Shown here piece by piece: positions 1 through 64,000 of a DNA stretch of 64,000 bases. A program made the position numbers and the translations under genes. Every line of letters begins with the position of its first letter. Positions within the stretch are counted from its first letter, which is position 1. A model generated the notes under the pieces. The model worked only from the letters and a program-made list of their open reading frames with translations, was not told the DNA's origin and made no database searches. Source of the DNA: Periplaneta americana (taxonomy: Eukaryota > Arthropoda > Insecta > Blattodea > Blattidae). The stretch covers positions 126,393,914 through 126,457,913 of the forward strand of contig NC_091130.1 of the NCBI RefSeq assembly GCF_040183065.1, written 5' to 3'.

Positions 1-217
1 CATTCTCAAAAATCTTCACGTTCACGTTCCCAGTTTATTGTGGACCAGCCTTTTACTTTTATATTTTTTTATAGCAGTGGTCTGCAGGTTGTGTGTTTGT
101 GACGTCAGAGCAAAGTCAGACCAGATGAGCGCCTGAAGAGGACCACAGCAATCGCGCAGTGGCAAGCTAGTACAGCAGAGTTGTATAAAATCAAAACAAC
201 AAATTTAAGGGACTCAC

Positions 218-407
218 TCAATGGTTGAGGCACAGACAACTGTGCTGTAGGTGTTTGAGGCAACGTTGCTGCTGGTGCAGGTTGAGTCGGAAGTGGACGG
301 GGAGGTGGCTCAGCTACAGTTTTTGCTCCACCACCCAGCCAATCAGGTAGTGACTGTTCTCCTACAGCCATCCTCTGCCGTCTCTCAGGGGACTCAACAA
401 ACGAAGC
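218..407 (-). CDS. FBF1: FBF1-like exon 8
   Basis: This 190-bp exon, phase 0 in and 1 out, has a TACTAG acceptor and a GTGAGT donor at 212-217. It encodes [30 protein letters not shown] and a proline-rich tail ending PQPLS. It carries the third WLG motif. The remainder of the gene is off the left edge. Confidence 0.75.
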
Positions 408-3400
408 CTAGTAATGAAAAGCAAAAGTGTTCAAGAAGTCAGAGATGCAATTCAATGCATGAATCAATTCATTCCTAGTCAGAGGATAAGTCCACTGCTA
501 TCATGATTATCATGCACGACGCGTGACCACCACTGATGTTAACATACATGTTACAAGTTATTTCATCACAATTTTTATCCAGATTTTCCCACAGTTAACA
601 GTTAACTGAGTGGAAATGTCTTATTAATGAATACCAAAAATCCATTTTTATTTACCAATTAAATAAGTGTAGGTAAATTTGTTATTGTTTTCTAATGCCA
701 GGTGTTTGACAATAAAGTCATTTGACCTCTTGCACTCCAATATTTTTCAAAGATACTGTCATGCTCAGCCACTGAAGCACAGATTTTGAGGTGTTCCGAA
801 TCCATTTCTTGGTTTGAGTTACACAATGGGCAGTTAGGGGACTGGTATATTCCGATTCTATGCAGATGCTTGGCCAAACAATCATGGCCTGTTGCCAATC
901 TAAATGCAGCTACAGACGATTTGCGTGGTAAATCGGGAATCGACTGTGGATTATGATGCAGAGAGTTACATTTTTTCCCTTGAGATTGTATGTTAGCGGC
1001 CGGGAGAGATATAAGAAATGGGTGGAGGACCCGACGCTGCAAGGCATAAGGGATAGAAAAAGAAGAAGAAGTAGAAGAAGAAGAAGAAGAAGAAAAAGAA
1101 GAGATTGTGTTATCAAATTTTGTTTGTTGAAGTCTAAGTATGTAGATTTAATAAACCTTTTCACAGAGTAATACGTCGATTTAGTAACAGTTCTGTAAGT
1201 AGCAGTGCTGCCCTTCTTTGCTAAAGCATCCGTATTCTCATTTCCCAGGATTCCACAATGGGATGGTATCCATTGGAATACAATTCTTTTATTGAGTGTC
1301 ATTAATTGGGAGAGCATTTTAGTTATTTCTGCTCTTTGAAATGAAGGTGTGTGTCTAGAGACTTGATAGAATAGCTGCTTTGAAGTCTGACAATATAACT
1401 TCATTTTTAAATTTACTGATGTGGCATAGAAGATTCCTGAGACTTTCACTTATTGCAATGATTTCTCCATCAAAACTTGTTGTTCCATATCCAAGAGATC
1501 TCTAAAGTGAGAAGAGACGGCAAGTAACACCTGCACCTGCACCTTGTTCCCTGGAGATCAAGGATCCATTGGTGTATAAATGAAGCCAGTTTTGTGAAGG
1601 GTACCTAATAGTAATTGTCTCTGAAGACAATTGTTTCATTATTTCAGTGTTTACTTCTGATTTCAGTATTTCTTGTGTTAAATTTAGATTATACTCTATA
1701 TTTAATAGAGTTAAAGGGTTTGGTTTAATTTGTAAGTTTTTCTTTTAAATTCAGGATGTTGATTTTCTCTTTTAATTCTTGAACCATAGAGATGAAATTT
1801 TTTTTTTTAGTTTTTAATCTACAGAGAGGGCTGTATGAATGCCAATTGTTTCCTGGTAATCTGATAAGTTTTTCATATTGGATCATTTTGATAAAAACTG
1901 AAGACAGTGAATTTTTCATGAACAATGACGACACATCAAATTTATATACACACAAGAAAAACTTGCAAAACAGTAGGATTATAAGTTTAGATGCCTTAGA
2001 TGGTAGCAAGTCGAACTCATGATTATGACTGTTTTGCATCTGGGCGTGGGTTCGAATCCCACTAGGACTAATTATCTGGCTGAAGTTTTTCCAACGTTTC
2101 CTCCAAGTGTTAGGCAAATGTCAGAAATTCCATGGAGTATCCTAAGACTCACTCGCCAAATACCATCGACACTAAGTAACCTAGTAGTTGAAACAATATT
2201 GTTAAATATCAAATTTAAAGAATACACCTTTGTGTGTCTAAGAAGTTGATACTAACTTTGAATCATATTCCTTTAATTATTATGGAGAAAGTTACAGAAG
2301 AATGGAGAATGTTATACAACGCAGAACTGCACACATTGTATTCTTCACCTAACATAATTACCAATAACAAACTTACTTACAAATGGCTTCTAAGGAATTC
2401 AGAGGTTCATTGCCGCCCCCATTTTTGCCCACCATCGGTCCCTATCCTGAGCAAGATTAATCCAGTCCCTAGCATCATATCCCACCTTCCTCAAATCCAT
2501 TTTAATATTATCCTCCCATCTATGTCTCGGCCTCCTCAAAGGCCTTTTTCCTTCCAGCCTCCCAACTAACACTCTATATGCATTTCTGGATTCATCCATA
2601 TGTGCTGTAGTGTTGTGGTCTAAGGCATCCTGCCTAGGACTCGCGTTACGGAATGCGCGCTGGTTCGAGTCCTCATGGGGAAGAAATTTTCTCATGAAAT
2701 TTCGGCCAGTGTATGGGACCGTTGCCCACCCAGCATCGTGATGCACTTGGGGAGCTACGATAGGTAGCGAAATCCGGTTGCAAAAACCAGCTATAACGGC
2801 TGGGAGGATCATCATGCTAACACGATACCTCCATTCTGGTTGGATGATCGTCCACCTCTGCTTCGGCATGTGGGTGTGAGGTCAGCAGCCGGCTGGTCAG
2901 TCTAGGCCCTTCACGGGCTGTAGCACCACGGATTATTATTATTATTATTACAATTATGTTAGATGAAGAATACAATGTGTGCAGTTCTGCATTGTATAAC
3001 ATTCTCCATTCTTCTGTAACTTTCTCCATTCTCCTCTTACTGTTAGCCCCAGATATTTCCATAAGCACCTTATTCTCAAACACCCTTAACCTATGTTCCT
3101 CTCTCAGAGTGAGAGTCCAAGTTTCACAACCATACAGAACAACAAGTAATATAACTGTTTTATAAATTCTAACTTTCAGCTATTTTGAGAGCAGACTGGA
3201 TGACAAAAGCTTCTCAACCGAATAATAACAGGCATTTTCCATAATAATTCTGTGTTTAATTTCCTCTCGAGTATCATTTATATTTGTTACCGTTGCTCCA
3301 ATGTGCTTGAATTGTTTCACCTTTTCAAAGCACAAATTTCAAATTTTTATATTTTCATTTCGTACTATGTTCTGGTCACGAGACATAATCATATACTTTG

Positions 3401-6400
3401 TTTTTTCGGGATTTACTTCTAAACTTATCTCCTTATTTGCTTCAAGTAAAATTCCCGTGTTTTCCTTAATGGTTTGTGGAGTTTCTCATAACATATTCAC
3501 GTCATCTGCTTAAACAAGCAAACATCGAATAGAGAGTTCAAATAAGTTAAACTCAAAAGAATAGTGCATAATCCATTTTTACGAAAGAGATTCAGCAAGT
3601 TCAGACATTACACTTTTTTTTTTTGTCACACAAATAAAGCAAACTAATTTTGCATTTCCAGTAAAACTTTATATTCATTCTTCATATTAAACATGACATG
3701 CTCTTACTGGAGCTGGAGCTGCAGCTGGAGAAGATGCACTGGTGTCAGAAATACCAAGCCAATCAGCTGTCTTATGACCTGGATTACTATAAGATGATTG
3801 ACGACCAGGATTTTCCTTTTTCGGTGATGGCGAAGGGGAGAAAATTCCCAGTGGATCTGGAAGAGCAGCTGTTCCTCCAGAGTTACGTCGAGAACTTTGG
3901 CGACGACTAGGTACTGACACAGATGGGGAATAACTTCCAAATGACACACCACTTGCAGGCTGTTGAACCTATTAGAAAAGAAGAAAAAGAATTGAATAAA
4001 ATTTGTAGTCTCTAACCATGACCTTCTAGAATCTAATTTATAAATAGGCACAAATACTTAAATCTTCCAAGACATTGCAGCAATAAATCTTTGTAGAAAC
4101 CCAGCTTCAATTAAATGTGAAATTAGTTTTAAATTAAAACAGAACAAAATGATACTATTGGGATAACCAGGACATCATTATAAAAAGAACAGTTCTATTC
4201 AATAAAATGGGACAAATGGTCGGTCACCCTACTTTGGACATAAAATTTTCTTTTTGTTCATCTTTATTTTTTAATAAAGTGATCGTTTACATGCATAAAA
4301 TCTATTATCTGGAGTTAACAGCTTTATTTCAGAAGATATGTTTAATATTTTTTGCCTAAAATTCCATCACCCTCAACTGGGTTTGAATCAATGACATTTG
4401 GGTTCAGAAGCAAGCATTATACCTGCTAAACCACTGAAAATGACTTATGTATAATCAAAAATAAAATCTGTTTTGATTTGTATGCAATATGATAATATAT
4501 CATCATTACCTGTGACTGTTCTGGCATATTTCTTTTTCCATCACTTCCGGCCATTCTTTCTCTACCAGAAGGCTTCTTTCCCAATAAATCGTCTAACATG
4601 GACCGTGATGTAGTGTCTATTAGAATTAGATAAAATAAGCAGTTAGGTACCAAACCTAAATATGAAAAATGATTCCATTACGTTTTAAGACCATAAAAAA
4701 TACGTCCATAAACATCCATTTAGGGTGTTTTTCGTCTTTCATGTCTACACATTCACGTAATTTAAATCTATCAAAACTAACTATTCATTGGAAGATAAAT
4801 TTAAGGGTATTTTAAGACATAAAATTAAAGTTTAAAAAAACAGTCCCCAAACATTTCAAAATACATTCATTTGCATTTGAAACTCTTCTGTCCAGAAAAC
4901 TTCAACTATTCAAACAAGATATGCATTTGAATTATAACTTTAAAATTGGATTAACTGAAATTATTATTAGAGTTGAATAGAAATACTGACACATTCATTT
5001 CATTGATTTCATCCTTTGCATATTATAAGAGAAAAAGACCTAGGTCAACTTTTCAAAGGATCCTGTTGACATTCAAAATGGCAGTTCTCCTTCCTTTTTT
5101 CCCTGCTTGCTTGCATCTTCCAACATGGATCTCTCCCATGTTTAGTAGACTAATGATGGACTAAAATAAAGTGCAATTTTCTTTATTATATGAAATACAA
5201 CAACTACTATAATCCCGTCACTCTTATTTCCGGCAGCCAATCATGTTGCAGGTCGGCTACATTTAAACGTGTGCGTCTTGTGATTCGCTGATGAGGCTCG
5301 ATAAATACTTAATATAATCGCCCGCCATTTTGGCTCTTTCGTTGGCATTCGCAGAAAGCATACGAGGACGTTATTTGCCGCTCAATTATTTGCTGAATTA
5401 CAGTGTGTTTGGTTTATTATCACAGGAGCTACGACATGATAATGATTAACGGTGTGGCAAATAGATTCCTCGTCTGGTAGCTCGGCAACGAAAGAACAAA
5501 AATGGCGAACGATACTACCTACCTAGACTTCATAGAGCCTTCACTTCCTAAGACGTAAGCAAAGAGGAGGAGTCACACTGGGAATAACAGTGTCGTGACT
5601 ATAAAATATAAACTAAAAAAAATTACGGATGCATAGCTTTACTACCTTTATGCAGAACTATGTGTGAATACGAAACAAGGAGAATACAAGAACAAAAAAA
5701 TAAAATAACGAGAGAACAAGGGGAATACAAGGAAAACAAGGGGAATATAAGGATAACAAGGAAAATACGTGAGAATAAGAGGCGCACAAGGAGAACAAGG
5801 AGAAGACAACGAAAATAAGGGGAAGACAAGAAGAACGAGAAAAAGACAAGGAAAACAAAAGAAAGACAAGGAGAACAAGAGAGGGGATTCCATTTTATAT
5901 GATGGTCAATTCCAAAGTTATCCCTATATCTAATAAGGAGAAAGACACAGTTCTACGACAGAAGAGAAATTCATATCAATTCACATTTAACATGTTCTCT
6001 TCACGAAATATTCGATTTGGAAATAAAATTCTACATTCTACAATATGTTGAATAAAAAATAATGATTGCAATTTACCATGCATAAAACCAAAGATGTAAT
6101 AATTGCATTACCTTCAGTATTAGATGAACTTTTTCCAAGTAGCTCATCTAGTTTAGATTTTGGCTGGTTGCCTGTATTGCTGCGCTTCTCCCTGTCAAAA
6201 CCCATTCCTGCCAGAAGATCTCCACCATCATCATCATCACCTCCTCCACTTCTACCACTTCTTTGCCTAGGAACAGGTGATTTCTTTGGTAGTTTTACTT
6301 CTTCAACTAAAGAAAGAAACAAAACAATATATAGTACGTAAGATTTCTCTGTTAATCAAGTTTACTGCTTTTATTAATTCCAAAAATTAAAAACGAAAAG

Positions 6401-9400
6401 AGATTAATGCAATGCAGAAGGATACAGCTATCAAATCAGAACAAATGAATAACAGTAAACTTTTCGAAGGGAATGCAAGGGGAGAAAGAAGGAGGGAGGA
6501 TTAAGTGCACACGTTCGATAAAATAATAAACAAACAATAAAACATTTAAACTCTGAAGATTTTGGATTCAATATGCTGTACACCCATTTCGGTTTATGTA
6601 TCTGTGAGGGAAGAATTTATAACTAACAAGCAAACATTCTGATGGGGGCAGATAAAAAAGTTATTTTTTTTTCTTCCACCATGTTGATAATGTCAAAACA
6701 AGTGCTTATACAAATTTTTGCCACTCGAACGCAATTACGAGGCCGTCCAGAAAGTGATTTTCCCTCGAGCCGTTTACACAAAAAAACACAATTGCATGGA
6801 AAGATTTATTGAAATAGATGCAGCAATTGTTGTGCTATTTGTAAACATATCCTCCACTGGAATTGAGATATTAGTCATAACATTATATCAATTTTTGTAT
6901 CCTTGTATTGTAGAAGTCAGCCATCTGGGATCGGAACCAGCATTTGAAAGCCGTCTGCACATCTCTGTCGATCCCATGATATGACAAATGTCTCAATTCC
7001 GGTGGGGAATATGTTGAAAAATAGCTCAACAATTGCTGTGTCTATTCCAATAAATTTTTCTAATGAAATTATGTTTTCTTTTTGTTAAACAGTCCTTGGA
7101 AAACTTATTTTTTACAGCTCTCATAATTGAGGTCGAGTGACCAAAATTTGTATAAGCACTTCTTTTGACATCATTAACATGGTGAAAAAAAAAATTAACT
7201 GTTTTATCTGCCCCCATCAGAATGTTTGCTTGTAAGAGAAAAATTTCCCTTTCCTTACAACAAATTTAAATATAGTAAATTATACGAAAAACAAAATTCT
7301 GTGCAAAAGTTCGATTCATAGTAGTGATACTTTTTTCACATCCACTTGCACACCAAAAGGAATTTTATACATTTACGTTGAAATTGACACAATGACTTTA
7401 AAGGTTTTGGCTTTGGAGATCAACAGCAAATACCCAAAACCCAATGGCTAAGAACATACACAGATAGCTCACAAATGCATGGTTATCCGAATGCAAGAAC
7501 ATAGATATACAGCTGCATCTTCTCCTTTTATAAACCCATCAGATCATACAAAACTGTATTTGATGGAGAAATCGAAGCCATTTGAACAACATTAAACCAA
7601 CTTCTACTGCATCTTGAAAAATTCTCCAAGACTATTATCCTGAGTGATTCAAGATCCGCCATAGAATCAAATTAGTGCAATTGAGTCTGCTGCATCAGTG
7701 GAGATTCATGACTGCCATGACACTGAGGAAACTCAAATTGGCTCAAAAGAAATTTGTATTGCAGTGGATCCCTGGGCATTATCAAATTTCTGGCAATGAA
7801 CAGGCAGATGCATTAGCAAAAAAAGCTGCCATGCTCACTAGTTGCTTGAAATCGGTAACATCTTACCACTCCTCTAAACTCTACATGAAGAAGCAAATGA
7901 AGGAGCAATACCTCATGAGTTTAGAATCAACAACACAACCAAGCCCTGGAAGACTTCCTTACATAGCACACCTGACTGGTCAAGACAAGAAGCTGTTGAG
8001 AAGTTACAGCTACAAACTGGACACGACATTCTTGCCAAACACCTGTATCAGTTAGGGTTATTTCAAACGCCCACCTGCAAGCTCTGTAATCTGGATGAAG
8101 ATATGGACAGGGACTACTTAATGCACTGCCCAGCTCTTTGCAGAACATCCGAGACCGGAAAATATTGGGAAGCCAGGATCAAGATAATGAATCAGTTGGA
8201 CAATTGATGACTTTTTGTTAATGTTCCATGCCATTAGAGAAATAAATAAATATTTACGTTCTTATATTATAAAAGTTGCTTAAATACTAATTAAGGACGA
8301 TTGACCTGCATAACATAATAAAAATATGAGAATATATAAAAGCATTTACTTACTTACTCACAAATGGCTTTTAAGGAACACGCAGGTTCATTCAGTCCTC
8401 ACATTAGCCCACCATCGGTCCCTATCCTGAGCAAGATTAATCCATTCTCTATCATCATGTCCCACCTCCCTCAAATCCATTTTAATATTATCCTCCCATC
8501 TACGTCTCGGCCTCCCTAAAGGTCTTTTTCCCTCTGGTCTCCCAACTAACACTCTATATGCATTTCTGGATTCGCCCATACGTGCTACATGCCCTGCCCA
8601 TCTCAAACATCTGGATTTAATGCTCCTAATTATGTCAGATGAAGAATACAATGCATGCAGTTCTGCATTGTGTAACTTCCTCCATTCTCCTGTAACTTCA
8701 TCCCGCTTAGCTCCAAATATTTTCCTAAGAACCTTATTCTCAAACACCCTTAATCTCTATTCATCTCTCAAAGTAAGAGTCCAAGTTTCGCAACCATACA
8801 GAACAACCGGTAATATAACTGTTTTATAAATTCTAACTTTCAGATTTTTTGACAGCAAACTAGATGACAGAAGCTTCTCAACCAAATAATAACACGCACT
8901 TCCCATATTTATTCTGCATTTAATTTCCTCCCAAGTATCATTTATATTTGTTACTGTTGCTCCAAGATATCTCAATTTTTCAACCTCTTCAAAGGATAAA
9001 TCTCCAATTTTTATGTTTCCATTTCGTACAATATTCTGGTCATGAGACATAATCATATACTTTGTCTTTTCGGAATTTACTTCCCAACCTATCGCTTTAC
9101 TTGCTTCAAGTAAAATTTCCATGCTTTCCCTAATTGTTTGTGAATTTTCTCCTAACATATTCACGTCATCCGCATAGACAAGAAGCTGATGTAACCTGTT
9201 CAATTCCAAACCCTCTCTGTTATCCTGAACTTTCCTAATGGCATATTAAAAGCATTGTGGGATTCAAATCATGTTCTTTCAATAGCATTCCTGCTCTTCA
9301 GTTTACCTCATCTAAGACAATGAACCAACACAGAAAACTAGTATTCTTGTCTCAATATGCTACAAGTAGGTACATTAGAAAGCTCCCTCTGCTGTGTAGG

Positions 9401-12400
9401 AAACAAACTTCGTTTACTATGGTGCTCAGAAAGTTTGGTAATCCTCAATGAAGGTCACACCAATCTGTGAGTGTCAGTTGCTAGTATTACCATCTGTTTT
9501 TCATACTAGGACGATTTCTGAGAATATTCTACTCGCAACAAAGGGAATTTTCTAATGCACTGTACTTTGGAAATTGCAGACTTGTACTTAGGTATTTTTT
9601 GCTGTCAATCATGCTTAAAATCGAAGTGAATGAATTTAGCTATAATTTCACTATAACAAAGTAGTCTAAATGATTGGTTGATTGGCAAACTTACACGTGT
9701 TAAATTACATTAGCAACTGTGGCTTACAGCTGTTTCGGTGCTTCTTCACACCATCCTCAGAGCCTACTAGATCTCGGCGTCATCTCGAACTTCGCTGCCT
9801 GTTGTGGGGGTGCGTTTGCATGTTGAGAAGAGTTGAAAAGTGAAGTCAAATAGTGTGTGTGTTCTGAAATTGATTTGTGTGTTGAGAATTTGATTGGGGT
9901 GTGTTTTGGTGTATGTGTGTATTTCATATTGTTCTAGTGTGTTGAGTTTTTGGTTTTTGGGTTGTATGTGTAGGATTTCCATGTTTATATTTATGTTATT
10001 GTATGTATGGTTACATTAGTTATCTGTTCGGCGTATGTGGATGTATTGTGTCCTCTGGTTATTGCTGCAATGTGTTCTTTGTGGCGTGTTTGGAATGATC
10101 TGCCTGTCTGTCCAATGTAGTACTTGTCGCAACTATTACATGTGAGTTTGTATACGCCTGGGTGGTTGTATTTATTTCTTTGTGTTTTTTGTGTGTTGAG
10201 ATGTCTTTGTAGTGTGTTTTCTGTTCTGTATGCTATGTTGTATATCTGCTTTCTGACTGAAGATGCGATCTCATGTGAGCTTTTGTTTTCATATGTTAGT
10301 GTGATGTATTTCTTGTGTTCTTGTGATTGTGTTGTGTTTTGCGTGTTTTTGTGTTTGTTAAGTTTTTGTTTTGTCTTCCTTATGATGTTGTCTATTATGT
10401 TTGGATTGTAACCGTTTTCTTGTGCTATGTATTTGATTGTGTTCACTTCTTCATTGTAGTGTTGTTGGCTCATGGGTATGTTGAGTAATCTGTGTACCAT
10501 TGTTCTGAATGCAGCATGTTTGTGTTGTATGGGGTGGTTAGATGTGTTGTGTATGTGTGTGGTGGTGGTGGTTGGTTTTCTGTATATTTTGAAGGTGTGT
10601 TTGTTGTCAATTTTTGTTATGGTGATGTCTAGGAAATTTATGGAGTTGTTGTTTTCAAGTTCCAGTGTGTATTGAAGTTTTGGGTGTATTTTGTTTATGT
10701 ATTGGTGTAGTTTGTGTATTTGTCGTTTGTTTCCTTTGTATAGTATGAGTAGCCTATTTTAAGTCTGTGAAGTAATAATAACTATTATTTTATTAAACAG
10801 CAGTACAACTACCATGTTCTGGTGTTCTGTTGATCGGTTTTGTAACTTCTGGAACCTTCTTCTCCGTAGACTGGGGATCTTGTAAACCTAGCCAACCAGA
10901 TGATGACTCTTTATCACGTGTAGGCTGTTGCTTCTTCTCTTCTTCCAATCCAAAGAGTTCAGCTATAACTTTTGCCTTGTTCTGTTTATTCTTGGGCTCT
11001 GGTTCGCTCAGTTTTACATCCTGCTTAGCAGGGGATTCTGTCACGTCACTTTTGAAAATATCAGCCTTCTTTTTCTTATTAGAAAAATCATCATCTTCAT
11101 CCGATAACAAGTCACCCAACGGATCATCAGCATCAAAATCTGGATAAAGGAAATAAACTTTCAGTCACATTCTTGATGTACACCGTCTTTATGTAATGCA
11201 TTGCATTAAACATATTAATAGAAAACAAGTAACTTATTTCAGATTCAACATCGTCATTAAATACAGTGAAGCTTTGATTACACTGAACAACAAGAATTTT
11301 GCTCCGACTTAAAACAATGCGTCCCTTATGGTTTGATGCACGCTGAATCCGAAAATGCATCTCTTTTCATCGTATCACGTAAGGTTTTTAAGGGGAGACT
11401 CCACTGAAAATCATGAAAATTTTCCAAAATATATTTATTGGCTATTTCACTTATTTAGAATTTATATTTTCATACCCCAAATGGATTTAATTCAAATCTG
11501 ATTACAAATATGTTCATTATTTTTTTTAAATTAAAGCTGTAAGGGGACGTGGCATTTAAAGAGATGTCAAAATTATTTTTTCATCAAACAATTCTTTCTT
11601 ACAAATTTCTGATTACAAATTTAGTAACTTTCTGTTCTAAAGTTGGCTCCCTGAAGTTATTAGATAAATGCAGTAGAGGAGAATTTTAACAGTTATGTGT
11701 TACTTAAATATTCATTTTACTTTGAAATCCATTTTTCCGTAAGTTTATTTTTATTGATTCAACACCAACTTTTTTATGCCAGATATTAATCAATCTGTAT
11801 GAAATTTTTACTGCAAGTATTTATGAGTTAGCTGCATGTGTCTATGCATTTATTTTGTAATAAATGCTGATAGTTTATTTTATTAATTTTTCTTTCAATG
11901 AATTATAGGAAAAATAACATTTTCAGAATTTCAAAACAATTTTTGAAAGTGAATAAATGAGATATTTCATCAATTGAATGCATATAAATGTTTCTCTTTG
12001 TCTTGTGAATGTAATCGAAAAAAGGAAGCTTAAAAATTGAGATCTTCTACAAAAAACTTGAATTTGAAAATATTTCTAAAAAATATATATAAAAAAATTA
12101 AGTCAATCAAAAGCCGAAAACATTTGGGAGTTCAAAATTGGGATTTTATTAGTCCTTTACATAATAAACATGCTGTCAAAATTTAGTTGAAAAAAAAATG
12201 ATTAGGAAAAAAGTTGTCGTTTTTAGTGGAGTGTCCCCTTAAGATATACTATGACTTCACTTTTCGATAAGTGCTCCCCCAGGAAACATCGGGCACGGAT
12301 TGGGTGTACAAACCAAAACAAAAGCTAATGCATTTTATGGGTTTATGACTTATTTCCGGTTTCTTATGGTTGCTGACATGTTCTTTTGTACTTATAATAA

Positions 12401-15400
12401 ATAAACAGATGTTGGTTTTCAGTATTTAAAGGTAAAGTTTACCAGTTTGAGTGAAGGGAAATTAAAAGAGGGCATTTTCATCGGTCCACAAATTCACAAA
12501 GTTACAGCTGACCCTTTGCTTGAGGAAAAACTTTTCGTTACAGAAAGAATGGCATGGCGCACTTTTTTCAAAGATGTTTGCTCAAAATTTCCTTGGAAAT
12601 TCTAGGGCAGAGAACTACATAGAACTTGTGGAAACCATGTTAAGTGCATATGACAAAATGGAGTGTAATATGTCTCTGAAAATACACTTTTTACATTCTC
12701 ATTTGGATTTCTTTCCTCCTAACTTTGGAGCGGTAAGCGACGAGCATGGAGAAAGATTTCATCAAGAAATATCTGAAATGGAAAGGTGATATAAAGGAAG
12801 ATCATCATCCAGCATGCTTGCAGATTATTGCTGGTTACTTGGAAAATACAGTCCCGCGTCTAGTTATAAACAGAAGTCATCCAGAAAATTATTTTAAATG
12901 TAAGCTCAAATTCCGAAATTTTTCTCATTATACGCATGAAATATTTTTATTGCTGTTGTGTTTTAAACTATGCAACATAATTTTTGTATCCAGTACACAT
13001 TTTTCAAGTATTAATGAAGAATTTTGAATCCCTAATGTGTTGTAATTTCATCAGTAACAGTGAAAAATTAAAAACAAATAAGTTTTGTCATAAAACAATT
13101 CAATTAATTTTCCCCGGAAAAAGATACGTGATGGGGCAATTTGGATTTTAAATTCAGATTTAGGGCATACATATTAGTAATATTCACCTATTTTTATTTC
13201 GAAGCAAGGCAAAAAGTAAAAATTTGTTGTTCAGTGTTATTGCTGTTAATACATTCCAAAAAAATACAAAGATTATTGGAATGATGATAATCGAATCATT
13301 TGAACCCATGTTATAGCAACAATTCATTCCAAAAATAAAATATAGGCACATGTGAACATCTGTATTCTAGTTACAGTTTTGAACAAAATTATGTACACTA
13401 AAAATATATCTCCTCAACACTTTTACAGTGATTTAATTTAATAAAAGTGATTACTTCCATTACATTTCTCATAAAACCGAATCCCATTATTGGAGGGACA
13501 TACTTTATTTGTAGATTATAAGCATGGTCTACAATGATCAGTTCACAATCTTTACTTAATAACAAAAGAATATGACATGGAAATTTCTCTGGATTAAACA
13601 GGAAGTCATGGCTAAACAACGGATTTCTAGTTCTATATCTATTTTGTTTGCTATGTCCTAGATGTATGTTATTCAGATGTCTCTCTATGTTTCATGATCA
13701 CAGGACCCTCCTGTTAAAATGCCTAAATGAACCATAAACTTCTATAAATGCCTTAAGACTATGTTTGTGCCTGGAAAGCGTCTTTTTAGTATTTTGAGTA
13801 TATTTAAAATAAAAATACTGGTACTAAAAATGCAAAAATGCCTAAAAACAAGATAAAAAATGCTATTTAAAATGTACGAAAATTCTCGTACAGACAAACA
13901 CTGGTCTGGCAAGTTCGTTCCACAGAAGCAGAGGAAAAAAATATTTTACCTAATTTTCTGGAATGAAGTTCGTTTGGAAAAGTCCATCCTAGCATAAAAG
14001 GGGTGGTAGGTTGTTCAGATTAGGCAAGTGCTTATAAATTAGTTTTTGCGTCAATGCACCCCCCTTTATGCGAAATGAAATTGACCAATCAGCAATCAGT
14101 CTCTTTCACTGACAGAATTTGAGTCTTCAGTTCAGTAGCACTGCACCAGTTTACTAAAATTATAATTATTAATTGTTAATTTTATATGAATTCCTATAAG
14201 TTCTAAATTGGATTTTATAAAGTCCTAAATCTCTCGTTTTTAGCACCTAGAAATCCGTTTCCTAATCATGCCATTCATTGGAAGAAACATTAAAGATATA
14301 AAATTTATATAAATAACCAAATTCTAGAACAAGTCTTCACATTCAAATATTTTAGTTACAGCCTCAGTTATTCTGCAAAACAATATTTGCAACACAAAAT
14401 AACAAACTATATAAAAATAATAGGAACAATAAATAGTACTGTAGCCTATATTTAAAACATCTACTATCAAGTGACAAACTAGGCTGAAACTATAGAAGAT
14501 TCTGGCCACGCCTATTTTTGTCTATGGCAATAAAGCATGGATGCTCCACAGAACAGATGAAAGGAGATTAACAACTGGAGAAATGTGTTTAATGCACAGA
14601 ACAGATGACTACACAGTCATGAACAATAAAAAGTCTACAGACATCTTAAAGAAACTCCAATAGAACCAGTAACAGATTATGTACATCACTATATAAAATC
14701 CTGGAAAGAACATGTTTGCCAAATGAACAACCACAAGAATACCACAGACGTTGCTCAAATATGTTCCTTGTGGCCAAAGACATGAAGGGTGAGTAGCACG
14801 ACAATGAAATGAGACTGTATCAGACCAATACTGGACTAGATGATGAATCAACAATCAATCTTCCTAATGTATCCAGCTGTTTGCTGACAACATAAATTTC
14901 ACTATAGTCCACTGTAGTATATTCAGTTGTTGTTTTTCACGAGAAATGAGACGTATTTTGATCGGTGTTCATTATAGATGCCTGTTGCTAGCAGCCAGAG
15001 TTGGGGTGTAGTCAATATACTAGATGATGAAGAAGATGACATATTAGTTTGCCGACTTTGGCATTAATAACTGGTACACTCTTAGATCCCTACATCACAA
15101 GGATAGTGGGCCTACAAGATGATACAGAATGCTATGATCACGTACAGAAACAAAAAGCTCGTAACCAAACAAATGATTTACCTCACATTGACTGCAAGCA
15201 AAGATAAATTAATTAATTAATTAAATAAACAAATAAATAAATAATTAAATAAGTAACTAAGTAATAACTACGTTAATAAGTAAGCAAGTAAATACTTATG
15301 TAAGTAAATAAGTAACTAAAAAAGCAAGTAAATAAATACATACATAAATAAATAAAAAATAAGTAATTAAATAAATACATAAATAAGTAAATAATTAAGT

Positions 15401-18400
15401 ACGTAAATAAATAAATAAGTAAACAAATAAATAAATAAGCAAATAAGTAAATAACTAATAAATAAATAAATAAATAAATACGTGCAGACATAGCCTAGTT
15501 GCAGCAATACTTTTCAGTGTATACTCCTACAGGGTGATTATTGTACTGCAGGACTCCACTCCGCGGTTCATGCGGCATTCGCTGGTAGCTTATCAGTGTC
15601 TGCCTTGCATTTCATACGCGCTCTGTTCCGCAGCGTAATAACCTCCCGTTAGATATGATACAATATGATGCAATATGATAAGATATGACATGATACAATA
15701 TATGATATGATATGATATTTGATATAGGCCTAATTATGATATGATATGATATGATATTTGATATGGGCCTAATTATGATATGATATGAAGTATATATGTG
15801 TTATGATATGTGATATGATGTGATATATTTCATGTCATCAATTATATTCATGTAAAGTGGACCTCACAATTTGGTAATAATCCCTGATTCGTAAATGTTC
15901 TAAAAATGCTCACCTCCAAAATCAACATTCTTCTTTACTGACTTTTTAGTATCGGACTTCTGGAAGGATGACGACTTCTCTGGGAAATCGAAAGTCACAT
16001 GAGATTTCTGAGACCTTTCTGCTTCTTCTTCATGTGCAGAAGTCTACAGAAAAATATCACAGCATTACCAAATGAAGTTTCTACGAAACGCAAAACAAAA
16101 TATTTTCTTATCTTCTACAAAGAATTGCAGACGAAGAAAAAATATTTTTCAAAATAGCACAAAATGTTTGAATTGCATCAGACAGGTTAATTTCCAGCTG
16201 TAGAGAATTTATAGTAGAATTAATATTACCGGTACTTCAGACTTCTGACAGGTCGCTAGCCGCATGGCTTATAGGTCTGCTGTCATGGCAACCTTACCAA
16301 TTTCCTGCTACTGCTAGGAGCTGGTCAGTCAGTAAAGTGTGGTATGTTCGATAATGTGTGCGCGTGTGTGTGTGTGAGTGTCTGTCGTGTTGTGTGTGTA
16401 CGCGTGTGTGCATGCGAGTGTGGGTACGTGCATGTGCAGAGACTTGCAGTCTTGTGTCGCAACGACAGTACTTACTTTTAAAGCAGATTTGACTGAAGTT
16501 TTTGTGACAGGTGTCCGCTTTTTACCAAGTGAAGATCCAAAGAGATCAGCATCCAAATCATCAACATCCTAAAAGTATAAAGTAGCTTCCAATATAATGT
16601 ATGTATATTAGATTACTGAGTGAACATAGTAAAGAAATCACAATATGGCGATCCAGCTTACAGCTAAAAAGCTTATGCAGACAGCTTGCTATCAATGATA
16701 CACTGCACCAACTATTAATGTAAAATATTAATAAATATATAACATCATTTACTCATTTTAAATTGAGAAATGAGATGCTGAAACTGTCTCCCTTCTTCTT
16801 CTAAAAAATCCTCACATCTGTTTAAGAAGTGATGTGTAAGAAATGGAAGCAATATTTTGCAGAAGCTAATATTCAGTTCTTGCAGAGTAGGCCTCTGTAG
16901 ATTCTTTTTGTATAATTTTTCTTTCAATGTCAAACACACAATTTTGAATGACGTCTCAACAAATCAGTTGAACTGGTATGGGCGCATGCAAAAGATGAAT
17001 GGAGACTGACTTCACAAAAGTATATTCGAGTGGTTGCCAGAAGGAAGAAGGAACAGGGGAAGACCAAGATGGCAAGATGGGGTAACAGGCAGTGATGAAA
17101 CCAAGGAATTTGGAAGCTGATGTGTGGCGAGATACAGGAAAATGGAGAAGGACAATCAGAAGATGTCAAAGACATTGAAACCCCGATATATATATATATA
17201 TATATATATTTCTTTCAATGTTTTTTTGTTTTACTTGGTTATTTAACGACGCTGTATCAACTACGAGGTTATTTAGCGTCGATGGAATTGGTGATAGCAA
17301 GATGATATTTGGCGAGATGAGGCAGAGGATTCGCCATAGATTACCTGACATTTGTCTTACAGTTGGGGAAAACCTCGGAAAAAACCCAACCAGGTTATCA
17401 GCCCAAGCGGGAATCGAACCCGCGCCCGAGTGCAATTCTGGATCAGTAGACAAGCGCCTTAACCGACTGAGCTACGCCAGTAGCTCTCTTTCAATGTTTC
17501 CGAGACATAAAAGTCACAAGGGGTCTCGTCAAAGGATCGAGGTTAAAACTAAACATTGTCTGAAAACAGAAGATTATAATCAATTTTGCAGTCATGTAAA
17601 GTACTTAAAATCCAATAACAAAATTCACATCTGATTACATCATCAGGCCGTAGTTGTTACACCATTGTAAATTTCTAAAGTTTTAACTTCGATAGTTTTG
17701 TAGAAATTCGCAAAGAACTGTAAGACATAACGATTTCCTACAAAAGATGACAAAGTGAATTTTAGTGACATTTTCCAAGCAATGTCTAATGCCATCCAAA
17801 TTTTCCTTGGCGGGCATAGTATGTCGTTGTCTTTTTCGATTTTTATCTGTAACACTTCCTGTTTCGCAGAATTTATTCTCAAGGCCTGGATGGTTTTACA
17901 TCTTTCCTAGAATCGTCATAACTACACAGGTCTAACACATAATTATCATAATAAATCCTGCTGTAAATTATCATGCTAGGCTATATTTGTGTGCTAAAAC
18001 TCGGGATTCTATGCAACACAGGTACATGATGTTTTCGAATGAAAAAATTACCTAAAAAGCATGATTTTTAGTAGCACGGTATTTATGAAAATTTACAGAT
18101 TATAAGGATATTTTTGTCTGATTACAATAAGTCGAAAAATAAGAAAAAGTGACAATGCAATATAACCTATGTATCACTCAGCTACGTTACTAGTCAGCCA
18201 TGTAATCCATGGAAGGTGAAAGGAACTGCCCACCCTACCGCATTATCTGCTGGCTTGGTTGTCTGAGTGATACCTTATTGGTGTCACTTGTGAGGTTCAA
18301 ACCTGTCTTCGGACAGTTTAAATAAAAAAAAAAAAATCACTTGCAGCTATCCACTCATTTAACCTTATCACAGTCCTCAGCCTCCTGTCACTTAGCTATC

Positions 18401-19299
18401 CTCTTCACTAACCCACTCTAATCTTTTCACAGTCCTCGACTTCTTTGTCATTTAACTACCCCCTCATATAATCCACTCAAAATTTGTCACATCTTTTCTT
18501 TGCAACAGTTCATTTATTAATCATGAGTAAAAACACCCTCTCAGTAAGGTATCATACTGCATTCGGTTCTAGAATAGTCTACTCACGAAAAAGCACAAAA
18601 TAGGTAGGTCTAGACCTATATAGGCTAATTGATAAATTTGGCACACTGGTTCCTTTAGCTCTACAATCAGAAAACACTCCAATTCGTTTCTGACAAGCAT
18701 TAGTAGCAAAATACACTTCATAATGTTATCCTTCACACAACAAACTTTTAACTCTACATTCGGTGGTTAGCACAAGAGACCAATTGACAGAGATAATATC
18801 AATTCATTATTTTACAGGTCAAAGAAAGATCTAAAATCATCATCTTATTCTATTGAAAACGAGAAGCGCTCAGGGGCTTTCAGTATTAGGCTATATGAAA
18901 TGATAAAGTTCTATTTATATGCAACTGGCTTAGATATACCTACGGTACCTACTAAGTGGAGGAGAAAAGAAGACAAAAAGAGAGGATAGGCCTAATTTAA
19001 AAATGTATCCAAACATGTCTTAGGCTAGTCCTGTCATAACTTACAACAACAATGGAAAATGACAAATGTTCTTAGAAGTAAGAGCTCAATCAAATGTATG
19101 CAGTGTGTATTTCTAATTGAAAACTTACTGACAAAGTAGATATAAGTATTGTCTGTTGGTCCACTTGTCAATTTCTTATATTTAAAATAAATATACCAAC
19201 CTCCACCATCTTGGCCAACTCTGCAGGATCCACATCGGATATCTGTGAATCATCATCACTTGCAACTTGGTTTGCCAAGTCTCCATAGAAATTTGCCAT
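218..19299 (-). CDS. FBF1: FBF1-like centriolar distal appendage protein (8 exons, C-terminus off window)
   Basis: Eight exons on the minus strand join in frame (19201-19299, 16476-16568, 15914-16043, 10813-11139, 6112-6306, 4510-4616, 3708-3968, 218-407) and give about 467 residues. The product is acidic and low-complexity, with recurring short motifs: DADLFG near the start, two DDLLG/DELLG motifs, and three D/G-WLG motifs ([22 protein letters not shown]). This order matches the N-terminal half of vertebrate FBF1, which I recall as having a DADILG, a STLDELLG and an ADWLGLKD motif. In vertebrates FBF1 sits on centriole distal appendages and at ciliary transition fibres and supports ciliary gating; in insects a role in sensory cilia is inference. 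The coiled-coil C-terminal half would lie left of base 1. Introns hold LINE, SINE, MITE and Penelope insertions. The first exon and start codon are the weakest part of the model. Confidence 0.78.
408..691. other. FBF1-like intron sequence, nothing recognised
   Basis: This AT-rich intronic DNA upstream (on the minus strand) of exon 8 has no reading frame, RNA or repeat I can support. Confidence 0.5.
692..1905 (-). pseudogene. Decayed LINE 3' end with RNase H domain, copy 1
   Basis: The minus strand encodes, in broken frames, the RNase H and C-terminal tail of a Jockey-like non-LTR retrotransposon. Recognisable parts are [20 protein letters not shown], then after a nested insertion [20 protein letters not shown] and a zinc-knuckle-like CPLCNSNQ...H..C. 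The same element lies in the opposite orientation at about 29850-30960. It is in an FBF1 intron, antisense to nothing, and is non-functional because of frameshifts and the insertion at 990-1100. Confidence 0.8.
990..1100 (+). mobile_element. 5'-truncated retroelement tail with (GAA)n end, nested in LINE
   Basis: A 111-bp insert interrupts the LINE copy 1 and is bracketed by the perfect 8-bp direct repeat GAGATTGT (982-989 and 1101-1108). The related LINE at 29850-30960 reads straight through this site, so the insertion is inferred directly. The insert can be read as a LINE C-terminus ([17 protein letters not shown]) followed by an (AAG)n-rich tail. Confidence 0.8.
1985..2215 (+). mobile_element. 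tRNA-derived SINE, family A (plus orientation)
   Basis: A tRNA-like head with a box-B-like GGGTTCGAATCCCAC is followed by the family body, a decayed GTTTTTCC-AACGTTTCC core and the tail with ACC-TAGTAGTTGAAACAA. The same body occurs in reverse at 17220-17484, 20040-20297, 20700-20940 and 49560-49812. Confidence 0.7.
2275..3520 (-). pseudogene. LINE reverse-transcriptase C-terminal fragment, copy 1
   Basis: Broken minus-strand frames encode the end of a LINE polyprotein ([20 protein letters not shown] and [20 protein letters not shown], then MAAMNL near 2400). The paralog at 8350-9245 retains much more of the frame. Upstream, 3160-3510 corresponds to the region that follows the YADD motif. 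A SINE interrupts it at about 2590-2952. It lies antiparallel within the FBF1 3' half. Confidence 0.8.
2590..2952 (+). mobile_element. tRNA-derived SINE, family B, with (ATT)n tail
   Basis: The head reads TAGTGTTGTGGTCTAAGGCA with a box-B-like TGGTTCGAGTCC, followed by AAATTTTCTCATGAAATTTC, a long unique body and an (ATT)n tail at 2933-2950. It interrupts LINE copy 1. Comparison with the paralog shows that about 46 bp of LINE sequence is missing at the insertion point and no clear target duplication is visible. Confidence 0.65.
3708..3968 (-). CDS. FBF1: FBF1-like exon 7 (ADWLG motif)
   Basis: This 261-bp phase 0-0 exon has an AATAG acceptor and a GTAAGA donor. It encodes [20 protein letters not shown], an Arg/Ser-rich part ([10 protein letters not shown]), [12 protein letters not shown], and [11 protein letters not shown]. 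The pattern FG.Y.P...S..RRQS then ADWLG is shared with vertebrate FBF1 (FGAYQP...RRQS...ADWLGLKD). This makes it a key exon for naming the gene. Confidence 0.82.
3969..5200. other. FBF1-like introns around exon 6, no repeats identified
   Basis: Apart from exon 6 (4510-4616) this stretch is AT-rich intron. I see no transposon protein, tRNA-like box or inverted repeat. Confidence 0.4.
4510..4616 (-). CDS. FBF1: FBF1-like exon 6 (second DDLLG motif)
   Basis: This 107-bp exon takes two bases into a split Asp codon and ends in phase 0, with an AATAG acceptor and a GTAATG donor. It encodes [20 protein letters not shown] and ends in PEQSQ. It repeats the D-x-LLGK motif of exon 5, which could reflect an internal duplication. 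Confidence 0.75.
5206..5606. mobile_element. Candidate MITE of about 400 bp
   Basis: The left end TATAATCCCGTCACTCTTAT and the reverse complement of the right end TATAGTCACGACACTGTTAT agree at most positions, as diverged terminal inverted repeats would. An inner pair (GCCATTTTGGCTCTTTCGTT against AACGAAAGAACAAAAATGGC) is also inverted. No coding capacity is seen. The GC content and CpG density are higher than in the surrounding intron. Confidence 0.5.
5660..5888. repeat. Purine-rich imperfect minisatellite
   Basis: About 220 bp of almost pure A/G on the plus strand, built from irregular units resembling ACAAGGAGAAT/ACAAGGAAAA. It yields long spurious hydrophobic frames on the minus strand. 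It lies in an FBF1-like intron. Confidence 0.8.
6112..6306 (-). CDS. FBF1: FBF1-like exon 5 (KLDELLG motif)
   Basis: This 195-bp exon is phase 1 to 1, with a CTTTAG acceptor and a GTAATG donor. It encodes [20 protein letters not shown], an Asp/Gly run, [12 protein letters not shown] and [11 protein letters not shown]. The order GFD..K..R then LDELLG parallels vertebrate FBF1 (a MATLGFGDSPKAEKR-like segment followed by LDELLG), which is the strongest alignment anchor. Confidence 0.82.
6626..7234. mobile_element. Palindromic MITE carrying mariner-derived sequence
   Basis: The outer inverted repeats, beginning CAAGCAAACATTCTGATGGG, run for roughly 100 bp at each end. Inner arms (about 6790-6880 and 6980-7085) are also inverted, so most of the element folds back on itself. 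Flanking TAA at both ends could be a 3-bp target duplication. The interior on the minus strand resembles the end of a mariner transposase ([20 protein letters not shown]) and contains GAGGCCGTCCAGAAAGTGA, a mariner-terminus-like string. Confidence 0.65.
7395..8240 (+). pseudogene. Decayed LINE RNase H domain and C-terminus (distinct family)
   Basis: The best segment, 7675-8055, encodes [20 protein letters not shown], the C-terminal part of a retroelement RNase H with the conserved GH..I.GNE.AD motif. A frame change at about 8020 leads to [20 protein letters not shown] and a CKLCNLDE-type knuckle. Upstream remnants (TDG-like, FDGEIEAI-like) are full of stops. It differs from the families at 692 and 35157. 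Confidence 0.75.
8350..9245 (-). pseudogene. LINE reverse-transcriptase fragment with YADD, copy 2
   Basis: From 9209 the minus frame reads [20 protein letters not shown], including the catalytic YADD box, then the thumb region with [19 protein letters not shown] single TAG at 8755-8757 separates this from [40 protein letters not shown] and [20 protein letters not shown]. The clade (RTE- or CR1-like) cannot be set from this fragment. It is 5'-truncated within the palm domain and otherwise little decayed, suggesting recent insertion. Confidence 0.85.
9680..10750 (-). mobile_element. Penelope-like element fragment with GIY-YIG endonuclease, copy 1
   Basis: On the minus strand 10500-9991 encodes a lysine/asparagine-rich linker ([20 protein letters not shown]) followed by [20 protein letters not shown], the GIY-YIG endonuclease motif with its Penelope-type CNSC insertion, then RHKEHI. 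A frameshift leads to [20 protein letters not shown] and the 3' end. The RT domain is missing (5' truncation). A hammerhead-like motif lies at the 3' end. It sits in the intron between FBF1-like exons 4 and 5, in the same orientation as the gene. Confidence 0.85.
9721..9764 (-). ncRNA. Hammerhead ribozyme motif in Penelope-like 3' region (copy 1)
   Basis: The 44-nt minus-strand segment reads stem I GGCT, core CTGAGGA, an extra T, stem II GGTG...CACC, core GAA, a self-complementary stem III ACAGCTGT, the candidate cleavage base A and stem I AGCC. All invariant hammerhead core positions are present. The extra U after the CUGANGA box and the loopless stem III are departures from the textbook fold. 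The same 44-nt layout occurs in two other copies here. Confidence 0.65.
10813..11139 (-). CDS. FBF1: FBF1-like exon 4 (acidic; first WLG motif)
   Basis: This 327-bp exon is phase 1 to 1, with an ATCCAG acceptor and a GTAGTT donor. It encodes [18 protein letters not shown], a lysine-rich stretch, [10 protein letters not shown] and SGWLGLQD. DPLxxLLSD resembles the DPLRGLLSYDE segment of vertebrate FBF1. A Penelope-like element lies in the intron just downstream. Confidence 0.8.
11392..12238. mobile_element. TTAA-flanked DNA transposon remnant/MITE, 847 bp
   Basis: Terminal inverted repeats start GGGGAGACTCCACTGAAAA on the left and GGGGACACTCCACTAAAAA on the right (reverse complement). Each end is flanked by TTAA (11388-11391 and 12239-12242), the target duplication typical of piggyBac and Kolobok elements. 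There is no transposase frame; the interior is AT-rich. It lies in the intron between FBF1-like exons 3 and 4. Confidence 0.75.
12420..12900 (+). pseudogene. Decayed C-terminus of an insect mobile-element protein (DEHGERFHQ motif)
   Basis: Two frames separated by frameshifts encode [20 protein letters not shown], then [40 protein letters not shown] and [20 protein letters not shown]. This combination, HSHLDFFP followed by [10 protein letters not shown], recurs in many insect genomes as multicopy transposon-like protein. I cannot name the superfamily with confidence. It lies just right of the TTAA element, and the two may or may not be related. Confidence 0.6.
13030..14500. other. FBF1-like intron, nothing recognised
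   Basis: This is AT-rich sequence without supportable reading frames, tRNA-like boxes or obvious terminal repeats. Confidence 0.4.
14505..14870 (+). pseudogene. LINE reverse-transcriptase thumb/C-terminal remnant
   Basis: Broken plus-strand frames give [40 protein letters not shown] and a later [20 protein letters not shown]-like segment. The pattern YG.E.W.L...D.R...A.EM...R...GYT matches the region after the RT palm in insect LINEs. Multiple stops show decay. Confidence 0.6.
14871..15040 (-). mobile_element. 3' end of a Jockey-like LINE (same family as 35100-36085)
   Basis: The segment GTATCCAGCTGTTTGCTGAC also occurs at 35108-35127 and, reversed, at 38040-38070, each time as the 3' terminal part of an RNase H-bearing LINE. 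Only the terminal 150 bp or so remain here. Confidence 0.6.
15200..15482. repeat. Degenerate TAAA/TAAG tetranucleotide array
   Basis: Nearly 300 bp of imperfect (AAAT/AAGT)n. It may be the expanded tail of a retroelement. The minus strand translates as a spurious Leu/Tyr/Ile repeat. Confidence 0.9.
15652..15835. repeat. ATATG-type pentanucleotide microsatellite with higher-order unit
   Basis: (ATATG)n with variants. A longer unit of about 55 bp containing TGATATTTGATAT and GGCCTAATTATGATATG is present twice (about 15712 and 15765). Confidence 0.85.
15914..16043 (-). CDS. FBF1: FBF1-like exon 3
   Basis: This is a 130-bp exon, phase 0 in and 1 out, with a CTGTAG acceptor and a GTGAGC donor. 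It encodes a polar, lysine- and serine-rich segment ([20 protein letters not shown] to KKNVDFG) with no recognisable fold. Its last base completes an Asp codon with the next exon, so the frame reads [15 protein letters not shown] across the junction. Confidence 0.75.
16350..16440. repeat. (TG)n-rich microsatellite beside FBF1-like exon 2
   Basis: Imperfect TG/CG alternation, about 35 bp beyond the 5' splice site of exon 2. Alternating purine-pyrimidine DNA of this kind can adopt Z-form; any effect on splicing is speculative. Confidence 0.75.
16476..16568 (-). CDS. FBF1: FBF1-like exon 2
   Basis: This is a 93-bp phase 0-0 exon with a TTTTAG acceptor and a GTAAGT donor. It encodes [19 protein letters not shown] and a basic Ser/Thr-rich tail. 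DADLFG corresponds to DADILG of vertebrate FBF1. A (TG)n microsatellite starts about 35 bp beyond the donor. Confidence 0.78.
16932..17183 (+). pseudogene. LINE polyprotein C-terminal tail
   Basis: The plus strand reads [13 protein letters not shown], then VAR.. [13 protein letters not shown]-like and [20 protein letters not shown] followed by QRH and a stop, ending in a (TA)n stretch at 17184-17210. The pattern GRRKRGRP..RW.D followed by W...REKWR is the usual end of a LINE polyprotein. Confidence 0.65.
17220..17484 (-). mobile_element. tRNA-derived SINE, family A (well preserved)
   Basis: On the minus strand the head has box A TAGCTCAGTCGGTTAAGGCG and box B GGTTCGATTCC, followed by the family body with GGTTGGGTTTTTTCCGAGGT, TTTCCCCAACTGTAAG and the end GTTAAATAACCAAG. 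A short TCTTTCAATGTTT flanks both sides (17210-17222 and 17487-17499), a plausible 13-bp target duplication. Confidence 0.85.
17500..19190. other. FBF1-like first intron, mostly unassigned
   Basis: Apart from the tRNA-like remnant at about 18228-18330 this intron segment shows no coding or repeat structure I can support. Confidence 0.4.
18228..18330 (+). mobile_element. tRNA-like SINE remnant
   Basis: GCTTGGTTGTCTGAGTGATA resembles box A, and GAGGTTCAAACCTG resembles box B, ending in an A-rich tail. No body domain follows, so it is a short or truncated copy. Confidence 0.5.
19201..19299 (-). CDS. FBF1: FBF1-like exon 1 (first recognisable coding exon)
   Basis: The reading frame gives [19 protein letters not shown] and continues to AKMVE, then a GTTGGT donor at 19200. 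The final codon joins in phase 0 to [11 protein letters not shown] of the next exon, matching the vertebrate order in which a short acidic segment precedes DADILG. The methionine at 19299 is one candidate start. The frame is open further upstream to about 19350 (MYCVEELVFLKVFSHEE) and the VFSHEE part could be real, so the 5' boundary is uncertain. Confidence 0.6.
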
Positions 19300-20039
19300 C
19301 TCTTCATGACTGAATACTTTTAAGAACACTAGTTCTTCGACACAATACAATCCGTTTAATCGAAATTATTTATCAGTTTTCTTCACAATAACATTTCTGA
19401 GCATTCTTAAAGGTAACGATTCCCAGCGCTGATGTATTGACGAGCCGTATTAACTCCAGATATATTTAAATAAATATTATTCACAATTCCAGTAACTAAT
19501 TCAAAGTGAGGTTATGTTCCATACTACATGCTAAATTGGCCCAGTCTTGCATTAAAGTGCTATAATTACACAACTTTATATATAATTATTGAATCTGTTA
19601 TTAAATTACATTATAAATATGTAAGACACGCAAGGAATACTGACAAATTGCACATCAAACTATCGTCGTATTGCTACACACACATTCACGCAACACAATT
19701 TGTTTATGTTCACAGTCCCATTGATCATACAATGAACCAAGTCTATTCGTGATCTGTGAACCAAGTTGACAGTTAATTTTATATTTATTTGAAATTATGA
19801 AATATCTGAATAGGCACATACTACCTTTAAATTATTATTTTACTGAAATTAAGGAATAGTAAATGATGACCCTTATTGATAATATTCTCTTGTTTAAGGA
19901 TCCTTATGTGAAAACATGTTTGTAGGTCCTACAGAATAAAAAATAGCACCTGAGGACACCTCTTTCCTTTTCTTCAGCAGCTATTAAGTCTTTCTTGCAC
20001 AGAACCCGTGACAACTATTATGGCAAGGGTCACTCACTG

Positions 20040-20297
20040 CTTTTATATGTGGTCATTTAACGACAATGAATCAACTACTGGGTTATTTAGCGTCTATGGA
20101 ATTGATGATAGCGAGATGGTATTTGCCGAGGATTCGCCATAGATTACCTGACATTCGCCTTATGGTTGGGGAAAATCTCGGGGGGGGGGGGGGGACCCAA
20201 CAAGATAATCAGTCCAAACGGGAGTCGAACCCACGCCAAAACGCAACTCCGGATTAGCAGGCAAACGCCCAGCTGCCTGAACTACGCTGGTAGCTCT
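20040..20297 (-). mobile_element. tRNA-derived SINE, family A, with internal G-run
   Basis: It has the same body as 17220-17484 (GGGTTATTTAGCGTC, GATTCGCCATAGATTACC) and a decayed tRNA head with box B GGGTTCGACTCCCG. The normal GGAAAAAACCC stretch is replaced by a run of 14 G at about 20180-20193. Confidence 0.8.
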
Positions 20298-20699
20298 GTC
20301 ATTGTTATAAGTGATGAAAATTTTCCCCTTAACATGGAACATTTAAGTGGGCATCTATTTCGGAAAAATGTCCTTTGCCATTTCTGTAATAAGCTATTTT
20401 GTAAAGTAACCTCTCATCTTATTGTTTAGCGGGAGCACACAGATGCAACCCTCAACATATCATTATTAGAAACATTTAATGAAGTCTGGACATCATATAA
20501 TTTGTAGGCTATTAAATTACATTGGAGTAGTGGCTTTAGCAGCGGATGCTGCTGCGATTATTATTTGAATATGTTAATTTGTAAATCATGTACTTGGTAT
20601 TGTGCAATTTGGGTATTTTGCATGAAATATTCTTAAGAGATCTCCACTAAACACACTTTGCAGAAGTATCACACATTGTTTTTTTTTTTCTCCTTTTTT

Positions 20700-20940
20700 A
20701 AATCAGTTACGGTATTTAATCATGATGTATCAACTAGGTCTAATTGGCTATCTAGCATCAGTGGAATTGGTGATAACGATTTGAATCTGAGAATTTTCCA
20801 TGAAATTACCTGATGTTCACCTTCCAGTTGGGGAAGACTGAAAAAAACTCAATCACCTAACAGACCCAAGAAGAATTTGAACTCATCTCCAACGGGCGAA
20901 GTCCAACCACTTGCAACTCCTGAGACTACACTGGTAGCCT
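20700..20940 (-). mobile_element. tRNA-derived SINE, family A, diverged copy
   Basis: Recognisable body parts are ATGTATCAACTAGG, AGTGGAATTGGTGATAACGA, CAGTTGGGGAAGACTG and GAGACTACACTGGTAGCC. It is considerably more diverged than the neighbour at 20040. Confidence 0.65.
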
Positions 20941-21304
20941 AATTCTAGAGTTTATACCATGCCTTTCTCTAGATAATAAACAACTTACTCATGAATGTAG
21001 TGACCATCTGCTCATCATATTGAACATGATAATATTTTCATGATGGAGAATTTGTCGAACACAACTATAAAAACATTTGAGAACATTATGTTTGTAGAGA
21101 AAGAACTCCTATTATAGCACCTAACATCTTGTTACATCTGACTTGTTATACTTACACCCCAATTATGATACAACTTTTTGTCAATAAAGCTACATGTTTC
21201 ACTGAGTTACAAGAGTATTTTTCTACATTCTTAGAAAGGAATATGTGAAACATGAAGTCATTTAACAACACTGAGAAACTGTCAGTTCAAGTAACGTCAA
21301 TTGA

Positions 21305-21346
<42 letters not shown>

Positions 21347-22500
21347 CGTGTGCGTGTGTGTCTAATGCTTACCCATGCTTATTTTCTGTGTAGTTCATCC
21401 AAAGATCGAGTTTTATCTATGCTGTATATGACAATACTCATATCATTATTATAGTGTTATTTTTAAGGCATGAAACAATCTGCAAAGAAGCCACACCCAG
21501 AAAGCATACAGTATATCTTATGGAGATAAAATACATTTGATTGTATTTCTAAGAAAAATCAGTGTATGTCAAGTAATCTATGGCGAGTTGTATTCTCTCG
21601 AATAATCCCTGCACTGCACTTTTGAAAGGGGGGAAATAAAAAAAAAATACAAAAATAAAACTTTCAATAAATATATTCATAACAAATTATAAACACTTAA
21701 ATAGAAATATAGTTCAGTCAACAATAAATTTTAAATAAACTTTATCTTGGAACAGTACGCATTTTGAACCCATCCTATGAACACACGCACTGCATGCACT
21801 GGATCGTACTCAAGTGTGAATTTATGTCAATTTTCTTGCTCAATCTGCCGTTTACACGATATCTTGCAATATTAATAGCATGCATCAGTAAATTAACTAA
21901 CTTAATTTTGTATGATACTACGTGGTTTGTTATAATAAATATTTACTATCACTATTAATTTCTTCATTTTGCGCCGTTTTCGTCATCACTACCATCATCG
22001 TTGCCCAAGCATTCGTCTACAAACGTCTTCTGTTCCGTCCAGCTGATTGGAGATGCTACCCTTTTTGAAGTTCTTTTCAACAAGAGGGAGTGATATGTGT
22101 TCTCAAGCACGAATCCAATGACAATATCATGACACAGAAACTTATCACACTTGAACTTGATTCTGACACATGTACTGCTAATCCAAACACAATTTGACAA
22201 TGTTTTTGTTTTTAACTTTATTTATATTCTGTAATGAGTCCGAATTGTAACGTTTTTGTTAAGTCACACTCCAAAATATAATTTTTATTTTATTTAAAGC
22301 TTCATGTTGCTGTGAAAAATTCAATTAACACACTCTAATTTGAAACTAATAGCATATAAATAAAACATCATTTCGAGTAATTTTAATGATCCTTTGATTT
22401 TTCATAGCAACATATAGCTTTAAAATGTATGTTTATCAAAACTTTAAATTTTGAGTTGTTTCTCTTTTGAACTGGGTCATCAATATAATAGTTTTCATGA
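20941..22500. other. Intergenic DNA between the FBF1-like and BTB-BACK-TLDc genes
   Basis: No gene is supported here. A 78-codon minus frame at 21964-22200 with an acidic tail is unrecognised and has no paralog or splice support. Confidence 0.35.
21304..21360. repeat. (GA)n/(GT)n microsatellite
   Basis: (GA)n from about 21304 to 21345 grading into GTGCGTGTGTG. Confidence 0.9.
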
Positions 22501-22509
22501 AGGTATTAC

Positions 22510-22691
22510 CACAGTTTAGTATATACAGTCACGAAGCTCAATACGTAGGGAATATGCATCCATAGATAGTTGCTAACCACTAGGATCGCTACTATCGCCT
22601 CATCACAGACAATGCGAAATAGTACCAGCACAGTCTATTGTTCCTAGCACCCTCACAACTCAAGGTTCGTGACTGTATATACTAGACTGTG
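22510..22691. mobile_element. MITE-7 copy 1 (182 bp, 7-bp target duplication)
   Basis: The ends CACAGTTTAGTATATACAGT and ACTGTATATACTAGACTGTG are inverted. GTATTAC flanks it perfectly on both sides (22503-22509, 22692-22698). The interior is an imperfect palindrome with CACGAAGCTCAATACG and AAGGTTCGTGACTG. There is no coding capacity. Other copies: 26965, 44365, 58832, 59472 and 60928. Confidence 0.85.
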
Positions 22692-22700
22692 GTATTACTA

Positions 22701-24572
22701 CAGTAGAATCCCTCTTATCAGGCACCAAAGGGACCAGACTAGTTTTGGATGTAAGATTTTGCCGGATAATTGAATTAATACCGGTACCGGTATATACAAA
22801 AAAAAAAAGGTTCGTATTTCATGGAGCCAAATGTTGAAACTGCAGCCATGTGAAGCTTATTACTCTATCACTTGCTCATAACTGAATAAACATAAAAACT
22901 GTGTGGATTTTCCTTATTAAAACACTTCACACAACACAAATAATACACTAATTCCAGATTCGAAAATTCACTGAAAATTGAAGTTTGTGCGATCTTCCAG
23001 GAAATAACGACCGTTTTGTTGTAATAATTAAAAAAAAATATTTATTTGAAAAAACGAAGTCTGTTACATAACTGAAGCTTCTTTTACTTCTCTACATAAT
23101 CACCACCTACATTTAAACATTTGTCGTATCTCTTCACTAGCTTTAGAATTCCCGTGTTATACTCCTCTGCCGCCAGTTCATTAAGCCAGGTGTTCACTGT
23201 CTTCTTCAACTCTTCATCACTTCCAAAACGTGTACCACCCAGAAAGTCTTTCAGCTTAGTGAAAAGGTGAAAATCGCTAGGAGCAAGGTCTGGACTATAG
23301 GGCGGATGATCAAAGATTTCCCAACAGAATTGATCCAGCAATTCTCGAGTTGAAGCAGCAGTGTGCGGGCGGGCGTTGTCGTGAAGAAGCACAATTCCTC
23401 TCGAAAGCATTCCTCGCCTCTTGTTTTGGATGGCTCGCCGTAGTTTTCGTAAAGTCTCACAATAACGATTTGCATTGATCGTAGTGCCTTTTGGCATGAA
23501 ATCCAGCAAAAGAACACCTTTGCGATCCCAAAAGACAGTAGCCATGACTTTTTGTGTTGAGAGAGTCTGTTTGAATTTTGAGTTTCTTGGGTGATGAGGG
23601 ATGATGCCACTGACGTGATTGGCGCTTGGTCTCTGGGGTGTTGTGAGACGCCCAGGTCTCATCACCAGTCACAATTTGATCAAGAAAGGCGTCTCCATCT
23701 GTGTGATATCGCATCAAGAATGTCAATGCTGAGGCCATTCTCTGAGTTTTGTGTTGGTCACTCAGTTGCCGTGGAACCCACCGTGCACAGATTTTGTGGT
23801 AGCCAAGATGTTGCGACAGAATTTCAACAAGCAAAGAACGAGAAATGTCAGGAAAGGCAATATGCAATTCGTCGAGTGATGTGCGCCTGTCTTGCAAGAT
23901 TCTGTCGTTCACTTTAGTCTTCAGGTCTTCTGTGATGAGTGATGGGCGTCCGGGTCGAGTTTCATCGTGGACATTTGTTCGCCCATTGTTGAACATTTTG
24001 CACCATTTTCTCACATTTCCTTCATTCATTACAGTTCCTTCAATTGCCGGTAAATTTCTGCAGGTTTCAAATGTCGGGCATTCAAAATCGAATCACACTC
24101 CTCACCTCACAGTCAGTGGGATTATCAATCACGTCGTTCATTTTGAAGTAACACAAAATGCACAATGGCGACTTGTTGCAACCAGTACTCACAACATTAT
24201 GAGAACACATGTTAAGGAAGCCAGTTGACCTTCAAACAAGGAAGGGGAGTCAGCTGCGTGGCGGGTATGTGCGAAAGGTCGTTATTTCCTGGATCCCCCT
24301 CATAGCAACACTGATGGTCCGAACATAACTAAATAAACATAAAAACTGTGTGGATTTTCTATATTAAAACACATCACACAACAATAATACACTAATTTTA
24401 GGTTCAAATATTAATTAAAAATGAAAGTTCGTGCGAACTTCCTAATGTGGCAAAACTGGCGGCCCAGACTGTGGCAATGTGGCAGATTCAATATTTTCTT
24501 TTAGTCCAGCCAAAAGTGCAGTTGTTTTGGTATTGCTGGTTATTTGAGTACCGGTTACGAGGGATTTTACTG
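22701..24572. mobile_element. Pogo-like element containing a nested mariner
   Basis: The ends CAGTAGAATCCCTC and GAGGGATTTTACTG are inverted, and TA flanks both sides (22699-22700, 24573-24574), as in Tc1/mariner/pogo elements. The subterminal right part matches a solo end at 39896-39968 (AATACCAAAACAAC then CACTTTTGGCT). Inside lie a direct duplication of about 110 bp (near 22877-22985 and 24325-24433) and, between the duplicates, a mariner. Confidence 0.7.
22997..24292 (-). pseudogene. Degenerate mariner transposon and transposase
   Basis: The inverted ends CCAGGAAATAACGACC (22997-23012) and its complement (24277-24292) enclose a minus-strand mariner transposase in at least two frames. The first part has DETRPGRPSLITEDLKTKVN and IVTGDETW (first catalytic Asp). 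After a frameshift near 23600 come VLLHDNARPHTA (second Asp), YSPDLAPSDFHLF (third Asp, DD34D signature) and the end GGDYVEK. The flanks are not clean TA. It cannot make a full transposase. Confidence 0.85.
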
Positions 24573-24579
24573 TATAACC

Positions 24580-25710
24580 ATTTCATCAATTCTACTGATT
24601 GAAGGTAAAACATATGAAAACAAAACATGAATAAGAAAAAAATATAGTTTTTATTTTGTTTATATTTCTTTGTACAAATTAACTACTGTTGGAAACTGTT
24701 ATTTACTAATGCAAACTTCATAAGCAATAGATTAATATTATTTTTACAACAATGAACTTCAAAACATAGTGCAATTTCAAATAAAATACATGTTTTAGAT
24801 CATATTAAAAGGCACTTTTAACAATTCAACATAAAAAAATGTGCTACTTTTGGCACAATTTATCATTCACACACAAATTTCACGACATTCCGTCAGTCAT
24901 ACAGTGGATATTATGTGCATATGCACAAAGGATAAAATCAAATGGAAAATTAATCATGAAAGTAAAATAAGCAGTAATATTAGCAGATTTCTAACAATAA
25001 ATCTAAATTTAACAATGACGAGGACCTATAACGTAAACTTCAAGCTCGCAAGGTCCACAACATTGGAGGACCTGGGCCTTCAGGGTTCCTGCAAGAGTTT
25101 TATTAAAATATTTCTCAAAATACCCTAAGAAAATTATAATTTTTCTATGCTACTGGTGAAAGAATATTTTTCTAGTACACTAGGGATTAAAAGAATTTCT
25201 AATTATTCAATATGTATCGTACTTAATTATAAAACTGACAACAGACAATAGAAGTCTTCTATTCAAGCAGTTTAAAAGAGCTGTGGTTTTATTTTTGTGC
25301 ATACAGTATACCTAAATACGTGTATGGGAACCTACAATGTTTTAATGAATCGTATGGGGAAGAGGAAATTCTGTCCATATGGCGTATGGTGCCAAAGTTT
25401 TGTAAATGGGGATCTAGATTTTTACACAGAGATCTGTAGGCCTACTGATCTTAGATTCTCACATGCTGTTCCTATGATTACCTTACTTGATGTTTATGAT
25501 CATAAATGTCCATCACTACAGCGCTGGAATCCAGAGCCATAATTATATTATTGAAAAACACAGAAGTACTGCTGATACATTCCAAGATTCGTCAAGGCAA
25601 GTGTGCATCTACTGTGACGGCTTCATGGGATATTCTTTAAATCAAGCTTGTTTCGAAATTATGGAAAGATAAATCAAAACAATAATTCTTTACTTCTTCT
25701 TATATTAAAA
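24580..25710. other. Intergenic DNA, nothing recognised
   Basis: AT-rich; the open frames are short and unrelated to anything I know. Confidence 0.4.
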
Positions 25711-25714
25711 GATT

Positions 25715-25860
25715 CTAAGTAACGATTAGCAAGTCTGACCGTGAAACAAGCGAGACTGGATTCAATTCCTAGTTGCGATAAGTTGAGGTTTCTTTCGAGG
25801 TTTTTCCACAAACCCATTAACAGCAAATGCAACTATCGCAGTTGATGAAGCGTCGTAAAA
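25715..25860 (+). mobile_element. tRNA-derived SINE fragment (family A-like core)
   Basis: Box-B-like GGATTCAATTCCTAG is followed by TTGAGGTTTCTTTCGAGGTT and TTTCCACAAACCC, a decayed version of the family A core. Confidence 0.5.
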
Positions 25861-25870
25861 TATAGGGAAA

Positions 25871-26789
25871 TATAGGGTAGACCAGGTAATTGTAAACACT
25901 TTTCACTGATTTCAAATATATTTCAACATTACACAACTCTCAGTAACGGTAAGCATGACAAAGAAACATTGTATTATTTTTAGATCTTTCTTTTCCCTGA
26001 AAATGGGTTTTAAATTATAAGGTTGACTTTTTTTCATCTTTTAATTCCTAGTTTACATTTACCCCACCTGTTTACATTTACCCCTTTGAGAGGGGGGTAA
26101 TTGTAAACACCAATTTTCACACCGGCTATAAGACACTGAACATTTTTTGTTCTGTTTCAGAAGAAAGACCTGTATTCCTCCCAACTCCAATTTTGGTCAC
26201 TGGTACAGTTCGTCCCTTTAACCTATGATACATGACGATATAGGAACTCAGTACCTCTCCTGAGCTTCACGATAACTGTAGTTACTATTATTCACAAATG
26301 TGACAACCCTCTCTAAATCCTCTACAGTGTAGTTGGGTGAGGGTCTCTTTTATTACTAAAAAGTATCAAATCTAACCATAGTAAAACATGTTTACGATTA
26401 CCTCCAATCAATTAAAACTATGGGGCAAATGTAAACACGTCATAATTTAATGAACTGAGGTTATGGGAGATCTCAAAACCATTGTAATAAATGTTAACTA
26501 CCACACATTACTCATAAAAACAACATATTCTTAAAAAATAGCACTGTACGTTTACTTACAATGCCAAAAATGAAGGTGAAGCAAATTCTTTCTCAAGTTT
26601 TTTTGTAGACTCTTACAAAACATTCGTTCACAACGAAGCAGTTACTTCTATTTGGCGCCAAACTGCTTTGTAGGTTAGCCAACATGTTAATTTAAGTATT
26701 CCCCCGAATTAAAATTTTTATATTGACAGTTTTGTATTTCTCACAGCATTTGTTTACAATTACCCTCATCTACCCTATATTAAAAGAGC
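25871..26789. mobile_element. Non-coding DNA element of about 920 bp with TATAGGGTAG termini
   Basis: The left end TATAGGGTAGACCAGGTAAT and the reverse complement of the right end TATAGGGTAGATGAGGGTAA, each followed by TTGTAAACA, form terminal inverted repeats. Internal TTTACATTTACCCC and GGGGGTAATTGTAAACA repeat the terminal motif in both orientations, so terminal-like binding sites recur inside. No transposase is present. Confidence 0.6.
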
Positions 26790-26964
26790 CATTACATGAC
26801 AGTCGGTGAGGTAGAGAAAAGAGAGTAAAATATATTTCAAGGGAGAAAAATAAATAGTATGGAGTATGGTCAAGAAAAAAATTACCATAACAGCACTGGT
26901 TCTAACTCTAATAAAAATCTAAAATTGTCCTACTTCGGATGGACCAACTGCTAGTTAGTTACAC

Positions 26965-27731
26965 CAGTCTAGTATATACAGCCACGAAGTTCAATACGTA
27001 GTAAATATGCAAACATTAGATAGTTGCTCACCACTAGGATCGCCTCATTACAGGCAATGCAAAATAGTACCGTCACAGTCTATTGTTTCTAGCACCCTCA
27101 AAACTCAAGCTTCGTGACTGTACAGACGTGGACAAATTATTAACAAAATTGACGATTTTTATGATAATTCTATTTACAAAATTTGACTTTTCAATTTAGA
27201 CTAAAGTTAACAATTTTCCTTATTTCTATCATTACAGTAGATAGAAATATGCAAAAATGTCAAATGTAGGCTATTCTAAATTGAAGACTCAAATTTTATA
27301 AAAAATATATAATAAAATCTTCAATTTTGCTAATAATTTGTAAATATTCAAAAATGTCAACTGCAGTCTAAAGTTAAGAGTCAAATTTTGTAAAAATATA
27401 TAATAAAAATTTTCAGTTTTGCTAATAATTTGGAAATATTCAAAATGTCACCTGTAGTCCAAATTGAAGAGTCGAATTTTTAAAAATAATACAAAAAATC
27501 TTCACTTTTGCTAATAATTTGTAAATATGCAGAAATATCAATTGTAGTCTAAATTGAAGAGTCTAATTTTGTAAAAATATACAATACAAATCTTCAATTT
27601 TTCTAATAATTTGGATATACGCAAAGATGTCAACTGTAGTGTAAATTGAAGAATCATATTTTTTTTTAATTTATAATAATGATCTCCAATTTTGCTAATA
27701 ATTTGTCCATGTCTGTATATAGTAGACTGTG
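26965..27731. mobile_element. MITE-7 copy 2, split by a TA-flanked element
   Basis: The left part has the MITE-7 body from AGTCTAGTATATACAGCCAC to GCTTCGTGACTG and the right terminus TATAGTAGACTGTG lies 600 bp further on. GTTACAC flanks both outer ends (26958-26964 and 27732-27738). The left terminus lacks the first CA of other copies. Confidence 0.75.
27123..27715. mobile_element. Nested Tc1/mariner-like MITE with five internal repeats
   Basis: The ends CAGACGTGGACAAATTATTA and the complement of TAATTTGTCCATGTCTG are inverted, with TA on both sides. The interior has about five tandem units of 91-92 bp. Each unit contains a copy of the inner terminal sequence TTTTGCTAATAATTTG followed by AAATATGCAAAAATGTCAAC and GTAGTCTAAATTGAAGAGTC. 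The element splits MITE-7 copy 2, which dates it as the younger insertion. Confidence 0.75.
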
Positions 27732-27954
27732 GTTACACTATATCAGCGAATAAGGGCAATATAAATAATGTAATGAGAGTATAATTATTATAAATCAGCA
27801 GCAAAACTGCAAAAATGTGCTGATTTACTATGACTTATAATAACTTCTAATGCTAATATTCCACTCTACCAAATAATGGTAAACTGTTACTTTCTCTATA
27901 AATGTGTCTCTAAATATAATATTTTCTTTACAATTAAAATTAGTATTGTAACAC

Positions 27955-28040
27955 TAGGTAAAGGTAAAGTCATCTCATATTACAGGCCATGAAGACCTAA
28001 CAATGTAGTGTGAGGTTAAGGTTCCCGTTTGTCATTGTAA
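27955..28040. mobile_element. SINE fragment (TAAAGGTAAAG family)
   Basis: AGGTAAAGGTAAAGTCATCT followed by ACAGGCCATGAAG resembles, in the opposite sense, the fragment at 63055-63115 (CCTTCATGGCATGT and ATCTTTACCTTTACC). Confidence 0.45.
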
Positions 28041-28237
28041 TGCTATAATATGTCATTAAATCAATTGATTTACGAACCAAGCACACAAATAATATTATTA
28101 CTGTACTCTTTAAATTAAACTAACAAGGGGATGGGAGAGAGAAGACAAAAGGGCAACCAAGAGAATAACATACAAAAATATGATATTCATACCTTATGCA
28201 TTCAAAATTATCTCAAGTATTACTGCTGATTTATTTT

Positions 28238-28424
28238 CTATTTGCCACCCACAGGAGTGAAAACTTCATAGTCAATAACTGAAAAATTATAATCTCCCAT
28301 TAGAATACTGCAAGAAGCATTATCCCCGTCGTAGGAATGAGGAAGATTTGAGTAGCTGTCCATGTTGGTATTGCAGTTGCTCGCTATCAGGAGATCTGCT
28401 CCTGCTCCAAATATAGGTCCACAA
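28238..28424 (-). CDS. BTB-BACK-TLDc exon G (terminal, TLDc end)
   Basis: 187 bp including the TAG at 28238-28240; acceptor ACTTACAG. It encodes [59 protein letters not shown]...CN is the terminal TLDc signature. An AATAAA hexamer overlaps 28230-28235. A dispersed repeat begins about 39 bp upstream of the acceptor. Confidence 0.9.
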
Positions 28425-31400
28425 CTGTAAGTAAACAAGAATGTTTCCAAAGGAATATTATTAACTAGCCATACTCGTGCGCTCCGCTGCACCTGTCAGA
28501 AATAAATATAAAGTAATTACATAATTAAATTAGGATGTCTGATCCAGGGAACATTCGTGTTTGATAGAAGGATAAATCGTTTAATATGTTACTTAATTTA
28601 AAATGTATTTAAATAATTAAAATGCGGTCTTTTTGGTCCAGAGAGCAATCATCTGGTGCAACGACAATTCCTTTAACATGTTTGTTAATTGTTATTACAT
28701 GCAACCATAGTTTAATGAAGGTTGACATATCATTTAGTTTTAATGTTATATTACTTGCTATATGTTTCAGAAGTTACTGTAATAACATTGTAGAACTATG
28801 TCCATCTAGAGAAACTACAATTTCCACTGGTGAAATAATAATTAAACAATTAATTAGCTTCCGATATTACTTCATACAAACACAGAAACATTCTCTTAGG
28901 CTATGTTTAATAGCTTTCGATTGTTGTTGTCCAAGGCCCCTTATAGACGAAGTCATTTGTTTTTATTTCAGTATAGCACCTTAGATGGTGTTGTTATTGT
29001 AATTTTAAAACTCATTTATCTCATTAAATATCAGTCTTATCAAAATTTTGTATAGAATAAAACTTATCGGAAATTATTTTTAAAGAAACTTTTGTTATGT
29101 AATATTTTTCATGAAAATCAATAATGAGTGATATATTTGGATTTATTTAATTCAGGCCCCCTTATAACCCCCCTTTTAAATAAAGTATTTTGAATCCCAT
29201 ATAGCCTAAAATCTAAGTTACAACGAACTTAATTTATATTCCAATTTTCATATAAATCGGTTCACCCATTATCGCGTGAATAGGTAACAAACATCCAGAC
29301 AGACAGACAGACATACAAACAAAAATTTAAAAAAAGCGATTTTCGGTTTCAGGATGGTTAATTATACATGTTAACACCAATTATTTTTGGAAAATAGAAA
29401 ATTACCAGAATAATTTTGGCTACAAATTTATTATTAGTATAGATTACTTAATTATTAACTTTAGGAACCATAGTAGCTCAGTTGATATATCAACAGACTG
29501 TGAATTCGAAGGTACCGAGTTTGTGTCAGAATGGTCATCATGACTTTCAGAATGGCTCTAGGGTGCATTCAGCCTTCTGTCAAATTGAGTACCAATTCTT
29601 TCCAGGGATAAAAAGGTGGACGGAGCATGATGCTGATCACATCACCACTTTCTCATCCTGAGGTTAAGACGATGTGCTACTAAAATAATAGAATTTTTAC
29701 AAATTTTATCATTTTTTTTATTTTCGTGCTAAAAATGTACGGTTTCATGAAAATGTTATCTCCGTATCTTAATTATAAGTATACTTTTATATAATTGGTA
29801 GAAGTTGTGTTAATGTACGAGTTATGTGTAACAAAACTTTAAATTTAATTATCTCAAAAAAGAAATTTTCTACATTTTCAATGAAAAACTTATCAGATTA
29901 CCAGGAAACAATTGGCATTCATACAGTCCTCTCTGTCGATTGAAAACTCAAAAAAAGTTTCATATCTATGGTTCAAGAATTAAAACAGAAAATCAATAAC
30001 CCGAATTTAAAAGAAAACTTACAAATTAAACCAAACCCTTTAACTCTATTAAATATAGAATATAATCTAAATTTAACAGAAGAAATACTGAAAACAGAAG
30101 TAAACGCTGAAATAATGAAACAATTATCTTTAGAGACAATTAATATTAGGTACCCCTCCACAAAACTGGCTTCATTTATACACCGACGGATCCTTGATCT
30201 CCAGAGAACAAGGTGCCGGTACAGGTGTTACGTGCTGTCTCTTCTCACTTTGTAGATCTCTTGGATATGGAACAACAAGTTTTGATGGAGAAATCGTTGC
30301 AATAAGTGAAATTCTCAGGAATCTTCTATGCCACATCAATAAATTTAAGAATGCAGTTATATTGTCAGACTCCAAAGCAGCTATTTTATCAATAGTCTCT
30401 AAACACACACCTTCATCTCAAACAGCAGAAATGACTAAAATGCTCTCTCAATTAATATCACTCAATAAAAGAATTGTTTTCCAATGGATACCATCCCATT
30501 GTGGAATCCTGGGAAACGAGAATGCGGATGCATTAGCAAAGAAGGGCAGCACTGCTACTTACAGACCTGTTACTAAATCTACGTATTACTCTGTGAAAAG
30601 ATTTATTAAATCTACATACTTAGACTTCAACAAACAAAATTTGATAACACAATATCAAGGGAAAAAATGGAACTCTCTGCATCATAATCCACAGTTAATT
30701 CCCGATTTACCACGAAAATCGTCTGTAGCTGAATTTAGATTGGCAACAGGCCATGATTGTTTGGCCAAACACCTGCATAGAATTGGAATATATCAGTCCC
30801 CTAACTGCCCATTGTGCAACTCAAACCAAAAAATGGATTCGGAACACCTCAAAATCTGTGCTTCAGTGGCTGATTATGATAATATCTTTGAAAAATATTG
30901 GAGTGCAAGAGGTTAAATGACTTTATTGTCAAATGCCTGGCATTAGAAAACAACAACATTTTCAGAGACAATTTTCTCTCTTCCACACTTCCCACTTCGT
31001 CGTTTTCTTGTTAAACTAACCAGATTTTGAGGACAACAATAAATTTTCCCACCAAGAAATTAACATAAATAGCTACATGGAAGGCGAAAACTAACGAATC
31101 TTAGCGGATAAGCCTAAAGTACTGTCGATAATCGAATACTCTTGATAGTTTATACTACTGCTGCATAGTACATACTTTGTAGTAATAGTATCAGGTTTAT
31201 GCATACAAAACGAAGTATTTACTTCTACTTCAAGTATTTTCTACAGTCAAAGCAAAAGGTAATACTACAACTTTATGCATTCCACCCATTGAATTCATGA
31301 CTGCTTATGTTCAAAGAGTTTTCATTAATTAGCTTTGAAAATTTATATAATTATACTTACTCTGGATGGTAACAAATAGCAAACATTTTCTTCACAATGT

Positions 31401-34400
31401 CATACTTAGTTGGGGGCATATCTTGATTGTTACTCAGTGTGAAAAGAAAAGCCTTTTCTGATGGGATGTAGTGCCCCTTAGTATTTGTCTTTCCCCATGG
31501 AACATCACTGAATCCTCCACAGATCTCACCTCGGGCTCCCTGAAGTTACAGAACAAAAAATATGAGAATACTTCAGATTGTACCTTAGCTAAAGGAAACT
31601 TTTTTTTCCCTTCCGAAATGCTCTCTTGAACCACACAGTTTTTCCCTCCATACCTCGTAACATAAGTGGAGCGTTAATTTTAATTTATTCAAGTATGAGC
31701 GTTTGAATGGGAATATAATACAGTTTTCAAGATGACATTTTGTCAAAAAATGTCACGTAAATACGGTACAATGTGTGTTCATTGTTAAGATTGGTCAGCT
31801 TTGAAATTCCTGGAAATTCGAAGCTGCCAATTCTTGTCTCCGCACTGCTAGCATCAGCTTCACAGCAACTGCACCTAACACCCCTCTAAACTGAAAATAT
31901 TTGTAAAGTAGACTCAACCTGATATGACGAGAAGGTTGCCGATTGGTTTTTGAATTCCAGTGAGGGGAAGAAAGAGGAAGTGTATTTGTAACTGACTTTG
32001 TTATGTAAAATAATCACATGTTATTAATTATTAATGCTATTTCAGATGCAATTAAATACCATTTCATTTATATCTTTTTCTTAATTATACTTTTTTTCTT
32101 CAGACCCCGTAAAAAAATATAAATAAAGTTTCACTGTATAACATGAGCTTATGCTGGCAACAAACATCATAATTTTAAACATGGAAATAATTAAAAAATC
32201 ACGATTTTAAATTTAAATAACGGAAGATACAAGTATTCCAAAAGTATCTTCTGACAGCAGAAATAAGAATTAATTTAGCATACACCTGCAACAACTTCTA
32301 CATAGGACAGACAGGCAGATCATTTCAACCACGTCCAAAAAACACATCACAGCCATAACAAAACTACAAAACACGTCCACATATGCAGAACACATCACAA
32401 ATGCTAACCATACCTACAGAGACATAAACACAGACATGGAAATTCTACATATTCAACCAAAAAGCCAGAAACTAAACACACTAGAACAATACGAAATATA
32501 TATACACACAAAAACACATCCAAATGCAATTTTCAACACACAACTCAATTTCAGAACATACACACTCTTTGACTCCACATTACACTACACAAACACACTC
32601 CCACAGGAAACACAAACAAAAGGCGCCAAGACCAGCACCAACCAGTTCTGAAGATGGCCCATAACAGGCTGAAACATGTTAACCAGGTACAATAAAATTT
32701 AACACGAAAAAGATATATAATACATATTCGGAAATTAATTTAGTATCTTCTGACAAACACATTTGTTTATCTTGGGTGTGAGAGATAGTGGAACAGCAGA
32801 AAATGAAAAAGCGGATGAACTGGCGAAAAGTGCTGCTGTTTCAAACTTGAATTTCAGTCATACTCTGTGCCTTTATTCATATGCGAAAAGAAAAATAAAT
32901 GAGCACATAGTGAATAGATGGAACAATTAGTGGCTATGCAGCATAAAAGAGTCAGTTACGGGAGAAATTTTTTTTCCATGGGTCGACACCCACTTAAACA
33001 GTAACAAAAGTATACCGGATTTCATATTATGTAATACAATTTTTGTCGGGTCATGGAAAATTTGGCTCTTATTTCGAAAGATTTATATTAGGCTACATCA
33101 GGAAAATGGCTGTATTTGTGACGAATGGCAAATTGTAGGCCACCTTCTGTTTCATTGTCCGGTTTTCAAAAATATGATGCCAATATAGTCTGACATTTAC
33201 ACTATTGTAATGTAATATATCTATATATATTCATAGCATGGTGCGTCCTCAGGTTGCGAATAGAGGAGACAGCCTCCAGATATGGAGGGTAGCTGCGAAT
33301 ATATTGAATAAGCATTTGTGGACAGTCGATAAGGAGTGGTCTTCCATCTTGGGGGTTGGGCGAAGGGCTAACAACCCATCACCGTAAAAAAGAGCTTGTT
33401 ATGAAACTCCAACATAAGCTCAGAATGGGACTGATTCTTTGGCGTGATCACAGCAAAGGAATAAGATGATGTCTGTTATGAGATTTGGTACTTGGCATGT
33501 CACAAGTCTTTATAGAACAGAAGCAAAAGAACTAGCTAGATAGAGAATAGACTTTGTGGGAGTACAGGAGGTTATGTTAGATGAGAATGGCATATCACCG
33601 TTAGGAGATTACTTCTTCTACTATGAGGAAGGAAACAATAATCACCAATTAGGAACAGGATTCTTTATTCATTTATTTTTTTATTTTAGTAGGTTATTTT
33701 ACGACGCTTTATCAACAGCTTAGGTTATTTAGCGTCTAAATGAGATGAAGGTGATAATGCCGGTGAAATGAGTCCGGGGTCCAACAGTGAAAGTTACCCA
33801 CCATTTGCTCATACTGAGTTGAGGGAAAACCCCGGAAAAAACCTCAACCAGGTAACTTGCCCCAACCAGGAATCGAACCCGGGCCACCTGGTTTCGCGGC
33901 TAGATGCGCTAACCGTTACTCCACAGGTGTGGACTCTTTATTCATAAAAGAATAAAATCAGCAGTATAAAAAGGTCGAATTGAACAGTGACAGGTTATCA
34001 TATTTAGTACTTATGGATAGATGGTGCGATATCATAGTTATAAATGCTCACGCCCCTACAGACAAAAAGCAAACATTTGAGATGGGCAGGTCATGTAGCA
34101 TGTGTGGGTGAAACGTAGATGGGAGGATCATATTAAAATGGATTTGAGGGAGATGGGATATGATGGTAGGGATTGGATTAATCTCGTTCAGGATAGGGCT
34201 TATATGAGGGCAGCAATGAACCTCCAGGTTCCTTAAAAGTAATTCGTAAGTAAGTAATGTAATATATAACAAACCACTACTCAATGTTTTCAGAAAAACA
34301 TGTTGCTACAAAGAGTTGTATAATTTTGTATGTTATATATTTAAGAACTTGCAATTATTTCAACTATAGTAGATATGTGTTAATTTTACGAAGCGTAGAC

Positions 34401-37400
34401 TGGGTTATCCAAGTTAAATGTATTCTTGTTATAATAATTTAAACTATAATTCTATAACTATAACCCTAATGTATTTTCTGGTAAAATAGGGTTTAAGTAA
34501 ATATATATTGAAATAAAATAAAGTATCTGAGGCACTGCAAGGCCATGGATTCTATAAATCACTTACCATAGCAATTACATATGTTGGAGCTACTCCATCG
34601 CAGTGTCTGTGAAAGGATTCAGCAGAATATCCATGGCTTGATGCACGGTACACCAGCCTCCAAACTTGTTTTGAACATCCATACCATGTATTCAGGACAC
34701 GCTGGTAACAAGTTTTCTCCTGAAATGCAAGCATAACAGTATTGTACTATTTTGTTTCAGTTACTGATCTAATAAACCAAAACTTTTAGAAGATGTAACA
34801 TCACTTGACCAAATGTCAAAAGTGATCCTTCTGAAAGCTGTGGAATTTATAATGCATAGTAGCCTCTTTTTAGCTTATCAAAACTCTTTACCATTTCCAT
34901 CTACAGGAAGAAACAGACAAATAAAGTGCAAGATATAGCCATTTTTAAGGTTCACATTTCAGTTGCTAAATACATTTAAATTTTTCCTTGACTTTCCAGT
35001 TCTTGTAGATTGGAAAAGTGCCTTTTGTTATTAAAAATTTATCACACATGACGTTTTCACCCAATAAATAATCATGCTTTTACATGAATTGAATATCTAT
35101 GTATCTTCGTAGTGTATCCAGCTATTTGCTGACAACACGTGTTCCACTATGTTTCACTATGAATTTCCTCTTCTTACAAATGAAGGGTAAAAAGCACGAT
35201 GCTGGTTGTATATTTCAGCAGCCACATTCCAAAGATGAGGTGTATTCAGTATATATTGGAGAGAATTGTCCAAGGTTACAGGGATTGCAGATTTTAGATT
35301 AGTTCTATGGATGTTTCTGACAGGGCAGTTTAAGAGGATATGTTCCAAATCTTCTTCGTTATTGCTGCACCAGCAACAACTACTAGAATCAACAAGATTA
35401 AAGCAGTGAAGATACTTCTGAGTGATAATATGGCCTGTCCTGGCTCTTGCCAAGAAAGTTTGTATGTGTCTGGGAATGTTGCAGAACATTTGTAAATCAT
35501 TAGGTTTCTTTTGAATGTTTTGAAGTACTTGGCCTTTATCAGAAGAAAGCCATAATTCGACCCATAAATTTGTTAAATGAGAATTAACTGCAGAATATGC
35601 GCTGGTTAAAGAAGTTATTTGCATAGGTTTGGGCCCCAAAGATGTTGTCTGTTTAGCAATATTATCTACAATCTCATTTCCATTAATGCCGCAATGACCA
35701 GGTATCCATTGGAATACTATTTCTTTTTGAAGATTTAGTTTATTTAATATTTTTTGTATAGAGCTTGTGATTTGTGCATAGGACGTTGCAGTATATTTCA
35801 TGATATTTAAAATAGCTCCCATCGAGTCACTGAAAATGCATACAAGTATATCAGATAAGGTAGAGACAAGTAAAAGAGCTGCCTCTATGGCCAGTAGTTC
35901 TGTTTCGAGACTAGAGGGAGATGAACATGATATATAATATTTCTCGTTATATTTTGGGATATAATACCCTGCGCCTGAAAGTCCATCATCAGGATTCCGT
36001 GACCCATCAGTATAGATATGAAGAAAATTTTCATATTTGTTACAGATTAGTTCCATGGCACTAGATTTTAAAACATGTGGTGCATCATTCTTAGTATAAT
36101 CGCCAGGGATATTAATATAACATTTTGGCCTGAATTGAATATGATGATGCAGAATATATGTTTACAAAATTGATTGAAGAGTATGACAAGTGGGGACTAA
36201 AAATAAATTTTGAAAAGACATTCTATATGGGATGCAGCGAAAATACAAGATATTTGGTTTTGCAAGATGGAATAGGCATCACCAAAGGATGCAATGAATT
36301 TGAATAAGGAGTCAGAATTAATAAAAATGCTACACAGGATGATATTAAACATAGGATAAATAAAGGAAGATCAGCAGCAGCAATGTTAAATGGAATATTA
36401 TGGAACAAGAATATTTTTAAGGAAACAAAAATAAATATTTATCTGTATATAGTCCAAAGTTTGATAACATATGGAGTGGAAACATGGAAGTTAAATAAAA
36501 ATTTGCAGTCAAAATTATTAGCATTAGAAATGTATTTTTTACGATGTTCGGCCATACATTCTAAACTTGAAAAATTAAGAAATAAAGTGATCAGGCAACA
36601 TATGAATAAAAAAAATTCAATTTTAGATTGGGAAGCACTGTCTCAAAATGACTTTTCTGCAGCTGACTATTTTTTCCGTGAAGTAAAAACATTCAGTCTG
36701 CTCCGACCAACACTCTCTTTTTAACATCATATTAAGATTGAAGAAAATTCGTTTTCTTACTTCATCTTTGTGTAATTGAGTTCTGCTTTCATAGATTGTA
36801 GAAAAAATGCTACATGTTCAACTTTTTAAGAATGAGAAAAACATGTTTTGAAATGATGCTCCTCAATTGATGATTTAGTCAACTTGTGCGGTCCAAGGCT
36901 TGAAAGAATACATTTTATAGACAAAGGTCACGACTTCCTTCAATTCCTGGTTTGCAATGGTAACTGTATGATATTGGTACAGATAAGTAAAATTCATGAA
37001 ATGTAAGCAGTGACTAGCACAAATGAATGATGCAGTGTTTCCATATTACTGAAATTGGAATGTATTAAAAATATTACTTCTAAAATATATTCACTTAACA
37101 GAAATTTGAATATAAATTAAAGATAAAATAAACATTAAGCAAATTATCAAGGTTAGTGTATTTTATGCATCAGATACATCTAAATATTTAAAGTGAAAGA
37201 AGTAGCATTATTTAATACATAGTGCATAGGTCGTGTATGATACAAAAGTGATATCGTTGTCTTGGAAGAAGACCGTCACAACTAAAAAATCACCACTTAT
37301 TTTTACTTTTCCATAAATTTTAACTGCCAAAGATGTAAAATGTTATGTGGAAACAGTCACAAATTAAACTCTTTCACTTTCTGCAAAAAAAAAATAATAA

Positions 37401-40400
37401 TAATAAAAATAATTACATAGTACAGTATCTTCATTTCCCACATAAAACCGTTTTCTAGTATTTACTTTTTGGACTGAGATATCAGGGTTTATGTGTATGT
37501 GTGTCGATAATATTGCAAACCAGGCAACATATTTCCAACCAAGATCTCTTCCAGTGATATCTCTATCCAGTGCTTTTGCTTCAGTAAAGTCTCATTTTAC
37601 AAACCTATGGATCAACAATTGGCTCTCTTCTGACAAAGGAAAAATTTTACAGTCTGTACAAAAGAAACCAAATGACCTGGAAATGTACAAAAACTTGCCC
37701 AGACATGTTCAAACATTTTTAACAACAGCCAGAACAGGTCACATTGTCACACAATTGTATCTATACCGATTTCACCTTTCTGATAATCCTACTTGTCTAT
37801 GGTGTAATAATCATGATGAAGATCTGGAACACATTCTTCTATACTGTCCATCCATAAACCACAAAAGAAGTAAATTAAAATCATCAGTACCAGTTGCAGA
37901 AGACATAGCCTTGCAATATATATTGACTACACCCCAACTCTGGCTACTAGCAACAGGCATCTATAATGAACACTGATCAAAATACCCCTCATTTCTCGTG
38001 AAAAAACAACTGAATAGACTACAGTGGACTGTAGTGGACTTTATGTTGTCAGCAAAAAGCTGGATACAATAAGAAGATAGATAGATCAGGGTTTATGTAA
38101 CACCTAATTTTTAAAATGCTTCTCCTGAAAATTAACGCATTCTGAAATGTGATGGTCTTCTTCCAAGGCGACGATATACAGTATTTAGGCTTGCAATATA
38201 ATATACAGTAGCGTGCAAATTAATCCGAACACGACATATTTTTACATTTTCTGTCATTGTTGGCCTCACAGCTGCTCATACCGCTTTAATTGATATCTGT
38301 AGTACGTGTAATTCCATTGTTGGAGGTCTGTCATTATTTTTTTTATAATATGTGACATTTTGCCTGTCGTTTTGTACTTAATACTTGTGTTGAAGACTTA
38401 ATACTGCAATCCTGTGTACATTCTGTCATCTTCACAAATGGATACAACTCCACGAAAAAGGTCTAAAATTATAACATTAGCAGAGCATTCTTCTATGACA
38501 CAGAGGCAAATTGCCGCAGAATGTCACATCGGTTTGGCTACTGTTAATTCGATCATAAAACGATACAGGGAGACTGGATCCATCACACCCCAGAAAAAAG
38601 GAAACTGTGGCTGGAAAAGGAAGACTTCACCTGCAGATGATCGTTTAATTGTCAGGAAAAGTAAATTAAATCCTAGACTAACTGCTGTCGACTTAACCCG
38701 CGAGTTAATGGCTACCACTGGGGCGAATATTCACGTCACAACAGTGCACCATAGGCTTTTGGAAGCTGGACAAAGGGCTCGTAAGCGTATTAAGAAGAAA
38801 CTGCTAACCCCTGTTATGTGCAAAAAACGCTTAATGTGGGCAAAATTACATCAACACTGGACAGTGAATGACTGGAAGAATGTACTTTTTTCCGATGAGT
38901 CTCATTTCGAGGTCCACAGCCACCGTGTTTCTTACGTACGGAAAGGATCCAAAAAAGTAACAGCAGCTCATCTCCAACAAGCACCCAAATACCCCCCTAA
39001 AGTAATGTTTTGGGGTTGTTTTACACATGAAGGGCCTGGAGCATTAATACCTATCAAGGGAATGATGAATTCTGACAAATATATTCACTTATTGGAAACC
39101 AGAATCGTACCCCAGCTGCAAAAATCATTTCCGGATGGCAGAGGTGTGTTCCAACAAGACCTAGCACCATGCCATACGTCTCGAAAAACTACAGAATTCT
39201 TCAACAAGAAGAATATTCAGGTACTCCCCTGGCCAGGCAACTCACCCGACATCAACCCCATTGAGAACTTGTGGTCAATTTGCAAAAGAAGAATGCAAAA
39301 AATGGATTGTTCTACAAAGGAGAAGATGATTTCTGCCCTCATTGGTGTATGGTTTCGCGATGAAGAAATGAAGAATATTTGTGGGAAATTAGTGGAATCC
39401 ATGCCAAATCGTCTCAGGAACAAGGGAGGCCACATAGATTACTGAGGTATGTCTTAGATCCTTTTTTTTATCCCGTTAGAGTGTTTTTGCATAATTAATT
39501 ACGTTGTTCGGATTAATTTGCACGCTACTGTAACTGGTGCATTGAAAACAGTGTAACGAGTAGCTATAAAATAGTACCTGAACCAGTATCTGTGACCCAG
39601 GAAAGAGCTTGAGGGAGACCCGGGGCTGTAGTCTCTTATCTTCTGAGTTCTCTCGAAATTTGTTAGGCAGTGCTGCATAACGATAACGCTCCAGTGAGAG
39701 TTCCATAGGCACTGCTCCAGTTGGTTCAACTTCTTCTGCAAACACTTGACTATCTGAAATGTACAATTGTGGCAAATTAAACTCTTACATTTCTCCCCAA
39801 GAAATATTTTGATGGACCATTATAAATCAGAATGTGTTCACAAGGACATTGACATACATTCCAGTTACAATAATATATGAGAATTATCTTCCAGATACAG
39901 TAAAATCCCTCATATCAGGCACCCAAATAACTGACAATACCAAAACAACGACACTTTTGGCTAGGTCAAAAAAAAAAAATAGTTCTTCATGCGAAAGAGA
40001 ACAGTCTGACGAAGATGTGAGTGGTTTTCATAGATCGCACATGCCGCATATAGTGTTTACTCTTTACACTGTTCACACGTGAAAACATAGACAAAAAAAA
40101 AACTGTTATGTCCCCCTGGAGTAAAGGGTAGAATCGGCACCTGTCACTTGGACCTTGCAAACAATGCGCAGAGACGATATCTTTCAATTTAACACTTGAA
40201 ATCGCCCATTTCGAAGGGGTGTTGGATGAATCTAAATACGAAAGTGTGAAATTCTATGTTCCTACAGAGTGTAAAAATTTCATTTGAATGATGGATAGTA
40301 TCACGGCAATTCCGCTAAGCACTGCTGTTGCACAATGGATTCCGTGAAACGCAAGCAAAATGTTCTTATGCTCAAATCATCGAGCGCTACTTCATAGTCT

Positions 40401-43400
40401 TTATAGTTGCTATGTTGGCTATACTGCTCTTCACGTCACATGAATCATATGACTGCCATTTAAAATTGTCATAAGGTTATGAAAACTTTTAGTATTTTTT
40501 ACGCTATTATGTATTACTGTATTAGCCTACAATAAATGAACTGATGAATGTACATTACCGTATTCAGCACTAAAAATTAACATTGTACATATTTCAAAAC
40601 TTTATTTTTAATTATCTATATGAAAATTACTAAATTTCAACATGGAAAAAAATGTTTGCGCAGTACAGTGTGTCTTTTCATAACCTATAAATGTATTTTC
40701 CAATTGTGCAAATCTAGTCTTTCAGGTAAGGCTCCCTGTAAAGCAGATTTGAATAATTTCAAGGGAAAAATTGTTCCGGGGCCGGGTATCGATCCCGGGA
40801 CCTCTGGTTGAACGTACCAGCACTCAGCCAACTGAGCTAACCAGGAACTCCACCCGACACCGTCTCAACTTTTCCCTTTATATCCACACAACTCGCGTGG
40901 GCTGACGAAATGCCAGAGACCCACATCGAGTGCACACAATCTCTGTGTGACTTGGAATTGTGGTTTTCTGTTAACATACACAGTGACGTATATATTATGC
41001 AAATCTAGTCTTTCAGGTAAGGCTCCCTGTAAACAGATTTGAATCATTTCAAGGGAAAAATTGTTCCGGGTCCAGGTATCGATCCCGGGACCTCTGGTTG
41101 AACATACTAGTGCTCTGCCAACTGAGCTACCCGGGAACTCCACCCGACACCATCTCAACTTTTCCCTTTATATCCACACAACTCGCGTGGGCTGACGAAA
41201 CGCCAGAGACCCACATTGAGTGCACACAGCCTCTGTGCGACTTGGAATTATTTTCCAATTATCTGGAAAAATCAGTTATCGGCACTGCTTTGTCCCACAG
41301 TTGCCAGATACGAAGAATTCTACTTTATCTATGAAAAATAAGTAAACTAGACTGTTCTACAGAAATAAATGATAAGAATGACAACAAATATTGCCTCTCT
41401 TTATTTTTCAAGGCAGCATAACTTGACCAACCTATAAGTAAAAGTCGCACGTGGTTGATGACACCAGCAAGATGTTGACACACACGAGCACGTTCTTCTT
41501 CAGTCCAGTGGGCTGTGGGTTGAGTGACTCCCGCCTGATATTTAGCCCAATTGAGGACAGCACGCCAGACATCTTCCTCTTCTAATGCCAACTGAAGGTG
41601 TACATGATATTAATTTCTTTATCAATAAAAATTTATAAGCTCAATTTATAATGCAAACTCAATTTTCTTTACACTCCTTATTAACGAATGAATATGCTTA
41701 CTGCCTTGGTAATTATTAAGTTTAATACAATGATAATTTAAATAATTGATTAAATGGCGATCTTACTCGTGTTAATTATGTAAGCATGTGCGGCTTACAG
41801 CTGTTTCGGTGCTACTCGATACCATCCTCAGAGCCTTCTGTGTCTCTGCGTCATCTCAACTTCGCTGCCTATTGTGTAGGTGCGTTCGTGTGATGAAGAG
41901 TTGCGTCAAATAGTGTGTGTGTTCTGAAATTGATCTGTGTGTTGAATATTTGATTAAGGTGTGTTTTAGTGTGTTTGTATATTTCATATTGTTCTAGTGT
42001 GTTGAGTTTTTGGGTTGTATGTGTAGGATTTCCATGTCTGTATTTATATTATTGTATGTGTGGTTGGCATTAGTTATGTGTTCGCCATATGTAAATCTAT
42101 TGTGTCCTCTGGTTATTGCTTTAATGTGTTCTTTGTATCGAGTTTGGAATGATCTCCTGTCTGTCCAATGTAGAAACTGTCGCAACTATTACATGTGAGC
42201 TTGTATACGCTTGTGTGGTTGTATTTATTTGTTTCTACATTGGACAGACAGGCAGATCATTCCAAACTCGATACAAAGAACACATTAAAGCAATAACCAG
42301 AGGACACACTACATCTACATATGCTGAACACATAACTAATGCCAACCACACATACGATAACATAAATACAGACATGGAAATCCTACAAATACAACCCAAA
42401 AACCAAAAACTCAACACACTAGAACAATATGAAATATACACATTAAAACACATCTTAATCAAACACTCAACACACATATCAATTTCAGAACACACACACT
42501 ATTTTACTCGACTCTTCACCACACGAACGCACCCACACAACAGGTAGCGAAGTTGAGATGACGCAGAGACACAGAAGGCTCTGAGGATGGTGTCAAGTAG
42601 CACCGAAACAGCTGTAAGCCGCACATGCTTACATAATTAACACGAGTAAGATCGCCATTTAATCAATTATTTATATTCAAGTGTTAAAAGTAGTGTACGA
42701 AAGATTCAACATGGATAATTTAAAGTCATGTTTATTTGAAGATATAACAACAGACTTTTGTATGGAGGTGTCCAGGTGAAAACTGAGAACTGGGTCTTTT
42801 CTGGGAGTAAAAGATACATTGTACCTCCACTGAACTCTATGCTTCACAACTGGAACGAACTCTAACAGTCTTACATATGGCAGGGGCTGAAGCAGACAAG
42901 GAAGGAGATACCAAAGTATCGCTGTCTTTGAATAATTTCAAGGGAAAAATTGTTCCGGGGCCGGGTATCAATCCCGGGGGCTTTGGCTAGCTAACCAATG
43001 CTCTACCGACTGAGCTACCCAGGAACCACACCCAACATCATCTCAATTTTTCCCTCTGTATACACAAGCCTCAAGTGGGTTGACAAGAAGCCAGAAATCC
43101 AACTTTGAGTACATACAAACTCTGTGTGACTTGAATTGTGGTTTTCTGTTAACGTACCTACAGTAACATTTATATTATGCAAATCTGGCTTTCAGGTATA
43201 CCACAATTCAAGTCACACAGAGTTTGTGTGCACTCAAAGCTGGGTTTCTGGCGTCTTGTCAGCTCATTTGAGGTGTGTGGATATAAAAAGAAAAATTGAA
43301 ACAGTGTCGAGTGTAGTTCCTGGGTAGCTCAGTCGGTAGAGCATTGGTGTGCTAAGCCAAAGATCACAGTCCAACAAAAACTGAAGCTTATTTGTCAGTG

Positions 43401-46400
43401 TAATGACTTTCATTAATTTGTTGGTCGATAGTTGTATATACGAGTTAAAGAAGAAAATCCGAATTTCGTAAATTTTACATGATTGACTTTGTAATAACAT
43501 TTATATCCTTCATTAATAAATAGTCATCATATGCTTATAAATGTAATTTTATTTTTATTACATTGTACGAGGTTTGTATAAATTATAATTTAATTAGTAA
43601 TCATGAAAAATTCTATTATCAGATAGATTTGATAACTGAAATGTTCGCATAAAAATAAATTCTGATGAGTTCAAGATTAAAATGGCATTCTCGTCTACGT
43701 CATTTTAAGCTTAGATCAACTTATATTTATTTTAATAATCGTTTAATCATTTAAGAAAAGCTATTAAAACAAAAAAATTCATGTTCGTTTATTAACTTAT
43801 TTATTTTAATATATTAGTTAAATTAATTAGTTATTCTAACCAAAAGATTCAATTCTCTCATGCCTTGAAACATGCAAAGGATTTCCTTAATATTTAACTG
43901 CATAGTGCACAGCCTGTATGATAATAGCAATGCAGATAAATGTAATTACGAACTTACACAGTCTGAAGAGATAAGCTTCACAAGTGCGTCTTTGGGAAGA
44001 TTCAAGAAAGAGTTTGTCTTGACACATTCTATAGCATTTTCACCGACATACGAAATACATCGATCCACAAATGATTTGGCCCCTTTTCCACCTGGAACAT
44101 TCACAAGATCATTATAAAATATAGTTACAATGTTGACCTCTCTTTAAGACACAATCAAATTGCACATAAAGTTAATATACAAACTAGAAATAAAAAAAAA
44201 GAAAAGTGTACAATCTTGCATTCAACTTCCTAGTCTTGCTCTGCCCAAAATAATGTGCAATGTATTAATATTCAGTTATCAGTCCAATTTATTTTATACT
44301 ATTTTTCTTCGAAACAAAGCAAGATTATGTCTCTTACATTTTTTTACGTTGGTTATGCTATAACCACAGCCTGGTATACACAGTCACGAAGCTCAATACG
44401 TAGGGAATATGCATCCATAGATAGTTGCTAACCACTAGGATCGCTACTATCACCTCATCACAGACCATGCGAAATAGTACTGGCACAGTCTATTGTTTCT
44501 AATACCCTCAACAACTCAAGCTTCGTGACTGTATATACTAGATTGTCCTATAACTTTTGATCCTATTCCTGGATAATCTGATAACTCATGTTAAACACAT
44601 TGATAGTCGTATTATGTAAATTCAAGTCTATTTCTTCTTGTAAAAAAAAAAAAAATCTTAAAAAAATATTTCATGCCATACTAAATTCCACTTAGGCTTC
44701 AGTACATAGGCAACTGCTACCTGAAGTTAATATGATATGATTAGACTTCGTTGAATTGCCACACGCAGCATGCAATCAGGTTGCCGATTTATGGTAGTAT
44801 AGAAGAGGTGAGCGACGTCCTGGTCTCGTAGTATAAGCAGTTCATGTTAAGAGTTGTGACCGGTCCAAATAGACAGAGCAGCTACAGCTAATGTATACCT
44901 ATGTAAGCACTTGTTTTTGCATTACTGTGGTTGGAATAGTCAAAGCTTAACATTTGTTCAGTGCAGACAAGAATTCAATCAAACATACTACAATGAGAGT
45001 GTTGCTGTTCCAAACAATTGCCCCTGGAATACCCTTACTCCCGCAGCCAGTCTTGACCCTTTGGAAAACGTGGTTGGATGCTGTTAATTATTATGCAGAA
45101 TATTACGGCAAAATAATGGAGGTAATTGATGCATTGGATAGCACAGACAGTTCCGCTGTTGCAGCTGTAAAGTCATTGCCTTCTGAACAGATATTGGAAG
45201 ATATTCTGTTCATTGATTCTAATTTTAAAATCGTGTCCAAAAGCATCACCCCGTTAGAATCGTCTAAACTAAAACTCTCAGAAGCCCTTCATATAGTGTA
45301 TAACGTATCACAAACCGTTATCCAAAATAACAATTCACTAATTTCAGAAAAAGTGAAATGTAAATTGGGAAAGATTATTGCTAAAAATTCTCCTATTCAC
45401 AACTTCGTATTATAAATGATGTGCTATCAGGTCACGACAAGACGTCTGAAGTTGGTGTACTAAAAAGTAGTGACTTTCCGTTCTTCAAATATGCACCTAC
45501 TACATCGTATGATGTTGAATGTACATTTTCCCAATATAAAAACTGTTTGAGTGACCATCGGAGGAGGTTCACTTTGCAGTCGCTCAAAATGTACGTAACT
45601 CTTCACTGCAATGCACATATTCAAGGATGATGTATCTTACATTAAATTTTAAGAGTTAATATATCTCACTATAAAATAATTGTGTACTTATGTGTTTAGA
45701 CATTTCCTACTTCAATGATCATTCATTATATTTCTTGAATGCAGGATACAGGTTTTATTGTAACCGCAGTATACTGCTCAGTGTTTACATCAGAGGCATA
45801 CTCCACCCGTTGCACGTCCCCTTCTCATACAGTCTATACTGCGTGCATAGTAAACCTTACGATTCTCGTGGCAATTCCACGAAGTCTAGATATGATATAT
45901 AAATTTACGTCACAGCATTTCTTTACATACAATGGTGTACCTCACAATTCACTGCATCCAGTGCTACCATTAACACATTATTAGCAGTACACGTCTATAC
46001 AAATACTCCAATTTACACTATGTATCTTTTTATTGTTCGGTCTAATCTCCCCTTCAATATTTAGCTTATATTTAATTTGCTATTCTCGTTCACTAATCCT
46101 AATAACTCTCAATATTATATAGGCCTACTACTTTCAATCCCTCTCCCCTTTTTTTCCTCTAACTAATATTCACTAAAATCTCAATTTCACTATTTTCTAT
46201 GCATTATAAATTATTTACCCTATTTTTTCCATTGACCTTTCCTTAGATCTTTTTCTTATATTCATTTACTGTTCCAATGTTCAAATGTTAGTAGCCTACC
46301 TCCTACTTTCTTACTGTCTCTTATTCAATTCTTATGACACTTTTTCACTATTATTATTCACTCTTTCTATTTGCTATCACGTTCTCACTTCTCCACTTAC

Positions 46401-47311
46401 ACCAAATCCTTCCTCACTAACACAGGCAGAAAGAGAACCGTTTCCTTGGGGGGGGGGGGGACCATAGAATCCCAATATAGCGAGATTATGGGGGCCATAA
46501 TTTATCTTCTCCCCCCATTATAGCTCGACCTTGGTACAGTATATCGGAATATGATCATTTAATAAAGGTACTGTAAAATAAAGTAAAATTATAACAAAAT
46601 ATACAGCCAATTTAATTTTTTTTTCCTCTTGTATGGAGGAGAGACCTGAAGGCTTGCACTGCAGCCTGAGACCTATTGTGCTTACCACTCCTATTCTGTG
46701 AATGAATGGGTAGCCAAACGGCCACGCTCTTATACAAGTACAGCACGCCACACCATGAACTTAAAATGAGTCTGAGGTCCAACATCGAAAATTACCCAGC
46801 AATTCTGCTTCAATTGGTTGAATGAAAACCCCACAAAAACCCCAACCAAGTAATTTGTCCAAACTGCTCGTTTGATGGCCAGACATGCTAACCATTACTC
46901 CACAGCAGTGGACCAATTTTCATTTACTTTATCTGCTTATTACAAAAAAGCAACATATCATATGAAATGTGAATTCTAATTATTTTATTTAATCTCATCT
47001 TTAAGTTTGCACATTATACCGGGATCACTTTTATTTTTTCTGCATTGTTGTGCAGTATGTTATTCATATTTCTTCAAGTGACTTAACACCTGCAGAGTTC
47101 TAACACATCAGTACAGGCTGTTACATTACAGTGCTTCCATTCCTCAAATGAGGTATAGAAATTCTTATACATTCAGAAATTTAAAATAAATATTATAGTC
47201 CAGACACATGATCTGAAGACAGTAATTTGTCAATTTAAGCACAGAAACTTAGTCATAAACAAAAGCAAGAAAAATCTTGTGAATTCAATATTTTCTAACA
47301 TTAATAGAAGG

Positions 47312-47352
<41 letters not shown>

Positions 47353-50300
47353 TTGGACCAAGTTTGGAGGGGCAGTGAACCCCCATAACTCCGCCTATGT
47401 TCACTAATCTCTCTTCCTGTAAATATTTTTACTCTTTCCCTACACATTTGATTATACACTTCCTCTCTCCTTTATACTTCTCGATCTTTTTCCAGTTCCA
47501 CTTTCTGAGCACATCCCCACATTTTTTAATTGCATCTAATAACTTTGAATTTATAATATCCAATTCCTTAGCTGTCGCAGGTTCTGACCTTTCTTTACTG
47601 TTCACCTCAGCCTTATTTCTATCTCTGTCTTTCTTCCTATTTGTTTCTTCTTTCCTTTCACTTTTATTATCTCTAACATTCACTGAGTCTATAAATGGGT
47701 CATCTATGCTGGTACTGTTTTGAATGTTTCTGCTCTTCTTCTATTTCTCCCCCCCCCCCCCACGTTTTCAGTTGCATATACTAGATTTTCACTTATACTA
47801 GCACCCTTATTCCTCTCACTTCCTTCCTCCCTATCACTTCCTGATTCCTGGTTTCTCTTTTTTTCCCCACTCACCTTTTTGCTAGTGCCCGTGTTTCTTG
47901 TTCCTTTGTCCACATTCCTGCTGGGGTGCGCTGCCCGTACCACTATTCTGTGTAGACTTGGATTCCGCTTACGATGCATAATCACGTTACTGTTTTCTTT
48001 TCTATGTTGTGTCACCATCTTTACACTTCCCCATACGTCAGTATGTGGGTTCCTGACCTTGCTACTTTTCCCTCATGTTATACATGTGTTGATCTGTTAT
48101 TTGTTGTTCTGCCCTTGCAGTTGGGATCAAAGGCGAATCTAGCTAGAGCCCGGACGAGAAGTTATGGCACCAGCGCAAGGGACGTATTTTAGTTCGTTTC
48201 TTGGACTCTCCCTCACATTCAACTGGAGAGGTGTTGGGTTAGTTGGTTACTAGCATTCCAACTGTTCAGATCGTTCTGCTACTACTGCTATTGGTAATAC
48301 TGAAAACATTGTCCTTCTTAGCACCCTCATTATGGCATTGTCTAAGGTGTGAAATCATAGAGTAGTTCATAGTCAAGGACATGAAATAGCATACAATGTA
48401 TGGAAATTCATGTCAGAAGAGGCTGTAAATGGAATACCAAATCCATTGAAAAGCGTGTGTGCAAGAGTACTGGCTGCCACTGGTATTTCAAAGCGAACCT
48501 TGGCAAGAATCAGGAAAGAAGGGGAAAATATTGAGGCGGGAACAGCAGATTCTTTCTCCAGTCCGAAAAAATCACAGCCGAGGAAGAAGATTGTTGCAGC
48601 TGTAGACAGTTTTGATGAGGAAGTCATAAGAAGACTCATTTATAATTTCTACGCTACGCATAAGTACGGCTCTGTAATCGCTTCTTCCAAGAATGGATAT
48701 CAGTGTATGATTATGTGAAGAAAGTAGAGAACAATTACACTGAAAGTGAGCACGTGATGGACAGTATTTTGGAGAACATTTCCATAAACTTAGGGACATC
48801 TGATTCCAGCACAGATCGGTCGTCTGATTCGGTCGGAGAATAAAAATATAAAGATGGAATTGCGGGCGTAATTCCATTAGGTATCTTCGGACTCTTGAGT
48901 AGGAAAGTGGTGATACTAAGGTAAGACGAATGTTTTTGGAAAGAGATGAAACGCATATGCCTGCCGCTCTGAGCTTGAGAACCGTAACCAAACAACCCCC
49001 ACTCCTCTACGCTGCTTGCCGGCAATTTAAAACTTTGCGCATGTTGGTGCCATAACATCTCGTCTCAGCTCTACTTGGTGCCTCTAGGCAGAGAAAAATA
49101 TTTCTGCCCCTTATTTCGCCCTACATACGTCCTTTGGATCAACTGAAATAATTGATTCAGCGTCATTATTACTGTTTCTAATATCGGGAATGTCTGACTC
49201 AGATAAACCACATATTCTACTATTTTGGTACTGTTCGCCACATTCTTACACTCTGATGGAACAAGCTGGTTGTCTTTGTTTTTCAAATAGCACATCCATT
49301 TTTGCACTTTTTCTCACAATTTCCTCTTTTTTTATTGCACTGTCTTTCGCGAGTCTCCGGTATTGTTGTTTAGTCAACTGTCCAAAGACAGGTCTGGACC
49401 CCACAAGTGACACCATCAAGACACCACTCATGAGACAATTAGACAAGAGATGGGGTAGGGTAGCCAGTTCCTTCCCCCCTTCCATTGCATACATTGCTGG
49501 CTAGCTACATATTACACTAATCAGACTTCAGATGTACACAAACAAATGTTTTCTTTTTTTTTTTAAGTTGGTTATTTAACGACGCTGTACCAACTACGAG
49601 GTTATTTAGCGTCAATGAGATTGGTGATAGTGAGATATTTGGCGAGATGAGGCCTAGTATTCGCCATATATTACCAGGCATTCACCTTACGGTTGGGGAA
49701 AACCTCGGAAAAAACCCAACCAGGTAATCAGCCAAAGTGGGGATCGAACCCGAGCGCAACTTCAGACCGGCAGGCAAGCGCCCTAACCGAATGAGCCACG
49801 CCAGTGGCTTCAAATGTTCTTTCTTTGACACATATCGTCAAGTGAGATGTACTGCCTGATAATAGATTTACATATCAGCCAGAACCTCAATCAGAGGTGT
49901 TTTCGGTACTGAGAACCGCTTAGCTTTTTCTGACTGTCACTCATTACAATGAATATTAAAATAGAAATCACCTAGGAACAAAACAACTGCACTCTTTACT
50001 GTTATAAATTAAACTAAACTGCCAAGCGCCCAGCTGCTACAATGGTTGGTGGTTTTTTATTTGAACTGAAGTCTGAATGGGCATTACTGAGTGTTGATGC
50101 TGGCTACTCTTATGATAGAGTTAGCACCGTCTCTCATCACAAAGCTTATGATTGTGAACAACAAGATTTGCCTTCCTAACGTATCGTAATATAATATCAG
50201 TAAGTTCTTTAAGTTTATCACGTGAGACTCTCACAGTGAGAGGGCATAACATTGAAAGAAGTGCTATGATCGCATTGTGACACTATTATTGAAAAACAGT

Positions 50301-53300
50301 CCTTTTCCCATTGTCAGACCGTTGATTAAATTTTAACTGACTGTTCCCAATAAAGTTTATGTACCGGTACAGTAGTGGCAAAAAAAACCGGACCTACCCT
50401 TGTAGCTGATTTCAGAGCCTTGTTCACTCTGGAGCACGATAGACTGGTAACTAAGACTTTCGTGGTTCGAATCCTGCCTGGAAAGGAAACTTTTTTTTGT
50501 CCCATATTCAAATTTATTCCCAATACTTCTCGATTGTTGGTAAAATTCATGTTCTGGGAATAATAAGTTAATTAAGTAGTAAAATATCGCTGCAATCGAA
50601 AAGTATTAGGAATAAATTTGAATAAGGAACAAAAAAAAAAGTTTCCTTCCCAGGCAGGATTCGAACCAGGAAGGTCTTAGTTACCAGTCTATAATGCTCT
50701 AAGTGAACATTGCTCCGAGATCAGCCACAAGGGTAGGTCCGGTTTTTTTTTTTTTGCCACTACTGTACTCTTTTAAAAAGTTATGAATAAAATTTTAAAA
50801 GTATTAAAAAAAATTAACAGTAATATGGTAACTTAAAAACCGGCCCCTCAAATATGCCGCCCTAGGCAGCTGCCTAGGCCTAAATATGCCCCTGGTTGGG
50901 TTGATTTTTCTCCAGCATTTCTGTTCCTTCCCTCGGCTTATGTAGCTACCATCAATTGTCAGTTGTCTTCTCTGTAAAGCTGTAATATGTCCACTGTTCT
51001 CTTTCATTCTTCTCGTTAGTCCAAATTCTGGATGATCTTCATTCCTCAGCAAAACTCCAGATCATACCATTTTCCGTTTGCTTTCAGTTTACCCTCGTAC
51101 ATTTTAGCAAAGTGACCTTTCGACCTCGCTGCTTTCACATAAGGTAGTAGCCGTTTTCTTCTATTTCTTACTTCAAATGGCATATCTGTTTCTACTCTCA
51201 TTCCTGAACCACCGAGCTGTCCTAGATTATTCAGAACAGCAAATTTTTCTCCTCTAATAATAATTGTTATCATAACAGATAAATTCTGTAGGACCAAAAA
51301 TTAATCTTTACATAAAATACTGGGAATTGTTAAAGAAAAAGGCTTTGGAAACACTCTGCCATTTTAAAATACCACCTGTACTTTGTTGCCTAAAAAGGAA
51401 GAACTTTTGTATGAACGTCTAATCTATTTGTTTACTATGTTTAAGTCTATTATATGAATGCTAGTATCTTTCCTGTTTTTAATTTCCCTCTTTTGTTCGT
51501 TCCCTACATTTCTCTTTTATGATTTGTTTTGTTTTCCTCTGTGTGTTAGTTATGCTTTGTCCAATGAGACTATCCCGTTATTGGGCAAGCTAAAAGAGTG
51601 TCTTCTAAATAAATACAACAGAATTTATGAATCAGTAGGTAATGTTCATGTTTTTGGAAGTGGCTGGAAAGTACAAGACTTCAAGTCACTAAGTGAATAT
51701 TTAAAAGAAATGAAAATGGTAATGTTGAGAAATCATTGAAAGAACAAAAGTTCAAAATGGAACCCACTTTACATGCTGAAGACTCTTCCAAACCATTCAT
51801 GTGTATTATGAAAAGAGGAAAAGTATCAGATCTGATTTCTGAACCAACAGAAACACCAGAAACAGAGTGACCGAAGCAAAACGAATTTAAGTGTTAAATT
51901 TGATGAAAAAGGTGTCTCATAATGATAGGAGGAATGAAATAATTTGAAGTATATTCTAAATACCCTAGAAACATTAACATTTCTTGGGTGAACAAAAGTT
52001 GTAAGATTATACAATTTTAGAGGAAGACTGTGGAATGAGTACATTGTGAGACTGATTATAAACAAAGAAAATACGTAACAGATTTCTGTAACAAATGTTC
52101 GAAGTTTCGACCGTAACTTCTTAGAAAATATACCTACCTAAATAAGTAAATGCCTTTATTTTTCCATTTTTGACCTACCTAAATAAGTAAATGCCTTTAT
52201 CGTTCATTTCTGAGGCATAGAGCAGAAATTACCATAGTAAATGGAAATTGAATTATGTCCAAAACATACCCCTTAATTTCTACGAATTTAGTTTTGAATG
52301 ATTGATGAATTCAGGGGATGGCCTGGCGGATGCAGAGGAATTCCTACCTCAGGAGATTTCAGACTTTAATCAAAAAATATAATTTACACTATTTATATAT
52401 ATTTCAATTTGATAAGACTTTTCGGCAACTAAATAAATTCTATTATGTAGATTTTTAGGTAGTTGTATCCTTGAAGGCTGGTGGTCTGCTGGATGATCTT
52501 GATTGGTTGAAATTTGAACCATCTGAATTTTCAGTTCCAATCATACTCATGTATTTAACTCTCTTCCCTGTTATTACTGTATTATTATCAAACACTTTCC
52601 CTAAACAGGGATTGCCTAGAAGACAAAGTATACCATTTACAAAAACAAAATTTTGAATAGTACGTATTACAGTGAAACCTCTCTGTAAGGACACCCCCAA
52701 GATACGGACACTCCTCATATACGGACAGTTTTTCATGTCACAACTGAAATAATCTAGAAATAATGATAAATTTAATTCTTGTTTACGGACACTCTCAGAC
52801 ACAAACATGGAAAGCTGTTTCACAGTCCTAAAGCTTGCTTTACCTCCTGACTGCGGACAGAACTTGGATTTCAAGACCTAATGTGTTACAAAAATGGAAA
52901 ATTTAGTGCAGAAATTCCTTAACATGAAAGAAGACAATAAGGTCCGTGATCGTGAAACTGTATTCGATACATGATAGGGTTAGTAGGATTATTCTCTTCA
53001 CTTCAATTAGTTCTGTTTCGAGAGACATGGCACCTGAACGTAAAGGTTAAGTTAAAAACAGTAAATTACAGTACTGCATAGCTGTAGATCTAGAATAAAA
53101 ATGCATGGCACAGTACTGTATTTTCCTTTTTCAGTCTTATCTACTGTAGTTCAAAGTTGCAAAGAATTTACTGTAGTATACTGTATTTAGAATTAAATTA
53201 CAGTAATACATTTCATTTAAAGCGTGGACGGATAAATAATGCATATTATAAATTTACTGTTAGATTGGGGAGCCTCCCTCCCAATAAAGGACACCTCCCA

Positions 53301-55981
53301 GATGCAGACAGATTGTTACGTCCCTTCGATGTCCATAAATGAGAGGTTTCACTGTACATGGATAATTTGTTATGAATATAAAACCAATGCAAGAAGGATA
53401 AATTACAGTGCAATGTCTTATCTGTGGTGATTTCTTAACAATACAATCGAACCTTCCAATGCAAGTAAACAAACATTGGTAATTATAGATGACGGCAAAT
53501 GAAAAGCCTTGCAAAAATCAACAAACCGCTTCGGGATGGATCCTCTTGCTCCGACCATCAAGCCTATTACTTCTACCCAGTGGTGATATTCAAAAAGTTT
53601 AACAACCAGTTCTCTCATGTGTGCCTATGTTAAACATATACGGTTTAAGTCCATAGTAATTGCAAATATTACCTATACTGTTTTCGCTGTAAGAAAAATC
53701 CTAATGTAAACACAAGCACGTGGCTGTCATACCCGTGATTGGCTCACAGTCGAAACACTTACACGACGCAGGAAAATATAGTTCTGTATTTGAAAACTAT
53801 CATCTTGTATTATTAGAAAATAAAAAATTGAATTCTAGTTGTTAAATACAATGAAACATATAACTTCACTCATATGTAAAACGCTATGTAAAAGAAAAGC
53901 TACTTTTATATTTTGTTATGTACTATGAACGCGAATAAATACCAAAAGTAATACCGAGGTAGTCTGTTCTAGTAACAAGGTGGCGTCACTTGAGCTCGTA
54001 GTTGTTCACGTAAGCACGTGGTACTGAAGTATGGCTTCTGCATCCTCGGTGTGTGTGGTTATTAATCATAATAGTGGAAACCCTCTCAAAAGCGGAGGAA
54101 AACAAATAGTCTGAAATGTATATAATAAGTTATGTGAGATTTAATTACAGTAATTATAAAGTAAATGTTCCCTAAGCAAACGAATGCATTGTAGTGAGGT
54201 TATGCCTACTTGACGAGTAAGGGGAAATGTTTAACATGAAACAGAATGTACAACAGTAGGTGGGAACATGTACTGAGAATCTATGGCACCAAACAGCGGC
54301 CAATAAAACCTCACTTCAGTCACGTGCTATTGTTTATATTAGGATTTTTCTTACAGCGAAAAGATTATAGAAATAATTTAACAACCAGTTCTTCCAAACT
54401 GGTGCAAACCGGCCGAATATCACCACTGCTTCTATCTGTTGTAATTGAGATTTCTCTCGATAATACGGGATTGTTTTCCCTTATGGACATCTTGCGGTTG
54501 GCTCTTGCAAGTCTCTGATGGTCTTGGAAAGCAATCATATCTATCCTACAAGTGCTGCCAGTGGTTGATAGACCATGAGCCTCTTCGAAAACAGTAAACC
54601 CAGTATTACGCAGTGCTTGAGCAATGGCGCTTCTTACTTTCTGGTGTCTGGTATTGCGCAAAGCCTCACCATGTGGGCAAGAACCGAGGACATGTGGGGG
54701 AGTTTCTATCTTGCTGCCGCAATGACGGTTGTTGTCCATGGTTCTTCCCTGTATGGCACGAACTGCTACACTACCAGCCATCTTCAAAGTGTCACGTCAT
54801 TCGCTGCATGTTAGACCTTTATGATGAGTTATCCAGCGATTAGCATGGGAATGTTCTGCAAAGTTCAACGCCCTTTCCTTTGTGAAGTAGTTCACACCAT
54901 TTCTTGAATTCGAGATCCCGTAATCTTGATCTAATGTTACGTACATCAAGGAAACCCTCTTTAAGATTAAATAAGGTGTCGTCCGGTAGAAGATGGAGTC
55001 TACTCAGGCAGTCTGCACTCTCTTGAATAAGATCTCTGTTAGTTATTATAGGCCTATTTGAATTGGTGTACTTGTGGACAGTGCATAGGAAATTGAGGTG
55101 TTGTAGTATAGATTCCCATCAAGCTCAGAAGAGTCCATGACCTTTAAACTTCCTGAGACTATAGATCATGCTATCTGGGAGGTCGGAAGGGAGTTACAGA
55201 ATTTCTTTAAGGATACTCCGGATCATCTTATCTGAGTTTTCTAGGAATTTGAGGGGAATCCGTTCTATAGGGATCGTTTGGAAAGGGTAAATGAGTGTTG
55301 AACAGATTGAAGAATTGAGGACAGAAAGACTTCTCAGCACTTTGAGAAAGCAAAATAGCGAACTATCTCTTCAAAATCTATCTTTGCCAAAATTTCACGT
55401 TAACTATTCATCAAATTAAAATTAGCCTATTTAGATGTCGTTGTGCCATGCAATTTCTTAATTCATCTTTTATGTAAGAGCAGCAATGAACCTCCGGGTT
55501 CCTTGAACAGCCATGACAACCTTAAACATTGAAATTAACAACATATTGAATAATGTAGCATCTGACCTAAGCTCTCGTCACAGTTCTGAAAATGAAATTA
55601 ATCATGGATTCTTATAAATAAAACTCTTCTTTCCATTTCTTCAGTAAACTAATTCCATTGAAATTCTTAAAATTAAAATTCAAAATTTCCACCTTAAAAT
55701 GCTGGTGTGATTTATGATCTTGGAACTCTACAAAATAAAACTTCAGTAGGCTCAGGGCTTAATGACATTTTCATAAAATTTAAAATGTTGTGAGCCTACC
55801 TATATTTAAAACTCTACGCAAACTGTATCCTGAAATATAGTCGGTATAGGTAGATGTAGAAAAACTTTACATTAAGATATATATAGACTGACATAATACT
55901 TTAAACACATACTGGCTAGTACTATGAAAAAATTGATATTCATGTAAGAAATATTATTAAATTTTAAGAAATAAAATGCCA

Positions 55982-56027
<46 letters not shown>

Positions 56028-59000
56028 CACATATATACTATAAAATATATGGTCATTCTGTACAAGAGCGCTACCAAATTAAAACAGCTATTCAGTGGAA
56101 AATGTTTGAAGTGAATGCACTGCTATTCGTATAAATGTATTTAAGATCCAGGGAAATTCTTCAAAGGACCATGGGATGAATTCATGTTGACAATGCTGCA
56201 ATGTACAATTGAGGGGAGTGCATTTCAAAAGCCATTCAGTTGAAAACATTGCGTACTCAAATTGCCACATGAGATAGTGCTCGAGTGTTTAGGCAAGACG
56301 ACTGAAGACGGAGTAGTGGATTTTCCGTTCGAAATTGGCATCACACCTTCATTTTTCTTTTGTTATCACTACGTATAATTTAACTAGAAGCCAAGTAGGG
56401 AAATAAATCAGGTCTATTTACGATAACGCTCTTGTGCAGAAATATTCTACCATGCGTTCTTCTCTGAAGCCGCTAATTTGAAACATGTTATTACCAAGAA
56501 GTATTGAAATGTACACAGCAAACCACACATAGAACCATATCAAGAGTGAAAAGATTCATCTCCGTTCATCTCACCTAACCTAACCTAACCTAACCTAACC
56601 CGGAAGAACAAATTAGGATAGAGGGGTGGCGAGTATAGAATGTTACTTTGAAAATAACCAAGAATTACACTAAAATAAGTTAAACTAATGCTGGTTGTTA
56701 TTATTATGAAAAAGTTGATACATAAACATATTCATGAATGGAACATTATTAAATTTTAAGAAATAGAATACCTCCTTTCTTTGCTATAAAATATGTTACC
56801 AGCATATCTTGACAGGTTATTGTGAAAATCTTACACTTCTCATACATCAGCACAGAACCCATTCATGAAATCTCATCCACATTTATAATTACAGAGCAAA
56901 AAGTGAAAATCATGTGTAGTTTATTTACTGAACACTGAAAAGTTCTTAAACTTTTAATGGTACTGTCATCAAAAGTGAAAACCTCCCCGAAGGACAGTTT
57001 TTATCACAATGGACTTTCTCACTGAAGTTCCTTTAATTTAATCAAGAAAGACGAAGCACTTCTCACGCTGACGACATCGCTTGTGGATTGACGTTTTGGA
57101 TCAGCGTGATGTTATCACCCTTCAACATCAATCGACCCAGGGACTTCCTGTTTCTAGTCTTCATGTGATATTCTTCTGCATCATCGAGCACTAAGTTCAT
57201 ATATTCGTCAAAACCTACAATGTGTCCTTCCAAGCGAAGATTCACGTTCTCATATAACCACACTTGTACGCGTGATCTTGTTTGTAAATATCTGAAGATA
57301 AGGTTAATGGGCTGTACCATCACCTTCTGAACTTTCTGCGGCCCTTTGTATGCCATTTTATTTATTTTCTTGGCTAGAAATACGTATACTATTAATCAAC
57401 ACAACTATTTGCAAAACTTCGTTAGCAAACGCAACCTCTACACCTCTACCGGCGTCCGAACTCCGAATAAAATGGCGCTGGACGCGAAGCATTGCCAATA
57501 CTAAAAATGTACTTCTATTATGAATAGAAATCATTTTAACAAAACAAATTAATATATGTTTACAAAACTAAGTAATCAGTTATTAAGTATTAGGTTTTTA
57601 AAAAATGTTCATTTTAATTTAATATATATTTACGAAATCGTGATGTAATTAGTCATGACTATGTTGGCGACACTGTAAAGCTGTACAGAATCGATAGAAA
57701 CTCTTTCTAGCTCGTCGATTGGTGGAATATGCAGCACCATCTACATGCCGAGAATTATAAGCATAAAAGGAGGGAAATGTACTCTTGATTTGTATGTTAC
57801 CTAGTGGCAAAAATATGAACTTCTACATTAAACCGATTGTAATGCCTTCATACAAAACTATGAAAGAAAGAATAAAAGATGTTCTTTTAAATACACATTC
57901 CTTATATTTTATACTTGATGCCTCATGAAATCGTATCACCATTATATGCAACTGGTTGGGAAGGAGGGGACGTAAGCGGGGTATAAGCCGCCGGGCATTG
58001 CCCGATGGCCTCCGTGAGTCGTAATTGTGGGAGGGGGGGGCGCAAAATGATAAAATGGTGTAGTATGTGTTTATTGAATGTTTCCTGGCACTTATAATTC
58101 CCATAACTGGTAATAAATAATTCAATATGAATGTAATGTATTTTTTATAAAATGGAATCTAATGTCATATTTAACGTAATGTGACGAATCTTTTTAGTTG
58201 CTTAGAAAGCAAGACGGGGCAAGGTCGATTTTAAAATAAAATTTGAGTATTATTTCAATTGAACACAAGAGAGCATCGTCTATTTGCTATAATGACATCT
58301 CAAAATCTTTGCTGCGAAAAAAGCTCGCACGTTGAATCCTTGGAAAACTTGTATGATTCATTTATCATACCATTATAATTAAATTATAATAAACATACAG
58401 TTCGGAATACAGTGTTAGTTGAAGAATGTAATTTAATGTAATTACTAGGTAATAAATAATGTTGCAAGATGGTGGGTATATTATTTTGTAAATCGTTTCC
58501 TAAACCTAAAATTCTGTCATATGTCCCCTAGGGAGTCCGGTGCTTCAGGGATTAGCGACTTACAGCTCGCAAGGCCACCGGCCGCAAGTATACTAAATAC
58601 TAAAACTTGACGCTTAACTAAGCAAGAAATGAAGAGAGCAGAAAGCTCACGCAAGTAACTTGAAAGCTCCAAAGTATCTAGAGACTGACAGAAATATTGA
58701 GAACTAGTGTAACTATTTCGAAGTTTGTCAATTTGATATATCTTTGGTTCAGACTTTTTTTCGTGGTTAGAAAGTTCGCTTATACGATCATAAAATTGGA
58801 GATCAGACATCTTTGAACACCAATGTACTATCACAGTCTAGTATATACAGTCACGAAGCTCAATACGTAGTAAATATGCATCCATAGATAGTTGCTAACC
58901 ACTAGGATCGCTACTATCGCCTGCGAAATAGTACCTGCATAGTCTATTGTTCCTAGTACTCTCATAAACTGAAGCTTCGTGACTGTATATATTAGACTGT

Positions 59001-61814
59001 GGTACAATGTTAGAATGCCTTGATTAGGCTCGGCAAATAGATCTATAACGTCATCAACGAAAAACAAGTGCCAGACGCTCATATATGAAAATGAACACAG
59101 AATATAGTTCATTTATATTAATAATATAATTCTTTCTTTTGCTTATTCTTTATTTATTAATAAAATGTACTTTTATTTATTGTAATAACTAATAAAGTAA
59201 CATATAAATGTAATATGAATAAAGTTATTTAATTTCACCTACGGGAAATAATATCGAAAGGTGCTATTCATAGACATTTCGCAGCACGCGCTACGAGCGT
59301 ACTAAGCTAGCCCCGGCTATCCACTGGTTACTTATACAGAATTCAAATGATATCCTATCGCTAACACTGGTTTATGAATACGAAAAACGCTGATCTTCCA
59401 CCGAAATCCCGCGCTAAAAATGTCTATGAATACGGCCCTTCATGATTTAGCCCGCAAAAGCTGTGTTTGGTCACAGTCTACTACGTATATACAGTCACGA
59501 AGCTTGGGATGATTTTTTGCCAACGAGTTGCATTTCTCGCGATAGTTGCTAGCCACTTGGAGCGCTGTGAGTACTAGGAACAATAGACTGTGTCACTGTC
59601 ATCGTGATCTAATACAGGCCGTAAGGCAGGCCATGTGATTCGCTTAACCCGATCACGAAGGGCGGCGTTTCAACCATATAAATTAATTGGAATGCATAAA
59701 GAGTAACATATATTTCTCTAAACTGCAGTGTAATTGCATTATTAAAATTTAAAAATGATTAGAGGACACTTCAGACATAATTCCTTGCGAGTTAAAGTGT
59801 AATATTATTTTTGGTATGAAAACTATGTTGTTCGTGTGTGCAATACCTGCCTTTATTTCGATTAAATATTGCGAAATTCTTGTACATTCATTTATGCACG
59901 ATTCAATAATTTTCAGTTGCACCGCACGAATATTTAGATATGTTGAAATTATACGTTATGTTTACTGTACCAGTTGCCCATTTCTGTCTGATTTTAGTGG
60001 TCTCCAATGCCCTGCCACTACATATGTATGTCATGTCATGTCATATGGATATTATAGGTTATGTTTACTATATTTAACTTATATTCCTATATTCGAAATT
60101 ATACATTATAATTAAACATAATGTCATGTATGACACCCGTCACATTCTATTTGTCTGTATTTTAATACTACAATTGGGTACTGAATTATTGTATTTATCT
60201 ACTACCTAAGAGACACGTACACTAATTTCATAGGAATGGTATGGTAAATTTTCTGTCTACAATTAAGGAAGGTAGATGTGCTAAATTAAAATCACAATAT
60301 AAATTCGTTTTTATTGAACCTCAAAATAGCTTCCATTCTAAACTTAAAATGTTGATGCGAACAGATTATGTTAACACGTAAAATTCTCTTCACATTAAAA
60401 TAACACAGTTTTGTAATTATTTCTGCAACATATTATGCAACAAGAAGTAAACGGAACTTATGGACACATTACACTAAATAAAGTTTAGCAATGATACGCA
60501 ATAAAGTTATAATATTTCACTGAGCTCCATACACCGAACTAGGAAACCCGAACAAACATTACGGCCTGGTCTAGATCGAAAAGGCATCATTGACTGTACC
60601 GTATTTCGCTTTGTTGTGAAAAGTTGTGTAAACTGTGAAATATTCGTTATCGATTGTAATAACTGTAAATGGCTAAAATACAATAATAATATGGAACAAG
60701 GAGACGTTTGTGGTACTATAATATTGTAAGAAAAAGAAGTCAGAGTTATCCTTCTTCCGAAAGATCCAGGAAGGTGAGTTTATAAAATATAATATATACT
60801 TTATGAAAATAATATGTAAACCTTATGTATTTTACATTTCGATAATGGAAGGAAGGTGCTAATTTTTTCAAAAGAATACGATATCGAAAGTACAATACAT
60901 TTTATCGTCTGCTGGGGAAAGGGTCTGTGATGAGGCGATAGTAGCGATCCTGGTGGTGAGCAACTATCTAAGTTTGCATATTTAGTAAGTATTGAGCTTC
61001 GTGACTGTATATATTAGACTGTGGATTGGTGCTGATCGTTCCTGATTGATATTTCTCTTCTCATGTCTGTTAAAGGTCTTACAGGTCTTCTATATCTCTG
61101 TGTAATATTTTCTGGATAGTAAAATAATTGACACCAGGCACCTAACTAACATAGTACATAATTCTTTCTTCCGTTTTATTCTTTCGTTTCTTCTTATAAC
61201 TATCCTTCTCCTTATTTCAGTTTTATTCTTTCCTTTTTCTTTTTTCTCGCCTTTCTTTCATTTCTTTCTTTCTTTCCGTCTTTTCTGTTCTACATTTCAT
61301 CTTTCTTTTTATTTTCTTTCCTTCTTGTCTTCTTTCTTTTTATTTTCTTTCCTTCTTCTTGTCTTCTTTCTTTCTCTCTGTGCCTTATCTTATTTCTTTG
61401 TTTCTTTCCTTCCTGCTTGTTTATCTCTGAAACCTCAGTATCTTCGTGTAAACCTGAGTTTCAAATGTATGGAAATTTAAGGTTCCGAGATCAAAGGTAG
61501 GGTTAGTTGAAAGGAGTGGCGTCCAAACTACATAATCAATTTAATTACCTAGACGTAGGGCTTGAGTGTTCTCAAGCTTAACGAAGCTCCACCTTGACCT
61601 ACAAGCAAACAGAATGCCGTTCTCGTCTAAATACAGTAGGCTACTTACCCACGGCTCGGTCCTGGATGTCCATGGCGGCAGCTAGGAATGTGCAGGCGTT
61701 CAGGACGGACAACGTAGAGGTGACATGGTCCTCGCAGGCCGCTCTCAGCTCTTCTACTCCGAGTTCTTGTGCAAGATTCAGCATCTCAAACACTCCGCTG
61801 TCCTGCAGCATGAT
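28238..61814 (-). CDS. BTB-BACK-TLDc domain protein (7 exons, N-terminus off window)
   Basis: Seven exons (61649-61814, 43958-44091, 41432-41591, 39578-39753, 34567-34719, 31361-31539, 28238-28424) join with consistent phases to a 384-residue C-terminal part ending in TAG. Residues 1-55 are the last helices of a BTB domain ([20 protein letters not shown]). Residues 56-155 form BACK ([20 protein letters not shown], then [18 protein letters not shown]). From about 185 on is a TLDc domain: [71 protein letters not shown] proteins often act as cullin-3 substrate adaptors, while some TLDc proteins bind the V-ATPase; both roles are inference here. The minus-strand introns, up to 17.6 kb, carry most of the window's transposons, and one contains the SmE gene. 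An AATAAA lies three bases after the stop. Confidence 0.88.
28463..29443 (+). mobile_element. Dispersed retroelement-like repeat R, copy 1
   Basis: About 980 bp starting AACTAGCCATACTCGTGCGC and ending TTATTATTAGTATAGAT. Near the end are GTTCACCCATTATCGCGTGA, ATCCAGACAGACAGAC and AAAAAGCGATTTTCGGTTTC, the 3'-end pattern common to RTE-type LINEs and their SINEs in insects. No polyprotein is encoded. A second copy with the same start and end is at 61855-63053. Confidence 0.75.
29465..29690 (+). mobile_element. tRNA-derived SINE, family C
   Basis: Box-A-like CATAGTAGCTCAGTTGATAT is followed by a degenerate box B and a body containing ATTCAGCCTTCTGTCAAATT and CCAGGGATAAAAAGGTGGAC. It sits right next to repeat R copy 1. 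Confidence 0.55.
29850..30960 (+). pseudogene. LINE RNase H domain, copy 2 (nearly intact)
   Basis: From about 30165 the frame gives [41 protein letters not shown] and [20 protein letters not shown], so all four acidic RNase H residues (D, E, D, D) are present. The C-terminal tail has [20 protein letters not shown] and CPLCNSNQ, and the frame ends at a TAA near 30916. A frameshift near 30165 separates it from the upstream part ([20 protein letters not shown]). It lies in the last intron of the BTB-BACK-TLDc gene, antisense to it, and is 5'-truncated. Confidence 0.85.
31361..31539 (-). CDS. BTB-BACK-TLDc exon F (TLDc)
   Basis: 179 bp, phase 0 in and 2 out; acceptor ACTTCAG, donor GTAAGT. It encodes [35 protein letters not shown] and [25 protein letters not shown] and S..AFLFTL are core TLDc motifs. 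Confidence 0.88.
32275..32705 (+). mobile_element. Penelope-like element 3' fragment, copy 2
   Basis: Plus-strand remnants of the GIY-YIG region ([15 protein letters not shown]) are followed by a 71-codon frame [20 protein letters not shown], then a 3' region with GAAGATGGCCCATAACAGGC and an A-rich end. It is more decayed than 9680-10750 and belongs to a different subfamily at its 3' end. Confidence 0.8.
32645..32684 (+). ncRNA. Degenerate hammerhead-like motif in Penelope-like copy 2
   Basis: The core box CTGAAGA, an extra T, stem II GGCC...GGCT (with one G-U pair), GAA and the self-complementary ACATGT are all in order. Stem I is weak (GTT with AAC), and the base at the expected cleavage site is T. 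It is probably a related but decayed or different-subfamily ribozyme. Confidence 0.4.
32755..33190 (+). pseudogene. LINE RNase H/C-terminal remnant (third family)
   Basis: Broken frames give [36 protein letters not shown] and [27 protein letters not shown] is the last RNase H motif and the C..W....HLLFHC end is the usual LINE tail. Several stops are present. Confidence 0.65.
33190..34250 (+). pseudogene. Internally deleted LINE: endonuclease joined to C-terminal tail
   Basis: From about 33475 the frame reads [40 protein letters not shown] and [18 protein letters not shown], the start of an apurinic-type endonuclease. At about 34075 it jumps to LRWAGHVAC-like and [16 protein letters not shown], then AAMNLQVP and a stop. 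The whole RT is missing, so this is an internal deletion derivative of the family at 8350-9245. A SINE sits inside the endonuclease part at 33673-33934. Confidence 0.75.
33673..33934 (-). mobile_element. tRNA-derived SINE, family A2, with 11-bp target duplication
   Basis: TCTTTATTCAT flanks it on both sides (33662-33672 and 33935-33945). On the minus strand the head has GTGGAGTAACGGTTAGCGCA and box B GGGTTCGATTCC, followed by GGTTGAGGTTTTTTCCGGGG and a family A-like end (GGTTATTTAGCGTC). The tRNA head and mid-body differ from family A. It interrupts the LINE endonuclease. Confidence 0.85.
34567..34719 (-). CDS. BTB-BACK-TLDc exon E (TLDc)
   Basis: 153 bp, phase 0-0; acceptor ATTTCAG, donor GTAAGT. 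It encodes [20 protein letters not shown] and [20 protein letters not shown], the first strands and the conserved S.DG.S...FH..CD region of TLDc, followed by PTYVIAM. Confidence 0.88.
35100..36085 (-). mobile_element. Jockey-like LINE 3' part with intact RNase H frame (299 codons)
   Basis: The minus frame 36056-35157 is open for 299 residues: [20 protein letters not shown] (D), [16 protein letters not shown] (E), [12 protein letters not shown] (D), [20 protein letters not shown] (D), then [20 protein letters not shown] and a [16 protein letters not shown] zinc knuckle. The 3' end is shared with 14871-15040 and 38040-38090. It is 5'-truncated and starts just before the RNase H domain, but the frame is undamaged, so insertion is probably recent. 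Confidence 0.85.
36100..36724 (+). pseudogene. LINE reverse-transcriptase fragment (palm to thumb)
   Basis: Plus-strand frames give [39 protein letters not shown] and from 36383 an open frame [60 protein letters not shown]. This is the region after the YADD box in RTE-like LINEs. It lies back to back with the LINE ending at 36085. Confidence 0.75.
36725..37480. other. BTB-BACK-TLDc intron, nothing recognised
   Basis: AT-rich intron without supportable features. Confidence 0.4.
37480..38090 (+). pseudogene. Jockey-like LINE C-terminus (paralog of 35100-36085)
   Basis: The frame 37491-37976 reads [58 protein letters not shown] and [16 protein letters not shown]. It aligns throughout with the C-terminal 150 residues of the LINE at 35157-36056. 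The 3' UTR ends in a short (GATA)n. 5'-truncated. Confidence 0.8.
38206..39530 (+). mobile_element. Complete Tc1-like DNA transposon, 1325 bp
   Basis: The inverted ends starting CAGTAGCGTGCAAATTAATC match perfectly over 26 bp, and TA flanks both sides (38204-38205 and 39531-39532). It contains an uninterrupted transposase frame. It inserted in a BTB-BACK-TLDc intron, 47 bp from the 5' splice site of exon D, in antisense orientation to the gene. Confidence 0.93.
38414..39445 (+). CDS. Tc1-like transposase, DD34E, apparently intact
   Basis: 343 residues, close to the 340 usual for Tc1. The first ATG is at 38414, but the one at 38438 ([10 protein letters not shown]) is the more usual Tc1 start. 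An N-terminal helix-turn-helix ([20 protein letters not shown], residues 27-46) is followed by a second one around 86-120 ([32 protein letters not shown]). Catalytic residues are D161 ([12 protein letters not shown]), D249 ([12 protein letters not shown]) and E284 ([11 protein letters not shown]), with 34 residues between the last two. [10 protein letters not shown] has Leu where many Tc1 proteins have Asn. No stop or frameshift is seen, so the protein could be functional. Confidence 0.9.
   Translation: MYILSSSQMDTTPRKRSKIITLAEHSSMTQRQIAAECHIGLATVNSIIKRYRETGSITPQKKGNCGWKRKTSPADDRLIVRKSKLNPRLTAVDLTRELMATTGANIHVTTVHHRLLEAGQRARKRIKKKLLTPVMCKKRLMWAKLHQHWTVNDWKNVLFSDESHFEVHSHRVSYVRKGSKKVTAAHLQQAPKYPPKVMFWGCFTHEGPGALIPIKGMMNSDKYIHLLETRIVPQLQKSFPDGRGVFQQDLAPCHTSRKTTEFFNKKNIQVLPWPGNSPDINPIENLWSICKRRMQKMDCSTKEKMISALIGVWFRDEEMKNICGKLVESMPNRLRNKGGHIDY
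39578..39753 (-). CDS. BTB-BACK-TLDc exon D (linker and start of TLDc)
   Basis: 176 bp, phase 1 in and 0 out; acceptor ATTTCAG, donor GTACTA. It encodes [33 protein letters not shown] and [13 protein letters not shown] Tc1 element ends 47 bp beyond the donor (39530). The GTACTA donor is weaker than the others. Confidence 0.82.
39896..39968. mobile_element. Solo end of the pogo-like family
   Basis: TACAGTAAAATCCCTC, GGCACCCAAATAACTG and AATACCAAAACAACGACACT match, in reverse, the right end of the element at 22701-24572. No second end is seen nearby. Confidence 0.55.
40700..41260 (-). mobile_element. Two tandem tRNA-derived SINE units (family D), period 291 bp
   Basis: The unit beginning GCAAATCTAGTCTTTCAGGT is repeated at 40708 and 40999. 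Each contains, on the minus strand, a tRNA-like head (box A TAGCTCAGTTGGCAGAGCAC, box B GGGATCGATACC) preceded by the shared ACTCGCGTGGGCTGACGAAA region. The two units differ at only a few positions, suggesting recent tandem duplication or insertion. A related inverted pair is at 42930-43370. Confidence 0.8.
41432..41591 (-). CDS. BTB-BACK-TLDc exon C (BACK)
   Basis: 160 bp, phase 0 in and 1 out; acceptor CCTTCAG, donor GTTGGT. It encodes [40 protein letters not shown] and RLLLI. The E-x-x-V-W-x-A-V-x-x-W motif is diagnostic for BACK. Confidence 0.88.
41739..42228 (-). mobile_element. Penelope-like element 3' fragment, left arm of inverted pair
   Basis: On the minus strand it runs from the GIY-YIG region (CNSCDS-like, [19 protein letters not shown]) through MEILHIQPK to the 3' hammerhead region and a terminal segment with GATCGCCATTTAATCAATTA. 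It is arranged head-to-head with the copy at 42229-42668, producing a palindrome of roughly 2 x 440 bp. Penelope-like elements are known to insert as tandem or inverted partial copies. Confidence 0.85.
41792..41835 (-). ncRNA. Hammerhead ribozyme motif in Penelope-like left arm
   Basis: It has the same 44-nt layout as 9721-9764. The core boxes CTGAGGA and GAA, stem I GGCT/AGCC and stem III ACAGCTGT are all kept. Stem II has one mismatch (GGTA with CACC), so this copy may be slightly weakened. Confidence 0.55.
42229..42668 (+). mobile_element. Penelope-like element 3' fragment, right arm of inverted pair
   Basis: The plus frame 42149-42547 includes [20 protein letters not shown] and [20 protein letters not shown], then the 3' region with the hammerhead motif and the same terminal GATCGCCATTTAATCAATTA as the left arm. 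The junction at 42228/42229 lies inside the GIY-YIG coding region in both arms. Confidence 0.85.
42577..42620 (+). ncRNA. Hammerhead ribozyme motif in Penelope-like right arm
   Basis: Stem I GGCT (42577-42580) pairs with AGCC (42617-42620). The core CTGAGGA is at 42581-42587, stem II GGTG (42589-42592) pairs with CACC (42601-42604), GAA is at 42605-42607, and the self-complementary stem III is at 42608-42615. Cleavage would be expected after A42616 (GUA). The extra U at 42588 and loopless stem III are the non-standard parts; a dimeric form would relieve the latter. Confidence 0.65.
42930..43370. mobile_element. Inverted pair of family D SINEs
   Basis: A minus-strand copy (box B GGGATTGATACC, box A TAGCTCAGTCGGTAGAGCAT, 42950-43030) is followed by a plus-strand copy whose head GTAGCTCAGTCGGTAGAGCA lies at 43325-43345. 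The shared CAAGTCACACAGAGTTTG occurs in opposite orientations around 43125-43225. Confidence 0.7.
43371..43950. other. BTB-BACK-TLDc intron, nothing recognised
   Basis: AT-rich intron downstream of exon B on the minus strand. No features supported. Confidence 0.4.
43958..44091 (-). CDS. BTB-BACK-TLDc exon B (BACK)
   Basis: 134 bp, phase 1 in and 0 out; acceptor GTTCCAG, donor GTAAGT. It encodes [40 protein letters not shown] and [21 protein letters not shown] is the typical BACK helix pair. Confidence 0.85.
44365..44547. mobile_element. MITE-7 copy 3 (183 bp)
   Basis: The ends CACAGCCTGGTATACACAGT and ACTGTATATACTAGATTGTC are inverted. The 7-bp duplication CTATAAC is perfect (44358-44364, 44548-44554). 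It is about 90% like copy 1 by eye. Confidence 0.85.
44954..45630 (+). pseudogene. hAT-like (CGGBP1/BED-type) transposon protein remnant
   Basis: The frame 44954-45415 gives [40 protein letters not shown] and [18 protein letters not shown] at 45413-45415 and a frame change lead to [57 protein letters not shown]...LK resembles the C-terminal dimerisation region of hAT transposases. Broken by one stop, otherwise well kept. Confidence 0.6.
45640..46740. other. BTB-BACK-TLDc intron, nothing recognised
   Basis: AT-rich and pyrimidine-rich sequence with a 13-nt G-run at about 46449. No gene or repeat family was identified. Confidence 0.35.
46750..46915 (-). mobile_element. tRNA-derived SINE, family A2, decayed
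   Basis: AATGAGTCTGAGGTCCAACA, AAAATTACCCAGCAATTCTG and TGCTAACCATTACTCCACAG match the A2 copy at 33673-33934. Box B is lost. Confidence 0.6.
47310..47349. repeat. Long poly(A) tract
   Basis: About 38 consecutive A after GAAGG. It could be the tail of a retrotransposed sequence to its left, but I could not recognise what was copied. Confidence 0.9.
47397..49500 (-). pseudogene. Decayed ORF1/gag-like sequence split by a DNA transposon
   Basis: Minus frames at 49494-49246 ([20 protein letters not shown]), 48018-47704 ([20 protein letters not shown]) and 47683-47429 ([20 protein letters not shown]) are charged and coiled-coil-like, as in LINE ORF1 or gag proteins. The element at 48146-49071 separates them. 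Family assignment is a guess. Confidence 0.3.
48146..49071 (+). mobile_element. IS630/Tc1-like deletion derivative, 926 bp
   Basis: The ends GAGCCCGGACGAGAAGTTAT and (complement) GAGCTGAGACGAGATGTTAT are inverted over about 26 bp, with TA on both sides (48144-48145, 49072-49073). The interior encodes only the two ends of a transposase: an N-terminal helix-turn-helix ([20 protein letters not shown]) and, after a deletion of the catalytic core, a C-terminal [20 protein letters not shown] segment. Confidence 0.7.
49560..49812 (-). mobile_element. tRNA-derived SINE, family A
   Basis: TTGGTTATTTAACGACGCTG, AACCTCGGAAAAAACCCAAC, box B GGGTTCGATCCCC (complement) and CCACGCCAGTGGCTT. Well preserved. 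Confidence 0.85.
50367..50768. mobile_element. Fold-back element with tRNA-like sequence in each arm
   Basis: Two inverted arms (50367-50534 and 50593-50768) start GTACAGTAGTGGCAAAAAAA and include ACCGGACCTACCCTTGT, ATAGACTGGTAACTAAGAC, a box-B-like GGTTCGAATCCTGCCTGG and TATTCAAATTTATTCC. The arms are about 90% identical by eye and separated by 58 bp. Each arm looks like a tRNA-derived SINE, so this could be two head-to-head SINEs or a MITE that captured a tRNA-like sequence. Confidence 0.75.
50850..51300 (-). pseudogene. LINE ORF1-type fragment
   Basis: Minus frame 51297-51046 ends with [40 protein letters not shown] and LEFC. This R-x-RRK-x-L-x-P-Y....G..A....KL..NGK.YDL pattern recurs upstream of endonuclease domains in insect LINEs. 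Downstream frames are broken. Confidence is limited because only one domain is visible. Confidence 0.4.
51549..51868 (+). pseudogene. Unrecognised plus-strand exon-like or retrogene fragment
   Basis: After a strong polypyrimidine tract and GTGTGTTAG at about 51548, the frame gives [40 protein letters not shown] and [15 protein letters not shown] one-base shift at 51725 continues as [40 protein letters not shown] and ETPETE before a stop. The composition is protein-like across both frames, so it may be a processed pseudogene or an exon of an unrelated nested gene. I do not recognise the protein. Confidence 0.3.
52670..53354. mobile_element. Pogo/Tigger-like MITE, 685 bp
   Basis: The ends CAGTGAAACCTCTC and its complement GAGAGGTTTCACTG are inverted and flanked by TA (52668-52669 and 53355-53356). 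Subterminal GGACACC repeats (GTAAGGACACCCCCAAGATA on the left; AAGGACACCTCCCAGATGC on the right) are shared. The interior has no transposase. Confidence 0.8.
53405..55330 (-). pseudogene. R2-like (restriction-like endonuclease) LINE fragment, interrupted
   Basis: On the minus strand 55330-54830 encodes an RT thumb and linker in broken frames ([60 protein letters not shown]). Then 54787-54377 reads [60 protein letters not shown]. This is the CCHC knuckle followed by a PD-(D/E)XK-type endonuclease, as in R2-clade elements. The end continues at 53597-53405 ([20 protein letters not shown]). A 763-bp insertion separates the last two parts. Confidence 0.7.
53614..54376. mobile_element. 763-bp insertion bracketed by a 16-bp direct repeat
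   Basis: TTTAACAACCAGTTCT occurs at 53598-53613 and again at 54377-54392, and LINE coding resumes exactly across it. Inside, CTATACTGTTTTCGCTGTAA (53673) and its complement near 54366 are the ends of a DNA element with about 45-bp inverted repeats. The outer 16-bp repeat is longer than expected for that element, so either two insertions are stacked or the LINE was interrupted during integration. Confidence 0.6.
55331..55980. other. BTB-BACK-TLDc intron with a short LINE tail
   Basis: Only GCAGCAATGAACCTCC and GGGTTCCTTGAACAG at 55484-55514 is recognisable, as the extreme 3' end of the LINE family at 8350-9245. The remainder is AT-rich and unassigned. Confidence 0.45.
55982..56035. repeat. 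(CT)n(TA)n(CA)n compound microsatellite
   Basis: CTCTCTCT, then TATATATA, then CACACACA in one 50-bp tract. Confidence 0.95.
56574..56600. repeat. Interstitial (CCTAA)n = (TTAGG)n telomere-type tract
   Basis: Five perfect CCTAA units plus CC. TTAGG is the ancestral insect telomeric repeat and is present in cockroaches. This short tract is internal, inside a gene intron, about 460 bp beyond the SmE stop codon. Confidence 0.9.
56920..56925 (-). terminator. Polyadenylation signal for SmE
   Basis: AATAAA on the minus strand, 138 bases after the SmE stop codon. The sequence that follows is not A-rich, so this is a signal used by a resident gene and not the tail of a recent retrocopy. Confidence 0.6.
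57063..57356 (-). CDS. SNRPE: Small nuclear ribonucleoprotein E (SmE), complete and intronless
   Basis: 97 residues starting [20 protein letters not shown]. It belongs to the seven-member Sm ring that binds U1, U2, U4 and U5 snRNAs. Sm motif 1 runs about residues 28-61 ([33 protein letters not shown]) and Sm motif 2 about 73-86 ([13 protein letters not shown]), with KGDN contacting the uridine-rich site. It is close to human SNRPE throughout, with a slightly longer C-terminus (NPQAMSSA). No frameshift, stop or missing key residue is seen. It lies in the 17.6-kb intron between exons A and B of the BTB-BACK-TLDc gene, same strand. It may be an expressed retrocopy or the normal gene; no poly(A) tail remnant or target duplication is visible. 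Confidence 0.95.
57400..57490 (-). promoter_or_regulatory. Probable SmE promoter region
   Basis: A locally GC-rich, CpG-containing stretch (CTACCGGCGTCCGAACTCCG and ATGGCGCTGGACGCGAAGC on the plus strand) lies 50-130 bp upstream of the SmE start in otherwise AT-rich DNA. No TATA box is evident. This is inference from composition. Confidence 0.4.
58832..59001. mobile_element. MITE-7 copy 4 (170 bp)
   Basis: The ends CACAGTCTAGTATATACAGT and ACTGTATATATTAGACTGTG are inverted. The flanks GTACTAT and GTACAAT agree at 6 of 7 positions. Confidence 0.8.
59472..59592. mobile_element. MITE-7 copy 5, partial
   Basis: The left end CACAGTCTACTACGTATATA and body are present, but it stops at the internal GGAACAATAGACTGTG. 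No flanking duplication. Confidence 0.6.
59593..60920. other. BTB-BACK-TLDc intron, nothing recognised
   Basis: AT-rich intron. No coding, RNA or repeat structure was identified. Confidence 0.4.
60928..61023. mobile_element. MITE-7 copy 6, half element
   Basis: Only one half (GATGAGGCGATAGTAGCGAT to TATATTAGACTGTG) is present, in inverted orientation relative to copy 4. Confidence 0.7.
61180..61430. repeat. Polypyrimidine (TTTC)n-rich tract
   Basis: About 250 bp of C/T-rich DNA built from TTTC, TTCC and CTTT units; antisense to the gene it is a polypurine stretch. Confidence 0.85.
61649..61814 (-). CDS. BTB-BACK-TLDc exon A (end of BTB)
   Basis: 166 bp, phase 0 in and 1 out; acceptor ACATACAG, donor GTAAGT. 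It encodes [40 protein letters not shown] and [16 protein letters not shown], the BTB-to-BACK connecting helices. A dispersed repeat begins only about 40 bp upstream of its acceptor. Exons encoding the rest of BTB are off the right edge. Confidence 0.85.
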
Positions 61815-61854
61815 CTGTATGTAACACAAGGAGTTTGTACGCACACTTAATAAT

Positions 61855-62894
61855 AACTAGCCGTACCCGTGCCTCCGCTGCACCCGTTAGAAATAAATAT
61901 AAAGTAATTACATAATTAAAATAGGACATTTGATCCAGGGAACATTCGTGTTTGATAGAAGGATAAATCGTTTAATATGTTACTTAATTTAAATTGCATC
62001 CAAATAATTAAAATGCGATCATTTTGGTCCAGAGACACTCATTTGGTGCAATAACAATTCCTTTAATATGTTTCTTAATTTTTATTACATGCAACCATAG
62101 TTTAATGAAGATTGACATCATTTAGATTTAATGTGTATATTTTATTTTACTTGTTATAGGTTTCCATTGAATTATGGTAATAACTTAATTTTAACCCTTG
62201 TTTTCTACGTATTCAGTAAATGGCGCTTGGCCCACTATGGTTCTGAACCCTTCAAATAACTTAAATTATATTATACAATATTACATATTATATTATATTA
62301 TATTATATTATATTATATTATATTATATTATATTATATTATATTATATTATATTATATCAGAAGTTACTGTAATAACAATATAGCATTATGTCCATCTAG
62401 AGAAACTACACTTTCCAATGGTGAAATAATAATTAATTATACAAATCGGTTAATTTAGCTTCCGATATTACTTCATACAAACACAGAAACATTCTCTGTA
62501 GGCTATCTTTCATAGCTTTCGATTCTTGCTGTCCAAGGCCCCTTATAGACGAAGTCATTTGTTTTTTAATTCATTACACGGCCTTAGATGGCAGTTATTT
62601 TAATTTTAAAACTCATTTATCTCATTAAATATCAGTCCTATCAAAATATTTCAAGGAACAAAACTTAACGCAAATGATTTTTGAAGAAACTTTTGTTCTG
62701 TAACAGTTTTCACAAAAATCAATAATAAGCGAGAATTTCGATTTCTTTAATTCAGGCCCCCTTATAACCCCCCTTTTAAATAATGTATTTTGAATGCCAT
62801 ATATCCTAAAATCTAAGTTACAACGAATTTAATTTATATTCCAATTTTCATCGAAATCCGTTCAGCCATTATCGCGTGAAACGGTAACAAACAT

Positions 62895-62929
<35 letters not shown>

Positions 62930-63053
62930 TACAAACAAAACTTTCAAAAAAGCGATTTTCGGTTTCAGGGTGGTTAATTATATATGTTAGGACCAATTAT
63001 TTTTGGAAAATCGAAAATTACCAGAAAAATTTCGGCTACAGATTTATTATTAG
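61855..63053 (+). mobile_element. Dispersed retroelement-like repeat R, copy 2, with nested insertion
   Basis: It starts AACTAGCCGTACCCGTGCCT and ends GATTTATTATTAG, matching copy 1 at 28463-29443 throughout, including GTTCAGCCATTATCGCGTGA and a (CAGA)n tract at 62898-62928. A segment of about 190 bp at 62190-62360, absent from copy 1, includes AAATGGCGCTTGGCCCACTA and a long (ATATT)n array. Confidence 0.75.
62262..62358. repeat. (ATATT)n pentanucleotide array
   Basis: About 19 units of ATATT inside repeat R copy 2, probably the tail of a nested insertion. Confidence 0.95.
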
Positions 63054-63054
63054 G

Positions 63055-63126
63055 ACCTCCGTGCCCCCCAAGTGCCTTCATGGCATGTTACGGGGATATC
63101 TTTACCTTTACCTTTTATAGATGATG

Positions 63127-63172
<46 letters not shown>
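63055..63172 (-). mobile_element. SINE tail fragment with (AAT)n
   Basis: CCTTCATGGCATGTTACGGG, GGATATCTTTACCTTTACC and then (AAT)n. It abuts repeat R copy 2 directly and matches 27955-28040 in part. Confidence 0.5.
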
Positions 63173-63173
<1 letters not shown>

Positions 63174-63323
63174 TTTCTTCAGAACTGCAAGAACTAGATA
63201 ACTCAATTTTTTTTTACACAGAAGAGAACAAAAGAAAAAGTTCTTACGTTGGCTGGACTCAACTTTGGTTACAATCAGTAGCAGCCAGTGATCGAAATCT
63301 TCAGTGAGGCCTCATGTAACTAG

Positions 63324-63504
63324 ATTATTATGATGTACCGAAGTACATATGATATTTCCGCAGAAATTCTGCGTCATCATATGATGAAAGACATCGCGAT
63401 GGGAATCCGGTGTGGCTTAGTGGATACAGCGTCAGCACGTAGACCTGAAAACCCGGGTTCAAATCCCGGTGCCGGAGAGAATTTTCTCTGTTCCACTCAT
63501 CTTT
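63324..63504 (+). mobile_element. tRNA-like SINE with 14-bp target duplication
   Basis: CCTCATGTAACTAG flanks it on both sides (63310-63323 and 63505-63518). Inside, 63407-63476 has a seven-pair acceptor stem (TCCGGTG/TGCCGGA), box A GTGGCTTAGTGGATA and a perfect T-arm CCGGGTTCAAATCCCGG. The anticodon loop ACGTAGA lacks U33, so this is not a functional tRNA gene. Upstream ATTTCCGCAGAAATTCTGCG forms a hairpin. The trailing GAGAATTTTCTC resembles family B. Confidence 0.8.
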
Positions 63505-63519
63505 CCTCATGTAACTAGT

Positions 63520-63960
63520 TTAAGTACCTCCCATAGAGAATGTTTATTATTCATGATATTACGTAAGTATTTTTTTAATTAGCACTCTTAAAGTTCTGAA
63601 TAAATAATTTTGTGCATTAACCATTTAAAATTTCAATGTTTTCAACAGGAAAAAAATAATGAAAAATATTCACATAAGTTAATCACATTACAATGGTAAA
63701 AGTTGATAGGTTGGCTTTGCGGTTGCACTACGGACGAAATGACAGATTTGTATTCAGTGTTTTGTTATTTTTTACATCCCTGGATATTGGACAGCTGATT
63801 GCCGAAGTCGTCGGACCGTTTAGAAAATTTTCGTAAAATGGGGTTTTCGCGTCAAACTGGTATCTTCCGCCCATTGTGCGTCGTACGTAGCGAAGAGTTT
63901 CTACAATTTCGACGTGTTACTTCAAGAGGAGGCAAATGACCGTGGCTCAAGCACACTCTG
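63520..63960. other. BTB-BACK-TLDc upstream intron, nothing recognised
   Basis: AT-rich up to about 63700, then more mixed composition. No exon for the BTB domain is evident. Confidence 0.35.
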
Positions 63961-63969
63961 TTCAAATAG

Positions 63970-64000
63970 GAATACATACATACATACATACATACATACA
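63970..64000. repeat. (CATA)n microsatellite, cut by window edge
   Basis: At least seven units of CATA, running off the right edge. Confidence 0.9.

Follow-up and report, generated by a model that had tools for sequence, protein, structure and literature searches.

A minimal type I hammerhead motif of Penelope-like elements in Periplaneta americana, and a head-to-head insertion with one short and one long end

A 44-nt motif carrying the two core boxes of a hammerhead ribozyme recurs in the 3' regions of Penelope-like elements (PLEs) within a 64,000-nt stretch of the Periplaneta americana genome (contig NC_091130.1, positions 126,393,914 to 126,457,913; hereafter the window), and two of its copies face each other in a mirror-image arrangement. 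This raises the question of whether the arrangement serves the ribozyme or records the way in which the element inserted. The original prediction, made from the sequence alone, favored the former, proposing that an extra U and a loopless stem III leave only a dimer active, and that the array would supply such a dimer. Taking the evidence together, we consider it quite probable that the motif is a minimal type I hammerhead situated at the junction where one PLE open reading frame (ORF) ends and the next begins, and that positions 41732-42724 represent one two-ended insertion event rather than a dimer factory.

The motif was confirmed at all three predicted places, 9721-9764 (minus strand), 41792-41835 (minus strand) and 42577-42620 (plus strand), with equal length, the boxes CTGAGGA and GAA, stem I GGCT/AGCC, and a stem III formed by the 8-nt palindrome ACAGCTGT. 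The order in this group, designated family A, is GGCT-CTGAGGA-T-GGTG-loop-CACC-GAA-ACAGCTGT-A-AGCC. In the plus-strand copy at 42577..42620, which was recognized by sequence pattern and descriptor search in the long-ended arm of the array, stem I GGCT (42577-42580) is followed by the CTGAGGA box (42581-42587), the extra T (42588), stem II (GGTG 42589-42592 with CACC 42601-42604), the GAA box (42605-42607) and the palindrome (42608-42615); the cut is predicted after A 42616, before the stem I strand AGCC (42617-42620). The copy at 41792..41835 belongs to the short-ended arm, and here the expected GGTG/CACC of stem II reads GGTA...CACC, with an A-C in place of the fourth pair. The copy at 9721..9764 lies within an element copy at about 9667-10758. 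The predicted count of three missed a divergent fourth copy, which a descriptor search revealed at 32644..32684 (plus strand), downstream of a second Penelope fragment. This copy, of family B (AGTT-CTGAAGA-T-GGCC-CATAACA-GGCT-GAA-ACATGT-T-AACC), has the core boxes, the extra nucleotide and a palindromic stem III as in family A, with most stem pairs changed and 3/4 of the stem I pairs formed. The exact layout with GGTG/CACC was found twice in the window and in none of 100 shuffled sequences, while three descriptors of different stringency gave 2, 3 and 4 window matches, the four copies being the result of the loosest one, against means of 0.00, 0.01 and 0.06 in 100 dinucleotide shuffles. Because these counts are far above the shuffle means, chance is a poor explanation for the window motifs.

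Hammerhead ribozymes are characterized by CUGANGA and GAA boxes, A15.1-U16.1 and an NUH cleavage triplet. Both boxes, together with A15.1-U16.1 and the triplet, are present in all four window copies and in the representatives of families B2, C and D, the boxes being demanded by the parse itself. Three stems meet at the core, with the open end at stem I, and stem III comprises 2 bp plus the palindrome in a monomer, or 6-8 bp in a dimer; the loopless stem III and the extra U had both been read correctly. Judged by this layout, the 44-nt motif is a minimal type I hammerhead of PLEs, a known kind, here with a predicted cut, and the identity first proposed for it is supported by the sequence.

The ORF remnants beside the motif read as the C-terminus of a reverse transcriptase (RT) followed by a GIY-YIG-like end (17 protein letters read by eye). 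At 42231..42547 (plus strand), a remnant of the GIY-YIG-type endonuclease end, named by eye, has its stop upstream of the hammerhead. A remnant at 9767..10758 (minus strand), consisting of the C-terminal RT part and the GIY-YIG-type end in two reading-frame pieces, ends directly before the 9721-9764 hammerhead and was assigned by eye and by its similarity to L110, a near-full-length relative; a family B endonuclease-end remnant at 32287..32605 (plus strand), with 77-81% DNA similarity to the family A arms, lies upstream of the fourth hammerhead. Pfam gave no meaningful GIY-YIG match for the short window ORFs or for L110, so that this name is given by eye only. L110 itself matched RVT_1 in Pfam (6.4e-16) and carries the motif at its 3' end, and a pattern search upstream of its ORF found no motif. 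Positions 1014-2840 of L110 also weakly matched the antiviral RT Drt3a, whose structure is solved (PDB 9z6y, E 0.00051), and the NCBIfam Drt3a and group II RT models matched there below their cut-offs.

A protein search of the 3.23-Gb assembly (91 contigs; 150 matches listed, 149 of 35355 first-look candidates scored) was also made, and the hammerhead core pattern was present in 4/4 stretches upstream of ORF starts (L113-L116), which were chosen by protein match, one of them belonging to a family whose N-terminal identity is 64%. In L114 and L116 the hammerhead is preceded by endonuclease-end sequence and followed by an ORF start, an arrangement that is the tandem junction known as a pseudo-LTR, so that its position between ORF end and ORF start is seen in two loci besides the window; L113 and L115 begin at the ORF-start junction after oppositely directed sequence. 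The hammerhead is thus found in the pseudo-LTR of an element with an RT (RVT_1 in L110) and a GIY-YIG endonuclease (by eye), and the copies, which occur head to head or in tandem, with short target site duplications (TSDs) and a tail at some 3' ends, are of the Penelope/Poseidon type.

Minimal type I hammerheads of PLEs have reportedly been described by Cervera and de la Pena in 2014 and by Luense, Weinberg and Breaker in 2017. The present motif shares with those described in PMC7761336 and PMC6466107 the type I order, the very short palindromic stem III, the pseudo-LTR position and a presumed dimer action, and the excerpts of these two reports contain no difference that would distinguish it; they also agree with the background assumed at the outset, that hammerheads with a short stem III are established in PLE pseudo-LTRs. 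PAc, the Poseidon element of the lizard Anolis carolinensis, likewise has a hammerhead in its pseudo-LTR (pLTR), its tail is explained by two RT start sites, and both of its target strands are cut and extended, but its main ORF begins at stem II, and here the ORF seemingly begins about 125 nt downstream (PMC11167929). The satellite or retrozyme hammerheads of newt and axolotl share a weak stem III with a palindromic loop (HHR_Amex1) and, in their own case, better cleavage as dimers; according to PMC7229834, however, they sit in 330-350 bp retrozyme repeats with loop-loop contacts, whereas the present ones sit in autonomous PLEs. A search with the Rfam hammerhead families, which had been suggested as a check, gave no match around 42577 at E up to 10, nor in four further loci at E up to 5. 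At gathering level, Rfam also left hammerhead-like strings bearing this extra U unrecognized in 5/5 viral-contig loci (5 tested of 19), and its silence therefore says little. These 19 viral-contig loci (L001-L019) have a T between CTGANGA and stem II, the extra T being demanded by the search pattern; L002, L003, L004 and L010, among others, have clear stems I and III with GTC by eye, and L011 has three hammerhead-like copies in 4.6 kb.

The inverted pair in the window had been described as a "tandem or inverted array" at 41739-42668. It is inverted and head to head, not tandem, and with its target duplication it spans 41732-42724. A 5'-truncated minus arm with a short 3' end (41735..42234) meets a 5'-truncated plus arm with a long 3' end (42231..42720), and about 4 nt at 42231-42234 are common to both. 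The two ends differ by a tail of about 43 nt, located at 42678..42720 (plus strand) and present at long ends only, which contains CAACATGGAT, the likely main ORF start by family C homology (ATG 42711-42713). The last bases of the tail overlap the right copy of an 11-bp TSD, GATAATTTAAA, found at 41732..41742 and 42714..42724 (both plus strand). On the sequence, the mirror-image pair is best read as the scar of one head-to-head insertion made from both ends, with two start points.

The same pattern of ends was found in copies across the genome. Among 85 sampled loci, comprising 53 of family A (queries 42500-42668 and 42617-42720), 30 of family B and 2 of family C, mixed ends, one short and one long, occurred in 47/50 classified head-to-head pairs. 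The genome searches scored the best candidates only (40 of 1282, 40 of 4261, 40 of 402, 149 of 35355 and 150 of 871), with 30 loci excised for each of the first three, and the locus counts accordingly refer to close relatives. A total of 52 head-to-head neighbors was found, two family B pairs being unclassifiable; the count excluded pairs more than 2.6 kb apart (L111) and eight duplicate loci (L039, L041, L080, L086, L088, L090, L093 and L112). The L111 pair, which has 1.6-kb arms and stands outside the 50, also has one long and one short end. The three exceptions to the rule were L049, with one end at 42638, L076, whose partner is uncertain, and L091, a complex locus in which the outermost ends are one long and one short. 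Short and long ends were about equally frequent, with 48 and 49 in family A, where the second query (42617-42720) selects long ends but not their partners, and 19 and 19 in family B, with 5 unclassified; independent choice would therefore give about half mixed pairs. In the stretch examined, 12/53 family A loci and 19/30 family B loci had no head-to-head partner, and the other neighbor arrangements were one tandem and two tail-to-tail in family A, two tandem in family B and one tandem in family C. Direct repeats of at least 8 bp flank 23/31 hand-picked pairs, compared to 8% in mismatched-locus flanks; they are absent in 8/31, and some of the 23 counted are displaced from the boundary or fall within simple repeats (L046, L058, L065). 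Four of the loci (L085, L086, L088 and L090) represent one stretch at four genome places, 97.9-100% alike over 0.9-3.1 kb including flanks, and thus a segmental duplication holding a Penelope copy.

The simplest account of the pairs is target-primed reverse transcription from both cut strands at two fixed sites, followed by joining. The target would be cut on both strands, and each target 3' end would prime reverse transcription of element RNA, one cDNA starting from the short internal start site and the other from the long one, with about 43 nt between these sites; the two truncated cDNAs would then be joined head to head. In PAc, both target strands are cut and extended, and two sites of RT initiation correspond to the tail of the element, though its authors saw no difference between the strands in the site used (PMC11167929). 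In the Penelope literature that we searched, as far as its text was available, no statement of a one-short, one-long rule was found; the 2005-2006 Penelope papers and Craig et al. 2021 were outside that search. The closest description concerns the rotifer Adineta vaga, in which inverted copies with TSDs carry a tail at one of the inverted pLTRs; excerpts of that report call the tail optional and assume self-priming on an antisense template, whereas here the tail is on one end only in 47/50 classified pairs (PMC3846280). The end rule makes the published notion of an "optional tail" more precise and is in keeping with priming from each of the two target strands. It would make dead copies a read-out of the integration reaction, and it predicts different start sites for the two strands.

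It is possible, although we give it clearly less weight, that the head-to-head pairs arose when a single cDNA primed itself on an antisense template, instead of through priming from both target strands. This route was proposed for rotifer Penelope elements from junction palindromes, according to the same excerpts (PMC3846280), and it agrees with our observation that arms are more alike within a pair (96.3% identity, 33 pairs) than between loci (94.3%). The higher identity within pairs speaks against random joining of unrelated arms, and would be compatible with either one or two template RNAs. A copied-back arm, however, gives no obvious reason for short and long outer ends at two fixed sites, as seen in 47 of the 50 pairs, and extension of both strands by PAc (PMC11167929) also argues for priming from both target strands.

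The stems of the hammerhead differ between families in a manner that retains pairing. Across A, B, B2, an older B copy (L025), C and D, 6/8 stem I and II pairs change on both sides with pairing kept, and 44/48 cells are paired, the unpaired ones being, in stem I, the outermost pair of B, B2 and L025, plus one further cell in L025; these six representatives are few, L077 gave no parse, and the parse used for each motif is the best-scoring one with boxes mandatory, which leans to pairing. Changes internal to family B include G-U to G-C in L051 and G-C to A-U in L025. Stem III reads ACAGCTGT, ACATGT or ACGGGCCGT across families, so that the letters differ and the self-complementarity stays (8/9 for ACGGGCCGT). 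The findings that the original prediction had named as counting against a ribozyme include a lack of compensatory stem changes and core substitutions as frequent as the background. The first is contradicted between families, in favor of the motif. The second is what we observed inside family A, where 8/46 copies have core changes and the core sites, at 1.9% per core site versus 1.5% per other site, have no extra protection among the 46 copies compared (L039 and L041 were excluded, as were matches that failed to span the motif). Most of the copies are dead, 5'-truncated fragments that would be expected to drift evenly, and we therefore judged within-family core conservation to be uninformative as a test. 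The motif adds members and covarying families for judging the extra nucleotide and the palindrome.

If two sense copies came within reach of each other, either in a tandem transcript or in two transcripts, their palindromic stem III strands could pair into one 8-bp helix, and the paired copies would then form a double hammerhead cutting after ...CUGUA and before AGCC. Cleavage there would sever one unit's ORF from the leader of the following unit and from that unit's reverse-transcription start sites. From the arm sequences, cut RNA appears to leave no visible mark as a template, because the cut site, 42617, is the first base of none of the 96 arms, 71 of which have a 5' start within the query, and the closest arm begins at 42613; the first query (from 42500) cannot recruit arms that start at the cut site, and only the partner arms and the second query (from 42617) are informative here. 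The PAc hammerhead required protein for cleavage, and its loss left in vitro insertion unaltered (PMC11167929). In line with these PAc mutants that still insert in vitro, our reading is that cleavage, if it occurs, would split tandem transcripts into units and would not be needed for the insertion step. The 5' ends of arms cluster at about 42573-42582, in family A partly through blastn stopping where subfamilies diverge, and this cluster at the motif start may point to an RNA start or the edge of a leader. In families A and B, some short arms (L021, L106, L109, L058 and L075) have their start at GGCT or one or two bases away from it, a possible transcript 5' end, and the ORF-start-bearing arm of L113 (G000:C7:102915880-102916400, minus-strand reading) begins at GGCT, with the first base of the motif.

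We think it unlikely that the motif is kept for some other reason, such as a binding site for element protein or a part of the promoter or leader, with the hammerhead layout a relic that no longer cleaves in this genome. Core sites no better kept than others among copies, the lack of arms beginning at the cut site, the ORF-bearing arm of L113 and the few short arms whose start coincides with that of the motif, like a leader or RNA start, and the independence of PAc insertion from cleavage in vitro (PMC11167929) would all agree with such a relic. Between families, however, stem letters are replaced while the pairing and the positions of the boxes stay, which a protein site or promoter alone would not explain. 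It is also conceivable, though doubtful, that in each insertion two RT events, one on either target strand, are obligatorily paired at different sites about 43 nt apart, with the palindromic stem III holding the templates or start regions together, so that the ribozyme would in part be a dimerization element and its cleavage secondary.

As for the minimal hammerhead itself, folding predictions make the idea of a dimer reasonable. The minimum free energy (MFE) structure predicted for the 42577 monomer, at -11.4 kcal/mol, is not a hammerhead, and the hammerhead fold has -5.7 kcal/mol; in all four window copies the monomer MFE structure lacks the hammerhead fold. The predicted homodimer MFE structure is a double hammerhead for the 42577 and 9721 copies, while the cofold of the 41792 copy keeps stem III and loses stem II, and that of the 32644 copy keeps stem II and the palindrome and loses stem I. 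The stem III palindrome in question reads ACAGCUGU. The dimer energy gain of 7.9 kcal/mol was matched by 125/300 mononucleotide shuffles and is not unusual, and it was dropped as evidence. Dimer action of this hammerhead class is nothing new, and Luense et al. 2017 is said to state in its title that such hammerheads "cleave RNA as dimers". It is already in print for minimal PLE hammerheads in PMC7761336 and PMC6466107. Outside the window, L114 and L116 provide examples of tandem junctions in the genome; no tandem sense hammerhead copies were seen within the 64,000-nt window, the sole pair of which is inverted.

The extra nucleotide, which had been taken as a further sign of dimer action, gives that view no support. 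Stem II is not joined directly to CUGANGA in families A, B, C or D, one nucleotide being added in every copy: T in 46/46 copies of family A, T in 32 and A in 6 of the 38/38 family B copies that have it, T in four copies of family C, and C in L116. Since the letter varies between T, A and C by family, it is a kept spacing and not a kept letter, and we regard it, from these alignments, as a variant of the hammerhead consensus and not as proof of inactivity. That the extra U is present in order to form the main ORF start codon (A9-U-G) is very improbable. CTGANG-ATG does occur in all four window copies, and the main ORF of PAc begins at stem II (PMC11167929), but in these four copies the motif ATG opens just 17, 2, 17 and 13 codons, the long family C ORF appears to begin about 125 nt further downstream of the hammerhead, with a putative start codon at CAAAATGGA in the tail, and the nucleotide is A in 6/38 family B copies and C in L116; together these observations contradict a role as main start codon in these families. 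The least credible proposal, that the inverted array at 41739-42668 itself supplies two motifs that pair into an active dimer, is most improbable, for although the motifs are 741 bp apart they lie on opposite strands, so that any transcript across the array carries just one of them in sense and the other in antisense. Folding of the 993-nt transcript is predicted to give a single hairpin (MFE -726 kcal/mol), with the sense motif paired to the antisense arm.

Several other features were noted in the window. About 120 bp from the insertion, an ORF at 41325-41609 (minus strand) with a sub-threshold BACK match (0.0037) is perhaps a host BTB-Kelch exon, and tRNA matches at 42953-43024 and 41064-41136 (both minus strand; 41.8 and 36.1 bits, respectively) flank the insertion and possibly represent tRNA-derived SINEs. 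At 8388-9245 (minus strand) lies the remnant of another retroelement, with an RVT_1 match of 2.5e-07 in two frames, and at 7648-8055 (plus strand) an RNase H-like fragment (Pfam RNase_H, 5.1e-06).
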